64,000 bases of DNA, from contig NZ_JADEXU010000018.1 of NCBI RefSeq assembly GCF_015206895.1, positions 1 through 64,000 of the forward strand. Reading direction: 5' to 3'. The translations under genes were made by a program, and so were the position numbers. Source of the stretch: Nostoc sp. LEGE 12450. Lineage in GTDB: Bacteria; Cyanobacteriota; Cyanobacteriia; Cyanobacteriales; Nostocaceae. Position 1 is the first letter of the stretch, and each line of letters opens with the position of its first letter. Shown piece by piece: positions 1 to 64,000 of the stretch. The notes under the pieces are model-generated. The model was not told the origin of the DNA. It was given only the letters and a program-made list of their open reading frames with translations, and ran no database searches.

Positions 1-529
1 CTTTCCCCTTGTCTCCAATTCTCCTTGTCCCCAAGTCCTCTTCCCAATGCCCAATTCCCAATGCCCAATGCCCAATTCAATATTTGCTGTTCAGCACGCC
101 CATGCACGTTGCTGTTCACTGGTATTGCTGGCTCACCGAGAAGGATTAATTAAACTTAAACAACCTGTTACAAATACTAGTCAAGGTTTTTGGGATGTTA
201 TTTCTCCTAACCCTCTACCTTGGCTCAACTGTTATGAAACATTACGACTAAATCATCCAGCTGAGCGTCGTTTAATTGCCGAGTTAATACAAGTAGTAGA
301 CAACATAGAGTCCCCTGATATTAAGGGTTGTGTGAAATGGGAAAAATTAGCGCTGAATTTGAGTCAAGCTTTTGAACACTTCTGGTCTAATTGCCGGATT
401 TGGGGTGAGGTGAAAGTTACATTACCAGAGTTAGCACAAGCCAGACTCGGATTACTTATGGCTACTCAGTCAGTATTAAGATATGTACTAGAGGAAAAGT
501 TGGGTGTTTTTGCGCTCTTGGAGTTATAA
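1..529 (+). CDS. DALR anticodon-binding-domain protein, 5' end outside window
   Basis: The reading frame is open from base 2 to the stop at 529, so the gene enters from the left edge. From about base 85 the protein reads FAVQHAHARCCSL, the start of the DALR domain found at the C-terminus of arginyl-tRNA synthetase; the rest is a helical bundle of matching length. Cyanobacteria have a stand-alone DALR protein separate from ArgS, and this is probably its C-terminal half. The ATG at 47 lies inside a low-complexity repeat (CCCAATG/CCCAATTC units, bases 1-84) and is unlikely to be the true start. The repeat is translated in frame as a Pro/Asn/Ser-rich linker. tRNA-related function is inferred only from the domain. 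Confidence 0.75.
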   Translation, partial: FPLVSNSPCPQVLFPMPNSQCPMPNSIFAVQHAHARCCSLVLLAHREGLIKLKQPVTNTSQGFWDVISPNPLPWLNCYETLRLNHPAERRLIAELIQVVDNIESPDIKGCVKWEKLALNLSQAFEHFWSNCRIWGEVKVTLPELAQARLGLLMATQSVLRYVLEEKLGVFALLEL

Positions 530-576
530 ATCGGTAATGTCGCTTAGGCACAAATAAAAACTTTTATAATAGCTAT

Positions 577-680
577 TGACTCAATCCATCACCTCGGCTA
601 CATTAGCAGGTGTGTGAGGAGCGAACCAGCTAGGGCACCGAGACGAAACACGGCCAGTCGTCGGTGTCCTTTCTGATTTA
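577..680 (+). ncRNA. candidate small structured RNA
   Basis: A TATAAT box lies at 565-570. Downstream are two hairpins: CACCT/AGGTG with an inner GCTA/TAGC pairing (590-612), and AGGGCACCG (632-640) with CGGTGTCCT (662-670), followed by a weakly T-rich stretch. Between them is GTGTGAGGAG (612-621); read on the opposite strand it resembles the single-stranded motif of the cyanobacterial sRNA Yfr1 with one mismatch. No good -35 box or strong U-tract is seen, and no riboswitch class fits. It could also be the 3' region of the leftward HAD gene. Confidence 0.3.
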
Positions 681-706
681 TAGGGTTTAGGCTTGAAAAA
701 GTGTCC

Positions 707-1579
707 TCATTGCAGCAAAAACTTTTCAATTGCTACTGCTGCTCCGTCTTCCTCTACACTAGGAGCTACCCACCGCGCGATCGCTTGGACTCCTTCGGGT
801 GCGTTGCCCATAGCTACACCAAGTCCAACAGACTCTAGCATTTCTACATCATTGAAGTTATCACCGATCGCCATAACGTTGGCTATCTCTAATCCTAGTA
901 ATTCTTCGGCTAGGTAACGCACAGCCGTTCCCTTATTCACAGAGGCGTTAGTTGCTTCAAAAAAGGTAGCAACAGATGTTGTGAGATAAAGTTCAGCAGG
1001 TGTATATTGGCGGCGCAAATTCCCCAATAACCGATCGATCACATCTATATCATCAGACAAAGCGAGAATTTTTGTAGGTTCATTTGTTAAGGTTTGGCGC
1101 AAATCATCAACGGGAATCGGAGTAATACCAGAACGTTCTGCATAAATTTGGGTTTCTCTGGTTATTTCACGGACATATAGCTGATCGTTAATGTAAAAGT
1201 GGACAGATAAAAGCGATCGCAACTCAGGCTGTTCAAAATAGTCGAGTAGCTGGTGGGCCATTTCTCTGGAAACAGCCCAATGGCGATGAATTTGCTGGGT
1301 GTTCGGGTCTTGAATCCAGGCTCCCTGATAAGCCATTAATGGTAAGGTAGAGCCGATGTCTTGATGAAAGCGCAAGGCTGAACGATACATTCTACCTGTC
1401 GCGATCGCCACTGGAATTCCTTTTGCTTGCGCTGCCACAATAGCTTGCTTTACACCTGTGCTGATGGTGTTAGAGTGTCCTGCGATCGTGCCATCTATAT
1501 CCAAAACTAGTAGTTTAATGTCTTTTGCAGCAGCCTGATGATCGGTAGATGCCAAATGGATGGCAGATGCTTTCTGCAT
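707..1579 (-). CDS. HAD-superfamily phosphatase, Cof/IIB type
   Basis: The protein has the three HAD motifs: the nucleophile box DIDGTIAG near residue 27, a serine/threonine-type motif II in ATGRMYRSALRF near 60, and the metal-binding GDNFNDVEML near 239. The roughly 140-residue cap between motifs II and III is typical of the C2B (Cof, YbjI, YidA) subgroup. These enzymes remove phosphate from small sugar phosphates or nucleotides with Mg2+; the substrate cannot be read from sequence. The gene stands alone on the minus strand. Length (290 aa) is slightly above the family norm because of a 20-residue N-terminal extension, so a later start is possible. Confidence 0.88.
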   Translation of the reverse strand: MQKASAIHLASTDHQAAAKDIKLLVLDIDGTIAGHSNTISTGVKQAIVAAQAKGIPVAIATGRMYRSALRFHQDIGSTLPLMAYQGAWIQDPNTQQIHRHWAVSREMAHQLLDYFEQPELRSLLSVHFYINDQLYVREITRETQIYAERSGITPIPVDDLRQTLTNEPTKILALSDDIDVIDRLLGNLRRQYTPAELYLTTSVATFFEATNASVNKGTAVRYLAEELLGLEIANVMAIGDNFNDVEMLESVGLGVAMGNAPEGVQAIARWVAPSVEEDGAAVAIEKFLLQ

Positions 1580-1763
1580 AATTTCCTAGATTTTAAGTTC
1601 CAGTAAGAGGTTAACAGGAGTGGGGAACATTAGCAAAAATTGGGTTCTCTAGTCAACCTAATTTTTATAACATGAGGATGCTGAATCACACGATTTTAGA
1701 TTGCTATAGTATTTTTTAAATATTGCTAAAAATTTCTCAAAACTCTGGATAATAATCCTAACA

Positions 1764-1797
1764 AAAAACCCCAATTATCAAAAAAATTGGGGTTTTT
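1764..1797 (-). terminator. bidirectional Rho-independent terminator
   Basis: CCCCAATT (1769-1776) pairs with AATTGGGG (1785-1792) and is flanked by A5 and T5 runs, so it can terminate on either strand. It lies 70 bp downstream of the PEP-CTERM gene and before the HAD gene start, so it most likely ends the PEP-CTERM transcript. Confidence 0.8.
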
Positions 1798-1867
1798 AAT
1801 TTAAATTAAAGAGCCTGACGGATAGATAGGATGGAAAAAACCACTTATTCAAGAAAGTCTATGAATT

Positions 1868-2566
1868 TTACCCTTTGATCCAGCTTTTTTTGCGTTGTGA
1901 CAACAGACAAAGCCCAGCAATTAAACCAACTCCAAGTGTGGCAGAGGGTTCAGGTACCGATTTAACATCATCGTAGTCATAAGTTACTTTGATATTTGCT
2001 TTGGCAAGCGTTTGAACATAAGATGCTATGTTGCCCGAACCCGAAACTACTGAATTTGCTGTAGCTGAGAACAAAAAGTCTATGTTGCTGTTACCAATGA
2101 AAGACTGCAAGAATTGGGTATTAGTGAAAGACTGAGTACCAGATTGTGTGGCAGTTAGTCCAGAAACAGTCTTTCCAGATGTACCACCAAAATTAATGAT
2201 GTTGTCAAATTGACCAACTTCGTAACTGAAGCTATTTTGTGGATTAAGTGTAAATAGAGACTGATTATTTAGTTCCAAACTGAGTTGACTGGCAAGATTT
2301 ACTGTTATATTGGCTGAGCTTTTACCCGTATTTTCAAAACCTGCATCTCCCAGGATGTCGCCAGTAAATCCTATTGTCACACCTGTGAGTGTGCCTAGAG
2401 ATGAGTCAAATTGTTGGACGTTCAGAGGTGCATCAGTGATATCTGTCAAATCATAATCTATGGAACTAGTGTACGAGAGAGAAGCTGCATTAGCTGCGCT
2501 AGATGTTGAAACAATTCCTGCCAAAGTTGTCGCAATGGCAAGAGTGTTCAATAATTTTGTTTTCAT
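1868..2566 (-). CDS. PEP-CTERM sorting-domain exported protein
   Basis: An N-terminal signal peptide (residues 1-27, ending ANA-A) is followed by about 175 residues rich in Ser, Thr, Asn and beta-type sequence. A C-terminal VPEP motif near residue 205, a short hydrophobic helix and a basic tail (QRKK) complete the protein. This is the PEP-CTERM sorting signal, thought to be processed by exosortase at the cell envelope. The mid-part is not a family I can name. A terminator lies just downstream. The upstream 550 bp is non-coding, so the gene probably has its own promoter. Role at the cell surface is inference. Confidence 0.85.
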   Translation of the reverse strand: MKTKLLNTLAIATTLAGIVSTSSAANAASLSYTSSIDYDLTDITDAPLNVQQFDSSLGTLTGVTIGFTGDILGDAGFENTGKSSANITVNLASQLSLELNNQSLFTLNPQNSFSYEVGQFDNIINFGGTSGKTVSGLTATQSGTQSFTNTQFLQSFIGNSNIDFLFSATANSVVSGSGNIASYVQTLAKANIKVTYDYDDVKSVPEPSATLGVGLIAGLCLLSQRKKSWIKG

Positions 2567-3117
2567 GATGAAAGATTTTTCTAAAACGAATCATTACGGG
2601 ATTACTAATTTATTTCTAACTCTGAAACTTTACTTGTAGGCTTGATAAATACACGTAACTTTATGTAAAGCTTTTATATTCTAGCCCCTGTGGAAAATAT
2701 ACTGCTTGATTGGTACATATAAAGTTCTGTTAAGGAAGAGAGGCTTTGTATAGTGGTAGTCTGAAGGCGAAATACTAAGCTAGTGTTTGTTGGTTCGTGA
2801 GAAGTAAGCTAGGTCTATCGAATTAAACATAAAGCGCTCAGGAGTATAGATCCCTGATTTCTGCTGAGAAGTTGGGGATTTGGTTACTATCTGGTTAGTA
2901 TGTTGATACCCACGTACCTAATTAGGGTAGTATACCTGACAAAAGTTGGTTCTACTGGGCTTCGGTACTAAAACCGCAAATACGTAGACACTGAAATGTC
3001 TAAAATAATACATAAATTATTTCGCACTCAAAAAGTGCGCTATTGTTGCCAAAACGAAGTTGAACAAGCATCTGAAATTGCTAACTATGTGACAAAGCTT
3101 CTGGCTAAAATAGGGCT
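2567..3117. other. intergenic region upstream of polA
   Basis: AT-rich region between the divergent PEP-CTERM gene and polA. It holds a perfect 6-bp hairpin, CGCACT (3023-3028) with AGTGCG (3034-3039), about 80 bp before the polA start. I see no RNA gene or mobile element, and no convincing promoter box. Confidence 0.5.
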
Positions 3118-6054
3118 ATGTCTGAAACTTTCACTTCTGTAACTGCAACACGCCCCACGTTCATCCTTGTAGATGGACACTCGCTGGCCTATCGTTCATA
3201 CTTTGCTTTCGCCAAAGGGCGAGATGGAGGACTGCGTACTAAAGCGGGGATTCCTACGAGTATATGTTTTGGTTTTGTGAAGTGCCTGCTAGAGGTAATG
3301 GCAACACAACAGCCTCAAGCAATGGCGATCGCTTTTGATTTGGGTGAGGCCACTTTTCGCCATGAAGCTGACGAGACTTATAAAGCCGATCGCAAAGAAA
3401 CGCCAGAAGACTTCATTCCTGACTTAGAAAACCTGCATGAGTTACTGAATGGCTTCAATCTACCGATTTTCACTGCCCCTGGTTATGAGGCGGATGATGT
3501 TTTGGGAACCTTAGCACAGCGAGTAACTGCTGCTGGGTATAGGGTGAAGATTCTGACTGGCGATCGCGATTTATTTCAACTGATCGACTCTGACAAAGAA
3601 ATCACTGTTCTGAATTTTAGTCCAGATGCTATAAAACGCTCTACAAATAGCATTACGGAATTTGAAGCAGAACAAGTCAAAGAGAAGATGGGTGTTTTAC
3701 CTTCACAAATTATTGATTTCAAAGCTCTTTGTGGAGATAAATCAGATAATATTCCTGGAGTTAAAGGAATTGGAGAAAAGACAGCAGTGCAGCTGTTAAA
3801 TACTTATGGTTCCCTTGATAATGTTTATGCTGCGTTAGATGAAATTAAAGGCGCAACTCAGAAAAAACTGGCAACGGGTAAAGAAGATGCCGAGAAGTCT
3901 CGCTATTTGGCAACCATAGTTTTAGATGTTCCTATAGAAATTAATTTAGAAAATTGCAAATTAAAAGGATTTGATACAAGCGTCTTATCCCCCATTTTAG
4001 AAAAGTTAGAATTCAAGTCTTTTTTAGGGAAAATAAACGACCTTCAACAACGTTTTGGTGGCAAACTTGAAGAAAAGCAAGAAGCCAAAACAGACGTAGT
4101 TAATCCTAAATCAGAATTGAGAGATGATGAAGATAATGATTTGTGGTTTTTCAGTGCTAGCGATACAGCAGCAGTTCCACAACAATCGACTTCTCCTATT
4201 ACACCACGCATCATCAACACTGAAGCCAAACTAACTGAGTTAGTGAAACTTTTGCAAACATTCACCACCCCAGAGATTCCCGTTGCTTGGGATACTGAAA
4301 CTACCGCTTTAGAACCAAGAGATGCTGAGTTAGTAGGAATTGGTTGCTGTTGGGGAATGCAACCAGATGAAGTAGCCTATATTCCTGTGGGGCATAAAAC
4401 TGGGGAAAATTTGCATAAAGATTTAGTGCTAGAAGCATTACGCCCAATTCTTGAAAGTGCTGATTATCCTAAAGCTTTACAGAATGCTAAATTTGATCGC
4501 CTAGTCTTAAAGTGTCAAGGAATTAACTTAGCAGGAGTAGTGTTTGATCCCATGCTGGCAAGTTACATTCTAAATCCAGACTCAAGCCATAATTTGATGG
4601 ATTTAGGGCAGCGATATTTGGGATTGATAGCAAAAAGTTATTTAGATTTAGTTCCTAAAGGCAAAACCATCGCTGATATAGATATTCCCGCCGTTGCAGA
4701 TTACTGCGGTATGGATGCTTATTCTACCTTTGGCTTAGTCCCGAAATTGCGTGAGGAACTGGAGCAAATTCCAACTTTGTCTAAGCTATTAGTGGAAGTT
4801 GAACAGCCACTAGAAGCAGTTTTAGCCCAAATGGAATATACGGGTGTCCGTATTAATTCAGCTTATTTAAAAGAACTTTCGCAGCATTTAGAAACGGAGT
4901 TAGTCAGGTTAAAAGAAGAAGCAACTGAAATAGCTGGAGAAAATTTTAACTTGGGTTCTCCTAAGCAGTTAAGCCAAATATTGTTTGAAAAATTGGGATT
5001 AAGTACCAAACATTCTCGTAAAATTCAAACGGGCTTCTCTACAGACGCAGCCACACTAGAAAAACTCCAAGAAGATGATAAAAGTGGTTTTGTTGAGGCG
5101 ATTATTGAGTATCGCACCCTATCTAAATTAAAGTCTACTTATGTTGATGCCTTACCTGCATTGGTTCGTCCAGATACCCAGAGGGTGCATACTGATTTTA
5201 ATCAAGCAGCAACATCAACTGGTAGGTTATCTTCTTCTAATCCGAATTTGCAAAATATCCCCATTCGTACAGCTTTTAGTCGCCAAATTCGGAAGGCATT
5301 TTTGCCTGAAGCTGGTTGGTTAATGGTGGCTGCTGATTACTCACAAATTGAATTGCGGATTTTGGCTCATTTGAGTCAAGAGCCGATATTAGTCCAAGCA
5401 TATCAGCAAAATGAAGATGTTCACACTGTTACCGCCCGGTTAGTATTTGAAAAAGAAAATATAACCTCAGAAGAAAGAGGAATAGCAAAAACTATCAATT
5501 TTGGCGTGATTTATGGAATGGGTTCTCTAAGATTTTCGCGCTCAACTGGGATAGATAAAAACATTGCCAACGAGTTCATTAAGCGATTTAATGAACGATA
5601 TCCTAAAGTTTTTGCATATTTGGAGCAAGTCAAAAAAGAAGCGATCGCTCTTGGTTATGTAGAAACTATTCTTGGTCGCCGTCGTTACTTTGATTTTACT
5701 AATAACAGTTTACGTAGATTAAAAGGCAGCAATCCAGAAGATATTGATCTGAGTAAGTTGAAGAATTTGGGTCCTTATGATGCGGGTTTATTGCGATCGG
5801 CGGCTAATGCACCAATTCAAGGTTCTAACGCTGATATTATTAAAATTGCAATGGTAAGACTGCATGAGGTCTTGAAGAACTATCAGGCGCGTTTGTTGTT
5901 GCAAGTACACGATGAATTAGTGTTTGAAATTCCCCCTGATGAGTGGGAAGAATTACAACCGCAAATTAAGTCGGTGATGGAAAACGCAGTTCAGTTGAGC
6001 GTGCCATTGCTGGTAGAAGCGCGTGTCGGTGAAAATTGGATGGATACAAAGTAA
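3118..6054 (+). CDS. polA: DNA polymerase I
   Basis: Full-length 978-residue family A polymerase with three domains. Residues 12-310 are the 5'-3' exonuclease. Residues 370-560 are a 3'-5' proofreading domain that keeps the DTET motif (D392, E394), so proofreading is probably active. Residues 580-978 are the polymerase, with motif A DYSQIELR at 740, the O-helix RGIAKTINFG from 787, and motif C VHDE with D932. A linker of about 60 acidic and low-complexity residues (315-370) separates the first two domains, as in other cyanobacteria. The enzyme fills gaps in repair and Okazaki-fragment processing. It stands alone on its strand. The ATG at 3118 begins MSETFTSV. Confidence 0.98.
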   Translation: MSETFTSVTATRPTFILVDGHSLAYRSYFAFAKGRDGGLRTKAGIPTSICFGFVKCLLEVMATQQPQAMAIAFDLGEATFRHEADETYKADRKETPEDFIPDLENLHELLNGFNLPIFTAPGYEADDVLGTLAQRVTAAGYRVKILTGDRDLFQLIDSDKEITVLNFSPDAIKRSTNSITEFEAEQVKEKMGVLPSQIIDFKALCGDKSDNIPGVKGIGEKTAVQLLNTYGSLDNVYAALDEIKGATQKKLATGKEDAEKSRYLATIVLDVPIEINLENCKLKGFDTSVLSPILEKLEFKSFLGKINDLQQRFGGKLEEKQEAKTDVVNPKSELRDDEDNDLWFFSASDTAAVPQQSTSPITPRIINTEAKLTELVKLLQTFTTPEIPVAWDTETTALEPRDAELVGIGCCWGMQPDEVAYIPVGHKTGENLHKDLVLEALRPILESADYPKALQNAKFDRLVLKCQGINLAGVVFDPMLASYILNPDSSHNLMDLGQRYLGLIAKSYLDLVPKGKTIADIDIPAVADYCGMDAYSTFGLVPKLREELEQIPTLSKLLVEVEQPLEAVLAQMEYTGVRINSAYLKELSQHLETELVRLKEEATEIAGENFNLGSPKQLSQILFEKLGLSTKHSRKIQTGFSTDAATLEKLQEDDKSGFVEAIIEYRTLSKLKSTYVDALPALVRPDTQRVHTDFNQAATSTGRLSSSNPNLQNIPIRTAFSRQIRKAFLPEAGWLMVAADYSQIELRILAHLSQEPILVQAYQQNEDVHTVTARLVFEKENITSEERGIAKTINFGVIYGMGSLRFSRSTGIDKNIANEFIKRFNERYPKVFAYLEQVKKEAIALGYVETILGRRRYFDFTNNSLRRLKGSNPEDIDLSKLKNLGPYDAGLLRSAANAPIQGSNADIIKIAMVRLHEVLKNYQARLLLQVHDELVFEIPPDEWEELQPQIKSVMENAVQLSVPLLVEARVGENWMDTK

Positions 6055-6107
6055 GTTGAATTTTGGACTGCGGATTTAGACAACTTTTAGTGAAAAATTC
6101 AAAAGGT

Positions 6108-6138
6108 AATCAAGAGCCAAAAGTTTTGACTCTTGATT
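6108..6138 (+). terminator. polA downstream hairpin
   Basis: AATCAAGAG (6108-6116) pairs perfectly with CTCTTGATT (6130-6138) 54 bp after the polA stop. The following bases are T-containing but not a clean U-tract, so termination strength is uncertain. Confidence 0.4.
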
Positions 6139-6271
6139 CTTGATCATTGAATAGATAATAAGCTGTTTCACATTTAAATTGCATAAGTTGGGCGGCTTTT
6201 TCGGCCTATCCCACAAGAATTATATTTAATTTGGTTATGCAAATTAGATGTTTTTTCGCTTAGTCTAAAAG

Positions 6272-6676
6272 TTAACCGCCACGCTTTAACGCTGCCTCAA
6301 CCTGCTGTAATTCCTTCTCTAAACGATTTTTGAGTTTTTCGGGTACGGGACGATTTGGGTAAGAACTGTAGTGTCCAGCCAGGGAATTAAGGGCTGTCCG
6401 CATGGTTGTAAAGGAACCAAGACCAGAAACAGAGTTAACTCGCTGATAGCGAGCCGAAAAGTCATTAATTTTCTGACGCGCTTCTGCTTGAACTGCTGTT
6501 TTGTCTGATGAATCTTGTGATAGATTCAGAGCCTGTCTCATCACATTGACCACAGCTAAGGTATCTTGGCGATAATCCCCAGTCAAACTATCTGGACTGC
6601 CAGAACAGCCCATTAAGCCGATAGACACAACCAAAACCAGCGCAAGCAAACGCGACCAATAGCGCTTCATATGCAT
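6272..6676 (-). CDS. psb27: photosystem II assembly lipoprotein Psb27
   Basis: The 134-residue protein has a basic N-terminus, a hydrophobic segment and a lipobox ending in Cys24. The mature part begins with the family's LTGDYRQDT sequence and continues as a four-helix protein. Psb27 binds the lumenal side of CP43 in PSII assembly and repair intermediates and keeps the manganese cluster site accessible before the extrinsic subunits dock. Length and order of features match cyanobacterial Psb27. The start could be the second Met, two codons in. The gene is monocistronic. A GC-rich imperfect hairpin around 6188-6213 may end the transcript. Confidence 0.95.
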   Translation of the reverse strand: MHMKRYWSRLLALVLVVSIGLMGCSGSPDSLTGDYRQDTLAVVNVMRQALNLSQDSSDKTAVQAEARQKINDFSARYQRVNSVSGLGSFTTMRTALNSLAGHYSSYPNRPVPEKLKNRLEKELQQVEAALKRGG

Positions 6677-7329
6677 TAATTAAAAGAATACGTAAATCAA
6701 CGTCCATCCTATCTTGGATTGGTAACTTGGGGATCAATTGAATGGGGAGTAGGAAGTTGGTAAGGGCTATTTCATTCCCTAAAAGGCGTTCATTTACAAG
6801 CATCTTGGGCAAAAAATTAGGTGATTAAAAAATCTGATTAAACAATTGTCATAGTCATAGCTTCTCTACCAGACGCTACGCGCATAGTTTACTTCGCCGT
6901 ATGAGTACAGTAACGCACTTAAATTTACTTGTTGAGGCGGTAGTTTTTCGATTACCAACTGGGTGCAGATTTCTCGCTTAGACTCTTGACAAAATTCCTG
7001 CGGCAGTAGTTGGCGAGTATGGATTTCAATCGCCGATTCGACGAAATCCTCAGAAGGGATAATGCTCTCGTTATGGGCTTACTACCTAGAGTGAGAGCAA
7101 GAGTTTTCAGTCTATGGAAAATAGTAGCTTGTGAGTTAGATTTATCGAATGAGAGGTTGAGACTAAAACTTGTCTACCTTGAGAACCGTAGTTATGTAGG
7201 TTGGATGCAGCTTTAGCGTAACCCAACATAAATAAGGTGGTAATGTTGGGTTGCGTTTCACTCCACCCAACCTACATAAATAAATATATCTTTTAAAAAA
7301 CTTTTGGTTTCAACATAGATGAGGTTTAT
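6677..7329. other. intergenic region with decayed coding sequence
   Basis: No intact gene. On the minus strand, 7078 to 6866 is a 70-codon stop-free stretch with protein-like composition (for example IEIHTRQLLPQE) but no ATG; it ends in a TAG within a palindromic repeat (CGTAGCGTCTGGTAGAG). This looks like a gene remnant. A 68-codon plus-strand frame over 7010-7216 overlaps it and looks spurious. The foldback repeat at 7192-7279 is listed separately. Confidence 0.4.
7192..7279. repeat. foldback (MITE-like) repeat
   Basis: Outer arms TTATGTAGGTTGG (7192-7204) and CCAACCTACATAA (7267-7279) are perfect 13-bp inverted repeats. Inside, AACCCAACAT (7220-7229) pairs with ATGTTGGGTT (7243-7252). The 88-bp unit has the form of dispersed non-coding repeats common in filamentous cyanobacteria. 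Confidence 0.75.
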
Positions 7330-8028
7330 TTAATCAACTGACTTTCCTTGCCTCAATCTCTGCAATTTCAGCATCGTAATACATATCATTAGCCACAAAA
7401 AGCCGACTCCATAACCTGCAATTATGTCTGTGGGCCAATGGACTCCTAAATATAAACGGCTAATACCAATAGCAGCAATTAAAATAACTGTCAAACTGTA
7501 AATTAACTTGGCAAAACGAGGATAATGAGTTGCCAATTCGTGAGCAATAAAACCATAAAGCACCATAGAACCAAGTGCATGACCGCTAGGAAAACTAAAA
7601 GATTTTTCAGAAATTAATTGATGCCAGAGTTCCGGGCGAGGTTTAGAAAAAAATAACTTTAGCCCTGTATTTAAAATGAATGCTCCCAGGCAAGCAAGTA
7701 GAAAAAATCTTGCTTCTTCTCGATAACGTCGCCACCAAAGTAATAGTAGATTAATGCCGACAACGATAACCACTGTACTAGGATTACCAAGATTTGTAAT
7801 AAACAGCATTAAATTATCTAAATTTGGATTGGCAAACTGATGTAGCCATAACAGAAAAGTAGTATCAAATCTAAAAGCATCTCGCTCTAAAACCTCTTCA
7901 GCCAGTTGTGCCAAAACAAAAAGGATGAGAAGACAACTAGTAAGTCCAACAATACCAATTGTCGCAATTAAGGGAGCCAAACGAGGATGTATATGACGTA
8001 ACCAGAAGTTAGAAATTTTTCGAATCAT
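7330..8028 (-). CDS. PAP2-family membrane phosphatase
   Basis: A 232-residue protein with about six membrane helices and the three PAP2 (acid phosphatase/lipid phosphatase) motifs in order: KPRP near residue 130, the active-site SFPSGHA near 145, and SRLYLGVHWPTDI near 192 with the catalytic His. Such enzymes dephosphorylate phosphatidic acid, phosphatidylglycerol phosphate or undecaprenyl pyrophosphate on the outer face of the membrane; the substrate here is not determined. It lies just downstream of cofH on the same strand, but the strong hairpin at 8055-8092 separates the two, so they are probably not co-transcribed. Confidence 0.92.
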   Translation of the reverse strand: MIRKISNFWLRHIHPRLAPLIATIGIVGLTSCLLILFVLAQLAEEVLERDAFRFDTTFLLWLHQFANPNLDNLMLFITNLGNPSTVVIVVGINLLLLWWRRYREEARFFLLACLGAFILNTGLKLFFSKPRPELWHQLISEKSFSFPSGHALGSMVLYGFIAHELATHYPRFAKLIYSLTVILIAAIGISRLYLGVHWPTDIIAGYGVGFLWLMICITMLKLQRLRQGKSVD

Positions 8029-8054
8029 ACTTTAATATCATTTTTTTCGCTGTG

Positions 8055-8092
8055 CCTCTGGGGTTAAAAAGTAATTTATTTAACCCCAGAGG
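8055..8092 (-). terminator. strong hairpin between cofH and PAP2 gene
   Basis: CCTCTGGGGTTAAA (8055-8068) pairs perfectly with TTTAACCCCAGAGG (8079-8092), loop 10. It lies 84 bp beyond the cofH stop, and leftward transcription meets T-rich sequence (8041-8047 read as A on the minus strand gives no U-run), so it may also be a repeat-type palindrome. Confidence 0.55.
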
Positions 8093-8175
8093 TGCAGAAA
8101 ACACAAAGTAAAGAGATTGGAAAGGAATTTTTTAACTAAAATTTTTATCCACCTTGAAAAGGCTACTCCTAACTC

Positions 8176-9318
8176 TTAAATCCTAATTTTTTGATAAAGA
8201 GTCTCGCGTTGTTGGTAAGGTCGTCCTAAAGAAGCGATCGCAGTTTTTAAAGTTTCCACTTCCATACATGTACCGCCCAAAGCACCTGCCATTGTGGTGA
8301 TATGCTCCTCCATCAAGGTGCCACCGATATCGTTGCAACCCCAAACTAGGGCTTCGGTTGCACCTGCAAGCCCCAGTTTTACCCAACTCTGCTGATGGTT
8401 GGGAATCCAATTACCCAAGTAAATCCGCGCCACAGCGCCTAGCAGCAGCGCATCGCTTAAAACTGGTTGATCGCGTCCAACACGGCGACGTAAGGGTTTG
8501 GGCGCTTCTTGACCAACAAAGGGTAATAAAATAAACTCTGTGATCTTTGCGGGATATCCCTGATTGATGGCGGTTTGTTGGAGCGATCGCAATTTTTCTA
8601 AATGCCCAATTTGCTGCTCGTGGGTTTCAATATGCCCAGATAACATGGTGCTAGTGGTATGTAAGCCTAATTTATGAGCGGTGCTGACAATTTCTAGCCA
8701 AGTGGCTGTATTAATCTTTTCTGGACACAGTATCCGCCTTACTTCATCGTCTAATACTTCTGCTGCTGTTCCCGGCATTGAGCCAACGCCAGCATCACGC
8801 AAAGCAATAATTACATCGGCATATTCAAGTCCATCAAGTCTGGCGATAAATTCCACTTCCTGAGGAGAAAAAGCATGGAGATGAATCTGCGGAAATTCCT
8901 GTTTGATGGTTTCCACTACCTTGAGATAGTAGGGCAAAGATTTACCATTTATCTGCGCTTGCGGATTTAACCCACCCTGCATACAGATTTCTGTAGCACC
9001 TCGCCGCACTGCATCTGTTGCCTTTTCCAAAATTTGCGCCGAATCTAACCAGTATGCACCGACATCACCATCATCTCGACGGAATGCACAAAAACTACAG
9101 TGTTGCTCACAAATATTAGTAAAGTTGATATTACGGTTAATTATGTATGTAACCGTATCGCCTGCTTGGGTGTGGCGGAGTGTATCGGATGTAGCACGAA
9201 TTGCTGCGATCGCTTCTGGCTCTGTTTGTTGTAACAATACCACTCCCTCTTGGGGAGATAAGTCGTACCCCATTAAGGCACGCTCAAGAATTTTTTCCAC
9301 AGAAATTTTCGTTAGCAT
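8176..9318 (-). CDS. cofH: 7,8-didemethyl-8-hydroxy-5-deazariboflavin (FO) synthase subunit CofH
   Basis: Radical SAM protein of 380 residues. The cluster motif is C70-x3-C74-x2-C77, within [10 protein letters not shown], followed by [12 protein letters not shown] as in CofH rather than CofG. CofH joins tyrosine-derived radical to 5-amino-6-ribitylaminouracil; CofG then closes the ring to give FO, the deazaflavin antenna of cyanobacterial photolyases and the precursor of F420. No cofG is in this window. The length fits a single-subunit CofH, not the fused FbiC. The start [15 protein letters not shown] matches the usual helical N-terminus. Confidence 0.95.
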
Positions 9319-9366
9319 TATTTTCTCAGTAAATCTTAAATTTAAGATCCAGTAATAAATAAAATT

Positions 9367-11313
9367 CTACTTAATAAATATACCAAGGTCTGGAGAATCC
9401 CATGCTCGAAGATAAGTTTTACCTTTAAAATTAATCTCTTGATATTTAGTGTTTTTACTTTTTTTAGTTTCCATCGAAATAATCCCACAAGGTTCAAAAT
9501 CTTGATAAGAATCTTCTTTTTCTAAGACTGCCGAAATATTGGTTACATTAATATGTTGAATTTTAACCATTTCTTGATTCTTTTGCTGCCAAAGTACCCA
9601 AAAAGGATATTCCCAAGGGTCATTTCCCATTGATAGCCCAATAGTAGAGCATTTCTTTGAATTTAAAAACTCAACTGCTCCTATATAAGTATTTTTTAGG
9701 TAAGGTCTATTACTAAAATACTGCTCAATTCTCTGAGTTTGGAATATATTGTTGCTATAAACAATAGGTTTATACCTATTAGAAAATACCCAAGGTAATG
9801 ATGATATTAGTAAAAACGTTACTATAACAATTGCTATTTTTTGCTTTTTAAGCTTAGATAAAACAACACCTAAGAATGGGGACATTAGGATGAAAAAAGG
9901 CAAATGAAGACGACTATTCCAGGCTTGCCATTTTACAAAGTAGCAAAATAGAAAAAATGTAGCTGCGGTAGTAATTAGATAATCTAAAATATTACTTTCT
10001 TGTCGAATATATTTTCTAGTTATGAAAATTGTAATACCTGTTATTATTAATGCAAGATGTAGTAAATTCCCGGCGCTATTTTCATTACCAGATATCCCAA
10101 TTGTTGACAAACCTCCTGGGACAAAAAATGATTTTGAGAAAGTTATCCGAGGATCGTTAACATCGACACCGATAAATATATGGATAATTTGAATTAATCT
10201 ATTTGTTATTCCATTCCATAAACCAATCGGTGTACCTATATGCAAAGCAATATTCCTCAAAATATTAGAAACTAGTATATTAATACCGAGTACTTCATTA
10301 CGATAGCCTCCGGGTTCACCTAATGGCGAACCAAATAAATTGTAATTACGTAAATAGTGACTAATATTCAGTAATAAAGATATACTTCCTACTATTAAAG
10401 CTGGCTTCCATATTTTCCAGCGTAAACTTTTAATCTGGTAAAATCCAAACCAAATCAAGAAGGGAAATACATAAAAATAAGCAGTTCCTTTACTTAAAAT
10501 AGCTAGTCCTATGCTACTACCAATATTAAATGAGTTCGTCCAAATCTCTCTTCTTCCTGCTTGGATAGCCGATAATAAGTAGTAGGCAAGACAAACTACC
10601 CAAAATGCAAGCACATAATCATTTTGAGTACTTGAAGCTTGCAAAATTCCCATAGGAATTGTTGCAGTTATAACAGCAGAAAAAACCTGACCTCGTAAAT
10701 CTGCTTCAAGTTTTTTAGCAATTAATGAGACTGCAATAATACAGCCAATCATGCTAAACCATTGAACTAAGTTAACGAAATAGTCACCATCACTCAGAAT
10801 TTGAAAGTGCAAAATTACGAACTCTGACCAAGGATTTTGATATAGCTGTGGAGTATAATTTGTTGGATAATGAGCAACGCTATAATTTTGTATCCAATGA
10901 GCGACACGACTCATGTGATAATCCATAGAATCCCAGTTGTTTGGTGGTGCGATGATGGCAATTAATCCAACTATTGCTACAAGGAAACCTACACCACATA
11001 ATAGTAAATTTACAAAGGATGGGATTTGAATATTTTTATTTGCTTGGAAATAATTATTTTTCTCTAAAATCTTAGGCTTTTGGGAATTTAACCGAAAGCA
11101 TATATAAATTAAGATGATACATATTAATCCCCAAGTTGCTAATATCCAGCCAAAAGTAATTAATTTAAAAACACTCAAAGATTCTGTGATTACAGCGATC
11201 AAAATTCCCCAGTAAGTAGATGTTAATATCAGCGATTCACGCCAATCGGTACGATTTTTATTAATTAACCAAAAAATAGCAATCCAAGAAAGGAGAGGCA
11301 AAAATATAAACAT
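9367..11313 (-). CDS. polytopic membrane protein, GT39 (PMT/ArnT)-like glycosyltransferase
   Basis: A 648-residue protein with roughly twelve hydrophobic helices and a C-terminal soluble domain of about 130 residues. After the second or third helix comes the extracytoplasmic loop DSMDYHMSRVAHWIQ, which corresponds to the Asp-containing first loop of lipid-linked-sugar glycosyltransferases of the PMT/ArnT type. Such enzymes move a sugar from a polyprenyl phosphate donor onto protein or lipid outside the membrane. Donor and acceptor cannot be inferred. The gene is more AT-rich than its neighbours and stands alone between cofH and the metal locus, so recent acquisition is possible but not shown. 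Confidence 0.75.
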   Translation of the reverse strand: MFIFLPLLSWIAIFWLINKNRTDWRESLILTSTYWGILIAVITESLSVFKLITFGWILATWGLICIILIYICFRLNSQKPKILEKNNYFQANKNIQIPSFVNLLLCGVGFLVAIVGLIAIIAPPNNWDSMDYHMSRVAHWIQNYSVAHYPTNYTPQLYQNPWSEFVILHFQILSDGDYFVNLVQWFSMIGCIIAVSLIAKKLEADLRGQVFSAVITATIPMGILQASSTQNDYVLAFWVVCLAYYLLSAIQAGRREIWTNSFNIGSSIGLAILSKGTAYFYVFPFLIWFGFYQIKSLRWKIWKPALIVGSISLLLNISHYLRNYNLFGSPLGEPGGYRNEVLGINILVSNILRNIALHIGTPIGLWNGITNRLIQIIHIFIGVDVNDPRITFSKSFFVPGGLSTIGISGNENSAGNLLHLALIITGITIFITRKYIRQESNILDYLITTAATFFLFCYFVKWQAWNSRLHLPFFILMSPFLGVVLSKLKKQKIAIVIVTFLLISSLPWVFSNRYKPIVYSNNIFQTQRIEQYFSNRPYLKNTYIGAVEFLNSKKCSTIGLSMGNDPWEYPFWVLWQQKNQEMVKIQHINVTNISAVLEKEDSYQDFEPCGIISMETKKSKNTKYQEINFKGKTYLRAWDSPDLGIFIK

Positions 11314-11533
11314 AATAAAAACTAGACGAATATTAATATTCGTAATTAATCAATGCTTGACAAGTATATGCAATAGCTTAGGTTTTCTTAGCACACTGTC
11401 TTTTTATGGTTTGCATAACCCATTAACAAAAAAAATAGTGTGGTTTTACCACAACTATTTTAATTTATTAATACAAATCGTTGTCTTAGGGACTTGCAAA
11501 AAATAAATTATCCCAAATTATTTATAGATTTTT

Positions 11534-11557
11534 AGGGACGCAAGACTTTGCGCCCCT
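11534..11557 (-). terminator. GC-rich hairpin after the 392-aa membrane protein gene
   Basis: AGGGACGCAA (11534-11543) pairs with TTGCGCCCCT (11548-11557) with one mismatch and a 4-nt loop, 6 bp beyond the stop codon at 11563. On the minus strand the hairpin is followed by AAAAATC rather than a U-run, so it may act with other signals. Confidence 0.5.
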
Positions 11558-11562
11558 ACGGC

Positions 11563-12741
11563 TTAAGCATTGGTATTATTAATTTCTCGCGGTGTTCGTC
11601 GGTGCTGTATTAGCAATCCAATCGCCATACCAATGCCGACGAAGGCTGTAAAGTACAATAAACCAATTAATCGGATATATATTGGTGGTGCGATCGCTTC
11701 AACTTCCACTTCTTGCGCTACTTTTACTGGTGCAAATTGACGGTTAGATCCTGGTAAAGGAGTTGCTTCCACCTCGATTTTGTGGGGTGAACCATCAAAA
11801 AACTGTTCTTGCCATGTTAACTTACCTTGCTCGTCGGGAATACCTTTGTAGTCAAAGACTGTTAAGTTATGTTCTATAGCGATCGCTTTCACTTGCAACG
11901 CTACATCTGCGATCGGTTGTCCGGTTGCTGTATCTTTCACCTGTAACGCTAAATTTGCAAGTTTTCCGACAGTTGCGTTTTTATCTCCGTCAAGGCTAAT
12001 TTCCAATCCCTGAGATTTCTGAGATGATGGTGCGATTACTTCGGTACTACTTGGGTGGTGTTCGCTGCCATGAGCTTCTGCAACTTCTGCACTAATATTG
12101 ATAACTAATAGGGTTACTATAGCCACCACTGTCAATGCACTTAATAAAAGGCGTACTGACTGTGGTGCAATTTCTCCTTGTTGTAGTTCTCCTTGTCCAC
12201 CGATAACCCAACCACCTAACAATCCAAGTGATAGTAAAATAGCTGCGATAACCACAAAATATTTATATTTGATTGGATTTTCGTGGACATTTAGATTTAA
12301 GGTTTGCTGATATGGAGCAAAAGCATTTGCTACTAAAGGTGATACATTCACCAATAGTTGGTAGTTACCACGAATGGGTAACATCTGCTGAATTTCTAAC
12401 TTACCATCAGGTGCAGTAGCATTCATTTGCAGCAATTTTGTTCCCTCAACAATAGGAAAATCTGTTGTTAACCAAGGATTACGCGGTGGCGTTAAAATTT
12501 GTAAGCTAATTTTGGTATTTTCTAAATGTTTACCCGCAGCATCAACAGCTTGTAACGTCAGGGTAACAGGAGATTGTGGTTTTTCTGCCTCTGCTTCAAA
12601 GGGAAGAATACGTTCTAAAGGTGGGTTGGTAGAGAGTAGCACTCTGGATGTAGGAGTTTGGGAATTCCCTACAAAGGAATAAAGAATTGACAAGGTGATG
12701 CAAACAGCACTGATAACCCCAAAAAGTCGATATTTTTTCAT
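11563..12741 (-). CDS. membrane-anchored protein with Ig-like domains, metal-locus associated
   Basis: A 392-residue protein not matched to a named family. Topology from sequence: membrane helix or signal anchor at 5-25, a beta-rich extracytoplasmic domain at about 45-155, two helices at 160-182 and 198-218, a His-containing loop (EAHGSEHH) near 223, a second Ig/transthyretin-like domain at 250-345, and a final helix at 353-377 with a basic tail. The duplicated beta-domain layout resembles modules that present or stabilise metal-binding partners. It lies downstream of the CbtB-like gene on the same strand and divergent from the oxidase-FTR1 genes, so a periplasmic accessory role in metal uptake is inferred, not shown. 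Confidence 0.6.
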   Translation of the reverse strand: MKKYRLFGVISAVCITLSILYSFVGNSQTPTSRVLLSTNPPLERILPFEAEAEKPQSPVTLTLQAVDAAGKHLENTKISLQILTPPRNPWLTTDFPIVEGTKLLQMNATAPDGKLEIQQMLPIRGNYQLLVNVSPLVANAFAPYQQTLNLNVHENPIKYKYFVVIAAILLSLGLLGGWVIGGQGELQQGEIAPQSVRLLLSALTVVAIVTLLVINISAEVAEAHGSEHHPSSTEVIAPSSQKSQGLEISLDGDKNATVGKLANLALQVKDTATGQPIADVALQVKAIAIEHNLTVFDYKGIPDEQGKLTWQEQFFDGSPHKIEVEATPLPGSNRQFAPVKVAQEVEVEAIAPPIYIRLIGLLYFTAFVGIGMAIGLLIQHRRTPREINNTNA

Positions 12742-13035
12742 AAAAACTGACGGTAAATGTGAAACTTTTGTACTTTTTACAACTTAAATCTCAATAGCAG
12801 TAGATGAAACTTACCCCATATTTTTATTACCAAGTAAAAGAATTATTCATAAATTCAGACACCATCCAAAATACAGTTAAGGTAATGCGGAGATAAAAAA
12901 GCATCTCTACATTACCTAAAAATTATTCTAAGCAAAAATACTGGTACGAAACCTGCGATATTTTAGCGTTGTAACTTTGTTATGTTACCTAGCAAAGTTT
13001 TTCATTCATCTAAAAAATCTTAGGATTATGATAAT

Positions 13036-13227
13036 TTAGTGACATGCAACGCCTAATGTATGGTGACGCGCTGAGTGTGCTGTGTTATGAACCGCAGGAT
13101 AGGTGGAGAACAGAACAGTCCAGATAACTAAAGAAGATAGCACCATATAAAGTGTTACCTGCACAGGCTTGGATAAGGTAATACCTGCGGTTTTCTGCAA
13201 TACTGACATCTGAGAAAAAGTAGTCAT
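13036..13227 (-). CDS. CbtB-like small membrane protein (metal-binding C-terminus)
   Basis: A 63-residue protein with one membrane helix (residues 24-45) and the C-terminal signature HNTAHSARHHTLGVACH, which matches the His-rich tail (HNxxHDxRHxxGxPCH) of the CbtB family. CbtB was proposed, from its link to cobalamin riboswitches, to be the small subunit of a cobalt transporter with CbtA. No CbtA and no cobalamin riboswitch is seen here. The neighbours are iron/copper genes instead. The tail has four His and one Cys, enough for a metal site. Start is the only reasonable Met; the leader holds a hairpin (13262-13290). Confidence 0.75.
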   Translation of the reverse strand: MTTFSQMSVLQKTAGITLSKPVQVTLYMVLSSLVIWTVLFSTYPAVHNTAHSARHHTLGVACH

Positions 13228-13261
13228 TTTTGAGCTCCTATAATTAATTTGGGTAATTTAT

Positions 13262-13290
13262 CAATCAAAAGGCATGATGCCACTTGATTG
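13262..13290 (-). promoter_or_regulatory. hairpin in leader of CbtB-like gene
   Basis: CAATCAA (13262-13268) pairs with TTGATTG (13284-13290), and inside it GGCA with TGCC around a TGA loop. It lies 35-63 bp upstream of the start codon on the minus strand. It could be an operator or an RNA control element; no known riboswitch core is present. Confidence 0.4.
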
Positions 13291-13846
13291 GAAAAAGATA
13301 TACGATCAACTTTGGATCTGACAAGTGTGTATCAAATGTATTCTGTAATTCGACTTTAGTGAATACTATACTATCCTTTGAACATCGGCTCATCGGGATG
13401 TAGAAATCTCCACATAAAATCCATACAAATAACAAAAGAATGACACATGGATTTGAATGACGGCATTTTCAAAGCTGATAACACGAAGGTAACAGATTAA
13501 AATTAAAAATCAAAAATGCTCATGTTACCAAGCATCCAAAATTCCTTGAAATGTAATTTATGTTATCTCTAAGCCAATGAAATACACTACTGATCACCGA
13601 TATTTGCTTGCTTGTCTCTATATCCAAGATGCTATTATACTCATTGTTTGTACTATAGGTATTGCTGAAGCAATAAGCATATCAGGAATAGGCATAAAAC
13701 AGTTAGTTTTTGCTAAACATAATTTATACATAATTTAAGCGTAATAATACCGTTGAAATAAAGCAAGTTTGGCTAGAATTTTCAAAGACTGATTCTAGCT
13801 TGGTCTAGATTTAGCAACCCAAATAACAGTTTTTAAGCACTATCAA

Positions 13847-13861
13847 ATTATTGACAATAAT
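13847..13861. promoter_or_regulatory. 7-1-7 palindrome, possible Fur-type operator
   Basis: ATTATTG-A-CAATAAT is a perfect 15-bp palindrome with the 7-1-7 geometry and AT-rich composition of Fur boxes. It lies about 80 bp before the multicopper oxidase start, where a promoter is expected. The half-site is not identical to the TGATAAT consensus, so Fur binding is only a suggestion from geometry and gene content. Confidence 0.4.
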
Positions 13862-13887
13862 TATTAATTCCTCTAATATCTAAAAGC

Positions 13888-13915
13888 AATTGCAAATCTT
13901 TTGCAATTCTTTTTT
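13888..13915 (+). terminator. terminator-like hairpin in multicopper oxidase leader
   Basis: AATTGCAAA (13888-13896) pairs perfectly with TTTGCAATT (13900-13908) around a 3-nt loop and is followed by CTTTTTT. It sits 24 bp before the start codon of the downstream gene. It has the form of an attenuator or intrinsic terminator, though the stem is AT-rich. Confidence 0.4.
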
Positions 13916-13938
13916 GGTGCTAACCGTAACTAAATGTC

Positions 13939-14964
13939 ATGCCCAACAACTTCGCTCTAGGTAACGGAAAGCCTTGGAGCCGCCGTCAATTATTGAAGCT
14001 GGGACTAGCAGGTGCTGGAGTGACTGGTGCAGCTGGACTTTGGCAGATGCAAAATCTACAAAGTAAGTCAATAGTCAAAGTGCCACCATTCAATAGGTCA
14101 GCACCAGACGATGTTACTAACCCAATGACGATGTTAAGGGATTTTGATTATGGGACGGTAAAGCAAGAAAATGGGCGGACTATCCGGGAATTTCAGCTAA
14201 CTGCTGGTACTTCCATCATAAAGCTCAATAGTGCCGTCTCTTACAACATCTGGGACTTAAATGGTCGCATACCAGGGCCAACGCTACGGGCTAAACAGGG
14301 CGATCGCATCCGGGTACTATTTCTCAACAACGCGGGACATTCTCACTCTTTACATTTTCATGGCGTTCATCCAGCAGAAATGGATGGTGTTCGCCCAATC
14401 AGCAACGGCAAAGCCACGATTTATGAATTTGATGCTGAACCCTATGGTGTTCACTTATACCACTGCCATATTGAACCAGTCACCCGTCACATCGCCAAGG
14501 GACTGTACGGGATGTTTATCATCGATCCACCTACTCCCCGTCCCCCGGCTGATGAGATTGTACTAGTGATGGGTGGGTATGACGTAAATGATGATAGCCA
14601 TAATGATTATTACGCCTTCAATGGTCTGCCCCACTATTACATGCATAACCCGATTCAGATTTACAAAGATCAGTTGATTAGGCTGTATGTTCTCAACATC
14701 ATTGAATACGATCCAGCAGTGACTTTTCATCTCCATGCCAACTTCTTTGATGTCTATCGCTATGGCATGAGTATGACTCCTAGCGAGAAAACTGATGTGA
14801 TTACGATGGGTATAGCAGAAAGGCACATCTTGGAATTTGCTTTTCGCTACCCAGGTAAGTATATGTTCCATCCCCATCAGGATGCGATCGCAGAAAACGG
14901 TTGCATGGGTCAATTTGAAGTACTTACTGAGAGCAACTCTCAAAATACCGTTAAAAAGTCTTAA
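13939..14964 (+). CDS. two-domain multicopper oxidase, Tat-exported
   Basis: The 341-residue protein begins with a twin-arginine signal (RR at 15-16, then QLLKLG) and a hydrophobic stretch. Two cupredoxin domains follow. Domain 1 has SLHFHG and the type-1 copper box LYHCHIEP...H...GM, so Cys, His and Met ligands are present. Domain 2 has FHLHANF and MFHPHQD, which supply type-2/3 copper ligands but no type-1 Cys. One type-1 site, in the first domain, is the layout of a 'type C' two-domain oxidase. With FTR1 four genes on, a ferroxidase role like yeast Fet3-Ftr1 is the best inference; laccase or nitrite reductase-like activity is less likely here. Confidence 0.88.
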   Translation: MPNNFALGNGKPWSRRQLLKLGLAGAGVTGAAGLWQMQNLQSKSIVKVPPFNRSAPDDVTNPMTMLRDFDYGTVKQENGRTIREFQLTAGTSIIKLNSAVSYNIWDLNGRIPGPTLRAKQGDRIRVLFLNNAGHSHSLHFHGVHPAEMDGVRPISNGKATIYEFDAEPYGVHLYHCHIEPVTRHIAKGLYGMFIIDPPTPRPPADEIVLVMGGYDVNDDSHNDYYAFNGLPHYYMHNPIQIYKDQLIRLYVLNIIEYDPAVTFHLHANFFDVYRYGMSMTPSEKTDVITMGIAERHILEFAFRYPGKYMFHPHQDAIAENGCMGQFEVLTESNSQNTVKKS

Positions 14965-15114
14965 ATAAATAATTTGTCATTAATTTATTAAAATTTTAGT
15001 TCAACTAGTTGATAAAAACTGTCATTATATGTCAAAGTAAAGTTTACTACAACGTGTCAAACAAACTAGCTTCTACTAATAGTTTGAAATGTTTCAATTA
15101 ATACCTTTTTAGTT

Positions 15115-15123
15115 GTGTGAGGA
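15115..15123 (+). promoter_or_regulatory. ribosome binding site complementary to the Yfr1 motif
   Basis: GTGTGAGGA, with the GAGGA core 6 nt before the ATG at 15130, is an unusually strong ribosome site for this window. It is also the exact complement of TCCTCACAC, the conserved single-stranded motif of the cyanobacterial sRNA Yfr1, which represses targets by pairing at the ribosome site. Confidence 0.45.
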
Positions 15124-15129
15124 ACAAAA

Positions 15130-16167
15130 ATGATAAAAGTTCGTTATATCTGCTTAACTGTTGCAACTGCGGCAATAATTACCTTGAGTTCCTGTAGCAG
15201 TACACCAACCGCAGAAAATCCATCAGCACCAGTTGTTAGTACCCCAGCTACAGAGGCAGTAAGTAATAACAGTCATAGTGGTCATGGTGGCAAAGAAAAA
15301 ATTAACATTAACACTGCTATTTTGTCAGAATTAGATAAATTTGAAGCCAAACTAGGTGTTCCAGCATTATCTAACAAAATCCAGGCAGGTCGTCCTTATG
15401 GTAGCCCAGAAGATTTAGTTACTAAAAAAGTAATTACTCAAGAACAATTTGACCAAATTAAAGACCAGGTTGGTGTTCAAGAAGTGGTACTCACGGGTGA
15501 GGCAAAAGATGTTGACTACATGAGTAAGTTGGGTTTAATGAAAGGGCATCTTTTGGTAGCACGAGAACTGCTAGATCAGAATCAGCCAAAACAAGCAGAA
15601 CCTCATATTGGACATCCAGTTGAGGAAATTTATGTTGATGTAGAAGATCAACTTAATGAGCGCAAAGTCAAAGAATTTAAAACAACATTAGTAAGTTTAC
15701 AAGATTTAGTAAAATCTAGTCCGAAGGATAGCAAAGTTAAAACTAATTTTACTTCTTCAGTGCAAGCAGTTGACGGAGCGATCGCAGCTTTGCCAGAAGC
15801 TCAACGCTCAAAACCAGGATTTGTGCTACAGGTAATTAACGAACTGCTAGATTCAGCTAACTCCGAATATGGCGCTGCGATCGCCAATGGTAAAATAACC
15901 GCGCCAATTGAGTATCAAGACTCCCGTGGTTTTGTCGTTTACGCCAATGATTTATACAAAGGAATTTCTAGTCAAGTAGCTCAAGCAGATCCCGAAGCAC
16001 AAAAAGCGATCGATTCTAGTTTCGCTGAACTAATAAAAGTTTGGCCCAGCGCCATCCCACCAGCAAAAGCAGTCAAAACACCTACTGATGTCACCAAGCT
16101 GGTGAAAACCATTGAGGAAAACTCTCAAAAAGTAGTTGACAAATCCAATACCCAAGCACAGCGATAA
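15130..16167 (+). CDS. lipoprotein with helix-hairpin-helix and EfeO/imelysin-like region
   Basis: A 345-residue protein with a lipoprotein signal (LSSC, lipid Cys22), then a Ser/Thr/Pro and His-containing linker (SHSGHGG). Residues 55-115 resemble the ComEA-type helix-hairpin-helix (ININTA...L, then QFDQIKDQVG). Residues 130-335 are all-helical with GHPVEEIYVDVEDQL, reminiscent of the EfeO/imelysin (M75) periplasmic proteins. EfeO delivers iron to the EfeU/FTR1 permease. Position between the oxidase and FTR1 on one strand fits that role. The exact family is uncertain because the canonical HxxE imelysin motif is not clear. Translation starts from a strong GAGGA site. Confidence 0.7.
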   Translation: MIKVRYICLTVATAAIITLSSCSSTPTAENPSAPVVSTPATEAVSNNSHSGHGGKEKININTAILSELDKFEAKLGVPALSNKIQAGRPYGSPEDLVTKKVITQEQFDQIKDQVGVQEVVLTGEAKDVDYMSKLGLMKGHLLVARELLDQNQPKQAEPHIGHPVEEIYVDVEDQLNERKVKEFKTTLVSLQDLVKSSPKDSKVKTNFTSSVQAVDGAIAALPEAQRSKPGFVLQVINELLDSANSEYGAAIANGKITAPIEYQDSRGFVVYANDLYKGISSQVAQADPEAQKAIDSSFAELIKVWPSAIPPAKAVKTPTDVTKLVKTIEENSQKVVDKSNTQAQR

Positions 16168-16354
16168 CACTTTGTTTTAATGGAAAGCTGATGCGAAGGA
16201 GTTTAAAATAATGAAATCGTTAAGAGTTAGGGGTTATGAATTAAGAGTCCTGAGTTAAGAACCCCGATTTGCTAACTCCTGATTTCCAACTCCTTACTCC
16301 TAACTCCTAACTTCTACCTAATTACACTCCATTCGTTACTTGAACCAAGAACTG

Positions 16355-16789
16355 ATGCAAGAACTTGACTATAAAAAGACTATTGACTTGCTAAACGCCA
16401 TCATGGAATTTGAACTAGCAGGAGTAGTGCGTTATACACATTATTCTTTGATGGTGACTGGCCCTAACCGTATTCCAATTGTGGCTTTTTTCAAAGCACA
16501 GGCAAGCGAGTCTTTACTTCATGCTGAACAAGTAGGAGAAATTCTTACCGGTTTAGATGGGCATCCCTCTCTGAAAATTGCCCCAATGGAAGAAACTTAC
16601 CAGCATAAAGTCAAGGATATCTTGGAAGAAAGCTTATCCCATGAAAAAAAGGCATTGGATCTGTATAAAAATCTGCTCGAAACTGTCACCAATGCTAGTA
16701 TTTATCTTGAAGAATTCGCTCGCGGCATGATTGGGCAAGAAGAGATGCATAATCTCGAACTGAAAAAGATGCTACGCGATTTTAGCTAA
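16355..16789 (+). CDS. bacterioferritin-like diiron protein
   Basis: A four-helix ferritin-like protein of about 144 residues. It shows EFELAGVVRYTHY in helix A, ESLLHAEQVGE in helix B and EEMHNLELKK near the C-terminus, giving the Glu and His ligands of a diiron centre. It is close to cyanobacterial bacterioferritin or Dps-like proteins, but shorter than Bfr from E. coli (158 aa) and with no obvious heme Met. It sits between the EfeO-like lipoprotein and FTR1 genes, so storage or oxidation of imported iron is likely. I take the ATG at 16355; a TTG at 16340 would add five residues. Confidence 0.8.
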   Translation: MQELDYKKTIDLLNAIMEFELAGVVRYTHYSLMVTGPNRIPIVAFFKAQASESLLHAEQVGEILTGLDGHPSLKIAPMEETYQHKVKDILEESLSHEKKALDLYKNLLETVTNASIYLEEFARGMIGQEEMHNLELKKMLRDFS

Positions 16790-16831
16790 TAGTCATTAGT
16801 CATTGGTCATTAGTCATTGGTCATTAGTCAT
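16790..16831. repeat. heptanucleotide tandem repeat (STRR type)
   Basis: Six units of TAGTCAT or TGGTCAT follow the bacterioferritin-like stop codon directly. Similar units recur at 45112-45165. A palindromic GC-rich repeat (CGCCAGCGGC...AGGGTAGGC) fills 16861-16912, and AAAGACA units (16926-16950) precede the FTR1 start. These are the short tandem repeats typical of Nostoc genomes. Confidence 0.85.
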
Positions 16832-16953
16832 TAGTTAAAAACAAATTCAAATGACATAGACGCGCCAGCGGCTACTCTTCGAGAACGCCAAGGGCGAACC
16901 CGCAGGGTAGGCCAACTGACTAATGACAAAAGACAAAAGACAAAGGAAAAAAG

Positions 16954-17922
16954 ATGGATTTTAGTACTGCTCTACCTACTTTTGTAATAACGCTCCGAGA
17001 AGGAGTAGAAGCGGCCCTTGTTGTTGGTATCGTGCTAGCTTTGCTGAAAAAAGCTAAACAATCCCGACTAAACTCTTGGGTATATGCTGGTATCGCCGTT
17101 GGCATTGTTGTCAGTGCTTTTATAGGTGTGCTATTCAGTTGGCTAATTCAAATACTGGGAGCAGCGAATCCTCAATACACCTCGGTAGTTGAGCCAGCCT
17201 TGGAAGGTGTATTTAGCGTATTAGCGATCGCAATGCTCAGTTGGATGCTAATCTGGATGACTAAACAAGCCAGATTCATGAAAGCTACGGTTGAAGGAGC
17301 AGTAACAGAAGCACTGACACAAAACTCAAATGCTGGCTGGGGTGTTTTTACTTTAATTTTAATTGCCGTTGTCCGCGAAGGCTTTGAAACTGTTCTGTTC
17401 GTTGCTGCTAATTTTCAACAGGGATTTATGCCAGCATTGGGTGCTATTGCTGGTTTGGTAGCAGCAACAGCCATTGGAGTGCTGCTATTTAAATGGGGTG
17501 TCAAAATTAACATCCGCCAGTTTTTCCAGGTAATGGGCGTTTTCTTAGTGTTGATTGTCGCTGGGTTGTTAGTTTCAGCCTTGAAACACTTTGACGAAGC
17601 TGTGGCTAACCTTGCCCTTAGCAGTCGTGCCACAGAAAGCTTTTGTTTCTATTACGAACGTTTTACAAAAGTCCACTCCTGTATTTTGGGGCCAATGGTT
17701 TCAAATACTTCCACAATCTTGCCTGACGAACAGTTTCCTGGGATTATTCTCAAATCTTTATTTGGTTATAGAGACAATCTCTACCTTGTACAAGCAGTTG
17801 GATATGTGACCTTTTTACTCACCATTGGAGGACTGTATTTCCGCAGCCTTGGAGGTGCTTCTCCTGAAGGTAAAAAAAATATCCCCTTTGGTCAAAAACC
17901 AATTAGTTCTGCAAAAGATTAA
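16954..17922 (+). CDS. FTR1-family iron permease (EfeU-like)
   Basis: The 322-residue protein has about seven membrane helices and both FTR1 iron-binding motifs: REGVE at 15-19 and REGFE at 141-145. FTR1/EfeU permeases import iron after oxidation by a partner ferroxidase; the partner here is probably the multicopper oxidase two kilobases upstream. A loop of about 60 residues (208-268, containing two Cys) before the last helix is longer than in E. coli EfeU. Start ATG 16954 follows repeat DNA (AAAGACA units), which may place a separate promoter upstream. Downstream is a foldback element. Confidence 0.93.
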   Translation: MDFSTALPTFVITLREGVEAALVVGIVLALLKKAKQSRLNSWVYAGIAVGIVVSAFIGVLFSWLIQILGAANPQYTSVVEPALEGVFSVLAIAMLSWMLIWMTKQARFMKATVEGAVTEALTQNSNAGWGVFTLILIAVVREGFETVLFVAANFQQGFMPALGAIAGLVAATAIGVLLFKWGVKINIRQFFQVMGVFLVLIVAGLLVSALKHFDEAVANLALSSRATESFCFYYERFTKVHSCILGPMVSNTSTILPDEQFPGIILKSLFGYRDNLYLVQAVGYVTFLLTIGGLYFRSLGGASPEGKKNIPFGQKPISSAKD

Positions 17923-17936
17923 AAGTACAAACAACT

Positions 17937-18110
17937 AGAACCCCGATTTATTAAACGCGATGTGCAACTTATCCTTAGAACCCCTCTCCAAATCTCTCCC
18001 CCACAGGGAGAGAGGCTTTGATTCTTGCTCCCCTTCCCTTGTAGGGAAGGGGTTGGGGGTTAGGTCTGAGAGAAAGTTGCACACGGTGTTATTAAATAAG
18101 TCGGGGTTCT
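17937..18110. repeat. 174-bp foldback element
   Basis: Ends AGAACCCCGA (17937-17946) and TCGGGGTTCT (18101-18110) are perfect inverted repeats, with further pairing of TGTGCAACTT and AAGTTGCACA just inside. The core holds the CCCTCTCC...GGGAGAGG and CCCCTTCCC...GGGAAGGGG palindromes common in cyanobacterial intergenic DNA. It separates the convergent FTR1 and binding-protein genes. No coding capacity. Confidence 0.8.
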
Positions 18111-18160
18111 GAAGCCTTACAATTTTCATAAATTAAGATTACTAATTATATTTAATTCAA

Positions 18161-19096
18161 CTAAGTGCCCTGGGGTGCGAACAACACTTGCTTAAGCTGC
18201 TGACAAGCCTTTTCAATTGCATCTATACTACCCGGATTGACCAAACCAAAATAATCAAACACATAAACTCGGTTATTTTTAGTTGCTTGTAGTTGCTGCC
18301 AAAAAGCTTCCTTTTTCAGTGAATCTAAAAGTGCTGCTTCTGAATTCCCTTGTAGGGGATTAACCAAAATTATCACCTCTGGATTTGCTTCTAAAACTTT
18401 CTCAGCAGAAAGCGTCACATAACCACCAATTGGACTTTTTCCTTGTAAATCTGCTGCTATATTTTTCGCCTGAAATTTTGCCAACAAATCCCCTGCCCAA
18501 CTATTTTTATTCGGCGCTAAGATTGGTTGACGACTAACCAGCGCTAAAGTAGAAAAACCTTGAGTTGGCTTTTCTGGCAAGAAAGTTTTATAACGATTTA
18601 ACAAAGGCAGAGGATCGGCATCAATTTTTTTAGCAAGGGTTTTAGTAAGTTCTTCTAGAGATTCCCAGTTATTCACCTTAGTGAGAAAGGTGTTAATTCC
18701 TAGCTGCTGAAGTTTTTGAATTGGGATGTTAGAAAAACCTTCTGCGCCAATAACTAAATCTGGCTTTAGTGCTACAACTTTTTCTAAGTTTGGTGGGTTT
18801 TGTCCTTCACTAACACGGGGAATATCTTTGAATCTTGAGTCATTCTTAAATAATTTGCTACCAGTGATTCCGACAATTTTTGTGGAATTAAGTCGAGAGA
18901 TGATATCAGCAGAAAGAGAAGAAAGAGCAACAACTCTTTTTACCGATCCTGTTGGTAGTTGTTGAGAATTTGCGTTTATCGTCTCAGTAGGGTTTATGAC
19001 TTTTATTTGTGACTGCTGAGTGGTTGCAGTCGTGCAAGCAGCTAAAACTATACTCATCAAAAGTGCTAAAGCAGATAAGAGCCAACGACGATGCAT
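18161..19096 (-). CDS. iron-siderophore/cobalamin-type ABC substrate-binding lipoprotein
   Basis: A 311-residue lipoprotein (lipobox ending LAAC, Cys21) of the FecB/BtuF periplasmic binding family: VKRVVALSSLSADIISRLN near the start, KPDLVIGAEGFSN in the middle, and a long linking helix followed by NNRVYVFDYFGLVNPGS near the end. Such proteins deliver ferric siderophores, heme or B12 to a membrane ABC transporter. No permease or ATPase gene is adjacent, so it either uses one elsewhere or works with the FTR1 system. It converges with FTR1. The ligand cannot be chosen from sequence; iron is favoured by context. Confidence 0.85.
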   Translation of the reverse strand: MHRRWLLSALALLMSIVLAACTTATTQQSQIKVINPTETINANSQQLPTGSVKRVVALSSLSADIISRLNSTKIVGITGSKLFKNDSRFKDIPRVSEGQNPPNLEKVVALKPDLVIGAEGFSNIPIQKLQQLGINTFLTKVNNWESLEELTKTLAKKIDADPLPLLNRYKTFLPEKPTQGFSTLALVSRQPILAPNKNSWAGDLLAKFQAKNIAADLQGKSPIGGYVTLSAEKVLEANPEVIILVNPLQGNSEAALLDSLKKEAFWQQLQATKNNRVYVFDYFGLVNPGSIDAIEKACQQLKQVLFAPQGT

Positions 19097-19543
19097 ATTA
19101 AAATTCCTTCTGGGGTAATAATTGTGTAAGAAGCATACTCAGCAACACATTCAAAAATCGTCAATGTAGCTTTTAGCAATATAGCTATAAAGTACCAAAC
19201 TGGATCGACGAAGCCAGAGATTGAAAAGATGTGGCTAATGGCAACAACTAAAAGTCAAGCTATTCTTGCTTCAAAAAAACTACTAATTTTGGCAGATTTT
19301 GACTAACTAAGGTAGAGGCGGAATCTACCTAATAGTAGACTAGGCTTGCTTTGTATTCAGATGTTTTATACTTCCCTATATGCGTTTATGTCTTTATAAA
19401 AAAATGCGGCAACACAAATAGGGGTTTGGCAGTCTTGGAAAACAGGTTTTAAACCCTTGCTGCTTACTTATATAATTCGATACACGTTACCTACAATTAT
19501 CTGAATTGGGGTCGATGATTATTGTGTCCATCTACTGGTAGAT
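19097..19543. other. divergent intergenic region
   Basis: Control region between the binding-protein gene and the hydrolase gene. Small hairpins are present: GGTAGA/TCTACC (19311-19330) and a TA-rich one near 19443-19454. No RNA gene, operator or coding sequence is recognised. Confidence 0.5.
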
Positions 19544-21043
19544 ATGTCTAACCATCCTTTAAGCGTTGCAAGATCAACATTATTTTGGCGGCGTATACTC
19601 GCCGTTGTTTTCACTACGAGTTCGTTGCTCCCCAACTTTGGAACCGAACCAGCAAGGGCGCAAGTAACCCAATATTGTCAGTTATCATCGTCGGCGGCGA
19701 AAGAAAAAGAAAACTTACGTTTATCAGCTCTTAAAGGCAATCAAGATGCCCAAACCCGCTACCAAAACTTAATAAAAAAACAGGCACAGGAATTACAGGA
19801 GTGCCGCACTCGGACTTGGCCACAAATCCAAGCTGTCTGGTTACGCTTGTATCCTTGTGACATTCAGCCAGGAATAGTTGACCAGATTATGGATCGGATT
19901 GTCAACCGTGGCTATAACCAAGTGTATGTGGAAGTATTTTATGACGGGCAGGCATTATTGCCAGCAAAAGCTAACCCGACAGCTTGGCCTTCTGTAATTC
20001 GCACTCCAGGGACAGAAAACGCTGACTTACTCGCCACAGCAATTCAAAAAGGTCGGCAACGTGGTTTGAAGGTCTACGCCTGGATGTTTACTAACAATTT
20101 CGGCTATACTTACGCCCAGCGACGAGATAGAGAAAGTGCGATCGCTCGAAATGGTAAAGGTCAAACCAGCCTATATGTCGTAGATAACGGCTCTCAACTA
20201 TTTATCGACCCCTACAACTCGCAAGCAAAAAGCGACTACTACCAATTAGTAAAAGAAGTTTTGCGTCGTCGTCCAGATGGCTTGCTATTAGATTATGTGC
20301 GCTATCCGCGCCAAGCAGGAAGTGATTCCATCGCTACCAAAGTTTCAGATTTATGGCTATTTAGTCCCGCAATCCAAGAAGCTTTATTTAAACGGGCACT
20401 GAATTACAAAGGGCTGGACTTAATTCGACGCTATTTGAGCAAGGGATATGTCACCGCCGGAGATATCGCGGAAATCGATAAACTTTATCCCCAGGAAGGG
20501 GAACCGCTTTGGCAAGGACGCATTCCCCCACCAGCGCAAAAATCAATTCTGTCTGCAACCGACAGACAACCGCTTTTGCAATGGGAATTATGGCAGCTAG
20601 CAGTTGCTCACGCCATGCAAGGAATTCTAGATTTTGTCAACATAGCCAGTTATCCAGCAAAGCAGCAAGGTGTTTCCACGGGAGTAGTGTTTTTCCCTGA
20701 TGGCAACCAAACTGTAGGACAAGGGTATGATTCTCGCTTACAACCTTGGGATCGTTTTCCCGCTACATTAGAGTGGCATCCCATGTCTTATGGGAATTGC
20801 GGTAATGTCACTTGTATTGTGGCGCAAGTGAAACGGGTTTTGAGTATGACAAAACCAGGTACAAAAGTGATTCCAGCTTTAGCTGGCAAATGGGGAGAAT
20901 CGGTCAGTAATCGTCCATCCCTTGAAGTGCAAATGCAGGCACTCCGCCAATTTGCGCCCCAACTGAAGGGAGTTAGCCATTTTGCCTATTCTTGGCAATA
21001 TCCTGAGAATGATAATGATCGCAAATTCTGTCGCATTCGGTAA
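19544..21043 (+). CDS. exported glycosyl hydrolase-like protein (GHL10 family)
   Basis: The 499-residue protein has an N-terminal hydrophobic export segment (residues 15-38). A TIM-barrel domain of the glycosyl-hydrolase-like 10 type (PF02638 group) follows: AVWLRLYP near 102, GYNQVYVEVFYDG near 125, GLKVYAWMFTNNFGYTYA near 178, and DGLLLDYVRYPRQ near 246. The Asp in LDYVRYP is the usual active-site candidate. Substrate is unknown; family members are often cell-wall or polysaccharide linked. It is a single gene with a GGGGC/GCCCC hairpin after it. The start is supported only by the signal peptide. Confidence 0.8.
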   Translation: MSNHPLSVARSTLFWRRILAVVFTTSSLLPNFGTEPARAQVTQYCQLSSSAAKEKENLRLSALKGNQDAQTRYQNLIKKQAQELQECRTRTWPQIQAVWLRLYPCDIQPGIVDQIMDRIVNRGYNQVYVEVFYDGQALLPAKANPTAWPSVIRTPGTENADLLATAIQKGRQRGLKVYAWMFTNNFGYTYAQRRDRESAIARNGKGQTSLYVVDNGSQLFIDPYNSQAKSDYYQLVKEVLRRRPDGLLLDYVRYPRQAGSDSIATKVSDLWLFSPAIQEALFKRALNYKGLDLIRRYLSKGYVTAGDIAEIDKLYPQEGEPLWQGRIPPPAQKSILSATDRQPLLQWELWQLAVAHAMQGILDFVNIASYPAKQQGVSTGVVFFPDGNQTVGQGYDSRLQPWDRFPATLEWHPMSYGNCGNVTCIVAQVKRVLSMTKPGTKVIPALAGKWGESVSNRPSLEVQMQALRQFAPQLKGVSHFAYSWQYPENDNDRKFCRIR

Positions 21044-21059
21044 ATAACATAATTCAGGA

Positions 21060-21074
21060 GGGGCTAAATGCCCC
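21060..21074 (+). terminator. short GC hairpin after hydrolase gene
   Basis: GGGGC (21060-21064) and GCCCC (21070-21074) form a 5-bp stem 17 bp after the stop codon. A second inverted repeat, CAGAATTCAG/CTGAATTCTG (about 21086-21147), lies beyond. No U-run follows, so this is a weak call. Confidence 0.4.
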
Positions 21075-21159
21075 GCTACCGCTAACAGAATTCAGAAGGA
21101 AAATTTCCCTCATTTACCTTATTCCCACTAATTGATTCTGAATTCTGGAGCTTCTTCAA

Positions 21160-21756
21160 CTAACTTAAAGCTAAATCTTCTGGTGTATTACAGTTAAACA
21201 GCATTTCGGGTTCTGCTAAAGGCAAAACTTCCACAGGATATTGCCGCAGCCATTGCTGAAACGATCGCCCCCCTTGGTTGATAAACTCTAAAAGTTGTGG
21301 CAAACAGCGACGGCGATAGAAACCACACAGAGGTTCCCAACCTTTGGGATTATGAGCTAAAGCTGCGATCGCATTATTCCCCACGCTATCAAGTCTAGTT
21401 ACCCAATCTTGCAACACCTCAACCCGCAACCTCGGCAAATCGCAAGCCAGTAACAACACCCATTCTGTCTGCACTTCGGCTAGTCCTTGAGCAAAACCAA
21501 CTAAAGGCCCGTGAGATATAGATTCTCCAGATAAAGGTACTTCTCGGATAAATTGGCAACCAGGCAAAAGCAAATCTTGATAGCGTTCTGGCCAGGGAGT
21601 TACTACATAAACAGCCTCAGTACAGCTTTCAGCAATCCCACAAACTCGCTGTAACAACGGCACTCCTTGAATGGAAATCAAGGCTTTATCTTGACCCATC
21701 CGAGAACTTTTACCGCCTGCTAATACAATTGCTGTTAATTCGCTTCTGGTCGTCAT
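21160..21756 (-). CDS. mobA: molybdenum cofactor guanylyltransferase
   Basis: A nucleotidyltransferase of about 198 residues with the MobA signature LAGGKSSRMGQDKA at the N-terminus, LLACDLPRL near 105 (metal-binding Asp) and GFYRRRCLPQL near 145. MobA adds GMP from GTP to molybdopterin to make the cofactor used by nitrate reductase and similar enzymes. An ATG 15 bp further upstream (21771) lies in a CATGCCC tandem repeat, so I use the inner ATG that gives MTTRSELTAIVLAGG. The YyaL-type gene upstream ends only about 28 bp away across the repeat; a functional link is not obvious. Confidence 0.9.
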   Translation of the reverse strand: MTTRSELTAIVLAGGKSSRMGQDKALISIQGVPLLQRVCGIAESCTEAVYVVTPWPERYQDLLLPGCQFIREVPLSGESISHGPLVGFAQGLAEVQTEWVLLLACDLPRLRVEVLQDWVTRLDSVGNNAIAALAHNPKGWEPLCGFYRRRCLPQLLEFINQGGRSFQQWLRQYPVEVLPLAEPEMLFNCNTPEDLALS

Positions 21757-21783
21757 TGCCTCATGCCCCATGCCCCATGCCCA

Positions 21784-23841
21784 TCATCCCCGATTTTGAC
21801 TTTTCTCTACTTGCTGTAATAAATGTTCTACACTTTCTGCTGGAGCAAGACACTTCAAACCTTGGCAAACTAAGCCAACGCTTCCCTCTGGTAAATCAGA
21901 TGTCACGGCAAATACAGCCGTTGGTAGAAACTTGGGGATCAGCGAGTTTATTTGCTCAGTGGTGCTACGAATCAAGGTAGAATTACGATACCAATCCAAA
22001 GCTGTAAACAAGCTGGGACAAGCTTGGGGAGAGCGATGAATTACACTCTTAAAAGCTTTCAAACCAAGTTCCGCTAAATCCAAATAATCTAGATTATCGG
22101 TGAGTAAAGCGAGACGGACAAGATTAGCGATCGCAATTCCATTCGCTGATGGTGTAGCATTATCCACGTAACTGCGTTCTCTGACAATTAAATCTTGACT
22201 AGAATCGCTTGATGTGTTATTGTAACCACCTAATTCTACACTCCAGAGAAATTCGTTGAATTCATCTTGAATAGCGATCGCATTTTCTAACCATTGCTTA
22301 TGCTCAGGGTTGGAAGCTTGTAAATCTAGGAGAGCTTTAATAAAAAAGGCGTAATCTTCAGATTGCGCTAAAACGGTTGGTTCGCCTTGATAGTTGAGTC
22401 GCTGGAAACGCCCATCAACAAACTGATTTTCCAAGATAAAATTCGCTGCTCGTACTGCTAATTCCAAATATAGTGGTTGTTGGAAAACACCAGCAGCCTT
22501 AGCCAGCCCGGAAATCATCAAGCTATTCCAGGCGACAATCATCTTCGTATCTGTCACCGAGGGAATACGACCTGGCCAATTAGCAGTTTTTGCTTCTTGG
22601 TTGTTACGAGCCGGGGGAAAAGTTTCTAGCAACTCAGAACTAACGCCATAGCGAGCGGTAAACAGCTTGTTCAGTGCTGCTTCTAGCGTTGCACTCAGTT
22701 TCCCAGAATTCCTTCTTTGTAAAACATTACGTCCTTCAAAGTTGCCGTTAGGGGTAACAGTAAATTCTTCTTGCAATTCCGTTAATTCTTCAGGCGTTAA
22801 CAGTTCTTGAACTTCGCTGTAACTCCAAACATAAAAAGCTCCTTCTTCTGGTTCTACCGCCGTAGGTTCAGTGAAGCTGTCGGCATCTTGAGAAGCATAG
22901 AAGTAACCTTCCGGTGCGGTCATTTCCCGCTTCAGCCATTGTACAGTACCAGCAACTGCTCTCTCAAACGCTGGTTCCTGTACTCCTGCACTCCATAAAT
23001 TTCCGAGATACTCCACAATCTGTCCATTGTCGTAGAGCATCTTTTCAAAGTGCGGTACTGTCCAAGTTGGGTCAACAGTATAGCGATGAAAACCACCACC
23101 TACATGGTCATAAATGCCTCCCAGCGCTAAATCTAGTCCTCGCTGGGTACAAACTTGCTTGCCATCATAACGAGATTCAAAATTAAATCGAGTTCCCCGC
23201 AGAGCTAATTCTGTATAGGGAATCATCGGAAAGCTATTACCAGATTGACCAGGAGTAATTACACCTGTGCTGGTTTCCCAACCTTGGCGGAGTAATTCAC
23301 GGTCTTCAAGCTCATCTGTTGTACTATCTTGCAACACCGCAGACGTGAGCAGAGACTCAATAATTAAGGCTTTGCGTTGCTGTAATTCTGCTTTTTCGGT
23401 GTCGTAATAACGGCGAAGGGCTTGCAACACCTGCAAAAATCCAGGACGACCATAGCGCGGGTCTACAGGGAAATAAGTCCCAGCGTAAAACGGCACTAAA
23501 TCTTCTGGGGAAAGAAAGATATTCAAAGGCCAACCCCCCTGACCGCTCATCATCTGCAAAGCTTGCATATAGATGCTATCGAGGTCAGGTCTTTCTTCCC
23601 TGTCTACTTTGATGGGAAGATAATTGGTATTCATGTAGTCAGCGATCGCACTATCAGAAAAAGCTTCGCCTTCCATGACAGTACACCAATGGCAACTAGA
23701 ATAGCCAATAGAAAGAAAAATCGGTTTATTTTGCGCCCTTGCAGTTGCAAGCGCTTCGTCACACCAAGGCCACCAATCAATGGGGTTTTCGGCGTGTTTG
23801 CGGAGATAGAGGCTCTTAGCTTCAGCAAGGCGATTAGTCAT
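21784..23841 (-). CDS. thioredoxin-domain protein of the YyaL/SPATA20 family (DUF255)
   Basis: About 685 residues. The N-terminus reads [21 protein letters not shown], the DUF255 hallmark, followed by a thioredoxin-like fold with SSCHWCTVM near residue 55. The rest is an alpha/alpha barrel like N-acylglucosamine 2-epimerases, with [17 protein letters not shown] near 240 and [10 protein letters not shown] near 260. The family is widespread, but its reaction is not settled. I use the second Met (MTNRLAEAK) because homologues begin there; the longer start at 23853 adds four residues. Cys-rich C-terminal segment (CQGLKC) is present. No regulatory site seen. Confidence 0.88.
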
Positions 23842-24007
23842 GATCAAATGCAAATAGTTGCCTTCTTTGCTCAGTCTACCTTTTTCCCAAGACTGTTAAC
23901 CTAGACAGCTATGTATATGCAAGATAATCCTACAAGCGACTTACCCCTTGGGTAGGAGTAGTGTATGTCACTGATATCGCCGACACCTGTGTAAGTTGTG
24001 AAATATT

Positions 24008-24163
24008 TTATTGAAAAGATCGCAATAGCAAGCTGACAATATTTGGTGGCGTTTCTGGCACAGGTGATGCTGTCTTTGACTGAATTAAAGTATTTGGGCT
24101 AAGTCCTGCTATCAGGTGGAGCAAGAAGGTGATGATGGCGGCTTGTATAAGTTTTTCCAGCAT
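24008..24163 (-). CDS. small hydrophobic protein, hypothetical
   Basis: A possible 51-residue protein with one N-terminal membrane helix (LIQAAIITFLLHLIAGL) and a Pro/Ser-rich tail containing SPVPETPPN. An AGAGAGA stretch lies 8-10 nt before the ATG at 24163 and could serve as a ribosome site. A longer frame from 24196 is less likely. I do not recognise a family. It lies alone between YyaL and the clpP control region. It may be spurious. Confidence 0.4.
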   Translation of the reverse strand: MLEKLIQAAIITFLLHLIAGLSPNTLIQSKTASPVPETPPNIVSLLLRSFQ

Positions 24164-24196
24164 GGCACGTCTCTCTCTGAGTGGATAGCATTTCAA

Positions 24197-24851
24197 TTAG
24201 GACTGGTTATTCTGAATACACCTCGTACTATCGATTTACCGAATCTAACAAAAATAACTTGATAATTGCTGAGGGAAATCCTAAAAAAATGTTTAAAATG
24301 TTACAGAAATTTAACACAAGTCCCTAAGCAAGTTTGATTTCGGTTATCGGTTTAATGACTACATCGCCAAAGTTATCTAGCAAAGGTCGAGATGATGAAA
24401 TTGGCGATAATTAGAGTTTTTTGATTTGTTCTTCCCTGCATGGGATATTCTCTTAGACAGCTTTTGCGGCTAAAAAGTGCCCTTAAAGGTTGAAAAAGAG
24501 GCAAGGGAGCAGGGAGCAGGAAGCAGAGGGCAGGGAGCAAGGGAAAATGTTGAAGCAGGCAACAGAAGCAATTCATTTATAGGATTCGACCCCGGATGAA
24601 TTGAAACCACTGAAGTTTCGTACCCTGCGGGAAGCTGACGCAACAGTGTTCTTGTCTTAAAACCTTTCCCTGGTTGGTCGCGGCAGGAAACAGATAGCGC
24701 CGGCGGCAAGCGAATCTGCGAGCGTCGGGCAGTTTTTCTTCTGCCTTCCTCAATAAAAATTTAAGTTATATGCTTGAGAACAGTAGAGATAAACCCCAGT
24801 TTCGTGCTGTCACCGATAAAATGTATTTAAAGTAGCCATAAACACGCTTCC
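24197..24851. other. intergenic region upstream of clpP
   Basis: Contains a purine-rich GCAGGGAGCAGG-type low-complexity repeat (24500-24545), the structured element described at 24569-24756, and about 95 bp of AT-rich DNA before clpP that should hold its promoter. No gene of its own. Confidence 0.6.
24569..24756 (+). repeat. structured element, copy A
   Basis: Shares an ordered series of blocks with 48420-48545: a hairpin whose loop holds AGGATTC (CAATTCAT 24569-24576 with ATGAATTG 24596-24603), GTCTTAAAACC (24654-24664), GGTCGCGGCAGGAA (24676-24689) and CAG-T5-CTTCTGCCTTCCTC (24730-24751). GGCAGGA and TTCTGCC can pair. Copy A has about 26 extra GC-rich bases at 24701-24726. Arm sequences differ between copies while pairing is kept, which suggests a folded RNA or foldback element. 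Confidence 0.6.
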
Positions 24852-25463
24852 ATGATTCCTATCGTTATTGAACAATCGGGTCGAGGTGAACGCGCCTTTG
24901 ACATCTACTCACGGCTGTTACGTGAGCGCATCATCTTTTTGGGACAACAAGTTGACAACAACATTGCTAACTTGATTGTTGCCCAACTGCTGTATTTGGA
25001 TGCTGAAGACCCGGAGAAGGACATTTATATGTACATCAATTCTCCCGGTGGTTCGGTGACGGCTGGTATGGGCATTTTTGACACTATGAAACATATTCGC
25101 CCTGATGTCTGTACAATTTGTACCGGATTGGCGGCGAGTATGGGCGCTTTCCTCCTCAGCGCGGGTGCTAAGGGTAAGCGGATGAGTTTACCCCATTCTC
25201 GGATTATGATTCATCAACCTCTCGGTGGCGCTCAAGGACAGGCGACTGATATTGAAATTCAGGCGCGGGAGATCTTGTACCATAAGCAACGGCTAAATAA
25301 CTATTTAGCTGAACATACAGGTCAACCAATTGAGCGCATTGCTGAAGATACTGAACGTGACTTCTTCATGTCACCAGAGGAAGCCAGGGAATACGGTTTG
25401 ATTGACCAAGTGATTGACCGTCACGCTGCTGGTAGCCGTCCAGCTGTTGCTGCTGTGAATTAA
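24852..25463 (+). CDS. clpP: ATP-dependent Clp protease proteolytic subunit
   Basis: A 203-residue serine protease with the complete Ser-His-Asp triad: S96 in [10 protein letters not shown]121 in HQPLGG, and D170 in [18 protein letters not shown] near 63 forms the oxyanion loop. ClpP forms a tetradecameric barrel that works with ClpC or ClpX ATPases in cytosolic protein turnover. Cyanobacteria carry several clpP copies; this one is not next to clpX in the window, so the partner is unknown. A perfect 15-bp terminator hairpin follows at 25514-25549. Confidence 0.97.
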
Positions 25464-25513
25464 TAGTCACGATTAAATGGTGATTTACCACTTTTAATTC
25501 CCTTAAACCTCAA

Positions 25514-25549
25514 AAATAACCCCTCTTCAGTTATGAAGAGGGGTTATTT
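25514..25549 (+). terminator. bidirectional terminator after clpP
   Basis: AAATAACCCCTCTTC (25514-25528) pairs perfectly with GAAGAGGGGTTATTT (25535-25549) around a 6-nt loop. It sits between clpP and the convergent repeat-domain gene and can serve both. Confidence 0.9.
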
Positions 25550-25579
25550 GAGTTCAAAACTCGATTTAGAAGTTGCAAA

Positions 25580-26107
25580 TCAAAATCCTGCGCTTGAGTC
25601 TGGCTGAGATTGCAGGTATTTGAGAAATCCGTGTAATTCTTCTTCAGTTAGCAAAGTACGTCCCCGTTTACCGTAGGTTTTAATCAGATGCTCCCGTCCC
25701 TGTTCTGGTGTCCATCCTAAGCGGTGCATTGCGACATCTACATTAGCAATTAGATCCGACAAATCTGCTGGTTGAGTTTTCTTTTTTCTCCTTCCTGTTC
25801 CTGTCAGAGGGACTACATCCTCTTTCATCCAACATAATCGTTCGATTTCAGTATTAATTTCCCCCTGCTGTTGTGTCCAACATAACTGTTCGGTGTCAAC
25901 ATCAATTTTGGCGATCACAACTTCATCTAACAGTTGAGATTCAAGATATTGAAGAAATTCTAGTAATTCTACTTCTGTGAGTAAAGTACGCGATCGCTTA
26001 CCATAAGTTTTTTTGAGATGCTCTCGTCCCTGGTCTATTGTCCAGCCTAATCGCTGCATCTCAACATCTGTTTGAGCAATTACTTTAGCAAAATTTACAG
26101 GTTCCAT
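25580..26107 (-). CDS. protein with two copies of a ~50-residue conserved domain
   Basis: A 175-residue protein with a domain of pattern VDxxxxRLGWTxxQGRxHL-xxTYGKRxRTLLT-xxELxxFLxYLxSQ at 10-58 and again at 120-168. Two degenerate half-copies lie between them (IDVDTEQLCWTQQQGE and INTEIERLCWMKED). A basic patch, GRRKKKTQ, precedes the second copy. The same domain closes the upstream neighbour, and the 3' DNA of the two genes is nearly identical over about 130 bp, a sign of recent duplication or gene conversion. No function is known to me; the neighbour's N-terminus suggests a link with DNA repair. Confidence 0.7.
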   Translation of the reverse strand: MEPVNFAKVIAQTDVEMQRLGWTIDQGREHLKKTYGKRSRTLLTEVELLEFLQYLESQLLDEVVIAKIDVDTEQLCWTQQQGEINTEIERLCWMKEDVVPLTGTGRRKKKTQPADLSDLIANVDVAMHRLGWTPEQGREHLIKTYGKRGRTLLTEEELHGFLKYLQSQPDSSAGF

Positions 26108-26187
26108 AACTTCGTCACTGTTTTAACAGCCTGCATCATTTGTCATTTGTGATTGTTAAAGACAAATGACTAATGACAAATGACAAA

Positions 26188-27072
26188 TTAAAATCCCGCT
26201 ATTGGGTCAGGCTGCGATTGGAGGTATTTGAGGAATCCGTGTAATTCTTCTTCAGTTAGCAAAGTACGCCCTCGTTTACCGTAGGTTTTAATCAGATGCT
26301 CCCGTCCCTGTTCTGGTGTCCAGTTTAAACGCTGAAGTTCGACATCTGTTTTTGCAATCACATCCGATAAATCCACGGGTTCAGCTTTCTTCTTTCTCTT
26401 TCCTGTCACTGACTGGGTAGGGACATCCTCTTGAGGGCTGTAACTCCGAGGTGTAAATGGTGTGACATTATTAGCAGAAATTGCTGGAAAGGTTTGATTT
26501 TCTGGCTCGTTATTAAACGTTATTTCTAAGTTTTCAACTGGAGGATCGAATTCTAGCTCCCGGTTGGTAGCCACAGGAAAGTTTTGACTTAAATCTTGGC
26601 TATAGTTATCGCTTGGTAAAGGCACAGCACTACTGTATTCGTACTGTTCGTTACTGGTTGTTACTACTTCTGGTTTGATGTTGCGGACTTTGGAAGTCGG
26701 TATAGATATTTCTTTGTCGCTAACCGCTGGCCATTGACTACCTACAAAATCCCCAGCTTTCGTAGAAGAATAAGTAGATTCACCCAATCCACCTTTGGTA
26801 TTCAAGGAGGGATTTAGCTGCGCTGGAGAAATTGAATTTGAGCTAAATTCCACTGATTCTGGTGGCGAATTTGTAATACCCAAAACTATCAACGCCCTAG
26901 TTCTGGCCTGGTCTTCTGCTGCTTCTACTGTTTCTGCTGCTGCCATACCCGTCGCACGGGTTACGCCTTCAATTTGCACGCTTGCCCGGACAATATATTT
27001 TCCTTGAAAAATTTGCACTAATTCAGAAATCAAGCTGCCGTTGGGATACAAGCTCTGGAATTGAGCCAACAT
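26188..27072 (-). CDS. conserved cyanobacterial protein, Rad52/ERF-like N-terminus plus repeat domain
   Basis: A 294-residue protein. Residues 1-66 are conserved-looking (GKYIVRASVQIEGVTRATG, then AAETVEAAEDQARTRAL), and this beta-hairpin plus long helix resembles the core of Rad52/ERF single-strand annealing proteins. Residues 70-235 are a Ser/Pro/Thr/Asn-rich, probably disordered linker. A basic GKRKKK segment leads into the C-terminal TYGKRGRTLLT domain shared with the next gene downstream. The layout (folded head, disordered linker, small tail domain) recalls DNA-binding proteins, but the annealing role is only an inference from a weak resemblance. Confidence 0.65.
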   Translation of the reverse strand: MLAQFQSLYPNGSLISELVQIFQGKYIVRASVQIEGVTRATGMAAAETVEAAEDQARTRALIVLGITNSPPESVEFSSNSISPAQLNPSLNTKGGLGESTYSSTKAGDFVGSQWPAVSDKEISIPTSKVRNIKPEVVTTSNEQYEYSSAVPLPSDNYSQDLSQNFPVATNRELEFDPPVENLEITFNNEPENQTFPAISANNVTPFTPRSYSPQEDVPTQSVTGKRKKKAEPVDLSDVIAKTDVELQRLNWTPEQGREHLIKTYGKRGRTLLTEEELHGFLKYLQSQPDPIAGF

Positions 27073-27098
27073 AATACTACTACCAATCTAAATCTTTT

Positions 27099-27174
27099 GG
27101 GACTTGGGATTGGGGACTGGGATAGGGGAAAGAATTGTTTTAATCCTCATCCCTAATACCCAATCCCCAGTCCC
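27099..27174. repeat. foldback of G-rich repeat
   Basis: GGGACTTGGGATTGGG (27099-27114) pairs with CCCAATCCCCAGTCCC (27159-27174) with one mismatch. It is made of short GGGACTGGG/GGGATTGGG units, a common low-complexity type here. Confidence 0.7.
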
Positions 27175-27828
27175 TTTTAATGCTTTGTCTAGTGTCCCAA
27201 TTGTAGCAGTAGCTGTTTTTTGACGAAATTTTTGGCTAGTGCTAACTTATCTGGGTAGTCTTGCCTGCAATGCTATACTAATTACCCAACTAGATATCTA
27301 GAACTATTTTCTGGAAGTGCGCTCTAAATCTACAATAATGGAGATAAGGTTCGCCCTCACTGCTAATTAAGCTGCTCACCTAATTGTTACCGATTCTACA
27401 TGTGGGAAAATTGGGTTCACCGGCAGTTCCTCCTAGTTAAAAATCAGATTCTAATGGCGTAAAACTACCTTCACTCTAGACAATCAAACACCTGTAGTTT
27501 CCACGCCACTTGCTTTACTTGGGGAAACCCCAGACGCTCGATGACTCGCTAACGACGGGAACCGCCATCGCGCTTCGCGTCTCCCCTTCTCCCAAAGGGA
27601 GAGGCTAACGCCAAGGGAGAAGACGGGGGCTGCCTCACCGCAGTGGCTCCCCTGCATAGCGCTTTTGGGCAGTATGGATTCTCTAAACCCAACTTCTCAA
27701 AAACCCGTCGCGTAATTCACTAGCGGGGCTAAATTGTAAAATCAGGCGTGTAATCTTAAGTTTGGTTAGGTGAAGTGACTTGAACGCAGGTGAATTCTGA
27801 GAGCATCGTGCAGTGAGAAGTTCGTAGA

Positions 27829-27943
27829 TGCCCAGAGTTGTCCGTGGGTAGGCTTCCTTTGCTCGGAACTGCCGGAGTAGTTTCTCGCTCTTGCTGGCTT
27901 GGGTTTCCTTTCCTTAGAACTTAGGAAGCCTTGCCTCTGGGCA
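27829..27943 (+). ncRNA. candidate structured RNA or leader
   Basis: TGCCCAGAG (27829-27837) pairs perfectly with CTCTGGGCA (27935-27943). Inside, GGCTTCCT (27851-27858) pairs with AGGAAGCC (27923-27930), leaving a 13-nt versus 4-nt internal loop and a 64-nt branched interior. A rod with a central asymmetric bubble recalls 6S RNA, but length and sequence are not diagnostic. It lies 97 bp before the RNB gene and could be its leader. Confidence 0.35.
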
Positions 27944-28039
27944 ATTCGTTTCCAGCTTGTTTCTGTAAGCCGTGAGGGTATACAGGAATGAACCAGATTA
28001 AACAACAAATGATGTTTTGACCAAAGGTCGGTTCACTGC

Positions 28040-30394
28040 ATGGAATTTTCAATCGCTACACTCCTTGCCAATTTCACCGATGATAAATTGGTAGCTCGGA
28101 AGGTTTTAGAAAAGAAACTTGGCTGTGAAGATGAAAAAAGTTTACAAAAACTTCACATTGCCTTAGATGTTCTTGAAAAAATCGGTATTTTGGCCAAAGA
28201 ACGGGGCAAATACCGTCGTGTTTCAGAAGAGGGAATAATCGAGGCAAAACTCCGTTGTTCTAGTAAAGGCTTTTGCTTTGCTATTCAAGATGTGGAAGGA
28301 GCCGAGGATATTTACATCCGCGAAAGTCATTTGAGTAATGCTTGGAATGGCGATCGCGTTTTGGTTAGAGTTCTCAAAGAAGGCAGCCGCCGTCGCTCTC
28401 CTGAAGGAGAGGTTAAGCTGATTCTAGAACGTTCCAACCACACGTTACTGGCACGAATTAAGCAGGTGGAAACTGGTTTCCGGGCTGTGCCTTTAGACGA
28501 TCGATTGCTATTTGAACTCAAGATCCAACCTAACGAGGTAAAGTTGGAAGAAGCGATCGACCACCTTGTTCATGTGGAAGTTTTGCGTTACCCGTTGGCA
28601 CAATATCCTCCCCTTGGTCGAGTGGTGCAAATCCTCGGTAGCGATGCCGAAGCTGCTGCTGATATAGATTTAGTTACTTGCAAACACGACCTTTCCCGGA
28701 CTTTTCCCGATCATGTTCTCGAAGCAGCCGCCAAGTTGCCCAAAAAGCTACTCAAAGCAGACCTGAAAAATCGGCTAGATTTGCGTAATTTGTTTACTCT
28801 CACCATTGAAGGAGTAAATGGCGATACCAAAGTTATAGAAAACGCTTTTAGTTTAGAAAAAAACTTAGCCGGAAATTGGCTTTTGGGCGTTCATATCACT
28901 GATGTTTCTCACTATGTCCAACCTGACGAAGCCCTAGATAGAGAAGCACTCAAACGGGGTAAATCAGTGTATCTGGGAGAATTAGTACTGCCAATTTTGC
29001 CCCCAGTTGTGGCAGAACGCTGTTCTTTAATACCTGGGAGCGATCGCTTAACTATCTCTTTTTTAATTACCATTGATCCCCAATCTGGAGAAGTGTTGGA
29101 GTGGGAAATTCAACCCAGCGTCATCAACGTAGAGACTGCACTGACCACAGAACAAGCTCAAGCAATTCTTACAGGTGAATCTCAAGTTCAATCCCCACAG
29201 GTCGTCCAAATACTGCAAGACCTCCAAGCCTTACAAACAGGCGTGAAACAGGTACGGTTGAATCGTGGTAGCCTCCAGTTGAATCTACCGCCCAGCCAAA
29301 ACGCCTACTATGACGAGGGGATTCTCGGCGCTGTGGTGGTGAATGATTTACCAGTGCGATCGCTACTCACGGAGTTGGTACTGTTAGTTAATCAACTGTT
29401 CGCAACTCACTTAAATGCTCTTGGTGTTCCGGCTATCTGGCGAGTCCAAGGTACTCCTGATGTTGAAGATGTCCAGGAAATGCTGAAATTGGCAGTCAAT
29501 TTAGGCGTTGACCTCACACTAGATCCAGAAGTCGATATCCAACCCTTAGATTACCAACATTTGACCACAGCTTTTGCTGAATCTCCCTCTGAGCAAGTTC
29601 TTACTTACTTATTACAAGATACACTTAAGCCTTCTGCGTACAGCACCACCAAAGGATCTCACTTTGGTCTGGCACTACCGCAATATGTCCACTTTAGCGC
29701 TCCCTTGCGGCGTTTCCCAGATTTGCTGATGCAGAGAGTGTATTACACGCTACTCGAAAACGGACGCGATCGCCGCAATACCCGTGTCAGAGAACGCGTT
29801 AACCTGCGCCACTCCTCCAGCCACGAGGAAATTAACTGGAACGTTTTACCCCCAGAATTGCAACAAGAACTCCAAAGCGATTTGACTAGGGTAATTGTCC
29901 AAATCAACGACCGAGAAAAAGAAGTCCAAGAAGCTGAAGCCGATTTAGCCGGACTGCAAAAAGCCCAACTGATGAAGCAACGCATCGGCCAGGTATTTCA
30001 AGGCGTGATTACCGGCGTTCAATCCTACGGTTTCTTTGTGGAAATTGAAGTACCAGCAGCCGAGGTAGAATCCAGCAGTAATCCTGGTGTGCCTTTGAGG
30101 GTAGAGGGATTGGTACACGTCAGTTCTCTCAAAGACGATTGGTATGAATATCGCGCTAGACAACAGGCACTGTTTGGTCGCAAAAATCGCGCTTCTTATC
30201 GATTAGGCGATCGCGTCGCCGTCCAAGTTAAGAGTGTCGATTACTACCGTCAACAAATTGATTTGGTAACTGTTGGCAGCGATGGCCTAGCTAAAGGGAT
30301 AACTGGTAATGGCTCCAATGAGGAGCTTTCAGACCTGTATTTACCAAATGATATAGAGCCCGATGACCTAGATCCTTACTCTGAAGACGAGTAA
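28040..30394 (+). CDS. RNB-domain protein, RNase R/Zam-like, with altered catalytic residues
   Basis: The 784-residue protein has an N-terminal winged-helix and cold-shock region (1-200), an RNB domain (about 230-600) and a C-terminal S1 domain (about 640-745). Length fits the cyanobacterial Zam/RNase R-like group. In RNase II/R the active site is TID followed by DxDDA; here it reads TIEG...VIENA (E257, E267, N268), so the metal-binding Asp residues are replaced. The later RRFPDLLMQR box is kept. It may bind RNA without hydrolysing it. It is followed 18 bp on by ubiX on the same strand. Confidence 0.85.
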   Translation: MEFSIATLLANFTDDKLVARKVLEKKLGCEDEKSLQKLHIALDVLEKIGILAKERGKYRRVSEEGIIEAKLRCSSKGFCFAIQDVEGAEDIYIRESHLSNAWNGDRVLVRVLKEGSRRRSPEGEVKLILERSNHTLLARIKQVETGFRAVPLDDRLLFELKIQPNEVKLEEAIDHLVHVEVLRYPLAQYPPLGRVVQILGSDAEAAADIDLVTCKHDLSRTFPDHVLEAAAKLPKKLLKADLKNRLDLRNLFTLTIEGVNGDTKVIENAFSLEKNLAGNWLLGVHITDVSHYVQPDEALDREALKRGKSVYLGELVLPILPPVVAERCSLIPGSDRLTISFLITIDPQSGEVLEWEIQPSVINVETALTTEQAQAILTGESQVQSPQVVQILQDLQALQTGVKQVRLNRGSLQLNLPPSQNAYYDEGILGAVVVNDLPVRSLLTELVLLVNQLFATHLNALGVPAIWRVQGTPDVEDVQEMLKLAVNLGVDLTLDPEVDIQPLDYQHLTTAFAESPSEQVLTYLLQDTLKPSAYSTTKGSHFGLALPQYVHFSAPLRRFPDLLMQRVYYTLLENGRDRRNTRVRERVNLRHSSSHEEINWNVLPPELQQELQSDLTRVIVQINDREKEVQEAEADLAGLQKAQLMKQRIGQVFQGVITGVQSYGFFVEIEVPAAEVESSSNPGVPLRVEGLVHVSSLKDDWYEYRARQQALFGRKNRASYRLGDRVAVQVKSVDYYRQQIDLVTVGSDGLAKGITGNGSNEELSDLYLPNDIEPDDLDPYSEDE

Positions 30395-30411
30395 AATCCC
30401 CTAAACTTCAC

Positions 30412-31032
30412 GTGTCAAATAACAGCAAACCTCTCATTTTAGGCGTATCGGGCGCATCTGGTCTGATTTACGCTGTTCGCGCGATCAAATTTTTGCTAGA
30501 AGCGGATTATAGTATTGAATTGGTTGCCTCTAAATCTACTTACATGGTTTGGCAGTCAGAACAGGAAATTCGGATGCCACCAGAACCAATTCAACAAGAA
30601 CAATTTTGGCGAGAGCAAGCTGGAGTCGCCCTTTTGGGTAAACTCCGTTGCCATCCTTGGGGTGATGTTGGAGCCGGGATTGCGAGTGGTTCCTTTGCCA
30701 CTCTGGGGATGATAATTATTCCATGCAGCATGAGTACAGTAGCAAAGCTAGCGGTTGGCTTGAGTTCTGATTTACTAGAACGGGCAGCAGATGTCCAACT
30801 CAAAGAAGGGCGAAAGCTGGTCATTGTCCCTCGTGAAACGCCTTTTAGCCTCATTCACCTGCGTAACTTAACCTCTTTAGCTGAAGTTGGAGTTAGAATT
30901 GTCCCCGCTATTCCCGCCTGGTACCATAATCCCCAAACCATTGAAGATTTAGTTGATTTTGTAGTTGCCCGTGCTTTAGATCAACTAGATATTGACTGCA
31001 TCCCAATTCAAAGGTGGGAAGGTCGTCGCTAA
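30412..31032 (+). CDS. ubiX: flavin prenyltransferase, UbiX family
   Basis: A 206-residue flavoprotein with the UbiX signature LGVSGASGLIYAVRAI at 9-24, IIIPCSMSTVAKLAVGLSSDL near 102, and the C-terminal RETPFSLIHLRNL near 142. UbiX joins dimethylallyl phosphate to FMN to make prenylated FMN, the cofactor of UbiD-type decarboxylases, used in plastoquinone or other aromatic pathways. I use the GTG at 30412, because the protein begins MSNNSKPLILGVSG from there and no ATG lies before the motif. It starts 18 bp after the RNB gene and is probably co-transcribed. Confidence 0.93.
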   Translation: MSNNSKPLILGVSGASGLIYAVRAIKFLLEADYSIELVASKSTYMVWQSEQEIRMPPEPIQQEQFWREQAGVALLGKLRCHPWGDVGAGIASGSFATLGMIIIPCSMSTVAKLAVGLSSDLLERAADVQLKEGRKLVIVPRETPFSLIHLRNLTSLAEVGVRIVPAIPAWYHNPQTIEDLVDFVVARALDQLDIDCIPIQRWEGRR

Positions 31033-31140
31033 CGCCCCTAGTGGACTAATCGGAAATTTCACAATAGTCCTAAAAGGGTAATGATAGAGATGGCTGATAG
31101 TGTCAGTAGTCAGTGAACAGTAATTAGTGAAGAGTAATCA

Positions 31141-31199
31141 GACTGATAACTGACCACTGACCACTGACAACTAACCACTGACAATTGACAATTGACAAA
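31141..31199. repeat. heptanucleotide tandem repeat
   Basis: Imperfect run of CTGACCA/CTGACAA/TTGACAA units directly before the LapA-like gene. The run can be read as part of the gene from a TTG, which shows how such repeats can shift apparent starts. Confidence 0.8.
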
Positions 31200-31205
31200 A
31201 TTGCT

Positions 31206-31901
31206 ATGGCTGTAATTCGCTTAATTCTATTGGTGGCGGTACTGGGAGGACTAACGCTGTTGTTAGTTCAAAATTGGTCGCCTGTCCTATCGCTAGTATT
31301 TTTGGGCGTGCGAACTCAACCATTACCACTAGCGATATGGATTTTGTTCAGTACTACTACAGGTGCTTTCACATCTATATTGATTGCTACCTTGTTTAAC
31401 TTATCCAATTATTTTGGGGCAGGACAACGCCAAACTCCTAACCGCCGAAGCACAACTTCGCCTCGTGCAAAGGCAACCCAAAGAGAAGAATCTACATCTC
31501 GTGCCACTCCTCCACCAGCTAGTAAAAAAGAAGAGCCTACTAGTGATGAATTTGATGATTGGGAGACAAATGGCAGTAGAGATGATGATTGGAACTTTGA
31601 TGAAAAGTCCGAGGAAGCGCCTAAACCTAATCCTCAAGCTCAACCTGCTAGAGACTCGAAAATCTACGAACGTCAATCAGAAGCCAAAAGCAGTTCTCAG
31701 TCTGGTTCAGTTTACTCCTACAGCTACCGTGAGCCCAAAAATACGGCTGTGGGAAAAACTGAATCCGTTTATGATGCCGATTACCGAGTAATCATCCCCC
31801 CTTATCAACCACCCACAACTAATCAAGCGGATGACGATGATTGGGAATTTTTTGATGATGATGAGGATTTTGAGGATGATGATAAACGCCCCCGTCGGTA
31901 A
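31206..31901 (+). CDS. membrane protein with LapA-like N-terminus and acidic tail
   Basis: About 231 residues. Two membrane helices (4-28 and 38-62) enclose VQNWSPVLSLVFLG, the layout of LapA/DUF1049 proteins. Then comes a low-complexity cytosolic tail rich in Ser, Pro and Lys with clusters of Asp/Glu and aromatic residues (DEFDDWE, DDDWNFDE, DDDDWEFFDDDEDFEDDD). Such tails occur in cyanobacterial proteins of unknown role. I take the ATG at 31206 because the upstream TTG lies in repeat DNA. Function is unknown; LapA in E. coli controls lipopolysaccharide synthesis, which may not apply here. Confidence 0.75.
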   Translation: MAVIRLILLVAVLGGLTLLLVQNWSPVLSLVFLGVRTQPLPLAIWILFSTTTGAFTSILIATLFNLSNYFGAGQRQTPNRRSTTSPRAKATQREESTSRATPPPASKKEEPTSDEFDDWETNGSRDDDWNFDEKSEEAPKPNPQAQPARDSKIYERQSEAKSSSQSGSVYSYSYREPKNTAVGKTESVYDADYRVIIPPYQPPTTNQADDDDWEFFDDDEDFEDDDKRPRR

Positions 31902-31920
31902 GACATAGTAGGCTAAGTCT

Positions 31921-32115
31921 CTACTTGATTCCACACCTCTCTCTAGACTCCTGCTTGACCTTACCAGTCATGGCAGCTTCCTGCAAAGCCATGAAAGCAT
32001 TTAAATCTTCCAAGTCATACGGAGTAGTCAACAATTGTCGTAGTTGATTTTCAGCTTCCACTGTCAAATAGCCAGTTGCTAAAGCTTTTTGTACAACGTC
32101 ACGAATTCGATTCAT
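31921..32115 (-). CDS. small conserved cyanobacterial protein
   Basis: A 64-residue protein beginning MNRIRDVVQKALATGYLTVEAENQLRQLL, followed by YDLEDLNAFMALQEAAM. It is wholly helical and soluble by composition. The start is the inner ATG at 32115, preceded by GAGG eight bases upstream; the outer ATG at 32148 has no such site. I recognise the pattern as a short protein conserved in cyanobacteria without known function. It converges with the LapA-like gene, 20 bp away. Confidence 0.7.
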   Translation of the reverse strand: MNRIRDVVQKALATGYLTVEAENQLRQLLTTPYDLEDLNAFMALQEAAMTGKVKQESRERCGIK

Positions 32116-32637
32116 AGTTGACGCCTCATTCATCCTATATTTATTCATTCAGGCTTATTGGGGTGAAATATGCAGTAGTTTTTGTGTCGAAACTTCTTTC
32201 TTTACAAAGCTTTTTTGGGCGATCGCAGAATACTAGTCATTATTTACACCTTTTTCAGAAACATTTAATTGGGCAGGACTTGTTATAACTAGATTTTTAG
32301 ACTAACCATACCGTGCTATTAGAAACACAGTATTTTGTATACTTAAAATTATGCACCAGAGTGAAAATTCGGATTATTTAGATAGACAGAAATTGTTTGG
32401 ATAAAGTTTCAAACAAGCTATATTAATTTTTTCATTAAGCAAAGCGATCGCTATACAGCAACTACCAAGTTACTACAGGACAATTACTAGATTTTTTAGA
32501 AATTTATCGTTGATTGTTTATAGTAATTTCACTGAAGAATGGTTAATTTATTGCTAAGTTACTTTCAATACATTAATAAATAGACTTGAGAGTAAAGAAA
32601 AGTAGTTAGAAAAGAACATTTAAAGAATTAAGGTTTA

Positions 32638-32818
32638 AAAGCTAACATAGTAGAATCTCTTTAGGGATTAAAACGGGTTTTCAAATCATTAAAGTTAAAG
32701 TAAAAAGTGTTACTAATTGCAATGTATCAAAATGCCTGTTAGGGATTGAAACAAAACTCTACTACCTTCAGGAAGCGGTAGGGAAAAGATTGCAATTGAT
32801 CAAAATTCCTATTAGGGA
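32638..32818 (+). CRISPR. degenerate three-repeat CRISPR relic
   Basis: Three related copies of a ~37-nt unit: 32638-32674 (divergent, ending TTTAGGGATTAAAAC), 32716-32752 (ending GTTAGGGATTGAAAC) and 32789-32818 (cut after ATTAGGGA). The best pair share the start ATTGCAAT and a core AAAAT-x-CCT-x-TTAGGGA, which is the form of cyanobacterial CRISPR repeats ending in ATTGAAAC. Intervening sequences of 41 and 36 nt are spacer-sized. No cas gene is within the window. Divergent and truncated repeats point to a dead array. Confidence 0.6.
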
Positions 32819-33103
32819 GCCTCTCTTTCCTATACTCTGCTAATGAATGGCTGATTAGGGGCTCCTCCAGTTAGATATTGATACTATTTGTATGTGAGAC
32901 TGCGCCAAAATTTCTTTATTTGTGTCCTTTGGCGGTTGCTCATGGGAAAGACACTCCGCGTTGGCAAAGCCTCTCTCTTTGGGAGAAGACCGCGCAGGAT
33001 TTTATAGATGGGGTAAAAAGTGAGGATCTATGATTCAAGCGTCTTGCAATTTTTAATTAATAATTTTTAATTTTTAATTGGAGCGTTCGCGCAGCGTCTC
33101 GTA

Positions 33104-33445
33104 GAGAAGCGACTTGACCTACGCCTTGGACAAGCACTCTCTACGCTTCCCCAGATTGCTGCCGAGAACAGTCCATTTGACCTGATCTTCATTGATGCCG
33201 ACAAGCCAAACAATCCCGATTACTTCAAATGGGCGCTCAAGCTTTCCCGTCCCGGTAGCCTGATCGTTGCCGATAATGTCGTGCGTAACGGAGCAGTAAT
33301 TGATGCCACCAGCAGCGATCCTAGCGTTCAGGGTATGCGTCGCTTCAATGAATTGCTTGCCTCTGAGCCACGCATCAACGCTACGGCAATTCAGACCGTG
33401 GGCAGCAAAGGATACGACGGCTTTGCGATCGCAATAGTAAACTGA
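33104..33445 (+). pseudogene. O-methyltransferase gene fragment (C-terminal part)
   Basis: From about 33104 to the TGA at 33443-33445 the plus strand encodes the C-terminal half of a class I SAM O-methyltransferase of the caffeoyl-CoA type: RLDLRLGQAL, FDLIFIDADKPN (metal-binding Asp region), LIVADNVVRNG and GYDGFAIA. No start codon exists; the frame stops at 33068 and the 5' side is replaced by a palindromic repeat (GCGTTCGCGCAGCGTCTCG) and AT-rich repeat DNA. It is a remnant of a gene whose front half is lost. Confidence 0.8.
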
Positions 33446-33469
33446 AAATAGCAAGAGATTTTTATTTGG

Positions 33470-33571
33470 TCAGTCTTGGGAACGATTTTGAGGGAACAGG
33501 TAGGCGATCGCAGCGTAACCCGAAACACTTAGTAGACTAACCAAAAAAGCAGCCAAAAAAAAAGTAGACAT
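33470..33571 (-). CDS. possible 33-residue single-helix membrane protein
   Basis: ATG at 33571 opens a 33-codon frame. The product begins MSTFFLAAFLVSLLSV, continues as one membrane helix to about residue 26, and ends in a short polar tail (PQNRSQD). Size and form are those of small cyanobacterial membrane subunits, but it matches none I know (PsbX, PsbY, PetL, PetM, Psb30). No clear ribosome site. It is 172 bp downstream of the sensor kinase gene on the same strand. Confidence 0.3.
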   Translation of the reverse strand: MSTFFLAAFLVSLLSVSGYAAIAYLFPQNRSQD

Positions 33572-33743
33572 ATAGAATTCTACCCAAATGCCAAATTAAC
33601 GTTATATTCCAAACAATTCCAAAATCTCGATATCCATCAAAAAAACAAGATTTTGGTTAGATACTTTCAAATTAGCAATTGGGTATGACACAGCCGTGAC
33701 TACCTTGTGTCAATGCCTTGTATGTCAAGGGTTTTGGCTCAAC

Positions 33744-34832
33744 TTAAGCTAAAAGCAGAAAAAACCGAAACGTACTGCCAACTCCCAACTCGCTTTCTAC
33801 CTGAATCTGACCGCCTTGTAGTTCAATCAAACGACGGGAAATAGTTAAACCAATACCAGTACCTCCCGAATGGCGATCGCGCGATTGGTCGGCTCGCCAG
33901 AAACGCTCAAACACATGAGGCAAATTTTCTGGAGCGATACCAATACCTGTATCTATAACCGCAATCCAGAGAAGAGAAGCTTCAATCCCAACACGAATGG
34001 TAATTGAACCTTCGTTAGTGTAACGCACCGCATTACCAAGCAAATTAACCAACACCTGTTCTGTACGGTCAATATCCGCCAAGACAAGAGGTAGCACAGA
34101 TGGACATTGTAAGAGCAGAACTGGCCCATCTTCCAACAATTGATCGGTGAATTTCTCCACTAACGACTCTAATAACGGACGCAGATTTACCCGTTGTATA
34201 TTAATTGGCAAATAACCAGCTTCTGCCTTAGACAATTCTTGTAAATCGTTCACCAGCCGCTCTAAGCGCCTAGTTTCTTTAGCTAAACGCCGATAAATTT
34301 CAGGAGACGCTTCAATTTCCCCATCAGCCAGTTCTTCCAAGTAACCACGTACAACTGTTAACGGTGTCCTTAGTTCATGAGTCATGTCTCCAATCACCTC
34401 TCGCCGCCGCGCTTCTACCCCTTCTAAACTGGCTGCCATCCGATTGAAACTAGCACCCAGTCCATTCAGTTCTGGAATATCAGACATAGGTAGTCTTGCA
34501 TCCATCTGACCAGCAGCAAATTTCTGGGTGATTTGTTCCATCTCCGTCAAGCGCTGCATAATTCGTCTGGACACCCAATAACTCAATCCTCCGGCTGCCG
34601 TAGTACCGACTAAAACTGACCAAATAGTGCTTCGCCGCCAAGCAAGTTCAAATCCTGTAACCAATTCAGTCCGAACATCAATTAAGTCGAACCCCTGATT
34701 TTCTAATCGTTCCAAATGCAGCACAAATAAGCGGGGGGAAGAGATTTTGCTAATGCTCACCAGACTAGCTACCCCCACGATCATTACTACTAAGTGGGAG
34801 AAAAATAGGCGCGTTCTCAGCCCCATCTTCAT
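33744..34832 (-). CDS. sensor histidine kinase
   Basis: A 362-residue membrane kinase. Helices at 9-29 and 69-88 enclose a short periplasmic loop of about 40 residues; HAMP domain at 88-140; dimerisation domain with phospho-acceptor H152 in DMTHELRTPL; ATPase domain with NLLGNAVRYT, DTGIGIAPE and GGTGIGLTIS. The sensory loop is too small for a classical PAS domain, so the signal may be sensed in the membrane. It starts 5 bp after the stop of the response regulator gene and is surely co-transcribed. The signal is unknown; BaeS/PhoR-type kinases are the closest by layout. Confidence 0.93.
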   Translation of the reverse strand: MKMGLRTRLFFSHLVVMIVGVASLVSISKISSPRLFVLHLERLENQGFDLIDVRTELVTGFELAWRRSTIWSVLVGTTAAGGLSYWVSRRIMQRLTEMEQITQKFAAGQMDARLPMSDIPELNGLGASFNRMAASLEGVEARRREVIGDMTHELRTPLTVVRGYLEELADGEIEASPEIYRRLAKETRRLERLVNDLQELSKAEAGYLPINIQRVNLRPLLESLVEKFTDQLLEDGPVLLLQCPSVLPLVLADIDRTEQVLVNLLGNAVRYTNEGSITIRVGIEASLLWIAVIDTGIGIAPENLPHVFERFWRADQSRDRHSGGTGIGLTISRRLIELQGGQIQVESELGVGSTFRFFLLLA

Positions 34833-34837
34833 AACAT

Positions 34838-35548
34838 TTACGCTACCGGAGGATCTTCAAATTTATAGCCCACTCCCACAACCGTTTTAATAAAAGTAGG
34901 ACTTGCCGAATCAGGCTCAATCTTTTTTCGCAACCTAGCTACATGAGTATCAACCACTCGCTCATCGCCGAAAAAGTTATCTCCCCAAAGTTTATCAATT
35001 AATTGAGTGCGATTCCAAACTCGACCAGGATTGCTAACAAAAGTGGTTAGTAAGTTAAATTCCAGGGTAGTTAAGTCCAAAATTTCCGGTTGCTGAGAAT
35101 TCATCTGACGGCTGGCAGTGCGCTGGTCTACATCGACGATAAAGTGTTGAGTACGATTGACTTGATTTTGTCCCCCTTGGCGGAGGCTACGCCGCAATAA
35201 TGCCCGCACCCTAGCTACCAACTCTCTAGGGCTAAAGGGTTTTACCATGTAATCATCAGCACCAGTAGATAGACCAATCACGCGATCGATTTCCTCACCC
35301 TTAGCTGTGAGCATCAAAATGTAAGGATCTTTTGTACCCGGTTTCTGGCGAATTCTGGCGCAAACTTCCAACCCATCCAAACCAGGAATCATTAAATCTA
35401 GAATGATTAAATCAGGTGGTTGCTCCTGAAACATTCGTAAAGCATTTATCCCATCGCGACTAATGCGACAAAAAAACCCTTCTTTTTCTAAAGATAATTG
35501 AATTAAATGAGCAATTTCTGGCTCATCTTCAACTATTAAAATATCCAT
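34838..35548 (-). CDS. OmpR/PhoB-family response regulator
   Basis: A 236-residue regulator. The receiver domain (1-118) has the acidic pocket ED at 7-8, phospho-acceptor D51 in LDLMIPG, and K101-type Lys in VKPFSPREL. The winged-helix DNA-binding domain (130-232) has LTTLEFNLL and VDTHVARLRKKIE. It is the first gene of the pair with the kinase. Target genes are not evident; the neighbouring desaturases are on the same strand upstream, but are separated by more than 1 kb and an NYN-domain gene. Confidence 0.94.
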   Translation of the reverse strand: MDILIVEDEPEIAHLIQLSLEKEGFFCRISRDGINALRMFQEQPPDLIILDLMIPGLDGLEVCARIRQKPGTKDPYILMLTAKGEEIDRVIGLSTGADDYMVKPFSPRELVARVRALLRRSLRQGGQNQVNRTQHFIVDVDQRTASRQMNSQQPEILDLTTLEFNLLTTFVSNPGRVWNRTQLIDKLWGDNFFGDERVVDTHVARLRKKIEPDSASPTFIKTVVGVGYKFEDPPVA

Positions 35549-35628
35549 TTTAATTAATCACAAAACTAGGAGCAGACAAGGGGTAAAATCCCCTTGTTAC
35601 AAAATAGATAAACTTCCGCCAGAGTGGA

Positions 35629-36324
35629 TTAAAGGTTTGAATTTGACGGTGTGCGATAACTATAGCCAAGATTAGAATCTTTTTGAATGTGTGCTTTAAT
35701 ACTATCGAGGTCAATGAAGCAGTCAGCAACATCAATCAAGCTTTCACTAGTAGTAGTTTGTAGACTCACCACTTCCACCCGAACTCCCATTCTGCTGACA
35801 GCGTTCACCGCATAAGCTAAGTCTCCATCACCACTGACTAAGACCGCAGTATCATAATAAGGAGCTAGAGTTATCATATCTACAGCAATTTCTACGTTCA
35901 GATTTGATTTTTTGAAATTCTCTGCTGGTTGCATGATATCTTTAGCTACTACACGATAGCCATTACGACGCATCCATAACAGAAAACCCTGTTGCTTTTC
36001 ATTGCTGTTATCAACCCCAGTATAAAAGAAAGCCCGCAACAGTCTTGAACCATTGGTTAAATGACAAAGCAATTTAACGTAGTCAATTTCGATGCCCAGT
36101 TGTAAAGCTGTATGAAATAGGTTTAAGCCATCAATAAAAATAGCAACTCGACCACGATTCAAGCTATTAACAATTGAACTATCAGATGTAGTATCTTGTA
36201 TTTTAGGCTCTTTACTTTTGACCGTAGTATCGCTCAAATTTTGCCCTTGCCAATGTGGTTTAGTTTTGAGTACTTTAGGTTCCTTAAATTCATTTGTTTG
36301 TTTACTAAAATTAGTTATAATCAT
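35629..36324 (-). CDS. NYN-domain protein, LabA-like
   Basis: A 231-residue protein with a polar N-terminal 48 residues and an NYN (PIN-like, DUF88) domain at about 50-205: VAIFIDGLNLFHTAL, VEIAVDMITLAPYYD and LVSGDGDLAYAVNAV carry the acidic residues of the fold. LabA of Synechococcus acts in circadian output; NYN proteins in general are proposed ribonucleases. The ATG at 36324 has GAGG five bases upstream, which supports the start. It lies 80 bp upstream of the response regulator gene on the same strand and could share a transcript. Confidence 0.88.
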   Translation of the reverse strand: MIITNFSKQTNEFKEPKVLKTKPHWQGQNLSDTTVKSKEPKIQDTTSDSSIVNSLNRGRVAIFIDGLNLFHTALQLGIEIDYVKLLCHLTNGSRLLRAFFYTGVDNSNEKQQGFLLWMRRNGYRVVAKDIMQPAENFKKSNLNVEIAVDMITLAPYYDTAVLVSGDGDLAYAVNAVSRMGVRVEVVSLQTTTSESLIDVADCFIDLDSIKAHIQKDSNLGYSYRTPSNSNL

Positions 36325-36849
36325 TGATACCTCTGATTTTAAAGATGGAAAAACTTTTGTGTAAATTGTCTATAGTATAGTCTGTGCTAATTTATAACCC
36401 TAGCAGGTAATGGTATTAAATCAGTACATACAGATAAAGTTAAATGGTGCTAAACCACATTCAAAGTAGACAGCCAAAGGTTTTTCAGTGTTGTTAGGGT
36501 TGGTTTGATGATATATTGCTTCTGTCCACAGATATGTTAATCTTTACCCACCAAGACAGCAAGAGTTTGGAGAAAATAAATTTTAACTGCCAGGTTAGGG
36601 GCGAGAATCCGCAAACGTCATCTATCTATTTTTATTTTACCTCTGAGTTTTAATAACCTTATAGCCAAGAAGTTGAAAGTTATCGCAATGTCAGGACGCT
36701 CAAATACTGGCAGACTATTAATATAATATGCAATCGCACCTCAAAAGCTAGGTTTTTTAAGGTATTTGGATAATCTTTAAAAGACAGTTTTTATCTGAAT
36801 GAGGGGATGTTCAACCTTAAATAGTCAGAGAAGGCTGATGAAAATACAA
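36325..36849. other. intergenic region between NYN gene and desB
   Basis: AT-rich, 525 bp. It should hold the promoter of the NYN gene. I see no RNA gene, tandem repeat or coding frame of note. Confidence 0.5.
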
Positions 36850-36881
36850 GATTCCCGACTTCTTTAAAGAAGTCGGGAATC
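36850..36881 (-). terminator. perfect palindrome after desB
   Basis: GATTCCCGACTTCTTT and its reverse complement form a perfect 32-bp palindrome (36850-36881), 6 bp beyond the desB stop. On the minus strand it is followed by TTGTATTTTC, consistent with a terminator. Confidence 0.75.
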
Positions 36882-36887
36882 TGAGTT

Positions 36888-37970
36888 TTAGTCTTTAGCC
36901 AACTTATTATTAGATGTGTAGTAAACCCTACTACCAGTATCAGGTACAAAATGACAGCTGATACATGAATTCCATAATGACTTCCAAATTGGTTCTTCCG
37001 ATTTGTGGAAATACTCACCCATCACTGGTTTGATTGCCTCAGTTGCCTTCAACAAATTGTAGTGAGGGATGTTAAGGAATATATGATGAGCAACATGAGT
37101 ACCGATATCGTGATGGATATGATTAACCAAACCATAATCACGATCAATACTAGAAATTGCACCTTTCAGGAAAGTCCAATCTTCTCCACGATACCAAGGA
37201 AGTTCGGGCTCAGTGTGGTGCAAAAATGTCACCAAATCTAGCCAAACTATAAACACAAGGTAGGGGACAGCGTAATATTTCAGCAACCACATCCAACCCC
37301 ATTGGTAAGTGAGGAAACCCAGCAAACCTATCATCCCAATCAAAAGGACAGTGCTAGTAATAACATCCCATTTTTCCGATGGTTTGAAAAGCGAACTACC
37401 GGGCATAAAGTGAGAGCCTTCTTTATTAGGAGAACGCTTAAACAGATACACAGGATAGGCTAATAGAAAAACATAATATCTGCCTATCTTTTGTGCTAAA
37501 GGCATCTCCTTATATTGTGATTCGCTTACTGGATACCAGCTTTCATCGTTATCGATATTGCCAGTATTTTTGTGATGGGTTCTGTGGCTAATTCGCCAAC
37601 CATGATAAGGAACAAGTATTGGTGTGTGAGAAAGATGTCCAATCAAATCATTGAGCCATTTATGCTTAGAAAAAGATTGGTGTCCGCAGTCATGTCCGAC
37701 TACAAACAAAGCCCAAAACATCGTTCCTTGCATTAGCCAGAAAATCGGAAAGAAAAGCCAAGAATCCAGGTAAGAAGCAACTGCATAAAGCAGACCGATA
37801 ATCAGGATGTCACGAAAGAAGTAAAAAAGTGATCTTTTCACATTGGGCTGAAAGCATTCAGCAGGAATTGCAGCTTTTAAATCCCCAAGTGTGAAAGGTA
37901 AATTAGTCGTCGTATCCTCAGACTTTTCAGAGCCAAGAGGATTGTTGAACGTAATGATGTTTGATGGCAC
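36888..37970 (-). CDS. desB: omega-3 (delta-15) acyl-lipid desaturase
   Basis: A 360-residue membrane desaturase with three histidine boxes: HDCGH at 93-97, HRTHH at 129-133 and HVAHH near 300. These bind the diiron centre. The N-terminus FTLGDLKAAIPAECFQPN is typical of DesB, and HRTHHKNTGNIDNDESW of the omega-3 group. DesB adds the third double bond to lipid-bound linoleic acid using ferredoxin and oxygen, and is cold-induced in cyanobacteria. It is last in the desC-desA-desB series. A 197-bp gap with a terminator-like hairpin (38124-38147) suggests its own promoter. Confidence 0.95.
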   Translation of the reverse strand: MPSNIITFNNPLGSEKSEDTTTNLPFTLGDLKAAIPAECFQPNVKRSLFYFFRDILIIGLLYAVASYLDSWLFFPIFWLMQGTMFWALFVVGHDCGHQSFSKHKWLNDLIGHLSHTPILVPYHGWRISHRTHHKNTGNIDNDESWYPVSESQYKEMPLAQKIGRYYVFLLAYPVYLFKRSPNKEGSHFMPGSSLFKPSEKWDVITSTVLLIGMIGLLGFLTYQWGWMWLLKYYAVPYLVFIVWLDLVTFLHHTEPELPWYRGEDWTFLKGAISSIDRDYGLVNHIHHDIGTHVAHHIFLNIPHYNLLKATEAIKPVMGEYFHKSEEPIWKSLWNSCISCHFVPDTGSRVYYTSNNKLAKD

Positions 37971-38123
37971 TGGATTCTTTTGATTGGATATAAATTAGAA
38001 CTTTGATTAGGATGCCCACGATCCTAGCGATCGCTAACACACAAGAGGAGTCATTTCTGGCAATTTATCTAAAATTTTATTCAGTAAGCAATTGCCAGAT
38101 TTTATTAAAACACAGCATGATAA

Positions 38124-38147
38124 ACGCTCTCGTTGGTTCAAGAGCGT
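38124..38147 (-). terminator. hairpin after desA
   Basis: ACGCTCT (38124-38130) pairs perfectly with AGAGCGT (38141-38147), 21 bp beyond the desA stop. On the minus strand it leads into TTATCATG, a modest T content. Confidence 0.6.
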
Positions 38148-38167
38148 GAGAGTAATCACAGGGCTAT

Positions 38168-39226
38168 TTATTGCTCTGTATAATGTTCGTTGAAAGTCTT
38201 ATAACCAACGTCAGTTGTGTACAGTTGACACTCGTCTGTAATCTGCTTCATTAAAGGCCAAGAAAACTTACACTCATCATGGAGATAAGTCCCCCAATTT
38301 TCTTTGATGCTGCTGTAAGCTAGCCGCAAATTATAAGAAGGGATCGCAGTGGAAATATGATGAGGGACATGAACATTGATATCGTGGCACAGGATTTCTA
38401 CCCAACGCGGATAATCGCAATGAATAGTTCCAGCTAGTTGTGCTAGAGCTTCGTTCCACTTGTTCGCTGTCGCAAAAGGAACATCTGCGGCAGTATGGTG
38501 AACAATAGTAAAAGTACTCATCCAAAAATGGTAAATCATCCAGGGTACTAGCCAGAACTTGACAAATCCCCAGATACCAGTTGTGGCGATAAGAATCGGG
38601 AAAGCGATCGCAGCAAACACAACTACTACAGCCACAGAAAGCTTGATACTGGATTGGTCTTTAGTTTTGAAGTTCCGCCAATCAAAATGCACTACAGCCC
38701 AATGTCCAATGGAACCTACCCACCAGAGGCGTTTACGCATAAACAGCTTAAAAGCAGACTGCCTAGTTGTATCCCAATTTTCAAACACTTCTGGTCTGAT
38801 TGGATGCCAAGCGTTGTCCTCATCCAGTTTATTGGTATGAGCATGGTGATAATTATGCTTAATGCGCCAACTGTGAAAGGGGTAAATTAACGGCATCATG
38901 AAGAAGTGCCCTACCAAATCATTTACCCAACGACGTTTGGCAAAAGACCTGTGTCCACAATCATGGCCAATTACAAAAAAACCTGTTAAAGCAGTGCCCG
39001 TAAAAATCCAAGCTAAGGGCAAAAGAAACCAAGGAGTAACGATCAGGCTGTAATAGCCCAAGGCAACTGCCAAGACACTGAGCAGTACTTGTGTCCAAGC
39101 TTTGCGACGGTTCTGCTGAAAACATTCCCGTGGAACTGTTTTGATAATATCTTTGAGCCGGAAGTCGGAATTACCAGGCTCGTCACTTAGTTTCTGGCTA
39201 TTAATTATTGATGTAGTCATGGACAC
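38168..39226 (-). CDS. desA: delta-12 acyl-lipid desaturase
   Basis: A 352-residue desaturase with boxes HDCGH at 88-92, HNYHH at 124-128 and HVPHH near 290, set between membrane helices. [17 protein letters not shown] is the DesA form. It converts oleic to linoleic acid in membrane lipids, the step before DesB. It shares strand and family origin with desB (similar N-terminus [14 protein letters not shown]) and lies between desB and desC. Each gene has a long spacer and its own hairpin, so separate transcripts are likely. Confidence 0.95.
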
Positions 39227-39553
39227 CTGAAAAACAACAAACTCCTACACCAAGTCACCAAAAAGTAACTTGCCGCAAAAATTCTTCACATTAGCGCTTC
39301 GGATTATAGCAACCTAACCGACACAAGCGCACCCGTAAATAGATTTTTGAAAAGTTAGTAGCTAGGAGTGATGAGTTTAGATTCTCAACTTACGCCAAAT
39401 GTGAATTAGAAATGCTTCTTGTGCCATAAGGATTTCTGTGTCTACCCAAAATCATGGTTTGAGAAATCGACGGCAAAATAAAAATTCCCAAGCCTGATTC
39501 ACATTGAACGTAATTCCTAACTCCTGTAGAGACGCGATTAATCGCGTCTCTAC
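39227..39553 (-). terminator. desC-desA spacer ending in a palindromic repeat
   Basis: The 330-bp spacer should hold the desA promoter. At 39526-39553 is a perfect 28-bp palindrome (GTAGAGACGCGATT and its complement) two bases from the desC stop. Its 20-bp core AGACGCGATTAATCGCGTCT recurs exactly at 56662-56681, and a relative lies at 43401-43426, so the repeat family doubles as a terminator. Confidence 0.65.
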
Positions 39554-39555
39554 TC

Positions 39556-40377
39556 CTAACTACTTTTTGCTGGGGCCAACTTTACATTAGTAGCCAGACC
39601 AACCGCCTGTAGCAATTGAACAGTCATCCAGGTTAAATCGATTTCCCACCATTCCAGCCCATGACGAGCTGAGTATTGAAAGGCATGATGGTTATTATGC
39701 CAGCCTTCACCGAAAACTAGTACGGCTACCCACCAGCAATTAGTCGATTTATCACCAGAATCATAGCTTTGATAGCCAAACTTATGAGTAGCGCTGTTCA
39801 CCAACCAAGTGCAGTGGTAAACCCAGACAATGCGAACAAAAATTCCCCAGATAACGAAAGGCCAGCCACCTAGGAGCAAAAGTAATACACCTAGAGCAAC
39901 CTGGATCAAAATGAAATATTTTTCTAAAAACTGATAAACTGGGTCTTCTGCAATATCTTTGGTGAAGCGAGGAACATCAGCGTGAGCTGGACAATAATGA
40001 GTCAGCCAACCCATGTGGCTCCACCAGAAGCCTTTATTAGAATCATGGGGATCGGTATCAGTATCAGAGTTTAAATGATGAATGCGATGTGTCCCGATCC
40101 ACTCAATTGGGCCTCCTTGACAGGAGAGTGTCCCGAAAAAAACCAGGAGATACTCTAGCCACTTGGGAGTTTGAAAACTGCGGTGGGTGACAAGGCGGTG
40201 AAATCCTAGAGTAACGCCTAAACCGCCAGTCACCCAGTACAGCAAGAAACCCACACCAACTGCTGTCCAGCTAAAGTTACCAGGAACAAAAGCAAATAAA
40301 GCGCCGATGTGCAGTCCAATGAAAAACAGGGTATTAACCCAGTTAATTTGAGGTTTGGTTGAGGTAGCAATTGTCAT
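39556..40377 (-). CDS. desC: delta-9 acyl-lipid desaturase
   Basis: A 273-residue desaturase with boxes HRLVTH at 60-65, HRIHH at 97-101 and HNNHH near 233, the pattern of acyl-CoA/acyl-lipid delta-9 enzymes. DesC puts the first double bond into stearic acid on glycerolipids. The length suits DesC1. It is the first of the three desaturase genes on the strand and is divergent from the methionine gamma-lyase-like gene, 90 bp away, so the two share a short promoter region. An AGG lies about eight bases before the ATG. Confidence 0.95.
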   Translation of the reverse strand: MTIATSTKPQINWVNTLFFIGLHIGALFAFVPGNFSWTAVGVGFLLYWVTGGLGVTLGFHRLVTHRSFQTPKWLEYLLVFFGTLSCQGGPIEWIGTHRIHHLNSDTDTDPHDSNKGFWWSHMGWLTHYCPAHADVPRFTKDIAEDPVYQFLEKYFILIQVALGVLLLLLGGWPFVIWGIFVRIVWVYHCTWLVNSATHKFGYQSYDSGDKSTNCWWVAVLVFGEGWHNNHHAFQYSARHGLEWWEIDLTWMTVQLLQAVGLATNVKLAPAKSS

Positions 40378-40467
40378 GCGATAACCTGAATTTGAATTTT
40401 CCCGCCTAGTATGTGCGATTTTAAAATCCGCATATTTATAATTTAATTTTTTTTGAACGAGGAACTG

Positions 40468-41700
40468 ATGAACAGCTTAGAACAGCTGCGGCAAGCAGAA
40501 CAGGCACTATTAGAAATTTTTTCTGGAATTGACACTCAGGTCAAGCATAATCTAAAACGAGTGCTGGATGCTTTTCGTAATCACCGTGTGGGCGCACACC
40601 ACTTCGCTGGTGTAAGTGGTTATGGTCACGATGATTTAGGACGAGAAACTTTAGATAAAGTTTTTGCCGAAGTTATGGGTGCTGAAGCTGCGGCCGTGCG
40701 GGTGCAGTTCGTTTCGGGAACTCATGCGATCGCCTGTGCTTTGTTTGGTGTTCTCCGTCCTGGAGATGAAATGTTAGCAGTGGTCGGTTCTCCCTACGAT
40801 ACGCTTGAAGAAGTCATTGGTTTACGGGGCCAAGGTCAAGGCTCCCTTATCGAGTTTGGCATAAATTACCGCCAATTGGAGCTAACCCCCGAAGGAACTA
40901 TAGATTGGCAAGCTTTAAGTACTAATGTGACTGAAAACACTCGTTTAGTGTTAATTCAGCGCTCATGTGGCTATTCTTGGCGACCTAGTTTATCAATTGC
41001 TGATATTGAAAAAATTATCCACTTAGTCAAACAACAGAATCCGAACACTGTTTGCTTTGTGGATAACTGCTACGGCGAATTTATTGAAACAAAGGAACCT
41101 ACAGCCGTAGGTGCTGATTTAATGGCGGGATCGCTGATTAAAAATCCTGGTGGCACCATTGTCAGCGCTGGCGGTTATGTCGCCGGTCGTGCCGATTTAG
41201 TGGAAGCATCCGCCTGTCGCCTCACTGCTCCCGGTATCGGTAGTTATGGCGGTGCTACTTTTGACCAAAATCGCTTGTTATTCCAAGGCTTATTTCTAGC
41301 GCCGCAAATGGTCGGAGAGGCGATGAAAGGGACGTACTTAACTGGTTATGTATTTGATAAACTCGGTTATCCAGTGAATCCCGCACCCCTTGCTCCCCGT
41401 GGTGATGTGATTCAGGCGATTAAACTTGGTTCTGCCGAAAAGCTAATTGCTTTCTGTAAAGCTATACAACAGCATTCTCCCATCGGTTCTTACTTAGATC
41501 CTATTCCAGATGAAATGCCGGGGTATGAGAGCAAGGTAGTGATGGCTGGGGGGACATTTATTGAAGGAAGTACTTTGGAATTATCAGCAGATGGCCCTTT
41601 GCGTGAACCCTATGTGGTTTATTGCCAGGGGGGGACTCATTGGACTCATGTAGCGATCGCATTAGAAGCTGCGATTAATGCAATAGGAAATGCTGATTAG
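40468..41700 (+). CDS. PLP enzyme, methionine gamma-lyase family (aluminium-resistance-like)
   Basis: A 410-residue pyridoxal-phosphate protein of the PF06838 group. HHFAGVSGYGHDDLGRE near 45, a Cys/Tyr-rich VQFVSGTHAI near 82, DNCYGEF near 200 and the probable PLP-lysine motif GSLIKNPGGTI near 230 fit the family. Despite the names in databases, the reaction in cyanobacteria is not settled; it may cleave a sulfur amino acid. I take the ATG at 40468, which has GAGGA four bases upstream; a TTG 15 bp earlier is less likely. A strong hairpin follows the gene. Confidence 0.85.
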   Translation: MNSLEQLRQAEQALLEIFSGIDTQVKHNLKRVLDAFRNHRVGAHHFAGVSGYGHDDLGRETLDKVFAEVMGAEAAAVRVQFVSGTHAIACALFGVLRPGDEMLAVVGSPYDTLEEVIGLRGQGQGSLIEFGINYRQLELTPEGTIDWQALSTNVTENTRLVLIQRSCGYSWRPSLSIADIEKIIHLVKQQNPNTVCFVDNCYGEFIETKEPTAVGADLMAGSLIKNPGGTIVSAGGYVAGRADLVEASACRLTAPGIGSYGGATFDQNRLLFQGLFLAPQMVGEAMKGTYLTGYVFDKLGYPVNPAPLAPRGDVIQAIKLGSAEKLIAFCKAIQQHSPIGSYLDPIPDEMPGYESKVVMAGGTFIEGSTLELSADGPLREPYVVYCQGGTHWTHVAIALEAAINAIGNAD

Positions 41701-41745
41701 CGATTCAGCCCATAAGGTTTATTAAGAAATTTAGAAATACACGGC

Positions 41746-41773
41746 AGGGGCGCACAGCTAGCTGTACGCCCCT
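41746..41773. terminator. bidirectional terminator
   Basis: AGGGGCG (41746-41752) and CGCCCCT (41767-41773) enclose the palindrome ACAGCTAGCTGT. It lies between the convergent PLP-enzyme and cupin genes. Confidence 0.7.
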
Positions 41774-41811
41774 ACATTACATACAATTGAAAACGGCTTG
41801 TCTCTTGTGGT

Positions 41812-42153
41812 TTAATTTTCATCCCGTCCGTGGACTTGAGCCGGTGGACTGGTTGCTTCAACAGCTGTGAATGGTTCCAAGATTTTGTATGTGTGGCTAG
41901 CTCCTTTGGGCACAACCCAAGAACTCCCAGGCTCTAGCAAAATCATTTGCCCTTCAATGTGCAATTCGGCACGACCATTAATTACATAACCAACTGTTTC
42001 ATAATCACGCGAACTTGGTTCTTTGTCTTCGCTTGGTTGTTCGTCTTCCCAAAGACGCATCGAAAGAGATTTACCAGAAGCAAGATACTTCTGACCGAGT
42101 TTACCTTTAGGGGAATGGGTAGAATCTATTTTTTTAACGCTGGTGTCGCTCAT
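41812..42153 (-). CDS. cupin-domain protein
   Basis: About 113 residues, a single cupin barrel: ETVGYVINGRAELHIEGQ forms the first motif and PGSSWVVPKGASHTYKIL the second, with the metal His reduced to H in SHTY and few other His, so metal binding is unsure. Small cupins often act as sugar or stress-response proteins. The ATG at 42153 has AAGG five bases before it and starts 7 bp after the stop of the upstream alcohol dehydrogenase gene, so the two are translated from one message. The outer ATG at 42177 would overlap that gene. Confidence 0.82.
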   Translation of the reverse strand: MSDTSVKKIDSTHSPKGKLGQKYLASGKSLSMRLWEDEQPSEDKEPSSRDYETVGYVINGRAELHIEGQMILLEPGSSWVVPKGASHTYKILEPFTAVEATSPPAQVHGRDEN

Positions 42154-42160
42154 AATTACC

Positions 42161-43330
42161 TTACGGTTTAAGTACAACTTTGATGCAGTTATCTTTCTTG
42201 TGCTTAAAGATTTCGTAGCCGTGGGGCGCTTGTTCTAGAGGTAAAGTATGTGTGATGATAAACGTTGGATCGATTTCACCGTTTTGAATACGCTCTAACA
42301 GAGGTCGTAAATACCTATGGACGTGCGTTTGTCCCATTTTGAAGGTTAATGCCTTGTTCATGGCAGCACCCATTGGGATTTTATCTAAAAAGCCACCGTA
42401 GACACCCGCAAGCGATACGTGACCACCTTTAGCAGCAGACACTATTACTTGCCGTAATGCCGTCGGACGGTCTGTTTCGAGACGTACTGCTTGCTTTACC
42501 TGGTCGTAGAACGCCATAAAGTCTGTGCCGTGTGCCTCCATTCCGACTGCATCAATACAAGCATCGGGGCCACGACCGCCAGTCATTTCTTTAAGTGCTT
42601 CGCCTATATTCACTTCTTCGTAGTTGAGAACTTCAGCTTTGCCGTATTCTTTAGCCATTTGCAGACGTTCGGGAATGCGGTCAAAAGCGATGACACGTTC
42701 CGCACCTAGCATATATGCGCTTTTGATGGCAAATTGTCCGACTGGGCCACAACCCCAAACGGCGACAATATCACCGGGTTTGATGTTGCAGTTCTCGGCT
42801 GCCATATATCCAGTGGGGAAAATATCTGTTAAAAATAGCACTTGCTCATCCGTTAAACCATCGGGGATTTTGAACAAGCCTACATCGGCAAAGGGGACTC
42901 GTGCATACTCTGCTTGACCACCAGCGTAACCACCAAATAAATGGGAGTAGCCAAATAGACCTGCTGGCGAATGACCCATTTGCTTTTCTACCAACCAAGC
43001 ATTGGGGTTAGAGTTATCGCACAGTGACCATAAATCCCGATTACAGAAAAAGCAGCTACCGCAAGAGATGGTGAAAGGAACAACGACGCGATCGCCTACG
43101 TTCACATTTTTCACTGCACTTCCAAGTTCTACGACTTCCCCCATGAATTCATGACCAAGGATATCGCCCTTTTGCATGGTAGGAATGTAGCCGTCGTAAA
43201 TATGCAAATCCGAACCACAAATGGCTGTGGAAGTAATTTTAACAATGGCATCGCGTGGATTGAGAATTTTGGGGTCGGGAACTGTTTCTACCCGCACATC
43301 GTTTGCTCCATGCCAGCAAACTGCTTTCAT
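42161..43330 (-). CDS. zinc-dependent alcohol/formaldehyde dehydrogenase, copy 1
   Basis: A 389-residue medium-chain dehydrogenase. Catalytic zinc ligands C38, H60 and E61; structural zinc cysteines C90, C93, C96 and C104; NAD-binding GCGPVGQFA near 190. The long insert after the structural zinc ([20 protein letters not shown]) fits the glutathione-independent formaldehyde dehydrogenase-like group. The substrate is unknown. A paralogue of identical length lies 600 bp upstream on the same strand (43939-45108), about two thirds identical by eye. The cupin gene follows immediately. Presence among stress-type genes suggests aldehyde detoxification. Confidence 0.92.
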
Positions 43331-43400
43331 AATTATTTAGCCCTTAGTTATGATTTCTAGGTTGTTAATATCAAGATAAATACTCGATTTAGCCTGATTT

Positions 43401-43426
43401 TGAGACGCGATAATTATCGCGTCTCA
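43401..43426 (-). repeat. palindromic repeat, possible terminator
   Basis: TGAGACGCGATAA with its reverse complement gives a perfect 26-bp palindrome, 51 bp after the exported-protein gene stop. It belongs to the AGACGCGAT...ATCGCGTCT family also seen at 39526 and 56662. Confidence 0.7.
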
Positions 43427-43477
43427 GTAACTAATCAAATCTGGTTCAAGAATCTAGACTCAAAGTTTGCTACAAGT

Positions 43478-43876
43478 CTAGCTTCTATCTCTGAGTTGTT
43501 TGCTAGAAGGATTTTGATAATAACCTTCTCTATCTGCACCGTATGATGAAGCTTTATCTCCGGCTCTGTTTTTTGCAGTATCAAAAAACTCTTTTGTAGC
43601 TCTAGGAGTTCTTTCATCCAAGTTCAGCTTTTCGCGGATATTGTCAGCAGTTTCTTTTAATGGATTTTGAGCATCTCTTATTCGGCTATCGTTTCTGGTT
43701 TCACGTAGCTCATCTGGGATTCCTTTATAATAAGTACCCTCTGGAGTTTTAACATCAGCTTGGGCTACATCAACGTAGCTAAAAGCCTGACCCAGTAAAA
43801 ACATAAATCCTGCTAGGAAAACTACAAGGATTTGGGAAAGACGAATATTCCGTAGCCGTGAAATTACTTGATTCAT
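43478..43876 (-). CDS. exported hypothetical protein
   Basis: About 132 residues. A signal peptide (residues 1-40 with hydrophobic LSQILVVFLAGFMFLLGQAF) ends near VAQA-D. The mature part is short, charged and helical: KGIPDELRETRNDSRIRDAQNPLKETADNIREKLNLDERTPRATKEFF. The pattern resembles small stress or desiccation-linked proteins of cyanobacteria, but I cannot name a family. GAGG six bases before the ATG at 43876 favours this start over the ATG 18 bp upstream. It sits between the twin dehydrogenase genes, an unusual insertion in a duplicated pair. Confidence 0.75.
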   Translation of the reverse strand: MNQVISRLRNIRLSQILVVFLAGFMFLLGQAFSYVDVAQADVKTPEGTYYKGIPDELRETRNDSRIRDAQNPLKETADNIREKLNLDERTPRATKEFFDTAKNRAGDKASSYGADREGYYQNPSSKQLRDRS

Positions 43877-43938
43877 AAAAAACCTCAATTGCATTATGTT
43901 AGGTGTACAAATCCAAACACTGAATGACTATTCACCAT

Positions 43939-45108
43939 TTAGGGTTTAAGAACAACTTTGATGCAGTTATCCTTTTTTTGTTGAAAAATATGGTAGGCGT
44001 GGGGTGCTTGTTCTAGAGCTAATTGATGGGTGACAACGAAGGATGGATCGAGTTTTCCATCCAAAATCATCTGCAATAACAAATGCATATATTTTTGTCC
44101 ATGCATTTGTCCCGTCCTAAAAGTTAGACCCTTGTTGAAGGCAGCACCAAATGGGATTTTGTCTACAAAACCACCATAAACACCCATGATTGAAAGAGTC
44201 CCGCCTTTACGACAGGCAACCATCATTTCCCGCAGAACATGGGGACGGTCGGTTTCCAATCTGAGCTTTTGTTTTGTCTGGTCGTAGAAGTCTTCTAAAC
44301 CAACACCGTGTGCTTCTAAACCAACGGCATCGATGCAAGCATCGGGGCCACGACCACCAGTCATCTCTTTCAACGCTTCGCCAGCATTAACTTCTTCGTA
44401 GTTAATCACTTCTGCTTTGGCAAACTTTTTCGCCATTTCCAGGCGTTCGGGAAAGCGATCGATCGCGATCACTTTTTCGGCTCCCATCATGTAGGCGCTA
44501 ATCATGGCAAACTGTCCAACAGCACCGCAACCCCAAACGGCTACAGTATCACCCGGTTGGATATCGCATAATTCTGCACCCATATAACCGGTAGGAATAG
44601 CATCAGAGATGAATAACAACATCTCATCCGGCAAATCTGGCGGAACTTTAACGACACCCACATCAGCAAAGGGTACACGGATATATTCTGCTTGTGCGCC
44701 GGCATAACCACCTAACATGTGGGAGTAGCCATAAATGGCTGAGGTGATATTGCCAAATAATTTTTCTTCAATCCAACCTTTAGGATTGGAATTATCGCAC
44801 AACGACCACATATCACGTTGGCAATAATGGCAATTACCACAGCCAATGGTGGAAGGAACAACAACGCGATCGCCTATTTTTAAATTGTTGACTCCTCTAC
44901 CAACTTCCACGACTTCCCCCATAAATTCGTGACCGATAATGTCACCCTGTTGCACTGTGGGAATATAGCCGCCATAAATATGGAGATCGGAGCCACAAAT
45001 CGCCGTGGAAGTAATTTTAATAATTGCATCACGCGGGTTGAGAATTGTCGGGTCTGGTACCGACTGTACCCGGACATCATTAGCGCCGTTCCAGCAGACT
45101 GCTTTCAT
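43939..45108 (-). CDS. zinc-dependent alcohol/formaldehyde dehydrogenase, copy 2
   Basis: A 389-residue paralogue of the protein encoded at 42161-43330. Zinc ligands are in the same places (C38, H60, E61; CGNCHYC...LC for structural zinc) and the NAD motif is GCGAVGQFA. Differences cluster in the substrate region ([35 protein letters not shown]), so the copies may act on different aldehydes or alcohols. The upstream 100 bp is filled with TAGTCAT/TGGTCAT-type repeats. Tandem copies with an exported-protein gene between them suggest an old duplication. Confidence 0.92.
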
Positions 45109-45111
45109 AGT

Positions 45112-45165
45112 TATTAGTCCTTAGTCATTGGTCATTGGTCATTAGTGATTCATCATTGGTCATTC
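45112..45165. repeat. heptanucleotide tandem repeat
   Basis: Imperfect units of TAGTCCT, TAGTCAT and TGGTCAT between the second dehydrogenase gene and the SRPBCC gene, followed by AAAGGACAAATGA units. Same type as 16790-16831. Confidence 0.8.
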
Positions 45166-45208
45166 GCTTTAGGCAAAGGACAAATGATAAAGGACAAAGA
45201 ACAAATAA

Positions 45209-45907
45209 CTAGCTGCGTCCAGAGGGTTGACCTTCTGTTGTAGCAATTTCGCCTGTTTCCATTAGCATTTTGAAGCGGCGCAATTCATCACCAATTTGCT
45301 GTTCTGGTTCTTCACCAAAAAGTTTAGCTACGGTAGCTGCCAATGCTCCACCGGGGGGGTTATACTCCAAAACAACCTTGACTTCCGTGCCGCGATCGCC
45401 TGGTGCTTTTTTGAAGCGAACAAAACCAGAGTTATCAACGTCTGCACCTTCCACAGAAGCCCAAGAAATAAACTCATTTTCCCGGTCTTCAAGAATATCT
45501 GCATCCCATTCTACACTGTTACCCAAGGGTGCATTGGCAATCCAGTGAGAACGCTTTTCGCTGTCCACCCTTACAGATTTGAGATGCTTCATAAATGTGG
45601 GCAGATTCTCAAAGTTGTGCCAATAACGATAAAGTTCATCTGCTGGTTTGTTGATCGTTACTGTCTTTTCAACTTTGATGGGTTGGTTGATACCAATTGC
45701 TTCTTGTGCTTGCTGGATTGTGCTTTGCTTTGTTGCACCTTGATAAATCAAACCGCCACCTGCTAAAGCCGTCAGCGCTCCCCGCAAAGAACCTTGCCTT
45801 AAACCCATCAGCACCATCGCACCGCCACCAATCAGAGATGCCCAACGCTCCACTTCACTAGCTTCAGTCTGGCTGGTACTTAATTTATCACCTGATGTTG
45901 AAGTCAC
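45209..45907 (-). CDS. SRPBCC-domain protein with N-terminal membrane segment
   Basis: A 232-residue protein. Residues 22-65 form a Gly/Leu/Ala-rich hydrophobic region (LIGGGAMVLMGL...GALTALAGGGLIYQG) like DUF2892. Residues 80-215 are a START/SRPBCC (coenzyme Q-binding) domain with VEKTVTINKPADELYRYWHNFENLPTFM and a C-terminal helix. These domains bind hydrophobic ligands. The same fusion is common in cyanobacterial and rhizobial stress clusters. It is part of a leftward group with the DJ-1 and DUF2267 genes upstream. Ligand unknown. Confidence 0.85.
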   Translation of the reverse strand: MTSTSGDKLSTSQTEASEVERWASLIGGGAMVLMGLRQGSLRGALTALAGGGLIYQGATKQSTIQQAQEAIGINQPIKVEKTVTINKPADELYRYWHNFENLPTFMKHLKSVRVDSEKRSHWIANAPLGNSVEWDADILEDRENEFISWASVEGADVDNSGFVRFKKAPGDRGTEVKVVLEYNPPGGALAATVAKLFGEEPEQQIGDELRRFKMLMETGEIATTEGQPSGRS

Positions 45908-46015
45908 TTTTTTATATCTCCATCACAGTAATTACCCATAGAGGCGCAAATATCGTTTTGTTTCTATCTCTGTGTTATTTGCGCCTCTGCGGTAGCCGTC
46001 TAAGTTCAAAAAACC

Positions 46016-47113
46016 TTACATTGACACTGCCGCGCCTGTAGTCGGCTTAGGAGCCTGAATCTGACTACCTATCCGCGCCCGATACAGTTCTACTAATCGC
46101 TGTTCGTATTTCAATAAATCGTGGTAAATTTCTTTGAAAATAGCAGTTGCTACTGGGTCAGTGAACATCGCAGACAAATTACCAATATCGCCGATACCAG
46201 TTTGCACATCACCTAAAGCAGAACGTAACTGATATATGTCATCACTTCCTGTAAAGGCAGTTTTTACCTTGGCATACTGATTAGCAATATTTGCTCCTAA
46301 AGAGGGTTTTTCACCCAAATGATGAATATAGGTTTCTAGCTTTTGAATGTGGCGCTGTTTATTAGCAATTATTTCTTGAAAGACTGAGTTGACTTCCCTA
46401 TCTGATTCTTTTTCCAAGTATTTCTCAAATGCTTCTAGGGAATAACGCTCACCAGCAAGGGCATTATTTAAACCTCTGGTGATATCACCTTTAGTTGAGC
46501 CACCCCAGGCATCAGCTAGCTTCCACCATTCAGCACTTGTGTCTTTCTCATTTGGTAATGCAGCATCTTTGCCACCATAACCCAAACGGCTCAAAATAGC
46601 TGTGGTAAAAATTGGCAAGTCTCCAGGTTCACGAGATGTAATCAAATTCCCGTCAACTACCACCGGCTCATCTAAATATTTTGCGCCAGCGTTAATCATG
46701 TCCTTGGCAATAGCAATAAAACCAGTGGCTTGTTTACCTTTGAGCAAGTCGCCTTCAATTAAAACTTGTGGCCCGTGGCAAACCGCAGCAACTAGTTTTC
46801 CTTGTTGTATGGCTTCTTGGACAAAGCGTACTGTGTTGATGTTGCGCCGCATTCTGTCGGGAGCCATCCCACCAGGAATTATCACCGCATCGAATTGGGC
46901 TGCGATCGCTTCTGTCGTAGTACCATCAGCTTGAATGCTAAGTTTGCCGCGTTTACCCTTATATTTTTCATTCATTCTGGAACCAAGGACTACTACCTCT
47001 ATTCCAGCTTGTTTTAGTCCATTATAAGGAACTGTAAATTCTGCATCCTCTACTGCCTGTTCAATGAGGATGGCAACTTTTTTCTTTCCGGAATGATTGT
47101 TATGGTCAGTCAT
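46016..47113 (-). CDS. DJ-1/PfpI-family protein fused to a ferritin-like domain
   Basis: The 365-residue protein has a DJ-1/PfpI domain (10-190) with the nucleophile elbow AAVCHGPQ (C112, H113) and E21-type acid in EQAVEDAEF. Residues 205-345 form a four-helix DUF2383/PA2169-like domain with LNNALAGERYSLEAFEKYLE and NKQRHIQKLETYIHHLG. DJ-1/PfpI members act as glyoxalases, deglycases or chaperones. The fused helical domain is unusual and may add metal or peroxide chemistry. The gene lies between SRPBCC and DUF2267 genes. Its function is inferred as stress protection. Confidence 0.85.
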   Translation of the reverse strand: MTDHNNHSGKKKVAILIEQAVEDAEFTVPYNGLKQAGIEVVVLGSRMNEKYKGKRGKLSIQADGTTTEAIAAQFDAVIIPGGMAPDRMRRNINTVRFVQEAIQQGKLVAAVCHGPQVLIEGDLLKGKQATGFIAIAKDMINAGAKYLDEPVVVDGNLITSREPGDLPIFTTAILSRLGYGGKDAALPNEKDTSAEWWKLADAWGGSTKGDITRGLNNALAGERYSLEAFEKYLEKESDREVNSVFQEIIANKQRHIQKLETYIHHLGEKPSLGANIANQYAKVKTAFTGSDDIYQLRSALGDVQTGIGDIGNLSAMFTDPVATAIFKEIYHDLLKYEQRLVELYRARIGSQIQAPKPTTGAAVSM

Positions 47114-47218
47114 AAATGTTATTACCTGTTTATTTCTAGTATTTAACTAGTAAGAATATTCATCAATTAGGAAAGTTAAAAATCCTGAATTGTGAACTTG
47201 ATTTTTTGGAATTGCCTA

Positions 47219-47620
47219 TTATGCAGTTACTTCACCTGTTGATGAAATACCAAATAGTTCTTCATAATCGTGAGAGAAATAGGCGTGAAGTGCAGCAAAT
47301 TTTTCTGGGCTAATAGCATTTTGCAATACAGCAAATACAGCCCGAACATGAATTGCAGCAGTCGTTGGTTCAATGTTTTCTTTTTGGCTTGCACGAGCGA
47401 TAAATTCCTGCAAGCTAAAGGATTGACTACTATCTCCTTCTCTAACTCGCAAATAATCGCCTAGTTGTTGAGGCAAATTTGTAGCTAGTTCTTCTGCTTC
47501 ATCACTTGCGATGCGTTCTTTTAGAGTTTCTAGCGTGGCACGGGTGGCACGTTCTGCTTCTTCACGAGAATCTGATTGAGCAAGGCTTTGTACATGTGTA
47601 ATGAACTCGTTGTATTCCAC
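47219..47620 (-). CDS. DUF2267 protein
   Basis: A 133-residue all-helical protein: EYNEFITHVQSLA at the start, AERATRATLETLKERIASDEAEELATNLPQQL in the middle and AAIHVRAVFAVLQNAISPEKFAAL near the end, the pattern of DUF2267. The family is of unknown role and often lies in stress or general-response clusters with SRPBCC and PfpI proteins, as here. First gene of the leftward group. Promoter presumably in the 360-bp spacer upstream. Confidence 0.85.
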   Translation of the reverse strand: MEYNEFITHVQSLAQSDSREEAERATRATLETLKERIASDEAEELATNLPQQLGDYLRVREGDSSQSFSLQEFIARASQKENIEPTTAAIHVRAVFAVLQNAISPEKFAALHAYFSHDYEELFGISSTGEVTA

Positions 47621-47983
47621 TGTCTACCTCCGCTTCCCAAAATTTTTGAATGTTTTGTTATTTAGTATTCAGGTAGTTAAAAGCATTAGTCTAAAATTAA
47701 AGTGGAGCAGTTTTTTATTTTTCCTATTATTAATAAAAAAAAGTTACGAGCGAAAATTTTGCTACTGAATAATTTCGGCTTTACAAGTTTTCACCCATAA
47801 CTAAAAACTTCAACTACAAGTTGCTTGACCATGATTTCATATTTCCAATGGTATGGTGCGATCGCTAGTTTAGCTTCGTACTAAGGGGATAGATTCTTTT
47901 ATTTCTAAAGCTATACATCTCTAGTAAGATAACTTAGTGATAGGAAAACGTTATTGTGAGAATGCAGAAAAAAGGCTAGTATC
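47621..47983. other. divergent spacer between DUF2267 and DUF6335 genes
   Basis: AT-rich 363-bp region that must carry promoters for both directions. An AAAAAAGG ribosome-type site precedes the rightward ATG at 47984. No operator-like palindrome stands out. Confidence 0.5.
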
Positions 47984-48382
47984 ATGGCAGAAAAAAATCA
48001 TAATGACGAAATTCAAACCAATGATTTGCCACAGGAAATTACCGAATCCTATGGTACTGGTGTGAAAGAGTTGCCAGGATACAATATTGGTGGGCGCTCA
48101 ATTAGAGAAGAAAGACGTGAGTATACAGAAACTAGTCCTGAACTGACTGGTGGGGATGTTGATGCTTATTGGCAAGATGCAGATGCAGTTGGGGATGAAG
48201 CTGTTGGTGGTACTACTGCAACTCCCGATAAAAATGTAACTGAGGAGCTAGAAGCGGCAGTAGGGCTAGAAATGGCTGATTCTGAGTTTCTCCATACCAA
48301 TGATATTTTAGAGGATCGTGATGGCGATCGCTGGGAGTTAGATCCAAAGTCTTCTGAAGATTATCAAGAGCGGGGAGAATGA
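47984..48382 (+). CDS. DUF6335-family acidic protein
   Basis: A 132-residue, very acidic and probably partly disordered protein: LPQEITESYGTGVKELPG near the N-terminus, SPELTGGDVDAYWQDADAVGDEAVGG in the middle and LEDRDGDRWELDP at the end. The SPELTGGDVDA segment is the hallmark of a cyanobacterial family (DUF6335) without known function. It points away from the stress cluster, sharing its control region. The purine-rich repeat and copy B of the structured element follow directly. Confidence 0.8.
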   Translation: MAEKNHNDEIQTNDLPQEITESYGTGVKELPGYNIGGRSIREERREYTETSPELTGGDVDAYWQDADAVGDEAVGGTTATPDKNVTEELEAAVGLEMADSEFLHTNDILEDRDGDRWELDPKSSEDYQERGE

Positions 48383-48419
48383 TGGAGGCAGGAGGCAGGA
48401 GGCAGAAGGCAGAAGGAAG

Positions 48420-48545
48420 AATTGGAAGAGGATTCAAACCCCTCCCAATTGTAAGCGCCGTCTAACGGTGGGGTCTTAAACCCAAGATCCGTCCGGTCGC
48501 GGCAGGAAGCGTATAGTGCAGTTTTCCTCCTGCCTTCCTCGATAA
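48420..48545 (+). repeat. structured element, copy B
   Basis: Ordered blocks shared with 24569-24756: hairpin AATTGG..GAGG (48420-48431) with CCTC-CCAATT (48441-48450) around ATTCAAA; hairpin CCGT-CTA-ACGG (48458-48468); GTCTTAAACCC (48473-48483); GGTCGCGGCAGGAA (48495-48508); and CAG-T4-CCTCCTGCCTTCCTC (48519-48540, 24 of 27 bases equal to copy A up to 48545). A GGAGGCAGGAGGCAG purine repeat stands just before, as in copy A, and can pair with the pyrimidine 3' end. Confidence 0.6.
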
Positions 48546-49053
48546 GCTTAATAAAAGCAGAAGCCGTATTTATACAGTGAATTCACAAATTTGATGCGGC
48601 TAAATTGGGTAGTACTTTTCTAAGTACTGTCACACAAAACTAATCATCTATCTATCGAAATATATCTCGAAAATCTTTCAGTTTGGCAGCATAGAAATTG
48701 CCATTTTTTTAATTTGTCTTTCCAAAGCATTATTTTACTTGATATAGCAATCCGCTTGTATTTCTGTTCGCGCAACGTGGCGTAGCCATACTATTTGTGT
48801 AGCAGCCAAGAGGCAAGAAGCCTATTTGAGTTGTACTGAATATTTCCAGAAATCAAATATGAGTTTTATATTGCATTTGTATCTAAGCTTAATGCTTCTT
48901 TCTAAAGTGAGACTATAATTTACCCGATTTATGTTCTGCTTATAATTATTCTTCTTTCTGATTTTAATACCTATGTCTTCAGTAGGGTAAAACGTTAAAT
49001 GTGCATTTGATAACATTACTCGTAGTACTTATAAATTACAAACGGAGTTAATA
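48546..49053. other. intergenic region upstream of the first carotenoid protein gene
   Basis: 508 bp, AT-rich. It holds an inverted repeat AGTACTT (48611-48617)/AAGTACT (48622-48628) and a palindromic repeat fragment (TTCGCGCAACGTGGCGTAGCC, 48767-48787). A 64-codon minus-strand frame at 48822-49016 is not convincing. The carotenoid gene promoter should lie in the last 150 bp. Confidence 0.5.
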
Positions 49054-49545
49054 ATGACATACACACAAACTAGCGATCCAACTATTCGGGAACATGTTGA
49101 AGCTTGGCAAAAGTTGGATGTGGATCAACAACTAGCATTGTTCTGGTTCATTTACAAAGAAATGGGTGGCTCAATTACACCAGCCGCTCCTGGTGCTAGT
49201 ACTGTTTCGCCAGAAATTGCGGAAGGTTTGTTTAATCAAGTTAAGGAATTATCTTACGAACAACAATTACAAGTTCAGCGTGACTTGATTAATAAAGTAG
49301 ATACCCAAATTTCTCGTGAATATGGTTCTTTGGGTGATACTACCAAGCTACTATTTTGGTATCGATTATCTCAAGGTATGGATAATGGTACTATAATTCC
49401 TGTACCTTCTGACTATGAACTACCTTCAGAATCTAAAGCGCTGTTTGGTAAAATTCAAGGATTAGGCTTTGAGCAACAGATCACTCTTTTCCGTGATTAT
49501 GTGTCGCCAATGGGTGCTGAAGCAAAAGCAGGTGCTGAAATTTAG
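49054..49545 (+). CDS. helical carotenoid protein (OCP N-terminal domain homologue)
   Basis: A 163-residue stand-alone homologue of the orange carotenoid protein N-terminal domain. LALFWFIYKEMGGSITPAAP near 40 and LLFWYRLSQGMDNGTIIPVP near 105 carry the aromatic residues that hold the carotenoid in OCP (Tyr near 46, Trp near 110). HCPs bind a keto-carotenoid and quench singlet oxygen; some quench phycobilisomes. No C-terminal OCP domain homologue is adjacent. A second, divergent paralogue follows 900 bp downstream. Start ATG 49054 has GGAG 10 bases upstream. Confidence 0.93.
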   Translation: MTYTQTSDPTIREHVEAWQKLDVDQQLALFWFIYKEMGGSITPAAPGASTVSPEIAEGLFNQVKELSYEQQLQVQRDLINKVDTQISREYGSLGDTTKLLFWYRLSQGMDNGTIIPVPSDYELPSESKALFGKIQGLGFEQQITLFRDYVSPMGAEAKAGAEI

Positions 49546-50455
49546 TAGTTTTTAATTTTCTAGGCTGCTTGAGGTTATTTATTTAGCCTCAAAATGAGGA
49601 TAAGATGGTTTTTATAACAAGTTGATTTACTTGCAAAGTCTTGTATAAGCATCTATCTATACCTCTCTTCTTAAAATTTTTTATATCCGCCGGTCGCTTA
49701 ATATAAATTTAAGTTTTGATACTGGCGGTTTCATTTTTTCTTAATAAATAAACACAGAGTAAAAATAAAACTCTTACCCTGTGAGCATTTATTTCATGAG
49801 GTTAGTTGCACCCTACAGTCCTAACGCCCTTTGTTTTGTACTCAATATATTAAAAGTAATTATATTTGAATTAATCTGTCTTTTGGTTGGTTTAAATATG
49901 CTTTTTTTATATTAGGCTCTATCTTTTTATAGTTTTTTATCTCAAATTAAAAGCTTAAGATTAATACAGATATTAAGCTAGGCAATTCAATTTTTTACAC
50001 TGGAGATTTAATGAACTTTTTCATATCTTATACCAATTTACATCTATGATCAACACAAAAATGTAACTAATTTACCATTAGCTGTTGTGGCTGATAAAGA
50101 TATTAATTTACGAAAGCCATACGTCTCAGGTTTTAAAGGTTTAAATACAGTCGATTGCTAAACAGTCTTCAAAGCTATTTAATACTTAAACTAGGATACA
50201 ACACTGATTAATAGGAGAGAGATATTGCTAACAAAAATCCGGCAATTTTAAGTAATAACAATAGCAAAGCATACGTAAATCTGTAGCTATTTGCTTGACA
50301 AAAGTTGTTAGTGGCAGAAGAAATTTACCAAAATTAAATAATCTTCTATAGTTATGTTGATTAGTAAAGCCATAGTCTAAGTGGTTCCAAGCAAAATTAT
50401 AATTTTCACTTAAAATTTTTGAGTTAATTAAGTAGTTAATTACTTTGAGGTGCTT
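49546..50455. other. 900-bp spacer between the two carotenoid protein genes
   Basis: AT-rich region without a coding frame of note. It begins with a TTGAGG/CCTCAA hairpin (49570-49593) and a better terminator-like hairpin (49687-49744), then about 700 bp with no recognised element before the second gene. Length is unusual for a gene pair and could hide a small RNA. Confidence 0.5.
49687..49744 (+). terminator. terminator after first carotenoid protein gene
   Basis: CCGCCGGT (49687-49694) pairs with ACTGGCGG (49731-49738), one G-T pair, and is followed by TTTCATTTTTTC. The loop is long (36 nt) but the tail is good. Confidence 0.55.
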
Positions 50456-50905
50456 ATGACTTCTACAAACGTCAACTTTTTAGAACAAAGCGTATCAAAA
50501 TTTCAGGGTTTGGATGCAGACGATCGCTTGACTGTCTTAGCCTTGCTTTATACTGAAATTTCTGATGAAATTCCGTCACTCTGTCTCAATAATGTACCAA
50601 ATGAAAACACTGCAAATTTAGTTGCACAAATTCAAAACCTGCCACAGGCAGAACAGTTGTTTGCTTTGCGTCAGTTGCTAAACAAAGATGAAGTAGGAGA
50701 AACAGCAATTCCTACTGAAGAGTACGCTTCAATGAACGCTGATGATAAATTAGGTTTTTGGTATCAATTAGCCCAAAACTTGGGAACTTCAATCATCGGT
50801 GTACCAGATGACTATATACCTTCTGAAAAAGCTACAGAAGTAGTAGATTTACTTCACACACCAAACATTGAAGATTTAGTGACTTTCTTCAAGCGGGTAC
50901 TATAG
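50456..50905 (+). CDS. divergent helical carotenoid protein paralogue
   Basis: A 149-residue protein of the OCP N-terminal domain family, more divergent than its neighbour. LTVLALLYTEISDEI near 27 keeps the Tyr, and KLGFWYQLAQNLGTSIIGVPDDY near 98 keeps the Trp and the loop. The central TPAAP segment is replaced by a Pro/Ser/Cys-containing stretch (SLCLNNVPNENTAN). Nostoc genomes code for several HCP clades with different quenching roles; this belongs to a clade I cannot name. I use the second ATG (MTSTNVNFLEQSV). It converges with shc. Confidence 0.88.
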   Translation: MTSTNVNFLEQSVSKFQGLDADDRLTVLALLYTEISDEIPSLCLNNVPNENTANLVAQIQNLPQAEQLFALRQLLNKDEVGETAIPTEEYASMNADDKLGFWYQLAQNLGTSIIGVPDDYIPSEKATEVVDLLHTPNIEDLVTFFKRVL

Positions 50906-50984
50906 TTTGACGGTTCAAATACAGGTTTTGTGTAGTAAAATCTGTCCCTTTCCGATTCGGAGAGGGACAGATTTGAACTTTAGT

Positions 50985-52919
50985 TCAATACAGGGAGAGA
51001 TTCGTCGAACCCATCGCTGCTTGATAGCGACCTAGAGCGATTAAAGGAAAGTATTGTTGATACAGATGATATTTGAGATAGAAATGGCAAGGGAAGCCAG
51101 TCCCTGTAAAGTTTGCCTCAAACCAAGTACCATCAGGCTGTTGAGTTGCCATTAAATAGCTAATTCCTTGCTCAATAGCCTCAAGAGCTAAGTTACCAGT
51201 TGCTTCACCTGCTGCTAAGAGGCCAATTAAAGCCCAAGCGGTTTGAGATGCAGTACTATTTCCTTTTCCTTTAAGACTGGGGTCATTATAGGTGCGGCAA
51301 GTTTCACCCCAACCACCATCGGGGTTTTGACATCCTACTAACCAAGCTGCTCCTCGTTCTATACTTACTTTATGCCTTTGAGGATTAATCAATGCTAAGG
51401 CTGACAAAACGCCACTAGTGCCGTAGATATAATTTACACCCCAACGACCAAACCAACAGCCTTCGGTTTCTTGTTCGCGTAGAAGATAAGTAAGCGATCG
51501 CTCTAAATTATCACTATCAATTGACAAATCACAAGCACCAAGCATTTCCACGACTCTAGCCGTAACATCTGCGGTATTTGGATCGATCATTGCTTTCAAG
51601 TCGCCATAAGGGATGGAGTTCAGCCAATCTTGATCGTTATCCAAATCAAAGGCAGCCCAACCGCCTGGTTTACATTGCATAGATGCAATCCAGTTTAACG
51701 CCCGTGCGATCGCAGCCTGCTTAATTTTTTCATTGGGGAGTTTCGCCAAATGTAGTGCCATCACCACCACCGCCGAGTCATCTACATCGGGATAAAACCG
51801 ATTATCAAACTCAAAAGCCCAAGCCCCTGGTTTTCCTTGGCGATTTTTGACAGCCCAATCTCCATAATCTAAAATTTGTTTTTGCAACAACCATTCTCCA
51901 GCCTTTACCACGGCGGGATGATCTGGTGCAAAGCCGGATTCTACTAAGGCACGCATCGCCCAAGCTGTATCCCAAACGGGTGAAATACAAGGCTGAACCC
52001 GATAACTATTCTCTGTTTCAATGGCAAAGTTATCAATTGCTTGCAAACCTCTTTCCACAATCGGATCGCTGCGGTCATAATCCAGACAGCGCAAAGCTAG
52101 CATTGAATTCAGCATCGCCGGAATAATGCCGCCCCAGTCGCCTGTAGCTTCTTGCCGTTCTAAAATCCATTTTTCGGCGGCTTTGATGCCTTCTTCACGG
52201 AAGGGGACTAAATTCAGGCTTTCTGCCCACTTGAATCCTTGATCGAGGGTGAGGAATAAATCTGTCCAATCGCCACTTTGGGGCAATTCCCACCGGACTT
52301 GATCAACACCTTCAGCGTATAGCTCATCTAGGTTGATAGTTGGGTCAGTGATAAAAACAGGTTTGCGATCGCATACAATCAGTAATGGCACAGTGCTAGA
52401 ACGTGCCCAGCTAGACATTTCGTAGATATTAACTGGGAAAGCTTTAGGCAACAACATTATCCAAGGCGGTAGCGAGGGAATACCGCGCCAGTTGTAGCAG
52501 CCAATCAAGGCTAAGTGCAACTTGGTAAAAATCCGAGTTTTGCTGATACCACCGCGTTGGAGAATAAAAGCTTTCGCCCGAATCATCGCCGGATCGCTTG
52601 CTGGTACACCTAGCAGTCTCAGCGCCATGTAAGCTTCAACTGAAGTGCTAAGTTCTCCGCCATCACCGTAATAAAGTTCCCAGCCACCATGCTGCCGTTG
52701 CTCTTGACGCAGATATGCTTCAACTTTGTGCAAAGGTCTAGTTTTGTCTGTTCCCCAAATCTTATGCAAAAGAACGGTTTCAGCAGTAATGGTGACGTTA
52801 GATTCTAACTCTGCCCACCAGTAGCCTGCTGGATTTTGAATCGAAAGTAAATATTGTTGACTGGCTGCGATCGCTTCTGCAATTTGATTGACTTTTACCC
52901 TGTCTTGTATTTGCATCAA
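50985..52919 (-). CDS. shc: squalene-hopene cyclase
   Basis: A 644-residue class II triterpene cyclase with the protonating motif DVDD at 378-381 (in YPDVDDSAV) and repeated QW motifs such as GGWELYYGDGGELS, QEATGDWGGIIP, GGWAAFDLDNDQDW, GCWFGRWGVNYIYG and PDGGWGETC. It turns squalene into hopene, the first committed step to hopanoids, at the membrane. Length matches cyanobacterial Shc. The divergent neighbour hpnB, 117 bp away, is a hopanoid-associated glycosyltransferase. The shared spacer must hold both promoters. Confidence 0.97.
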   Translation of the reverse strand: MMQIQDRVKVNQIAEAIAASQQYLLSIQNPAGYWWAELESNVTITAETVLLHKIWGTDKTRPLHKVEAYLRQEQRQHGGWELYYGDGGELSTSVEAYMALRLLGVPASDPAMIRAKAFILQRGGISKTRIFTKLHLALIGCYNWRGIPSLPPWIMLLPKAFPVNIYEMSSWARSSTVPLLIVCDRKPVFITDPTINLDELYAEGVDQVRWELPQSGDWTDLFLTLDQGFKWAESLNLVPFREEGIKAAEKWILERQEATGDWGGIIPAMLNSMLALRCLDYDRSDPIVERGLQAIDNFAIETENSYRVQPCISPVWDTAWAMRALVESGFAPDHPAVVKAGEWLLQKQILDYGDWAVKNRQGKPGAWAFEFDNRFYPDVDDSAVVVMALHLAKLPNEKIKQAAIARALNWIASMQCKPGGWAAFDLDNDQDWLNSIPYGDLKAMIDPNTADVTARVVEMLGACDLSIDSDNLERSLTYLLREQETEGCWFGRWGVNYIYGTSGVLSALALINPQRHKVSIERGAAWLVGCQNPDGGWGETCRTYNDPSLKGKGNSTASQTAWALIGLLAAGEATGNLALEAIEQGISYLMATQQPDGTWFEANFTGTGFPCHFYLKYHLYQQYFPLIALGRYQAAMGSTNLSLY

Positions 52920-53036
52920 ATCCTATCTAACCTCACACTCAACACTAGCTATGAATACGGCAATACTATGAAAAATCTTTTTCTTTATTGGTAGACATAG
53001 TATTGTGTCTGAGTCACTGAGAATTTGCAATAGGTC

Positions 53037-54248
53037 ATGGGTGTAATTGTATTAGGATTGACGCTGTTATCATTGACAATTTGGTTAGGATTACTGTGTT
53101 TTTGGGGACAATTTTGGCGGACAGACCAGCAATTAGAGACGGGAGAAACTCAACTACAATCGTTACCTGCGGTTTGTGCCGTAGTTCCAGCGCGTAACGA
53201 AGCTGAGTTAATACCAACCAGCTTGCGATCGCTCTTACTCCAAGATTATCCTGGTTCTTTCAACGTATTTTTAGTAGATGATCGCAGCACAGATCGGACA
53301 GCAAATTTTGCCGAAGGGGTTGCACACGCTGTAGGTAAACCCCAGCAATTGCATATCATCTCAGGCGAATCACTGCCTGCTGGTTGGTCGGGTAAACTTT
53401 GGGCAGTTGAGCAAGGTATAAAGAGTGCTAGTAAATTCGCACCTGACTATTTTTTACTGACCGACGCAGATATCGAACACGATCCTGGCAATCTCCGGCG
53501 ACTCGTTGCTAAAGCTGTGCAGGAAGATTTAGACATGGTTTCGGTAATGGTACGACTCAGATGTGACAGCTTTTGGGAAAAACTTTTGATTCCGGCTTTC
53601 GTCTTTTTCTTCCAAAAACTCTATCCTTTTCGCTGGGTTAATAATCCCAACAATCCCACAGCCGCCGCAGCTGGAGGTTCTATTATTATCGCCCGTGAAG
53701 CTTTAGAGCGAATTGGAGGCATTCAAGTGATTCGCCAAGCTTTAATTGACGATTGCGCCCTAGCTCAAGCTGTTAAGAAGAGTGGGGGACAAGGGGACAA
53801 GGAGACAAGGGGAATAAACAAAATTCCTAGTCAAGGGCGTATTTGGTTAGGATTGAGTAGCTTGACTCGTAGTTTGCGCCCTTATGACTCGCTGGCGGCA
53901 ATTTGGGATATGGTTGCTCGTACTGCCTATACTCAACTAAATTATTCGCCATTACTACTCTTGGGCACTTTGGTGGGAATGCCTTTGATTTATCTAGTTT
54001 CACCTGTGTGTCTAATTCTAGGTGCAGTTTGGGGCAATTGGGCGATCGCACTTACGGGTTTATTAGGATGGCTGTTGATGACTTTCGCTTACTACCCGAC
54101 AATTCGCTTTTATAAATGTTCTCCGTGGTTCGCGTTGAGCTTGCCTGCGATCGCGTTTCTCTATACGCTGATGACTTTAGACTCAGCACTACGTCACTGG
54201 CAAGGGCGCGGCGGTGCTTGGAAAGGAAGAGTTTATCCCAACTCTTAA
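53037..54248 (+). CDS. hpnB: hopene-associated glycosyltransferase HpnB
   Basis: A 403-residue GT2-type protein: N-terminal membrane helix (2-24), glycosyltransferase core with VVPARNEAELIP near 54, VFLVDDRSTDRT near 80 and LLTDADIEHDP near 140, and three C-terminal helices (from 292). The position divergent to shc supports HpnB, linked to hopanoid metabolism. Odd: after ALAQAVKKSGG (residue 250) about 16 residues, QGDKETRGINKIPSQG, interrupt what is normally a direct run into GRIWLGLSS. They are encoded by a GGACAAG tandem repeat and keep the frame. Confidence 0.92.
   Translation: MGVIVLGLTLLSLTIWLGLLCFWGQFWRTDQQLETGETQLQSLPAVCAVVPARNEAELIPTSLRSLLLQDYPGSFNVFLVDDRSTDRTANFAEGVAHAVGKPQQLHIISGESLPAGWSGKLWAVEQGIKSASKFAPDYFLLTDADIEHDPGNLRRLVAKAVQEDLDMVSVMVRLRCDSFWEKLLIPAFVFFFQKLYPFRWVNNPNNPTAAAAGGSIIIAREALERIGGIQVIRQALIDDCALAQAVKKSGGQGDKETRGINKIPSQGRIWLGLSSLTRSLRPYDSLAAIWDMVARTAYTQLNYSPLLLLGTLVGMPLIYLVSPVCLILGAVWGNWAIALTGLLGWLLMTFAYYPTIRFYKCSPWFALSLPAIAFLYTLMTLDSALRHWQGRGGAWKGRVYPNS
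53788..53815 (+). repeat. in-frame heptamer repeat inside hpnB
   Basis: GGACAAG-GGGACAAG-GAGACAAG-GGG, the same short tandem repeat type found between genes here, lies within the hpnB coding frame and is translated. The whole extra segment is 48 bp (53788-53835), a multiple of three. Confidence 0.75.
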
Positions 54249-54310
54249 CATTTCTTAAGTTTACTAAATTCCCTATTGCTCTGGGAGCAAAATTCGACTT
54301 GATCTTATAT

Positions 54311-54724
54311 CTACAGGTATTGTCCTTGACTTATCAACACTTGTCGATAAAGCACCCGATTGGGAAGATTAAATTGAAGTAACCTTGCAGTCCCTTGACC
54401 AATCTGAGTTTTTCCTTCTATTCTGGCATTTTCAAGATAAAAATGTTCATCCCAAACCAGGCGGCGCGGATTAAACAATAGGACAATTTCTTCAGTAAGC
54501 TGGTCTATAGTAGCGAAATCAGAGCCTTTATGACGGTTACAGGATAAACATGAAAGTGCCAAATTATCAGCAGTAGTTTCACCCCCATGTTTGACGGCAA
54601 TAATATGGTCTACTTCATGGGTATAAATAGAAAAGTTTTGATGGATTCGGCAATATTCACAGCGTGCTGAAGCCCTTTGGATCACTAACCTACGGAGTTC
54701 CACAGAAATCGAATTAGAAGTCAT
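54311..54724 (-). CDS. HNH endonuclease
   Basis: A 137-residue protein with an HNH fold: CEYC near residue 22 and CLSCN near 57 form the zinc frame, and EVDHIIAVKHGGETTADNLAL holds the DH and N of the catalytic site; HKGSD completes it. The C-terminus (RRLVWDEHFYLE...GKTQIGQGTARLLQFN) is the type found in many cyanobacterial small HNH proteins. The ATG at 54724 lies one base after the stop of the 126-residue partner gene, so translation is coupled. No intron, intein or phage gene is near, so its biological role is open. Confidence 0.88.
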   Translation of the reverse strand: MTSNSISVELRRLVIQRASARCEYCRIHQNFSIYTHEVDHIIAVKHGGETTADNLALSCLSCNRHKGSDFATIDQLTEEIVLLFNPRRLVWDEHFYLENARIEGKTQIGQGTARLLQFNLPNRVLYRQVLISQGQYL

Positions 54725-54725
54725 G

Positions 54726-55106
54726 TTAGCTGATTGCAGAATAAGCTCGTGCTTTTAATAAAATCATCATTTGCTCTAGCTGCTCGTAAACATCTAATTC
54801 TGCTAATTCAATTTGACTGAGTGTTGCAGAGCGATTTTTTTCTAGTAATTCTTGTAGGCGTGTTTGAGATTGAAATGAAACTTTAAAATTAATAATTTCT
54901 TCTGGTTTTGGCCCTTTAATTAAAAAATCAATAACTTCTTGATAAACTGCTGGAATATTTGTAGTTTCAGGATTACCTGTTGCCTGAATATTTGTTGTTA
55001 GATTAACAACGTCTAGTAATCGCCAAAGCAATTCGGGTAAGCGATTTTGCAGAGGTTCTAAACGTTGAGCTAGTTCATCGGGAATTTGAATAGTGAATTC
55101 TGCCAT
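54726..55106 (-). CDS. small partner protein of the HNH gene
   Basis: A 126-residue protein beginning EFTIQIPDELAQRLEPL, a beta-strand then helix as in ribbon-helix-helix or antitoxin N-termini. The rest is helical, ending YEQLEQMMILLKARAY. I cannot name a family. Gene order (small DNA-binding-like protein first, nuclease second, one-base spacing) is that of toxin-antitoxin pairs, but no toxin-antitoxin family is recognised. A link with the HNH gene is firm from spacing; the functional reading is inference. Confidence 0.65.
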   Translation of the reverse strand: MAEFTIQIPDELAQRLEPLQNRLPELLWRLLDVVNLTTNIQATGNPETTNIPAVYQEVIDFLIKGPKPEEIINFKVSFQSQTRLQELLEKNRSATLSQIELAELDVYEQLEQMMILLKARAYSAIS

Positions 55107-55321
55107 TGGTGCTTTTGTTGCGATTTTGCACTTTTAAAAATATGTACCATATCTTAATTATAGCTTTCAAATCAACCTTTGCATCAGATGTCATTGTTTT
55201 GATACGGGCATCACACCTCAATACTTAGCATCATTGATTTATCCTTCTCAAATGCATTGAGCAAATATCAGGCACGAAAGCTAAAATTAAAGTAAGCCGA
55301 AAGTGGTTGATTAAAAAAATT

Positions 55322-55561
55322 ATGACAACCGCAACAGCAACAAATAATCCTGTTATTGTCCCCAAAAAGCTGCCTTTTCTGGAGTCGATTTGTTGGCAGA
55401 CTGCTGATGTATATCGGTTTACTCCAGAAGAAATGCTGAGTCGCTACGAGCGTGGTTGGCAATATCGCAGCCTATTTAATAATCTTGAAGGTGAAGAACT
55501 CAGTTTCCTTAAGGAACTTGCCAGACGGTATAAATCCTGGTTGCAAGTTTGTTTAAGCTGA
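55322..55561 (+). CDS. small conserved cyanobacterial protein
   Basis: A 79-residue protein: after a Thr/Ala-rich start come LPFLESICWQTADVYRFTPEEMLSRYERGWQY and GEELSFLKELARRYKSWL. The Trp/Tyr/Arg-rich middle is well formed and looks like a short protein family that I have seen in cyanobacterial genomes without function. Start at the inner ATG (55322). It stands alone between the HNH pair and the rexT locus. A terminator-like hairpin follows at 55683-55715. Confidence 0.65.
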   Translation: MTTATATNNPVIVPKKLPFLESICWQTADVYRFTPEEMLSRYERGWQYRSLFNNLEGEELSFLKELARRYKSWLQVCLS

Positions 55562-55682
55562 TGATCATTTAAGTTGCATAACACCAGCGCTGAAGCCCTT
55601 ACTACAAGCGAATCAGTCTGGAAAAATGAATAACGATTAGCTTATGACAGTTCTTGAATACTTAGATTTTGAAATACTTAGG

Positions 55683-55715
55683 AAGGGTTCTGCTGACTTA
55701 GGTGGCGGAACCCTT
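55683..55715 (+). terminator. terminator-like hairpin
   Basis: AAGGGTTCTGC (55683-55693) pairs with GCGGAACCCTT (55705-55715), one G-T pair, and is followed by TTGAAC. Around it, short frames ending at 55776 look like remains of a small gene. Confidence 0.6.
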
Positions 55716-55821
55716 TTGAACAACATGATATCTTTGCTGATTTAGAAACACAAATTAAAAAACAAGAAGATTCTTAAACAGGTAGCGTTACCCAATGCCC
55801 AATGCCCCATGCCCAATTCCT

Positions 55822-56172
55822 CTAAATCCTCGAAGCTGTTTGTTTATCATTCGCAGGACTAACAGGCAATGGTTGAGCCGCTTTCAATACTGCATCCAGC
55901 AACCCTGGAAACAGCACCTCTAAATCCTCACGCCGCAGTATGTTGATGTGATGTGTCCCTTCTTTACGTGTAAAGACTATCCCAGACTCCCGCAAAATCT
56001 TAAAATGATTAGACATTGTAGACTTTGCGATCGCAAAATCAAACTGGGCACAGCATTGTTCTCCCTCAGTCGCCAGCAGTCGCACAATCTCTAGCCGCAC
56101 TGGATCGCCCAATGCATACAGCACTCCCGGTAAAGAAATATTTTTTCTATCTGGATGATAAAGAAATCTCAT
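55822..56172 (-). CDS. rexT: redox-sensing ArsR-family repressor RexT
   Basis: A 116-residue ArsR/SmtB-type winged-helix regulator: LGDPVRLEIVRLL at 21-33, and recognition helix AKSTMSNHFKILRESG near 49-64. The metal box ELCVCD is absent; instead two adjacent cysteines, C40 and C41, lie in GEQCCAQ. In Nostoc sp. PCC 7120, RexT senses H2O2 through a vicinal Cys40-Cys41 disulfide and represses trxA2. The numbering matches exactly with the start at 56172. It is divergent from a thioredoxin gene, as in PCC 7120, and the spacer carries a palindromic operator (56210-56226). Confidence 0.88.
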   Translation of the reverse strand: MRFLYHPDRKNISLPGVLYALGDPVRLEIVRLLATEGEQCCAQFDFAIAKSTMSNHFKILRESGIVFTRKEGTHHINILRREDLEVLFPGLLDAVLKAAQPLPVSPANDKQTASRI

Positions 56173-56209
56173 AGTTGCATTATCTCATCGAGTGGCATAT
56201 ATTTTTATT

Positions 56210-56226
56210 ATTCGATATTATCGAAT
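56210..56226. promoter_or_regulatory. probable RexT operator
   Basis: ATTCGATA-T-TATCGAAT is a perfect 17-bp palindrome in the 80-bp spacer between the divergent rexT and thioredoxin genes, 37 bp from the rexT start and 26 bp from the thioredoxin start. ArsR-family dimers bind such sites. Its place would let one operator control both genes. Confidence 0.7.
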
Positions 56227-56252
56227 TATAGAATTAACTAGGAAGGCAATTT

Positions 56253-56576
56253 ATGTCATCCATTACAAATGTCACAGAAGCCACATTCAAGCAAGAAGTC
56301 TTGGAAAGTGAGATTCCGGTCTTAGTAGACTTTTGGGCCCCGTGGTGCGGCCCTTGCCGGATGGTAGGCCCAGTAGTCGATGAAGTTGCTGCGGAATACG
56401 AAGGACAGGTGAAATTTGTGAAGCTGAACACAGATCAGAATCCTACTGTCGCCAGCCATTATGGAATTCGCAGCATTCCGACGCTGATGGTTTTTAAGGG
56501 AGGTCGGCAGGTCGATACTGTCGTAGGGGCAGTTCCAAAAACCACCTTGAATAAGACCTTAGCACAGCATCTTTAA
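56253..56576 (+). CDS. trxA: thioredoxin (TrxA2-type)
   Basis: A 107-residue thioredoxin with active site WCGPC at 31-35, [10 protein letters not shown] context, cis-Pro loop RSIPTLMVF near 73-81 and final LNKTLAQHL. It reduces disulfides in target proteins and receives electrons from thioredoxin reductase. By its position next to rexT it is the counterpart of PCC 7120 trxA2, induced by peroxide when RexT lets go of DNA. GGAAGG lies 8-13 bases before the ATG. A palindromic terminator-type repeat (56662-56681) separates it from the SDR gene. Confidence 0.95.
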
Positions 56577-56661
56577 TCTAGGTACTGTTATGAGACGCAT
56601 TTAGTTTGCAGTCTTCTCTAATCAAGGGAGACAGGAGTCAGAATACACCTGACTCCTGTAT

Positions 56662-56681
56662 AGACGCGATTAATCGCGTCT
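56662..56681 (+). terminator. palindromic repeat after thioredoxin gene
   Basis: AGACGCGATTAATCGCGTCT, a perfect 20-bp palindrome followed by TTCC, identical to the core at 39530-39549. It lies between the thioredoxin and SDR genes and may reduce read-through. Confidence 0.65.
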
Positions 56682-56740
56682 TTCCCCACTCTTGACTTCT
56701 GACTCCTGAATTCTGTTTCAACTAATGGGGAAAGAGCAAA

Positions 56741-57535
56741 ATGGACTTGAAATTGCATGGTAAATCCGCGCTAGTTAGTGGTTCAACCGCAGGTATTGGT
56801 TTGGCGATTGCCCAAGCGCTAGCTCAAGAAGGTGCATCAGTGATTGTCAACGGTCGATCTGAGGAAAGAGTAGCCCAAGCGATCGCTAAAATTAAGCATT
56901 CAACACCCGACGCGCAAGTTTCTGGTGTTGTTGCTGACACAGGTACTACATCAGGGGTAGAGGAACTCTTTCAAAAAGTTCCTCATGTTGATATCCTCAT
57001 TAATAATGTGGGTATTTATGAGCCAAAAACCTTTTTTGATATTACCGATGAAGATTGGTTAAACATATTTCAGGTTAACGTTCTCAGTGGAGTCCGTTTG
57101 AGTCGGCAATATCTGCAAAAGCAACTAGAGCAAAACTGGGGGCGGATAATCTTTATCTCCAGCGAATCTGCGATTCAGATTCCAGTGGAAATGATTCACT
57201 ATGGCACAACCAAGACAGCGCAGCTTGCCATTGCCAGAGGTCTAGCAGAAATGACTGTGGGGACTGGAGTTACAGTAAACTCCGTTCTACCAGGGCCAAC
57301 TCGTTCCGAAGGAGTTGAAGATTTTATCACCAATCTGGCGCAGGAACGTGGTATTAGTCCAACAGAAGTTGAGGCTGAATTTTTTCAGAATGTGCGTCCA
57401 AGTTCCCTGATCAAACGCTTTGCAACTAATGAAGAAGTAGCAGCGATCGTAGTTTACCTTTCTAGTCCCGTAGCTTCAGCAACTAATGGTGCAGCTTTGC
57501 GGGTAGATGGTGGTGTTATTCGATCGATTGTTTAG
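56741..57535 (+). CDS. SDR-family oxidoreductase
   Basis: A 264-residue classical short-chain dehydrogenase: NAD(P) motif SGSTAGIGLAIA at 12-23, NNVG at 88-91, and catalytic S-Y-K with SSESAIQ near 142 and HYGTTK at 155-160. The C-terminus (NGAALRVDGG) is standard. The substrate cannot be told from sequence; 3-oxoacyl or sugar carbonyls are usual. It is the second gene on the strand after rexT's divergent thioredoxin and could be read through with it if the palindrome at 56662 does not stop transcription. Confidence 0.92.
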   Translation: MDLKLHGKSALVSGSTAGIGLAIAQALAQEGASVIVNGRSEERVAQAIAKIKHSTPDAQVSGVVADTGTTSGVEELFQKVPHVDILINNVGIYEPKTFFDITDEDWLNIFQVNVLSGVRLSRQYLQKQLEQNWGRIIFISSESAIQIPVEMIHYGTTKTAQLAIARGLAEMTVGTGVTVNSVLPGPTRSEGVEDFITNLAQERGISPTEVEAEFFQNVRPSSLIKRFATNEEVAAIVVYLSSPVASATNGAALRVDGGVIRSIV

Positions 57536-57742
57536 TGAATGAACTGCACACAAAATTGGGTATTGGTAAGATTTTTTTCTTGTTTTCCTTTTTAGAAATC
57601 AACCGCCCATAACTAAAGTTTTTGAGTACCTTAAAATCGACAATAACCTTTTCTTAGTGGTCTTTAGAGACTTTCGCTATTAGACTGAGAATTTATTGTG
57701 AGGTAGGCCAAATGAGAATAGCATAGCCCTGCCCTTATCTCC

Positions 57743-57841
57743 CAATACGGTTCGGTTAAGGCAAGAGACGCGATAAATCGCCGTCAAGACAAAGGACTGA
57801 TTATTGTAAAGACGGCGAAAAACCTTATCCGAACCGTATTG
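57743..57841. repeat. 99-bp foldback element
   Basis: Arms CAATACGGTTCGG (57743-57755) and CCGAACCGTATTG (57829-57841) are perfect 13-bp inverted repeats; inside, GCCGTC (57780-57785) pairs with GACGGC (57811-57816). A related left half (CAATACTGTTCCGTTAAGACAAG...) lies at 60101-60155, upstream of the MFS gene. No coding capacity. Confidence 0.8.
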
Positions 57842-57898
57842 CCTTATCTCCCAGCTATGGGGTTTTGAACTTTGAATTTTGAATTGGAGCAAAATAAC

Positions 57899-59011
57899 AT
57901 GACTAGTGATATCAACTTATTCTCTTCTTACCAATTAGGTAATTTGGAACTCCCTAATCGAATTGTGATGGCACCTTTAACCCGAAACCGAGCCAGTGAG
58001 GGAAACATACCATACGAACTTAATGCTACTTACTACGCTCAACGTGCTTCCGCCGGACTGATTATTTCTGAAGCAACACAGGTAACTCCTGAAGGACAAG
58101 GTTATCCCGCTACACCAGGAATTCATTCACCAGAACAAGTGGAAGGATGGAAGTTAATAACTGATGCCGTACATCAGGAGGGAGGAAGAATTTTTCTGCA
58201 ACTATGGCATGTAGGCAGAATTTCCCATCCTGACTTACAACCAAATGGAGCTTTACCTGTAGCGCCTTCTGCTATTGCTCCTAAAGGTGAAGCTGCAACT
58301 TACGAGGGGCCAAAACCCTTTGTTACTCCCCGCGCTTTAGAAACTTCAGAAATACCGCAAATAGTAGAACAGTATCGTCAGGGAGCGGCAAATGCTCTAG
58401 CGGCTGGGTTTGATGGGGTAGAAATTCACTCAGCTAATGGTTATTTAATAGATCAATTTCTCCGCGATCGCACCAATCAACGGACAGATAAATATGGGGG
58501 TTCCATTGAGAATCGCACCCGATTCCTGTTGGAAGTGACAGAGGCGGTAACTAGTGTGTGGGATTCTAACCGAGTTGGGGTACGTTTCTCTCCCAGTGGG
58601 ACTTTTAATGATATAGGTGACTCCAATCCCCTAGAGACATTCGGTTATGCAACTCAAGCATTGAACCAGTTTAATTTGGCATATCTGCATATTTATGAAG
58701 CAACAGAGGCAGACATCAGACATGGCGGGATAATTGTACCCACCAGTCATATCCGCGATCGCTTTACAGGTACACTCATCGTCAATGGTGGTTATACCCG
58801 TGAAAAAGGCGATGCAGTGCTGGCAAACAAAGCAGCAGATTTAGTTGCCTTTGGCACATTATTTATATCAAACCCAGATTTACCCCGACGCTTGGCTTTA
58901 AATGCACCATTAAATGAAGCAAATCAAGCAACCTTTTATGGTGGCGGTGAACAAGGATATACAGACTATCCATTTTGGTCGGCTGCTAATGAGGCGGTAG
59001 CTCAGGCGTAA
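57899..59011 (+). CDS. old yellow enzyme-type alkene reductase
   Basis: A 370-residue FMN beta/alpha-barrel oxidoreductase: LPNRIVMAPLTRNRA near 18, QLWHVGRISHP near 97 and the substrate-activating HSAN in EIHSANGYLIDQFLRD near 179. It reduces the C=C bond of alpha,beta-unsaturated carbonyls, quinones or nitro compounds with NAD(P)H. GGAG nine bases before the ATG at 57899 supports this start over the one 27 bp upstream, which lies in a TTTGAATT repeat. It follows the SDR gene across a foldback element and belongs to the electrophile-detoxification set. Confidence 0.95.
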   Translation: MTSDINLFSSYQLGNLELPNRIVMAPLTRNRASEGNIPYELNATYYAQRASAGLIISEATQVTPEGQGYPATPGIHSPEQVEGWKLITDAVHQEGGRIFLQLWHVGRISHPDLQPNGALPVAPSAIAPKGEAATYEGPKPFVTPRALETSEIPQIVEQYRQGAANALAAGFDGVEIHSANGYLIDQFLRDRTNQRTDKYGGSIENRTRFLLEVTEAVTSVWDSNRVGVRFSPSGTFNDIGDSNPLETFGYATQALNQFNLAYLHIYEATEADIRHGGIIVPTSHIRDRFTGTLIVNGGYTREKGDAVLANKAADLVAFGTLFISNPDLPRRLALNAPLNEANQATFYGGGEQGYTDYPFWSAANEAVAQA

Positions 59012-59209
59012 GGCGTAATGACGCTCTCTACGAGACGCTAAAAGCGAACGCGGACTCGCTACCGCTACGCTAACGTAATTCGTAATTCTGACTTTTGTTC
59101 GGAAACAAGGAATAATTTTTATTTTTGTTTCATGAATAAATCAATTCACTTGTATTGTAATTACGACTTACGAATTATTTGGTTAAAACTCAACTATTAG
59201 GAGAATCTC

Positions 59210-59875
59210 ATGAGTTCTATCACCCAAACTCAAGCTTTAGACGTACCCAGTGCGATCGCTCAACGTCGTTCAATTAAAACTTTTAAAGCAGACCCCATTG
59301 CCCCAGAATTGCTCAAGCAACTGGTAGAATTGACCGTGGCAGCGCCCAGTAGCTTTAATATCCAAGACTGGCAAATTATTCTTGTGCAAGACGAGGCGCA
59401 AAAGGCAGCACTATCAGCAGCCTCATGGAATCAACAGCAAATCATCCAAGCACCTGTAACCTTTGTCTTTGCTGCCGATCCTACCGTAGGCGAAAGAGAC
59501 TTAACCCCAATTTTTGAGCGGGCAACTGAAACTGGAGCATGGAATGAAGGCACGGTAAACTACTTTAAAAGCGCCATCCCACAATTTCAAGCTGGACTAG
59601 GTGACAAACGACGCGAATATGCGATCAAAGATGCCATTATTGCCGCTACTCACTTGGTGTTAGCGGCAGAAAGTTTGGGATTATCAACTTGTTTTATGAA
59701 CGGTTGGGTTGAGGAGCAGGTAAAACAAGTGATTGGTGCTGGCGATAATCCAGATTTAGCGATCGCTGTTGTTGTTCCTGTCGGATATGCAGGTGAACCA
59801 CGCTTAAATCCAGGTCGTTTACCATTCTCCCATAACGTCTCTGTGGATAGAATCGGTAATCCTTATGCAGGGTAA
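59210..59875 (+). CDS. nitroreductase-family flavoprotein
   Basis: A 221-residue protein: AIAQRRSIKTFKADPI at 15-30 gives the Arg and Ser/Lys FMN-phosphate contacts, APSSFNIQDWQIIL near 47 the ribityl contact, and the C-terminal VVPVGYAGE near 196 is typical. Nitroreductases use FMN and NAD(P)H to reduce nitro groups or quinones. GGAG lies 5-8 bases before the ATG. It follows the old yellow enzyme gene on the strand, with palindromic repeat debris between them. Likely role: removal of reactive quinones or nitroaromatics. Confidence 0.92.
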   Translation: MSSITQTQALDVPSAIAQRRSIKTFKADPIAPELLKQLVELTVAAPSSFNIQDWQIILVQDEAQKAALSAASWNQQQIIQAPVTFVFAADPTVGERDLTPIFERATETGAWNEGTVNYFKSAIPQFQAGLGDKRREYAIKDAIIAATHLVLAAESLGLSTCFMNGWVEEQVKQVIGAGDNPDLAIAVVVPVGYAGEPRLNPGRLPFSHNVSVDRIGNPYAG

Positions 59876-59956
59876 CTTTCCCTAAATGGGGCATAAAGGA
59901 AGAGGTAAGAGAGTCAAGTTCTAAGCCTCATTAATGGAGTTCAAAAGCTCATCGGC

Positions 59957-60046
59957 AAAGCTCTGAGGTTCATCAACGAAGCTCCGAGGTTCATCAACGA
60001 AGCTCTAGGACTCGTGAATGACTATTAAAGACTCATTCACGAGTCC
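59957..60046 (+). repeat. short direct repeats plus perfect hairpin
   Basis: Three imperfect copies of a 21-bp unit of pattern GAGGTTCATCAACGAAGCTC (59950-60007) run into GGACTCGTGAATGA (60008-60021), which pairs perfectly with TCATTCACGAGTCC (60033-60046). It may end the nitroreductase transcript, though no U-run follows. Confidence 0.65.
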
Positions 60047-60173
60047 CATTTATACCTACTCGATAAATTTAGATATTGATTTCTGCTCCACCACTCCCAA
60101 TACTGTTCCGTTAAGACAAGAGACGCGATGAATCGCCGTCTCTACAATAATCTGCCACCACTCCCTACTCATC

Positions 60174-61472
60174 ATGTCCCTAGCCTCCTTCCTAGCGCGT
60201 CGTTCGTTCCACTATGCCTGGATTGTTGCAGGTTTAACATTCCTTGCCTTACTCGTTGCAGCCGGAATTCGTTCTGCTCCCGGAGTTTTTATAGTGCCTC
60301 TCGAACAGGAGTTTGGCTGGAGCAGAGCAACTATATCTTTGGCAATCTCCATTAACTTAGTACTTTACGGGTTGATTGGCCCTTTTGCCGCCACAGTTAT
60401 GGAGCGAATCGGCATTCGCCGGATGATGGTGTTTTCACTTGCTGTTATTGCTCTCGGTGTCGGTTTAACTACTTTGATGTCAGCTTCCTGGCAGCTAGTT
60501 TTGCTGTGGGGTGTAGTCGTCGGCTCTGGTAGCGGAGTTATCGCCCTGGTTTTGGGGGCTATTGTTGTCAATCGCTGGTTTTTTGAGAAGCGAGGTCTAG
60601 TTCTGGGCATCTTAACCGCCAGTACAGCCACGGGGCAACTAGTGTTTTTGCCCATGCTAGCCTCAGTAGCCGATCGCTTTGGGTGGCGAATTGCTGCTCT
60701 AGCTCTGACTGGTGCAGCACTTTTTATTATTCCAGCGATCGCAGCCTTTATGCGCGATCGTCCGGCAGATGTCGGTTTGCGACCCTTTGGAGACAACAGC
60801 GAAACTGTAGAAATATCACAGCCTAGAGCAAATTCCATCGCCTCTACCCTCAACGCCCTTTGGCTGGGAATGCGTAAGCGCGATTTCTGGCTATTATTTG
60901 GTAGCTTCTTTATCTGTGGGGCTAGCACAAATGGGTTAATTGGCACTCATCTAATCCCCGCTTGTATTGACCACGGTATCCCAGAAGTCAAGGCTGCGGG
61001 GCTTTTGGCAATCATGGGACTATTTGATTTTTTTGGAACTACTATGTCCGGTTGGCTATCTGACCGATGGAACAATCGCTACTTATTATGCTGGTACTAC
61101 GGGCTGCGGGGTTTGTCTTTGATTTTCTTACCCTTCAGTTTCAACTTCTCCTTTTATGGACTTTCCATTTTCGCGGTCTTCTATGGACTTGATTGGATTG
61201 CTACCGTACCACCGACAGTCCGTCTTGTTGCCAATGCCTTTGGTAAAGAAAATGTCGGCGTGATGTTCGGTTGGATTGTCGCAGGACACCAGCTTGGTGC
61301 AGCCACAGCAGCATTCGGAGCCGGAGTGTTAAGAACTTGGACGGGTAGCTATTTACAAGCGTTTATTTTATCAGGTATTCTCTGTCTGATTGCCGCAGTT
61401 GGTGTACTGCAAATTGGTAAAACTCCCACTAAAGGCGATTCACAACTATCTTCAGTCACGCTCAATTCTTAA
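60174..61472 (+). CDS. MFS transporter
   Basis: A 432-residue major facilitator with twelve predicted helices. Between helices 2 and 3 is GPFAATVMERIGIRRMM, a variant of the MFS motif A (GxLaDrxGrkr), and a similar GWLSDRWNNRY follows helix 8. EFGWSRATISLAISI near helix 2 is seen in oxalate/formate and monocarboxylate-type carriers. Substrate and direction are unknown; with oxidoreductase neighbours, export or uptake of a small organic acid is possible. Partial copy of the foldback element lies just upstream. Start at ATG 60174. Confidence 0.9.
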   Translation: MSLASFLARRSFHYAWIVAGLTFLALLVAAGIRSAPGVFIVPLEQEFGWSRATISLAISINLVLYGLIGPFAATVMERIGIRRMMVFSLAVIALGVGLTTLMSASWQLVLLWGVVVGSGSGVIALVLGAIVVNRWFFEKRGLVLGILTASTATGQLVFLPMLASVADRFGWRIAALALTGAALFIIPAIAAFMRDRPADVGLRPFGDNSETVEISQPRANSIASTLNALWLGMRKRDFWLLFGSFFICGASTNGLIGTHLIPACIDHGIPEVKAAGLLAIMGLFDFFGTTMSGWLSDRWNNRYLLCWYYGLRGLSLIFLPFSFNFSFYGLSIFAVFYGLDWIATVPPTVRLVANAFGKENVGVMFGWIVAGHQLGAATAAFGAGVLRTWTGSYLQAFILSGILCLIAAVGVLQIGKTPTKGDSQLSSVTLNS

Positions 61473-61546
61473 TCTATGAATGTTTTAATCGAATGGCATT
61501 AAGAAAAGCTCTAAGCTAGGCAGAATAAGCACTACAGGTTTAAAAT

Positions 61547-62236
61547 ATGGCAACAACAGCTTTAATTGTCGGCGCAGGTAGTGGACTGAGTGCATCTTTA
61601 GCCCGCCTATTTGCCAAAGAAGGATTCACCGTAGCTTTAGCGGCTCGTCAAATTGAAAAACTCACTCAATTGACTAGTGAAATTGACGCGGTTAGTTTCG
61701 CTGCTGATGTCTCAAAGCCAAATGAAGTAGAACAATTATTTATTGATATTGATAATAAAATTGGTTCCCCGAATGTTGTTATTTACAATCCAAGTTTTCG
61801 GGTGCGGGGGCCTCTTATTGATTTAGACCCTGGTGAGGTGGCAAAAACCTTAGATGTAACTGCTTATGGTGGCTTTCTTGTGGCTCAAGCTGCTACCAAA
61901 AGATTTTTGCAGCTTGGTGGCGGTGCTATATTTTTTACTGGAGCCTCAGCGAGTATTAAGGGTTATGCTCAGTCTGCTCCTTTTGCAATGGGTAAATTTG
62001 CACTGCGCGGTCTGGCTCAGAGTATTGCTAGAGAATTAGCACCAAAGAATATTCATGTGGCGCATTTCGTGATTGATGGGGCAATCCGTTCAGCAGTTCG
62101 CCAAGATCCAGTAGATAATCCTGATAGTACTCTTGACCCAGATGCGATCGCTCAAACTTATCTCAGTATTCTACGCCAGCCCCGCAGTGCTTGGACTTAT
62201 GAAGTAGAACTACGTCCTTGGGTAGAGAACTTCTAG
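61547..62236 (+). CDS. SDR-family protein with FxxxK in place of YxxxK
   Basis: A 229-residue short-chain dehydrogenase fold: VGAGSGLSASLARLF at 8-22 binds the nucleotide, and FFTGASASIKGY near 130 gives the Ser. The catalytic position reads PFAMGKFALRG near 147: Phe replaces the active-site Tyr while Lys is kept. NIHVAHFVIDGAI near 170 is a known subgroup signature. Members of this subgroup commonly have Phe here, so the protein may reduce by another mechanism or not be an oxidoreductase. It lies 75 bp after the MFS gene and 34 bp before the methyltransferase gene, probably one transcript. Confidence 0.88.
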   Translation: MATTALIVGAGSGLSASLARLFAKEGFTVALAARQIEKLTQLTSEIDAVSFAADVSKPNEVEQLFIDIDNKIGSPNVVIYNPSFRVRGPLIDLDPGEVAKTLDVTAYGGFLVAQAATKRFLQLGGGAIFFTGASASIKGYAQSAPFAMGKFALRGLAQSIARELAPKNIHVAHFVIDGAIRSAVRQDPVDNPDSTLDPDAIAQTYLSILRQPRSAWTYEVELRPWVENF

Positions 62237-62270
62237 CCTAGACAATTGTTACAAAAATGGTTTTGCAGGT

Positions 62271-63038
62271 ATGAAAATTGATTTTGGTGCAACTGCTGTT
62301 GATTACGCAAAACACCGCGCTGGCTTTCCCAGTTCATTATTTAACAAACTGTCTGAATATGGTATAGGTTTACCAGGACAGAATATTGTTGACCTTGGTA
62401 CAGGAACAGGAACACTAGCACGGGGCTTTGCTGATAGAGGTGCTTATGTAATTGGCATAGATCCATCAGCCTCACTTTTAGAACAAGCGAGACAGTTAAG
62501 CGAATCAACCCAACTCAAAGTAGATTATCGAGTCGCAACCGCCGAGAATACCGAGTTACCAGATGCAAGTGCGGATGTAATCACTGCTGGACAATGTTGG
62601 CATTGGTTTGATCGTCCCCGTGCTGTCCAAGAAATTACTCGGATATTGAGAAAAAATGGCTCAATTGCGATCGCTCATTTTGATTGGATACCCTTAAAAG
62701 GTAATGTAGTTGAGGCAACAGAACAACTGATCAAGGCTCATAATCCCGTGTGGAATTTGGACGGTGGGAATGGAATGTATCCCTTGTGGTTACAAGACAT
62801 TGGCGAAGGAGGATTCCGAGAAATCCGCACATTTTCTTACGATGTATTTGTGTCTTATACACACGAAGCTTGGCGGGGGCGAATTCGGGCAAGTGCTGGT
62901 GTGGGAGCCAGCTTGACACCAGAAAAGGTAGAAGTATTTGACCAAGAGTTGGCGACATTACTCGAAGCAAAATATCCCACACCAATCCTTCAGGTTCACC
63001 ATAGAGTTTGGGCTGCGATCGCCAAATCACCGCTATGA
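62271..63038 (+). CDS. class I SAM-dependent methyltransferase
   Basis: A 255-residue protein with a Rossmann methyltransferase core: VDLGTGTGTLARGFADRGA near 40 (motif I), GIDPSASLLEQAR near 65, ASADVITAGQCWHWFD near 102 (motif post II) and ILRKNGSIAIAHFD near 128. QCWHWF is the form of UbiE/YafE-like (methyltransferase type 11) proteins. Substrate is unknown. It begins 34 bp after the SDR stop and ends the rightward gene run. It converges with the last gene. Confidence 0.92.
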   Translation: MKIDFGATAVDYAKHRAGFPSSLFNKLSEYGIGLPGQNIVDLGTGTGTLARGFADRGAYVIGIDPSASLLEQARQLSESTQLKVDYRVATAENTELPDASADVITAGQCWHWFDRPRAVQEITRILRKNGSIAIAHFDWIPLKGNVVEATEQLIKAHNPVWNLDGGNGMYPLWLQDIGEGGFREIRTFSYDVFVSYTHEAWRGRIRASAGVGASLTPEKVEVFDQELATLLEAKYPTPILQVHHRVWAAIAKSPL

Positions 63039-63128
63039 AAAAATATAATTGAAGCTCTATGTTTCATCCAGAGAAAGCCATGACCAGCGACAGATAGCCA
63101 GTCACCAGTCATGACTTATAATACAAAA

Positions 63129-64000
63129 CTAGTTGCCCTTGATAGGTTTGATTCTAGCGATCGCTTGTAGTAACATTTTTGGCAGCCAAAAAAGATAACA
63201 ATATAGTTGTTTTGCCTGACTATAAAGCGAGAATAACTTTCCTTCAGTCAATAAAGTATATGGTCTAACTGCTCTGAGAAGTTCTGCAAATTTATCTTCA
63301 GTCGCAGTTTCAACTGAACCACTGACAAAATAATCTTGTAAATGTGGAGGTAATGCCCAGTTAATATTAGGATCTGGCTGATGTATTACAGGCTCAACAT
63401 TTCCCCGCCATGCAACTCCCATAATTTGCATAGTTTGATACACCATTGTGTTCCATCCTTTGTCTCTGAAGTAATCCAAGCCTTGTCCTACATCAGGAGA
63501 AGCCAAATCGTGAAATAAAATTAAAGCATCTGCTTCTGCAAATTGTTCGCAAATAATTGCATCATTGAGGGGAGCCGGAGCTTCGTGATTACCATCTATA
63601 AATATCAATGACCATTTACGTTGAAATTTATTTGCTATCTCTTCAACTCTTTCAGGGCTACATCCTGGTATTAGATTCACAGATTCCTTAACGCCTGCCG
63701 ACTTTAGTGACTCTGTAACGCTTTCATTAAATAATTGTTCGGATAGCATCGGATCAATTACATCTAACTCCACCCCTCCTAGAGCCAAGTGACAAGCTGA
63801 CCAACCCATCCAACAACCGATTTCTAAAGCTTTTTCCCCCCGAAATTTTAAGGCTGTATTGTATAGAATATGAGCTTCATCTCTGCTTACAAATCCTACC
63901 TTTTGCCGTCGTTTATCCACATACCAGTTATGAGTGATATCCCGCCGTAAATAAAGCCAAAAAGAATCATATTTATTTCCTAAAATTATATTGGGAAAAT
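63129..64000 (-). CDS. class I SAM methyltransferase (methyltransferase 24 type), 5' end outside window
   Basis: A methyltransferase with EKALEIGCWMGWSACHLAL as SAM motif I, DVIDPM, and WSLIFIDGNHEAPAPLNDA near the catalytic end, the pattern of the type 24 / cephalosporin hydroxylase-like group. The C-terminal 60 residues carry a hydrophobic segment (LYCYLFWLPKMLLQAIARI). A GTG at 63920 could start it, but the frame stays open without a stop to base 64000 (preceding residues read YDSFWLYLRRDITHNWYV), so the gene probably extends beyond the window. Substrate unknown; such genes often lie in surface-polysaccharide or secondary-metabolism clusters. Confidence 0.85.
   Translation of the reverse strand, partial: FPNIILGNKYDSFWLYLRRDITHNWYVDKRRQKVGFVSRDEAHILYNTALKFRGEKALEIGCWMGWSACHLALGGVELDVIDPMLSEQLFNESVTESLKSAGVKESVNLIPGCSPERVEEIANKFQRKWSLIFIDGNHEAPAPLNDAIICEQFAEADALILFHDLASPDVGQGLDYFRDKGWNTMVYQTMQIMGVAWRGNVEPVIHQPDPNINWALPPHLQDYFVSGSVETATEDKFAELLRAVRPYTLLTEGKLFSLYSQAKQLYCYLFWLPKMLLQAIARIKPIKGN

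Follow-up and report, generated by a model that had tools for sequence, protein, structure and literature searches.

A CbtB-Ig protein pair, probably a cobalt module, beside an oxidase-FTR1 iron locus of Nostoc sp. LEGE 12450

The window, the whole 64-kb stretch of Nostoc sp. LEGE 12450 DNA analysed here, includes an FTR1 iron operon and, divergent from it, a gene for CbtB followed by one for a 392-aa protein with Ig-like domains (the Ig protein); all genes named in the initial annotation were found. The locus is best taken as a set of two adjacent modules: the CbtB-Ig pair, probably a two-subunit module for the uptake or capture of cobalt, stands beside a separate oxidase-coupled iron importer. 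The earlier proposal of a distinct cyanobacterial uptake system holds for the arrangement, which is distinct, but not for a single system. As the pair and its position beside the oxidase recur across many species, the locus is more than a chance assembly. Its features are:

11563-12741, minus strand: Ig protein, 392 aa, with four predicted membrane helices, two Ig-like domains and a His-rich linker, AEAHGSEHHPS
13036-13227, minus strand: CbtB, 63 aa (PF09489, 35 bits against a cut-off of 27)
13262-13290, minus strand: imperfect inverted repeat CAATCAAGTGGCATCATGCCTTTTGATTG in the leader of CbtB, at the riboswitch position of relatives
13294-13324, minus strand: promoter-like TTGTCA, 16-base spacer and TATATC, by consensus match only
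13889-13907, plus strand: Fur-family-like inverted repeat ATTGCAAATCTTTTGCAAT, 31 bases before the oxidase ATG and conserved in relatives
13939-14964, plus strand: two-domain multicopper oxidase (Cu-oxidase_3 and Cu-oxidase_2) with a Tat-type leader
15130-16167, plus strand: HhH lipoprotein (PF12836), its C-terminal helical domain with invariant GH, PHIGHPxEE and EYQDSRGF
16355-16789, plus strand: ferritin-like protein, 144 aa from the ATG (PF00210, 70.5 bits); a TTG start at 16340 is possible
16954-17922, plus strand: FTR1/EfeU iron permease (PF03239, 186 bits, above the cut-off) with two REGxE motifs
18161-19096, minus strand: substrate-binding lipoprotein, BtuF/IsdE-like (PF01497, Peripla_BP_2, 91.9 bits; below the IsdE and BtuF cut-offs)

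CbtB lies upstream of the Ig gene in 78 of 80 loci, both exceptions being cut by contig ends, and the pairing is seen in 24/24 loci with a near-full-length Ig gene, a count that leaves out the Ig-fragment loci L033, L034 and L046. The 12 CbtB genes detected in 194 cyanobacterial genomes all adjoin an Ig gene. CbtA (PF09490), reported as missing in the initial annotation, was found in 0/194 cyanobacterial genomes sampled, this one included, by a search that recovered it from Haloferax, the positive control. None of the titles and abstract openings listed in literature searches, mostly outside the subscription literature, describes a CbtB-Ig pair.

CbtB has one predicted membrane helix, as read from the sequence, and a C-terminal H-x3-H-x2-RH-x6-CH motif; H47, H51, R54, H55, C62 and H63 are invariant in 24 aligned sequences, that of the window included. 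Its score against TIGR02459 is 26.5 bits, below the cut-off of 64.4. The Ig protein matched no Pfam or NCBIfam family above the cut-off, nor the CbtA family PF09490 at E up to 1. The AlphaFold model of this protein (mean pLDDT 84.8) has helices at residues 3-23, 156-181, 194-226 and 354-382 and strands in two groups, at ~33-152 and ~240-348, in agreement with the four helices and two Ig-like domains originally described. A PDB fold search returned generic Ig and macroglobulin domains (Z ≤ 8.0), mostly for the second Ig domain, the first being hardly covered. The 'permease subunit' family TIGR03943 was rejected, as the match (E 0.004) is far below the family cut-off, and a PDB sequence search with the Ig profile gave GhpA (grappling hook protein; 45 residues, 6e-7) and transthyretin (~1), neither of them informative. 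In 66 aligned sequences, window included, D94, E99, E154, E290 and D316 are invariant and H320 is 98% conserved. As judged by the 66-sequence alignment and the model, the helices have no conserved His, Cys or Met and conserve E219 only; hence, an ion path through the Ig protein is hard to see, and this was counted against the cobalt reading.

The predicted cobalt transporter CbtAB (PF09490/PF09489) likewise includes a CbtB domain with a His/Cys tail, and a B12 riboswitch precedes many relatives of the pair, as it does cbtBA elsewhere (PMC8123684). Unlike CbtAB, the pair is without CbtA, its constant partner being the four-helix protein with two Ig-like domains, and the clade of the window has no riboswitch. 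The Ig protein is proposed to be a stand-in for CbtA, to which it is unrelated. The cobalt reading is weakened in that CbtA and CbtB are themselves predicted cobalt transporters, CbtA being described as predicted and unconfirmed in PMC4771312.

Cobalt is preferred to iron or copper because of the vitamin-B12 riboswitch before many relatives. Outside the clade of the window, 8 of 20 short loci have a cobalamin riboswitch at the Rfam gathering score immediately in front of CbtB; seven are RF00174 (33.5-64.5 bits, cut-off 31.5), L112 being cut at the 5' end, and the eighth, in L123, is RF01482 (53.9 bits, cut-off 50). A custom model, trained on 17 of its 27 clear cases, placed a clear riboswitch before CbtB in 27 of 107 loci, with three more decayed and three marginal. 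The absence of a B12 riboswitch noted initially is therefore true of the 64-kb window, where neither Rfam nor the custom model found one, but not of all related loci. Two B12 riboswitches lie elsewhere in the genome, before apparent B12-synthesis genes.

By the custom model, none of the 47 tree rows in the clade of the window has a riboswitch, and RNAalifold gave 0 pairs for 26 CbtB leaders. These two results led to rejection of the idea that the clade leader holds a riboswitch in decay or an RNA element of a new kind, and make a promoter or operator likelier. The stretch around the second promoter-like box (TATATC) recurs in most of the clade. An FTR1 neighbour does not explain the absence, since clade members beside NRAMP (e.g. 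L035, L070 and L074) are also without a riboswitch. Regulation by B12 alone, which the initial annotation would have held against an iron or copper role, was thus found in part: B12 control is present in relatives and absent from the clade of the window. Consequently, it is not direct evidence for the window copy, and this too was counted against the cobalt reading. The presence of riboswitch control in some clades and its absence from another provide a comparative system.

Cyanobacterial cobalt import is ascribed to HupE and CbiMNQO in passages of the review PMC4284471, which name no Cbt protein, and both this review and PMC7689651 report that Synechocystis HupE is a cobalt permease. Among Nostocaceae, CbiM (of CbiMNQO) is present in 28/60 genomes with the Ig gene versus 82/95 without it (p 1.9e-7), with five genomes that have Ig fragments only counted as negative and G091, G255 and G322, each with one stop inside the matched stretch, counted as positive; when the latter three are dropped, the values are 26/57 and 82/95 (p 2.4e-7). 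Permutation within genera gave p 7.5e-4. HupE confounds this anti-correlation, being commoner in Ig genomes (46/60 versus 31/95). CbiM is absent from 29 of the 46 HupE-positive genomes with Ig versus 3 of the 31 without (p 2e-6), and HupE-negative genomes show no anti-correlation (CbiM absent in 3/14 with Ig versus 10/64 without, p 0.69).

The CbiM concerned passes the NCBIfam cobalt CbiM cut-off, and its operon has a cobalt-type CbiN. CbiMNQO occupies the slot of the pair beside the oxidase in L168-L170, L171 being a reduced case. Next to the oxidase, and in line on one strand, L071 (= L193) carries CbtB-Ig-CbiM-N-Q-O and L194 carries CbiM-N-Q-O-CbtB-Ig. The idea that the pair strictly replaces CbiMNQO was rejected, since both systems occur in 28 of the 60 Ig genomes and adjoin each other in two. 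The genome of the window has no CbiMNQO, and its apparent B12-synthesis genes are kept behind riboswitches. The pair resembles ECF CbiMNQO in its association with a cobalamin riboswitch, seen in 7/7 CbiMNQO loci away from FTR1, and in the oxidase-FTR1 place that the two occupy or share in some relatives. It differs in that the proteins are unrelated and the pair does not include an ATPase.

These loci also bear on an import of nickel, or of nickel and cobalt alike, by the pair, or on its helping ECF Co/Ni transporters. Nickel and cobalt importers are easily confused, the pair lines up with CbiMNQO in L071 and L194, and it lies within ~3 kb of a CbiM-PDGLE ECF operon, a type whose metal is unsettled, in L021 (= L075), L023, L077, L083, L087 and L194. 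However, the riboswitches of relatives point to cobalt, the exchange partner CbiMNQO has the cobalt-type CbiN, and many loci are without ECF genes in the fetched flanks, which leaves a nickel or ECF-helper role highly improbable. NikK and NikL, accessory proteins of ECF nickel transporters, have an extracytoplasmic Ig-like part. As helpers associated with Ni/Co ECF operons (PMC2667541), they are likened to the pair by description, and they differ in that the pair is found at many loci without ECF genes nearby.

The search for CbtB plus FTR1 in cyanobacterial neighbourhoods, suggested in the initial annotation, found the arrangement in many species and not in one strain only. In the fetched flanks of 80 loci, FTR1 is near the pair at 31 and the oxidase at 35. 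The pair has no fixed link to FTR1: neither gene was found in the flanks of 45 loci, some of them on short contigs, and the pair also neighbours NRAMP, ZIP, ECF Co/Ni or heavy-metal efflux genes at loci without FTR1. That it stands next to efflux pumps and to transporters of the iron, manganese and zinc types was also counted against the cobalt reading.

A distant relative of the pair, a second version accompanied by DUF1636, is at the oxidase-FTR1 place in 6 of 12 rows of a midpoint-rooted tree, built by a quick method with L086 (frame break) and five duplicate rows left out. Remnants of the first Ig gene were found in two of these slots. An intact first version is present in 0/6 genomes with the DUF1636 version at the slot versus 3/5 with it elsewhere (p 0.06), with L117 dropped, since the contig ends there, and intact copies drawn from two match lists only. 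This is at most suggestive of replacement of the first pair in situ. A literature search on DUF1636 returned only unrelated cobalt papers.

The recurrence of both versions at this place, together with the 31 and 35 loci given above, would fit a pair that serves oxidase and FTR1 by capturing periplasmic copper (or iron) and loading one or the other. So would a different two-domain oxidase with a ZIP transporter near the pair in six loci (L039, L041, L043, L044, L045 and L106), and Met-rich linkers such as MSMPMSHM, a copper-type motif, in several relatives. Such service is nevertheless unlikely, given that the riboswitches of relatives respond to B12 and not to copper or iron, that 45 loci have neither gene in their flanks, and that the oxidase-FTR1 operon occurs without the pair (L175-L177) or with only a remnant of it (L033, L034). 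The original suggestion that CbtB may be a chaperone or sensor for iron or copper, to which this alternative comes close, is likewise disfavoured by the cobalamin riboswitches, the non-FTR1 neighbours and the links to CbiMNQO.

The neighbours of the pair further include CzcA, CDF, P-type ATPases, ArsR/SmtB and RppAB, and 15 plasmid records, 8 typed as conjugative, carry it. This is consistent with metal tolerance, the pair acting in the periplasm as a sensor or buffer and moving on plasmids together with efflux genes, as is the presence of efflux-type genes near 19 of the 45 loci lacking oxidase and FTR1, where NRAMP, ZIP or ECF importers are near 13. Over all 80 loci, importers (FTR1, NRAMP, ZIP or ECF) are near 46 and efflux-type genes near 20, yet FTR1 makes up most of the 46. 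Since expression behind a B12 riboswitch rises under B12 shortage, such control suits uptake and not efflux, and a tolerance role is considered very unlikely.

In the iron module, oxidase domain 1 contains HSHSLHFHGVH and YHCHIEP, and domain 2 contains FHPHQD without HCH. Two-domain multicopper oxidases are divided into types A, B and C according to which domain has type 1 copper. As the type 1 copper motif is in domain 1 only, the enzyme fits type C, as first annotated. The closest solved structure is 3gdc (E 1.5e-85), and the position beside FTR1 makes the oxidase a probable ferroxidase. The HhH lipoprotein was correctly recognized; its description as EfeO-like is weakly supported, with EfeO second (E 0.39, prob 0.69) and EfeM fifth (E 0.69, prob 0.72) in Foldseek, neither significant, and no match to M75 at E up to 1. 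From its ATG, the ferritin-like protein has the length of its relatives, although the listed ORF begins at the TTG. FTR1 scores 230 bits against TIGR00145 (cut-off 303.8) and is also below the cut-offs of the EfeU models, and no match to the EfeB DyP-type peroxidase was found among nine proteins scanned at 9367-21043. The module is thus like EfeUOB and Fet3-Ftr1 in having an FTR1/EfeU permease with REGxE beside a multicopper oxidase, but shows no match to the EfeO (M75) or EfeB families, whose place is taken by the HhH lipoprotein and the ferritin-like protein. The annotated interval, 11563-19096, also takes in the Peripla_BP_2 lipoprotein gene, which the initial annotation did not name; this PF01497 lipoprotein is a frequent FTR1 neighbour (24/80 loci).

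In a motif search of 29 dereplicated related upstream regions, the inverted repeat before the oxidase gave a log-likelihood of 339 versus 29-34 in five shuffles, uncorrected for kinship. The operator before the oxidase has no other exact match in the 8.8-Mb genome. A Fur/Zur box of the TGATAATNATTATCA type was superseded by the better conserved ATTGCAAATNATTTGCAAT. No regulon emerged from the operator, since, apart from its single exact site at this promoter, the genome holds two sites with one mismatch and neither precedes metal genes, as judged by the ORFs seen.

The oxidase, HhH, ferritin-like and FTR1 proteins would together form an oxidase-coupled ferric-iron importer, in which the oxidase would make Fe(III), the HhH lipoprotein would probably pass it on, FTR1 would transport it through the membrane and, on the inside, the ferritin-like protein would receive it. 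The CbtB-Ig pair would be the cyanobacterial counterpart of the predicted CbtAB, with the Ig protein in the place of CbtA, and the His/Cys tail of CbtB and the His- or Met-rich linker of the Ig protein may bind metal on the outer side of the membrane. The cobalamin riboswitch of many relatives would lower expression of the pair once B12 is abundant; in the Nostocaceae clade of the window, it is absent, leaving what may be an ordinary promoter. The fuller picture of a cyanobacteria-specific cobalt importer, in which CbtB has a new partner replacing CbtA, which has spread on conjugative plasmids and swapped or shared its slot with CbiMNQO, and whose B12-riboswitch control has there been exchanged for another signal, is put forward tentatively, with somewhat less than an even chance of being right.

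If the cobalt reading is true, this organism has its genes for iron uptake and for cobalt uptake next to each other. The constant and often riboswitch-linked partner of CbtB provides a testable role for 133 matching stretches of public genomes. Iron and cobalt are easily mistaken for each other, and the sharing and exchange of a slot with CbiMNQO beside an iron operon would offer a handle on how cells tell them apart.

The source genome is 8.8 Mb long and assembled in 415 contigs, of which C122 carries the window, and the genes of the locus are arranged as follows.

Gene layout of the locus
11563-12741, - strand: Ig protein, following CbtB
13036-13227, - strand: CbtB, divergent from the oxidase operon
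13939-17922, + strand: two-domain multicopper oxidase, HhH lipoprotein, ferritin-like protein and FTR1 (the oxidase-FTR1 operon)
18161-19096, - strand: substrate-binding lipoprotein, after FTR1

In its structure model, the Ig protein has four helices and two beta-rich domains, which bears out the initial annotation of a four-helix protein with two Ig-like domains. The ferritin-like ORF, as called mechanically, spans 16340-16789 with a TTG start at 16340; its relatives are 144 aa long, in agreement with the ATG at 16355.

The Ig protein was identified by a protein search in 15 of 194 cyanobacterial genomes, at essentially full length in 14, and CbtB is directly upstream of each of these Ig genes. 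With plasmids added, all 24 loci whose Ig gene is near full length have CbtB upstream; in the fetched locus L036 (L-numbers denote such loci) the start of CbtB is missing and transposase genes are adjacent, and L043 has a truncated Ig frame. Scanning genome contigs gave 133 relatives, and among the best 80 of these, all cyanobacterial by title and including several repeats of loci fetched earlier (five identical Ig rows), CbtB is upstream of the Ig gene in 78, at a distance of ~1.9 kb in L078. The contigs of the other two loci, L051 and L116, begin less than 300 bases from the Ig gene. CbtB (PF09489) was detected in 12 of the 194 genomes, always adjoining the Ig gene; in two further genomes, G060 and G167, the family model missed CbtB at E 0.001, and tblastn placed it beside the Ig gene. 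CbtA (PF09490) was found in none of the 194 genomes, and the positive control was detected.

Within the fetched flanks of the 80 loci, several of which are on short contigs, the oxidase is present in 35 and FTR1 in 31. Other neighbours of the CbtB-Ig pair include NRAMP (12 loci), P-type ATPases (14), CzcA (6), CDF (5) and DUF1636 (12) proteins, as well as ECF genes, and of the 45 loci lacking both oxidase and FTR1, 19 have efflux-type genes nearby and 13 have importers. The pair also occurs on 15 plasmid records, at 80% of length or more on 14 of them, and each of the twelve plasmid regions read includes at least one metal-transport gene. Given these plasmid copies and varied metal-transport neighbours, the pair is mobile and has no specific tie to iron uptake. 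Decayed Ig gene remnants adjoin oxidase-FTR1 operons in L033, L034, L028 and L094, and in the latter two a newer pair lies alongside the remnant. In L039, L041, L043, L044, L045 and L106, which comprise five plasmids and a single genome contig, the neighbourhood of the pair includes a second two-domain multicopper oxidase followed by a ZIP-type metal transporter; the two may form another oxidase-coupled metal importer.

Motif discovery in the CbtB leaders turned up B12-box sequences that had not been looked for. Rfam placed a cobalamin-type riboswitch directly 5' of CbtB in 8 of 20 short loci searched (L012, L013, L014, L015, L095, L103, L112 and L123), and a ninth match, in L105, is located elsewhere. 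A custom model built from 17 leaders was then run over the window and 107 loci, giving 27 clear matches immediately 5' of CbtB (17 of which are training sequences), three decayed matches of 35-42 bits (L101, L120, L126) and three marginal ones of 16-18 bits (L091, L099, L108). L091, where the pair's own leader has the marginal match only, carries a cobalamin riboswitch of 119.5 bits at 10338-10469, ~7.5 kb behind the pair and in front of a DUF1636 gene.

The same search of the window and 107 loci gave no match in the window's clade, where most members have, at the riboswitch's place, a promoter-like sequence together with an imperfect dyad; these leaders showed no supported RNA structure. In a quick, midpoint-rooted tree of 99 Ig proteins, this clade comprises 47 rows, 35 of them beside an oxidase or FTR1, and the named rows nearest the window's protein, Desmonostoc muscorum FACHB-395 and Nostoc sp. 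UCD121, mark the source as a Nostoc-type cyanobacterium. All riboswitch rows fall outside the clade: L031 and L044 adjoin it, L032 is at the base, and the remainder are in the other main group. Because they flank the clade on more than one side, loss of the riboswitch within it is the simpler reading, although the root is a midpoint only.

Two cobalamin riboswitches occur in the window's genome: a DUF1636 protein and a precorrin-reductase-like gene follow one, and precorrin genes follow the other (names read from translations). Since the DUF1636 protein is directly behind its own riboswitch both here (L190:3868-4335) and in L172, a role in cobalt or B12 metabolism fits, and DUF1636 looks like a member of a B12/cobalt regulon. 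In Anabaena PCC 7120, a riboswitch of the cobalamin kind responds to cobalt supply (PMC10878165). In one clade of 12 tree rows the Ig gene is followed by a DUF1636 gene, and 6 of these rows sit at the oxidase-FTR1 site, which shows that such pairs arrived there more than once.

A CbiM search of the same 194 genomes found two types in most Nostocaceae there. The first carries a fused PDGLE domain, as confirmed in L023, and is often near the FTR1 locus. The second belongs to a CbiM-CbiN-CbiQ-CbiO set (CbiMNQO, an ECF cobalt importer) and, in the cases checked, L169 and L172, scores over NCBIfam's cut-off for cobalt CbiM. A riboswitch precedes CbiMNQO in all seven loci off the FTR1 site (L172, L173, L174, L179-L182). 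In L168, L169 and L170, CbiMNQO has the oxidase operon on one side and the PDGLE-type operon on the other, exactly the position occupied by the pair in L021, L023, L083 and L087, and the custom model found no riboswitch there. In L170 the oxidase and HhH genes survive as remnants; a fourth case, L171, has lost its oxidase, HhH and FTR1 genes.

Both systems occur together beside the oxidase operon in two loci. In L071 (9666-14409; same genome as L193), CbtB, Ig and CbiM-N-Q-O genes are in line on one strand, the CbiM match starting ~120 bases after the end of the Ig match, and L194 (7064-11706) has the order CbiM-N-Q-O, CbtB, Ig, PDGLE-type operon, with no riboswitch match. These arrangements give the pair a direct link to a cobalt importer, and, as the two stand side by side, neither excludes the other; they may be intermediates between the two layouts. 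Among 155 Nostocaceae genomes, the CbiM of CbiMNQO is present in 28 of 60 with the Ig gene vs 82 of 95 without (p 1.9e-7), or in 28/60 vs 80/89 when six low-quality genomes are removed (p 1.4e-8), and the anti-correlation persists under within-genus permutation (p 7.5e-4). In G125, CbiM is left as a fragment with a stop. HupE, a reported cobalt permease, is commoner with the Ig gene (46/60 vs 31/95 genomes), and as the anti-correlation is limited to HupE-positive genomes, loss of CbiMNQO may need both the pair and HupE, or lineage history may contribute. The side-by-side cases strengthen the link to cobalt and weaken simple replacement, leaving the overall likelihood unchanged.

The oxidase of the iron module is similar to two-domain oxidases of solved structure (3gdc, E 1.5e-85). 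Its promoter includes a strongly conserved inverted repeat, ATTGCAAATNATTTGCAAT, which has the 7-1-7 shape used by Fur-family repressors but is unlike the published Anabaena FurA consensus (PMC4005646). The HhH protein, whole or partial, is found in 42 of 194 genomes, and the nearness of its helical domain to EfeO/EfeM comes from a non-significant fold match only. The lipoprotein at 18161-19096, of a type that adjoins FTR1 in 24 of the 80 loci, is similar to IsdE (haem) and BtuF (B12) models, under their cut-offs. As the BtuF-like CbtJ of Sinorhizobium serves a Co(II) transporter (PMC7689651), a cobalt or cobalamin role is possible.

Cobalt transport is the predicted role of the pair, which includes no ATPase. 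CbtB is predicted to have a single helix, and its tail contains the invariant residues H47, H51, H55, C62 and H63. The two Ig-like domains and His-rich linker of the Ig protein, with helix order taken from the model, would face the same side of the membrane. In riboswitch relatives this linker is often rich in Met, with means of 2.9 Met and 1.5 His (19 parsed linkers of 27 riboswitch loci) vs 0.7 and 2.8 in 58 others. CbtB and the Ig protein would act as a complex, capturing cobalt on the outer side of the membrane and then either importing it or delivering it to a permease. CbtAB-type cobalt uptake is already known as a prediction (PMC2667541, PMC4771312). Within the literature searched, a constant Ig-domain partner in the place of CbtA, riboswitch control that is lacking in one clade, and a single site beside an iron operon that is shared or exchanged with CbiMNQO are new.
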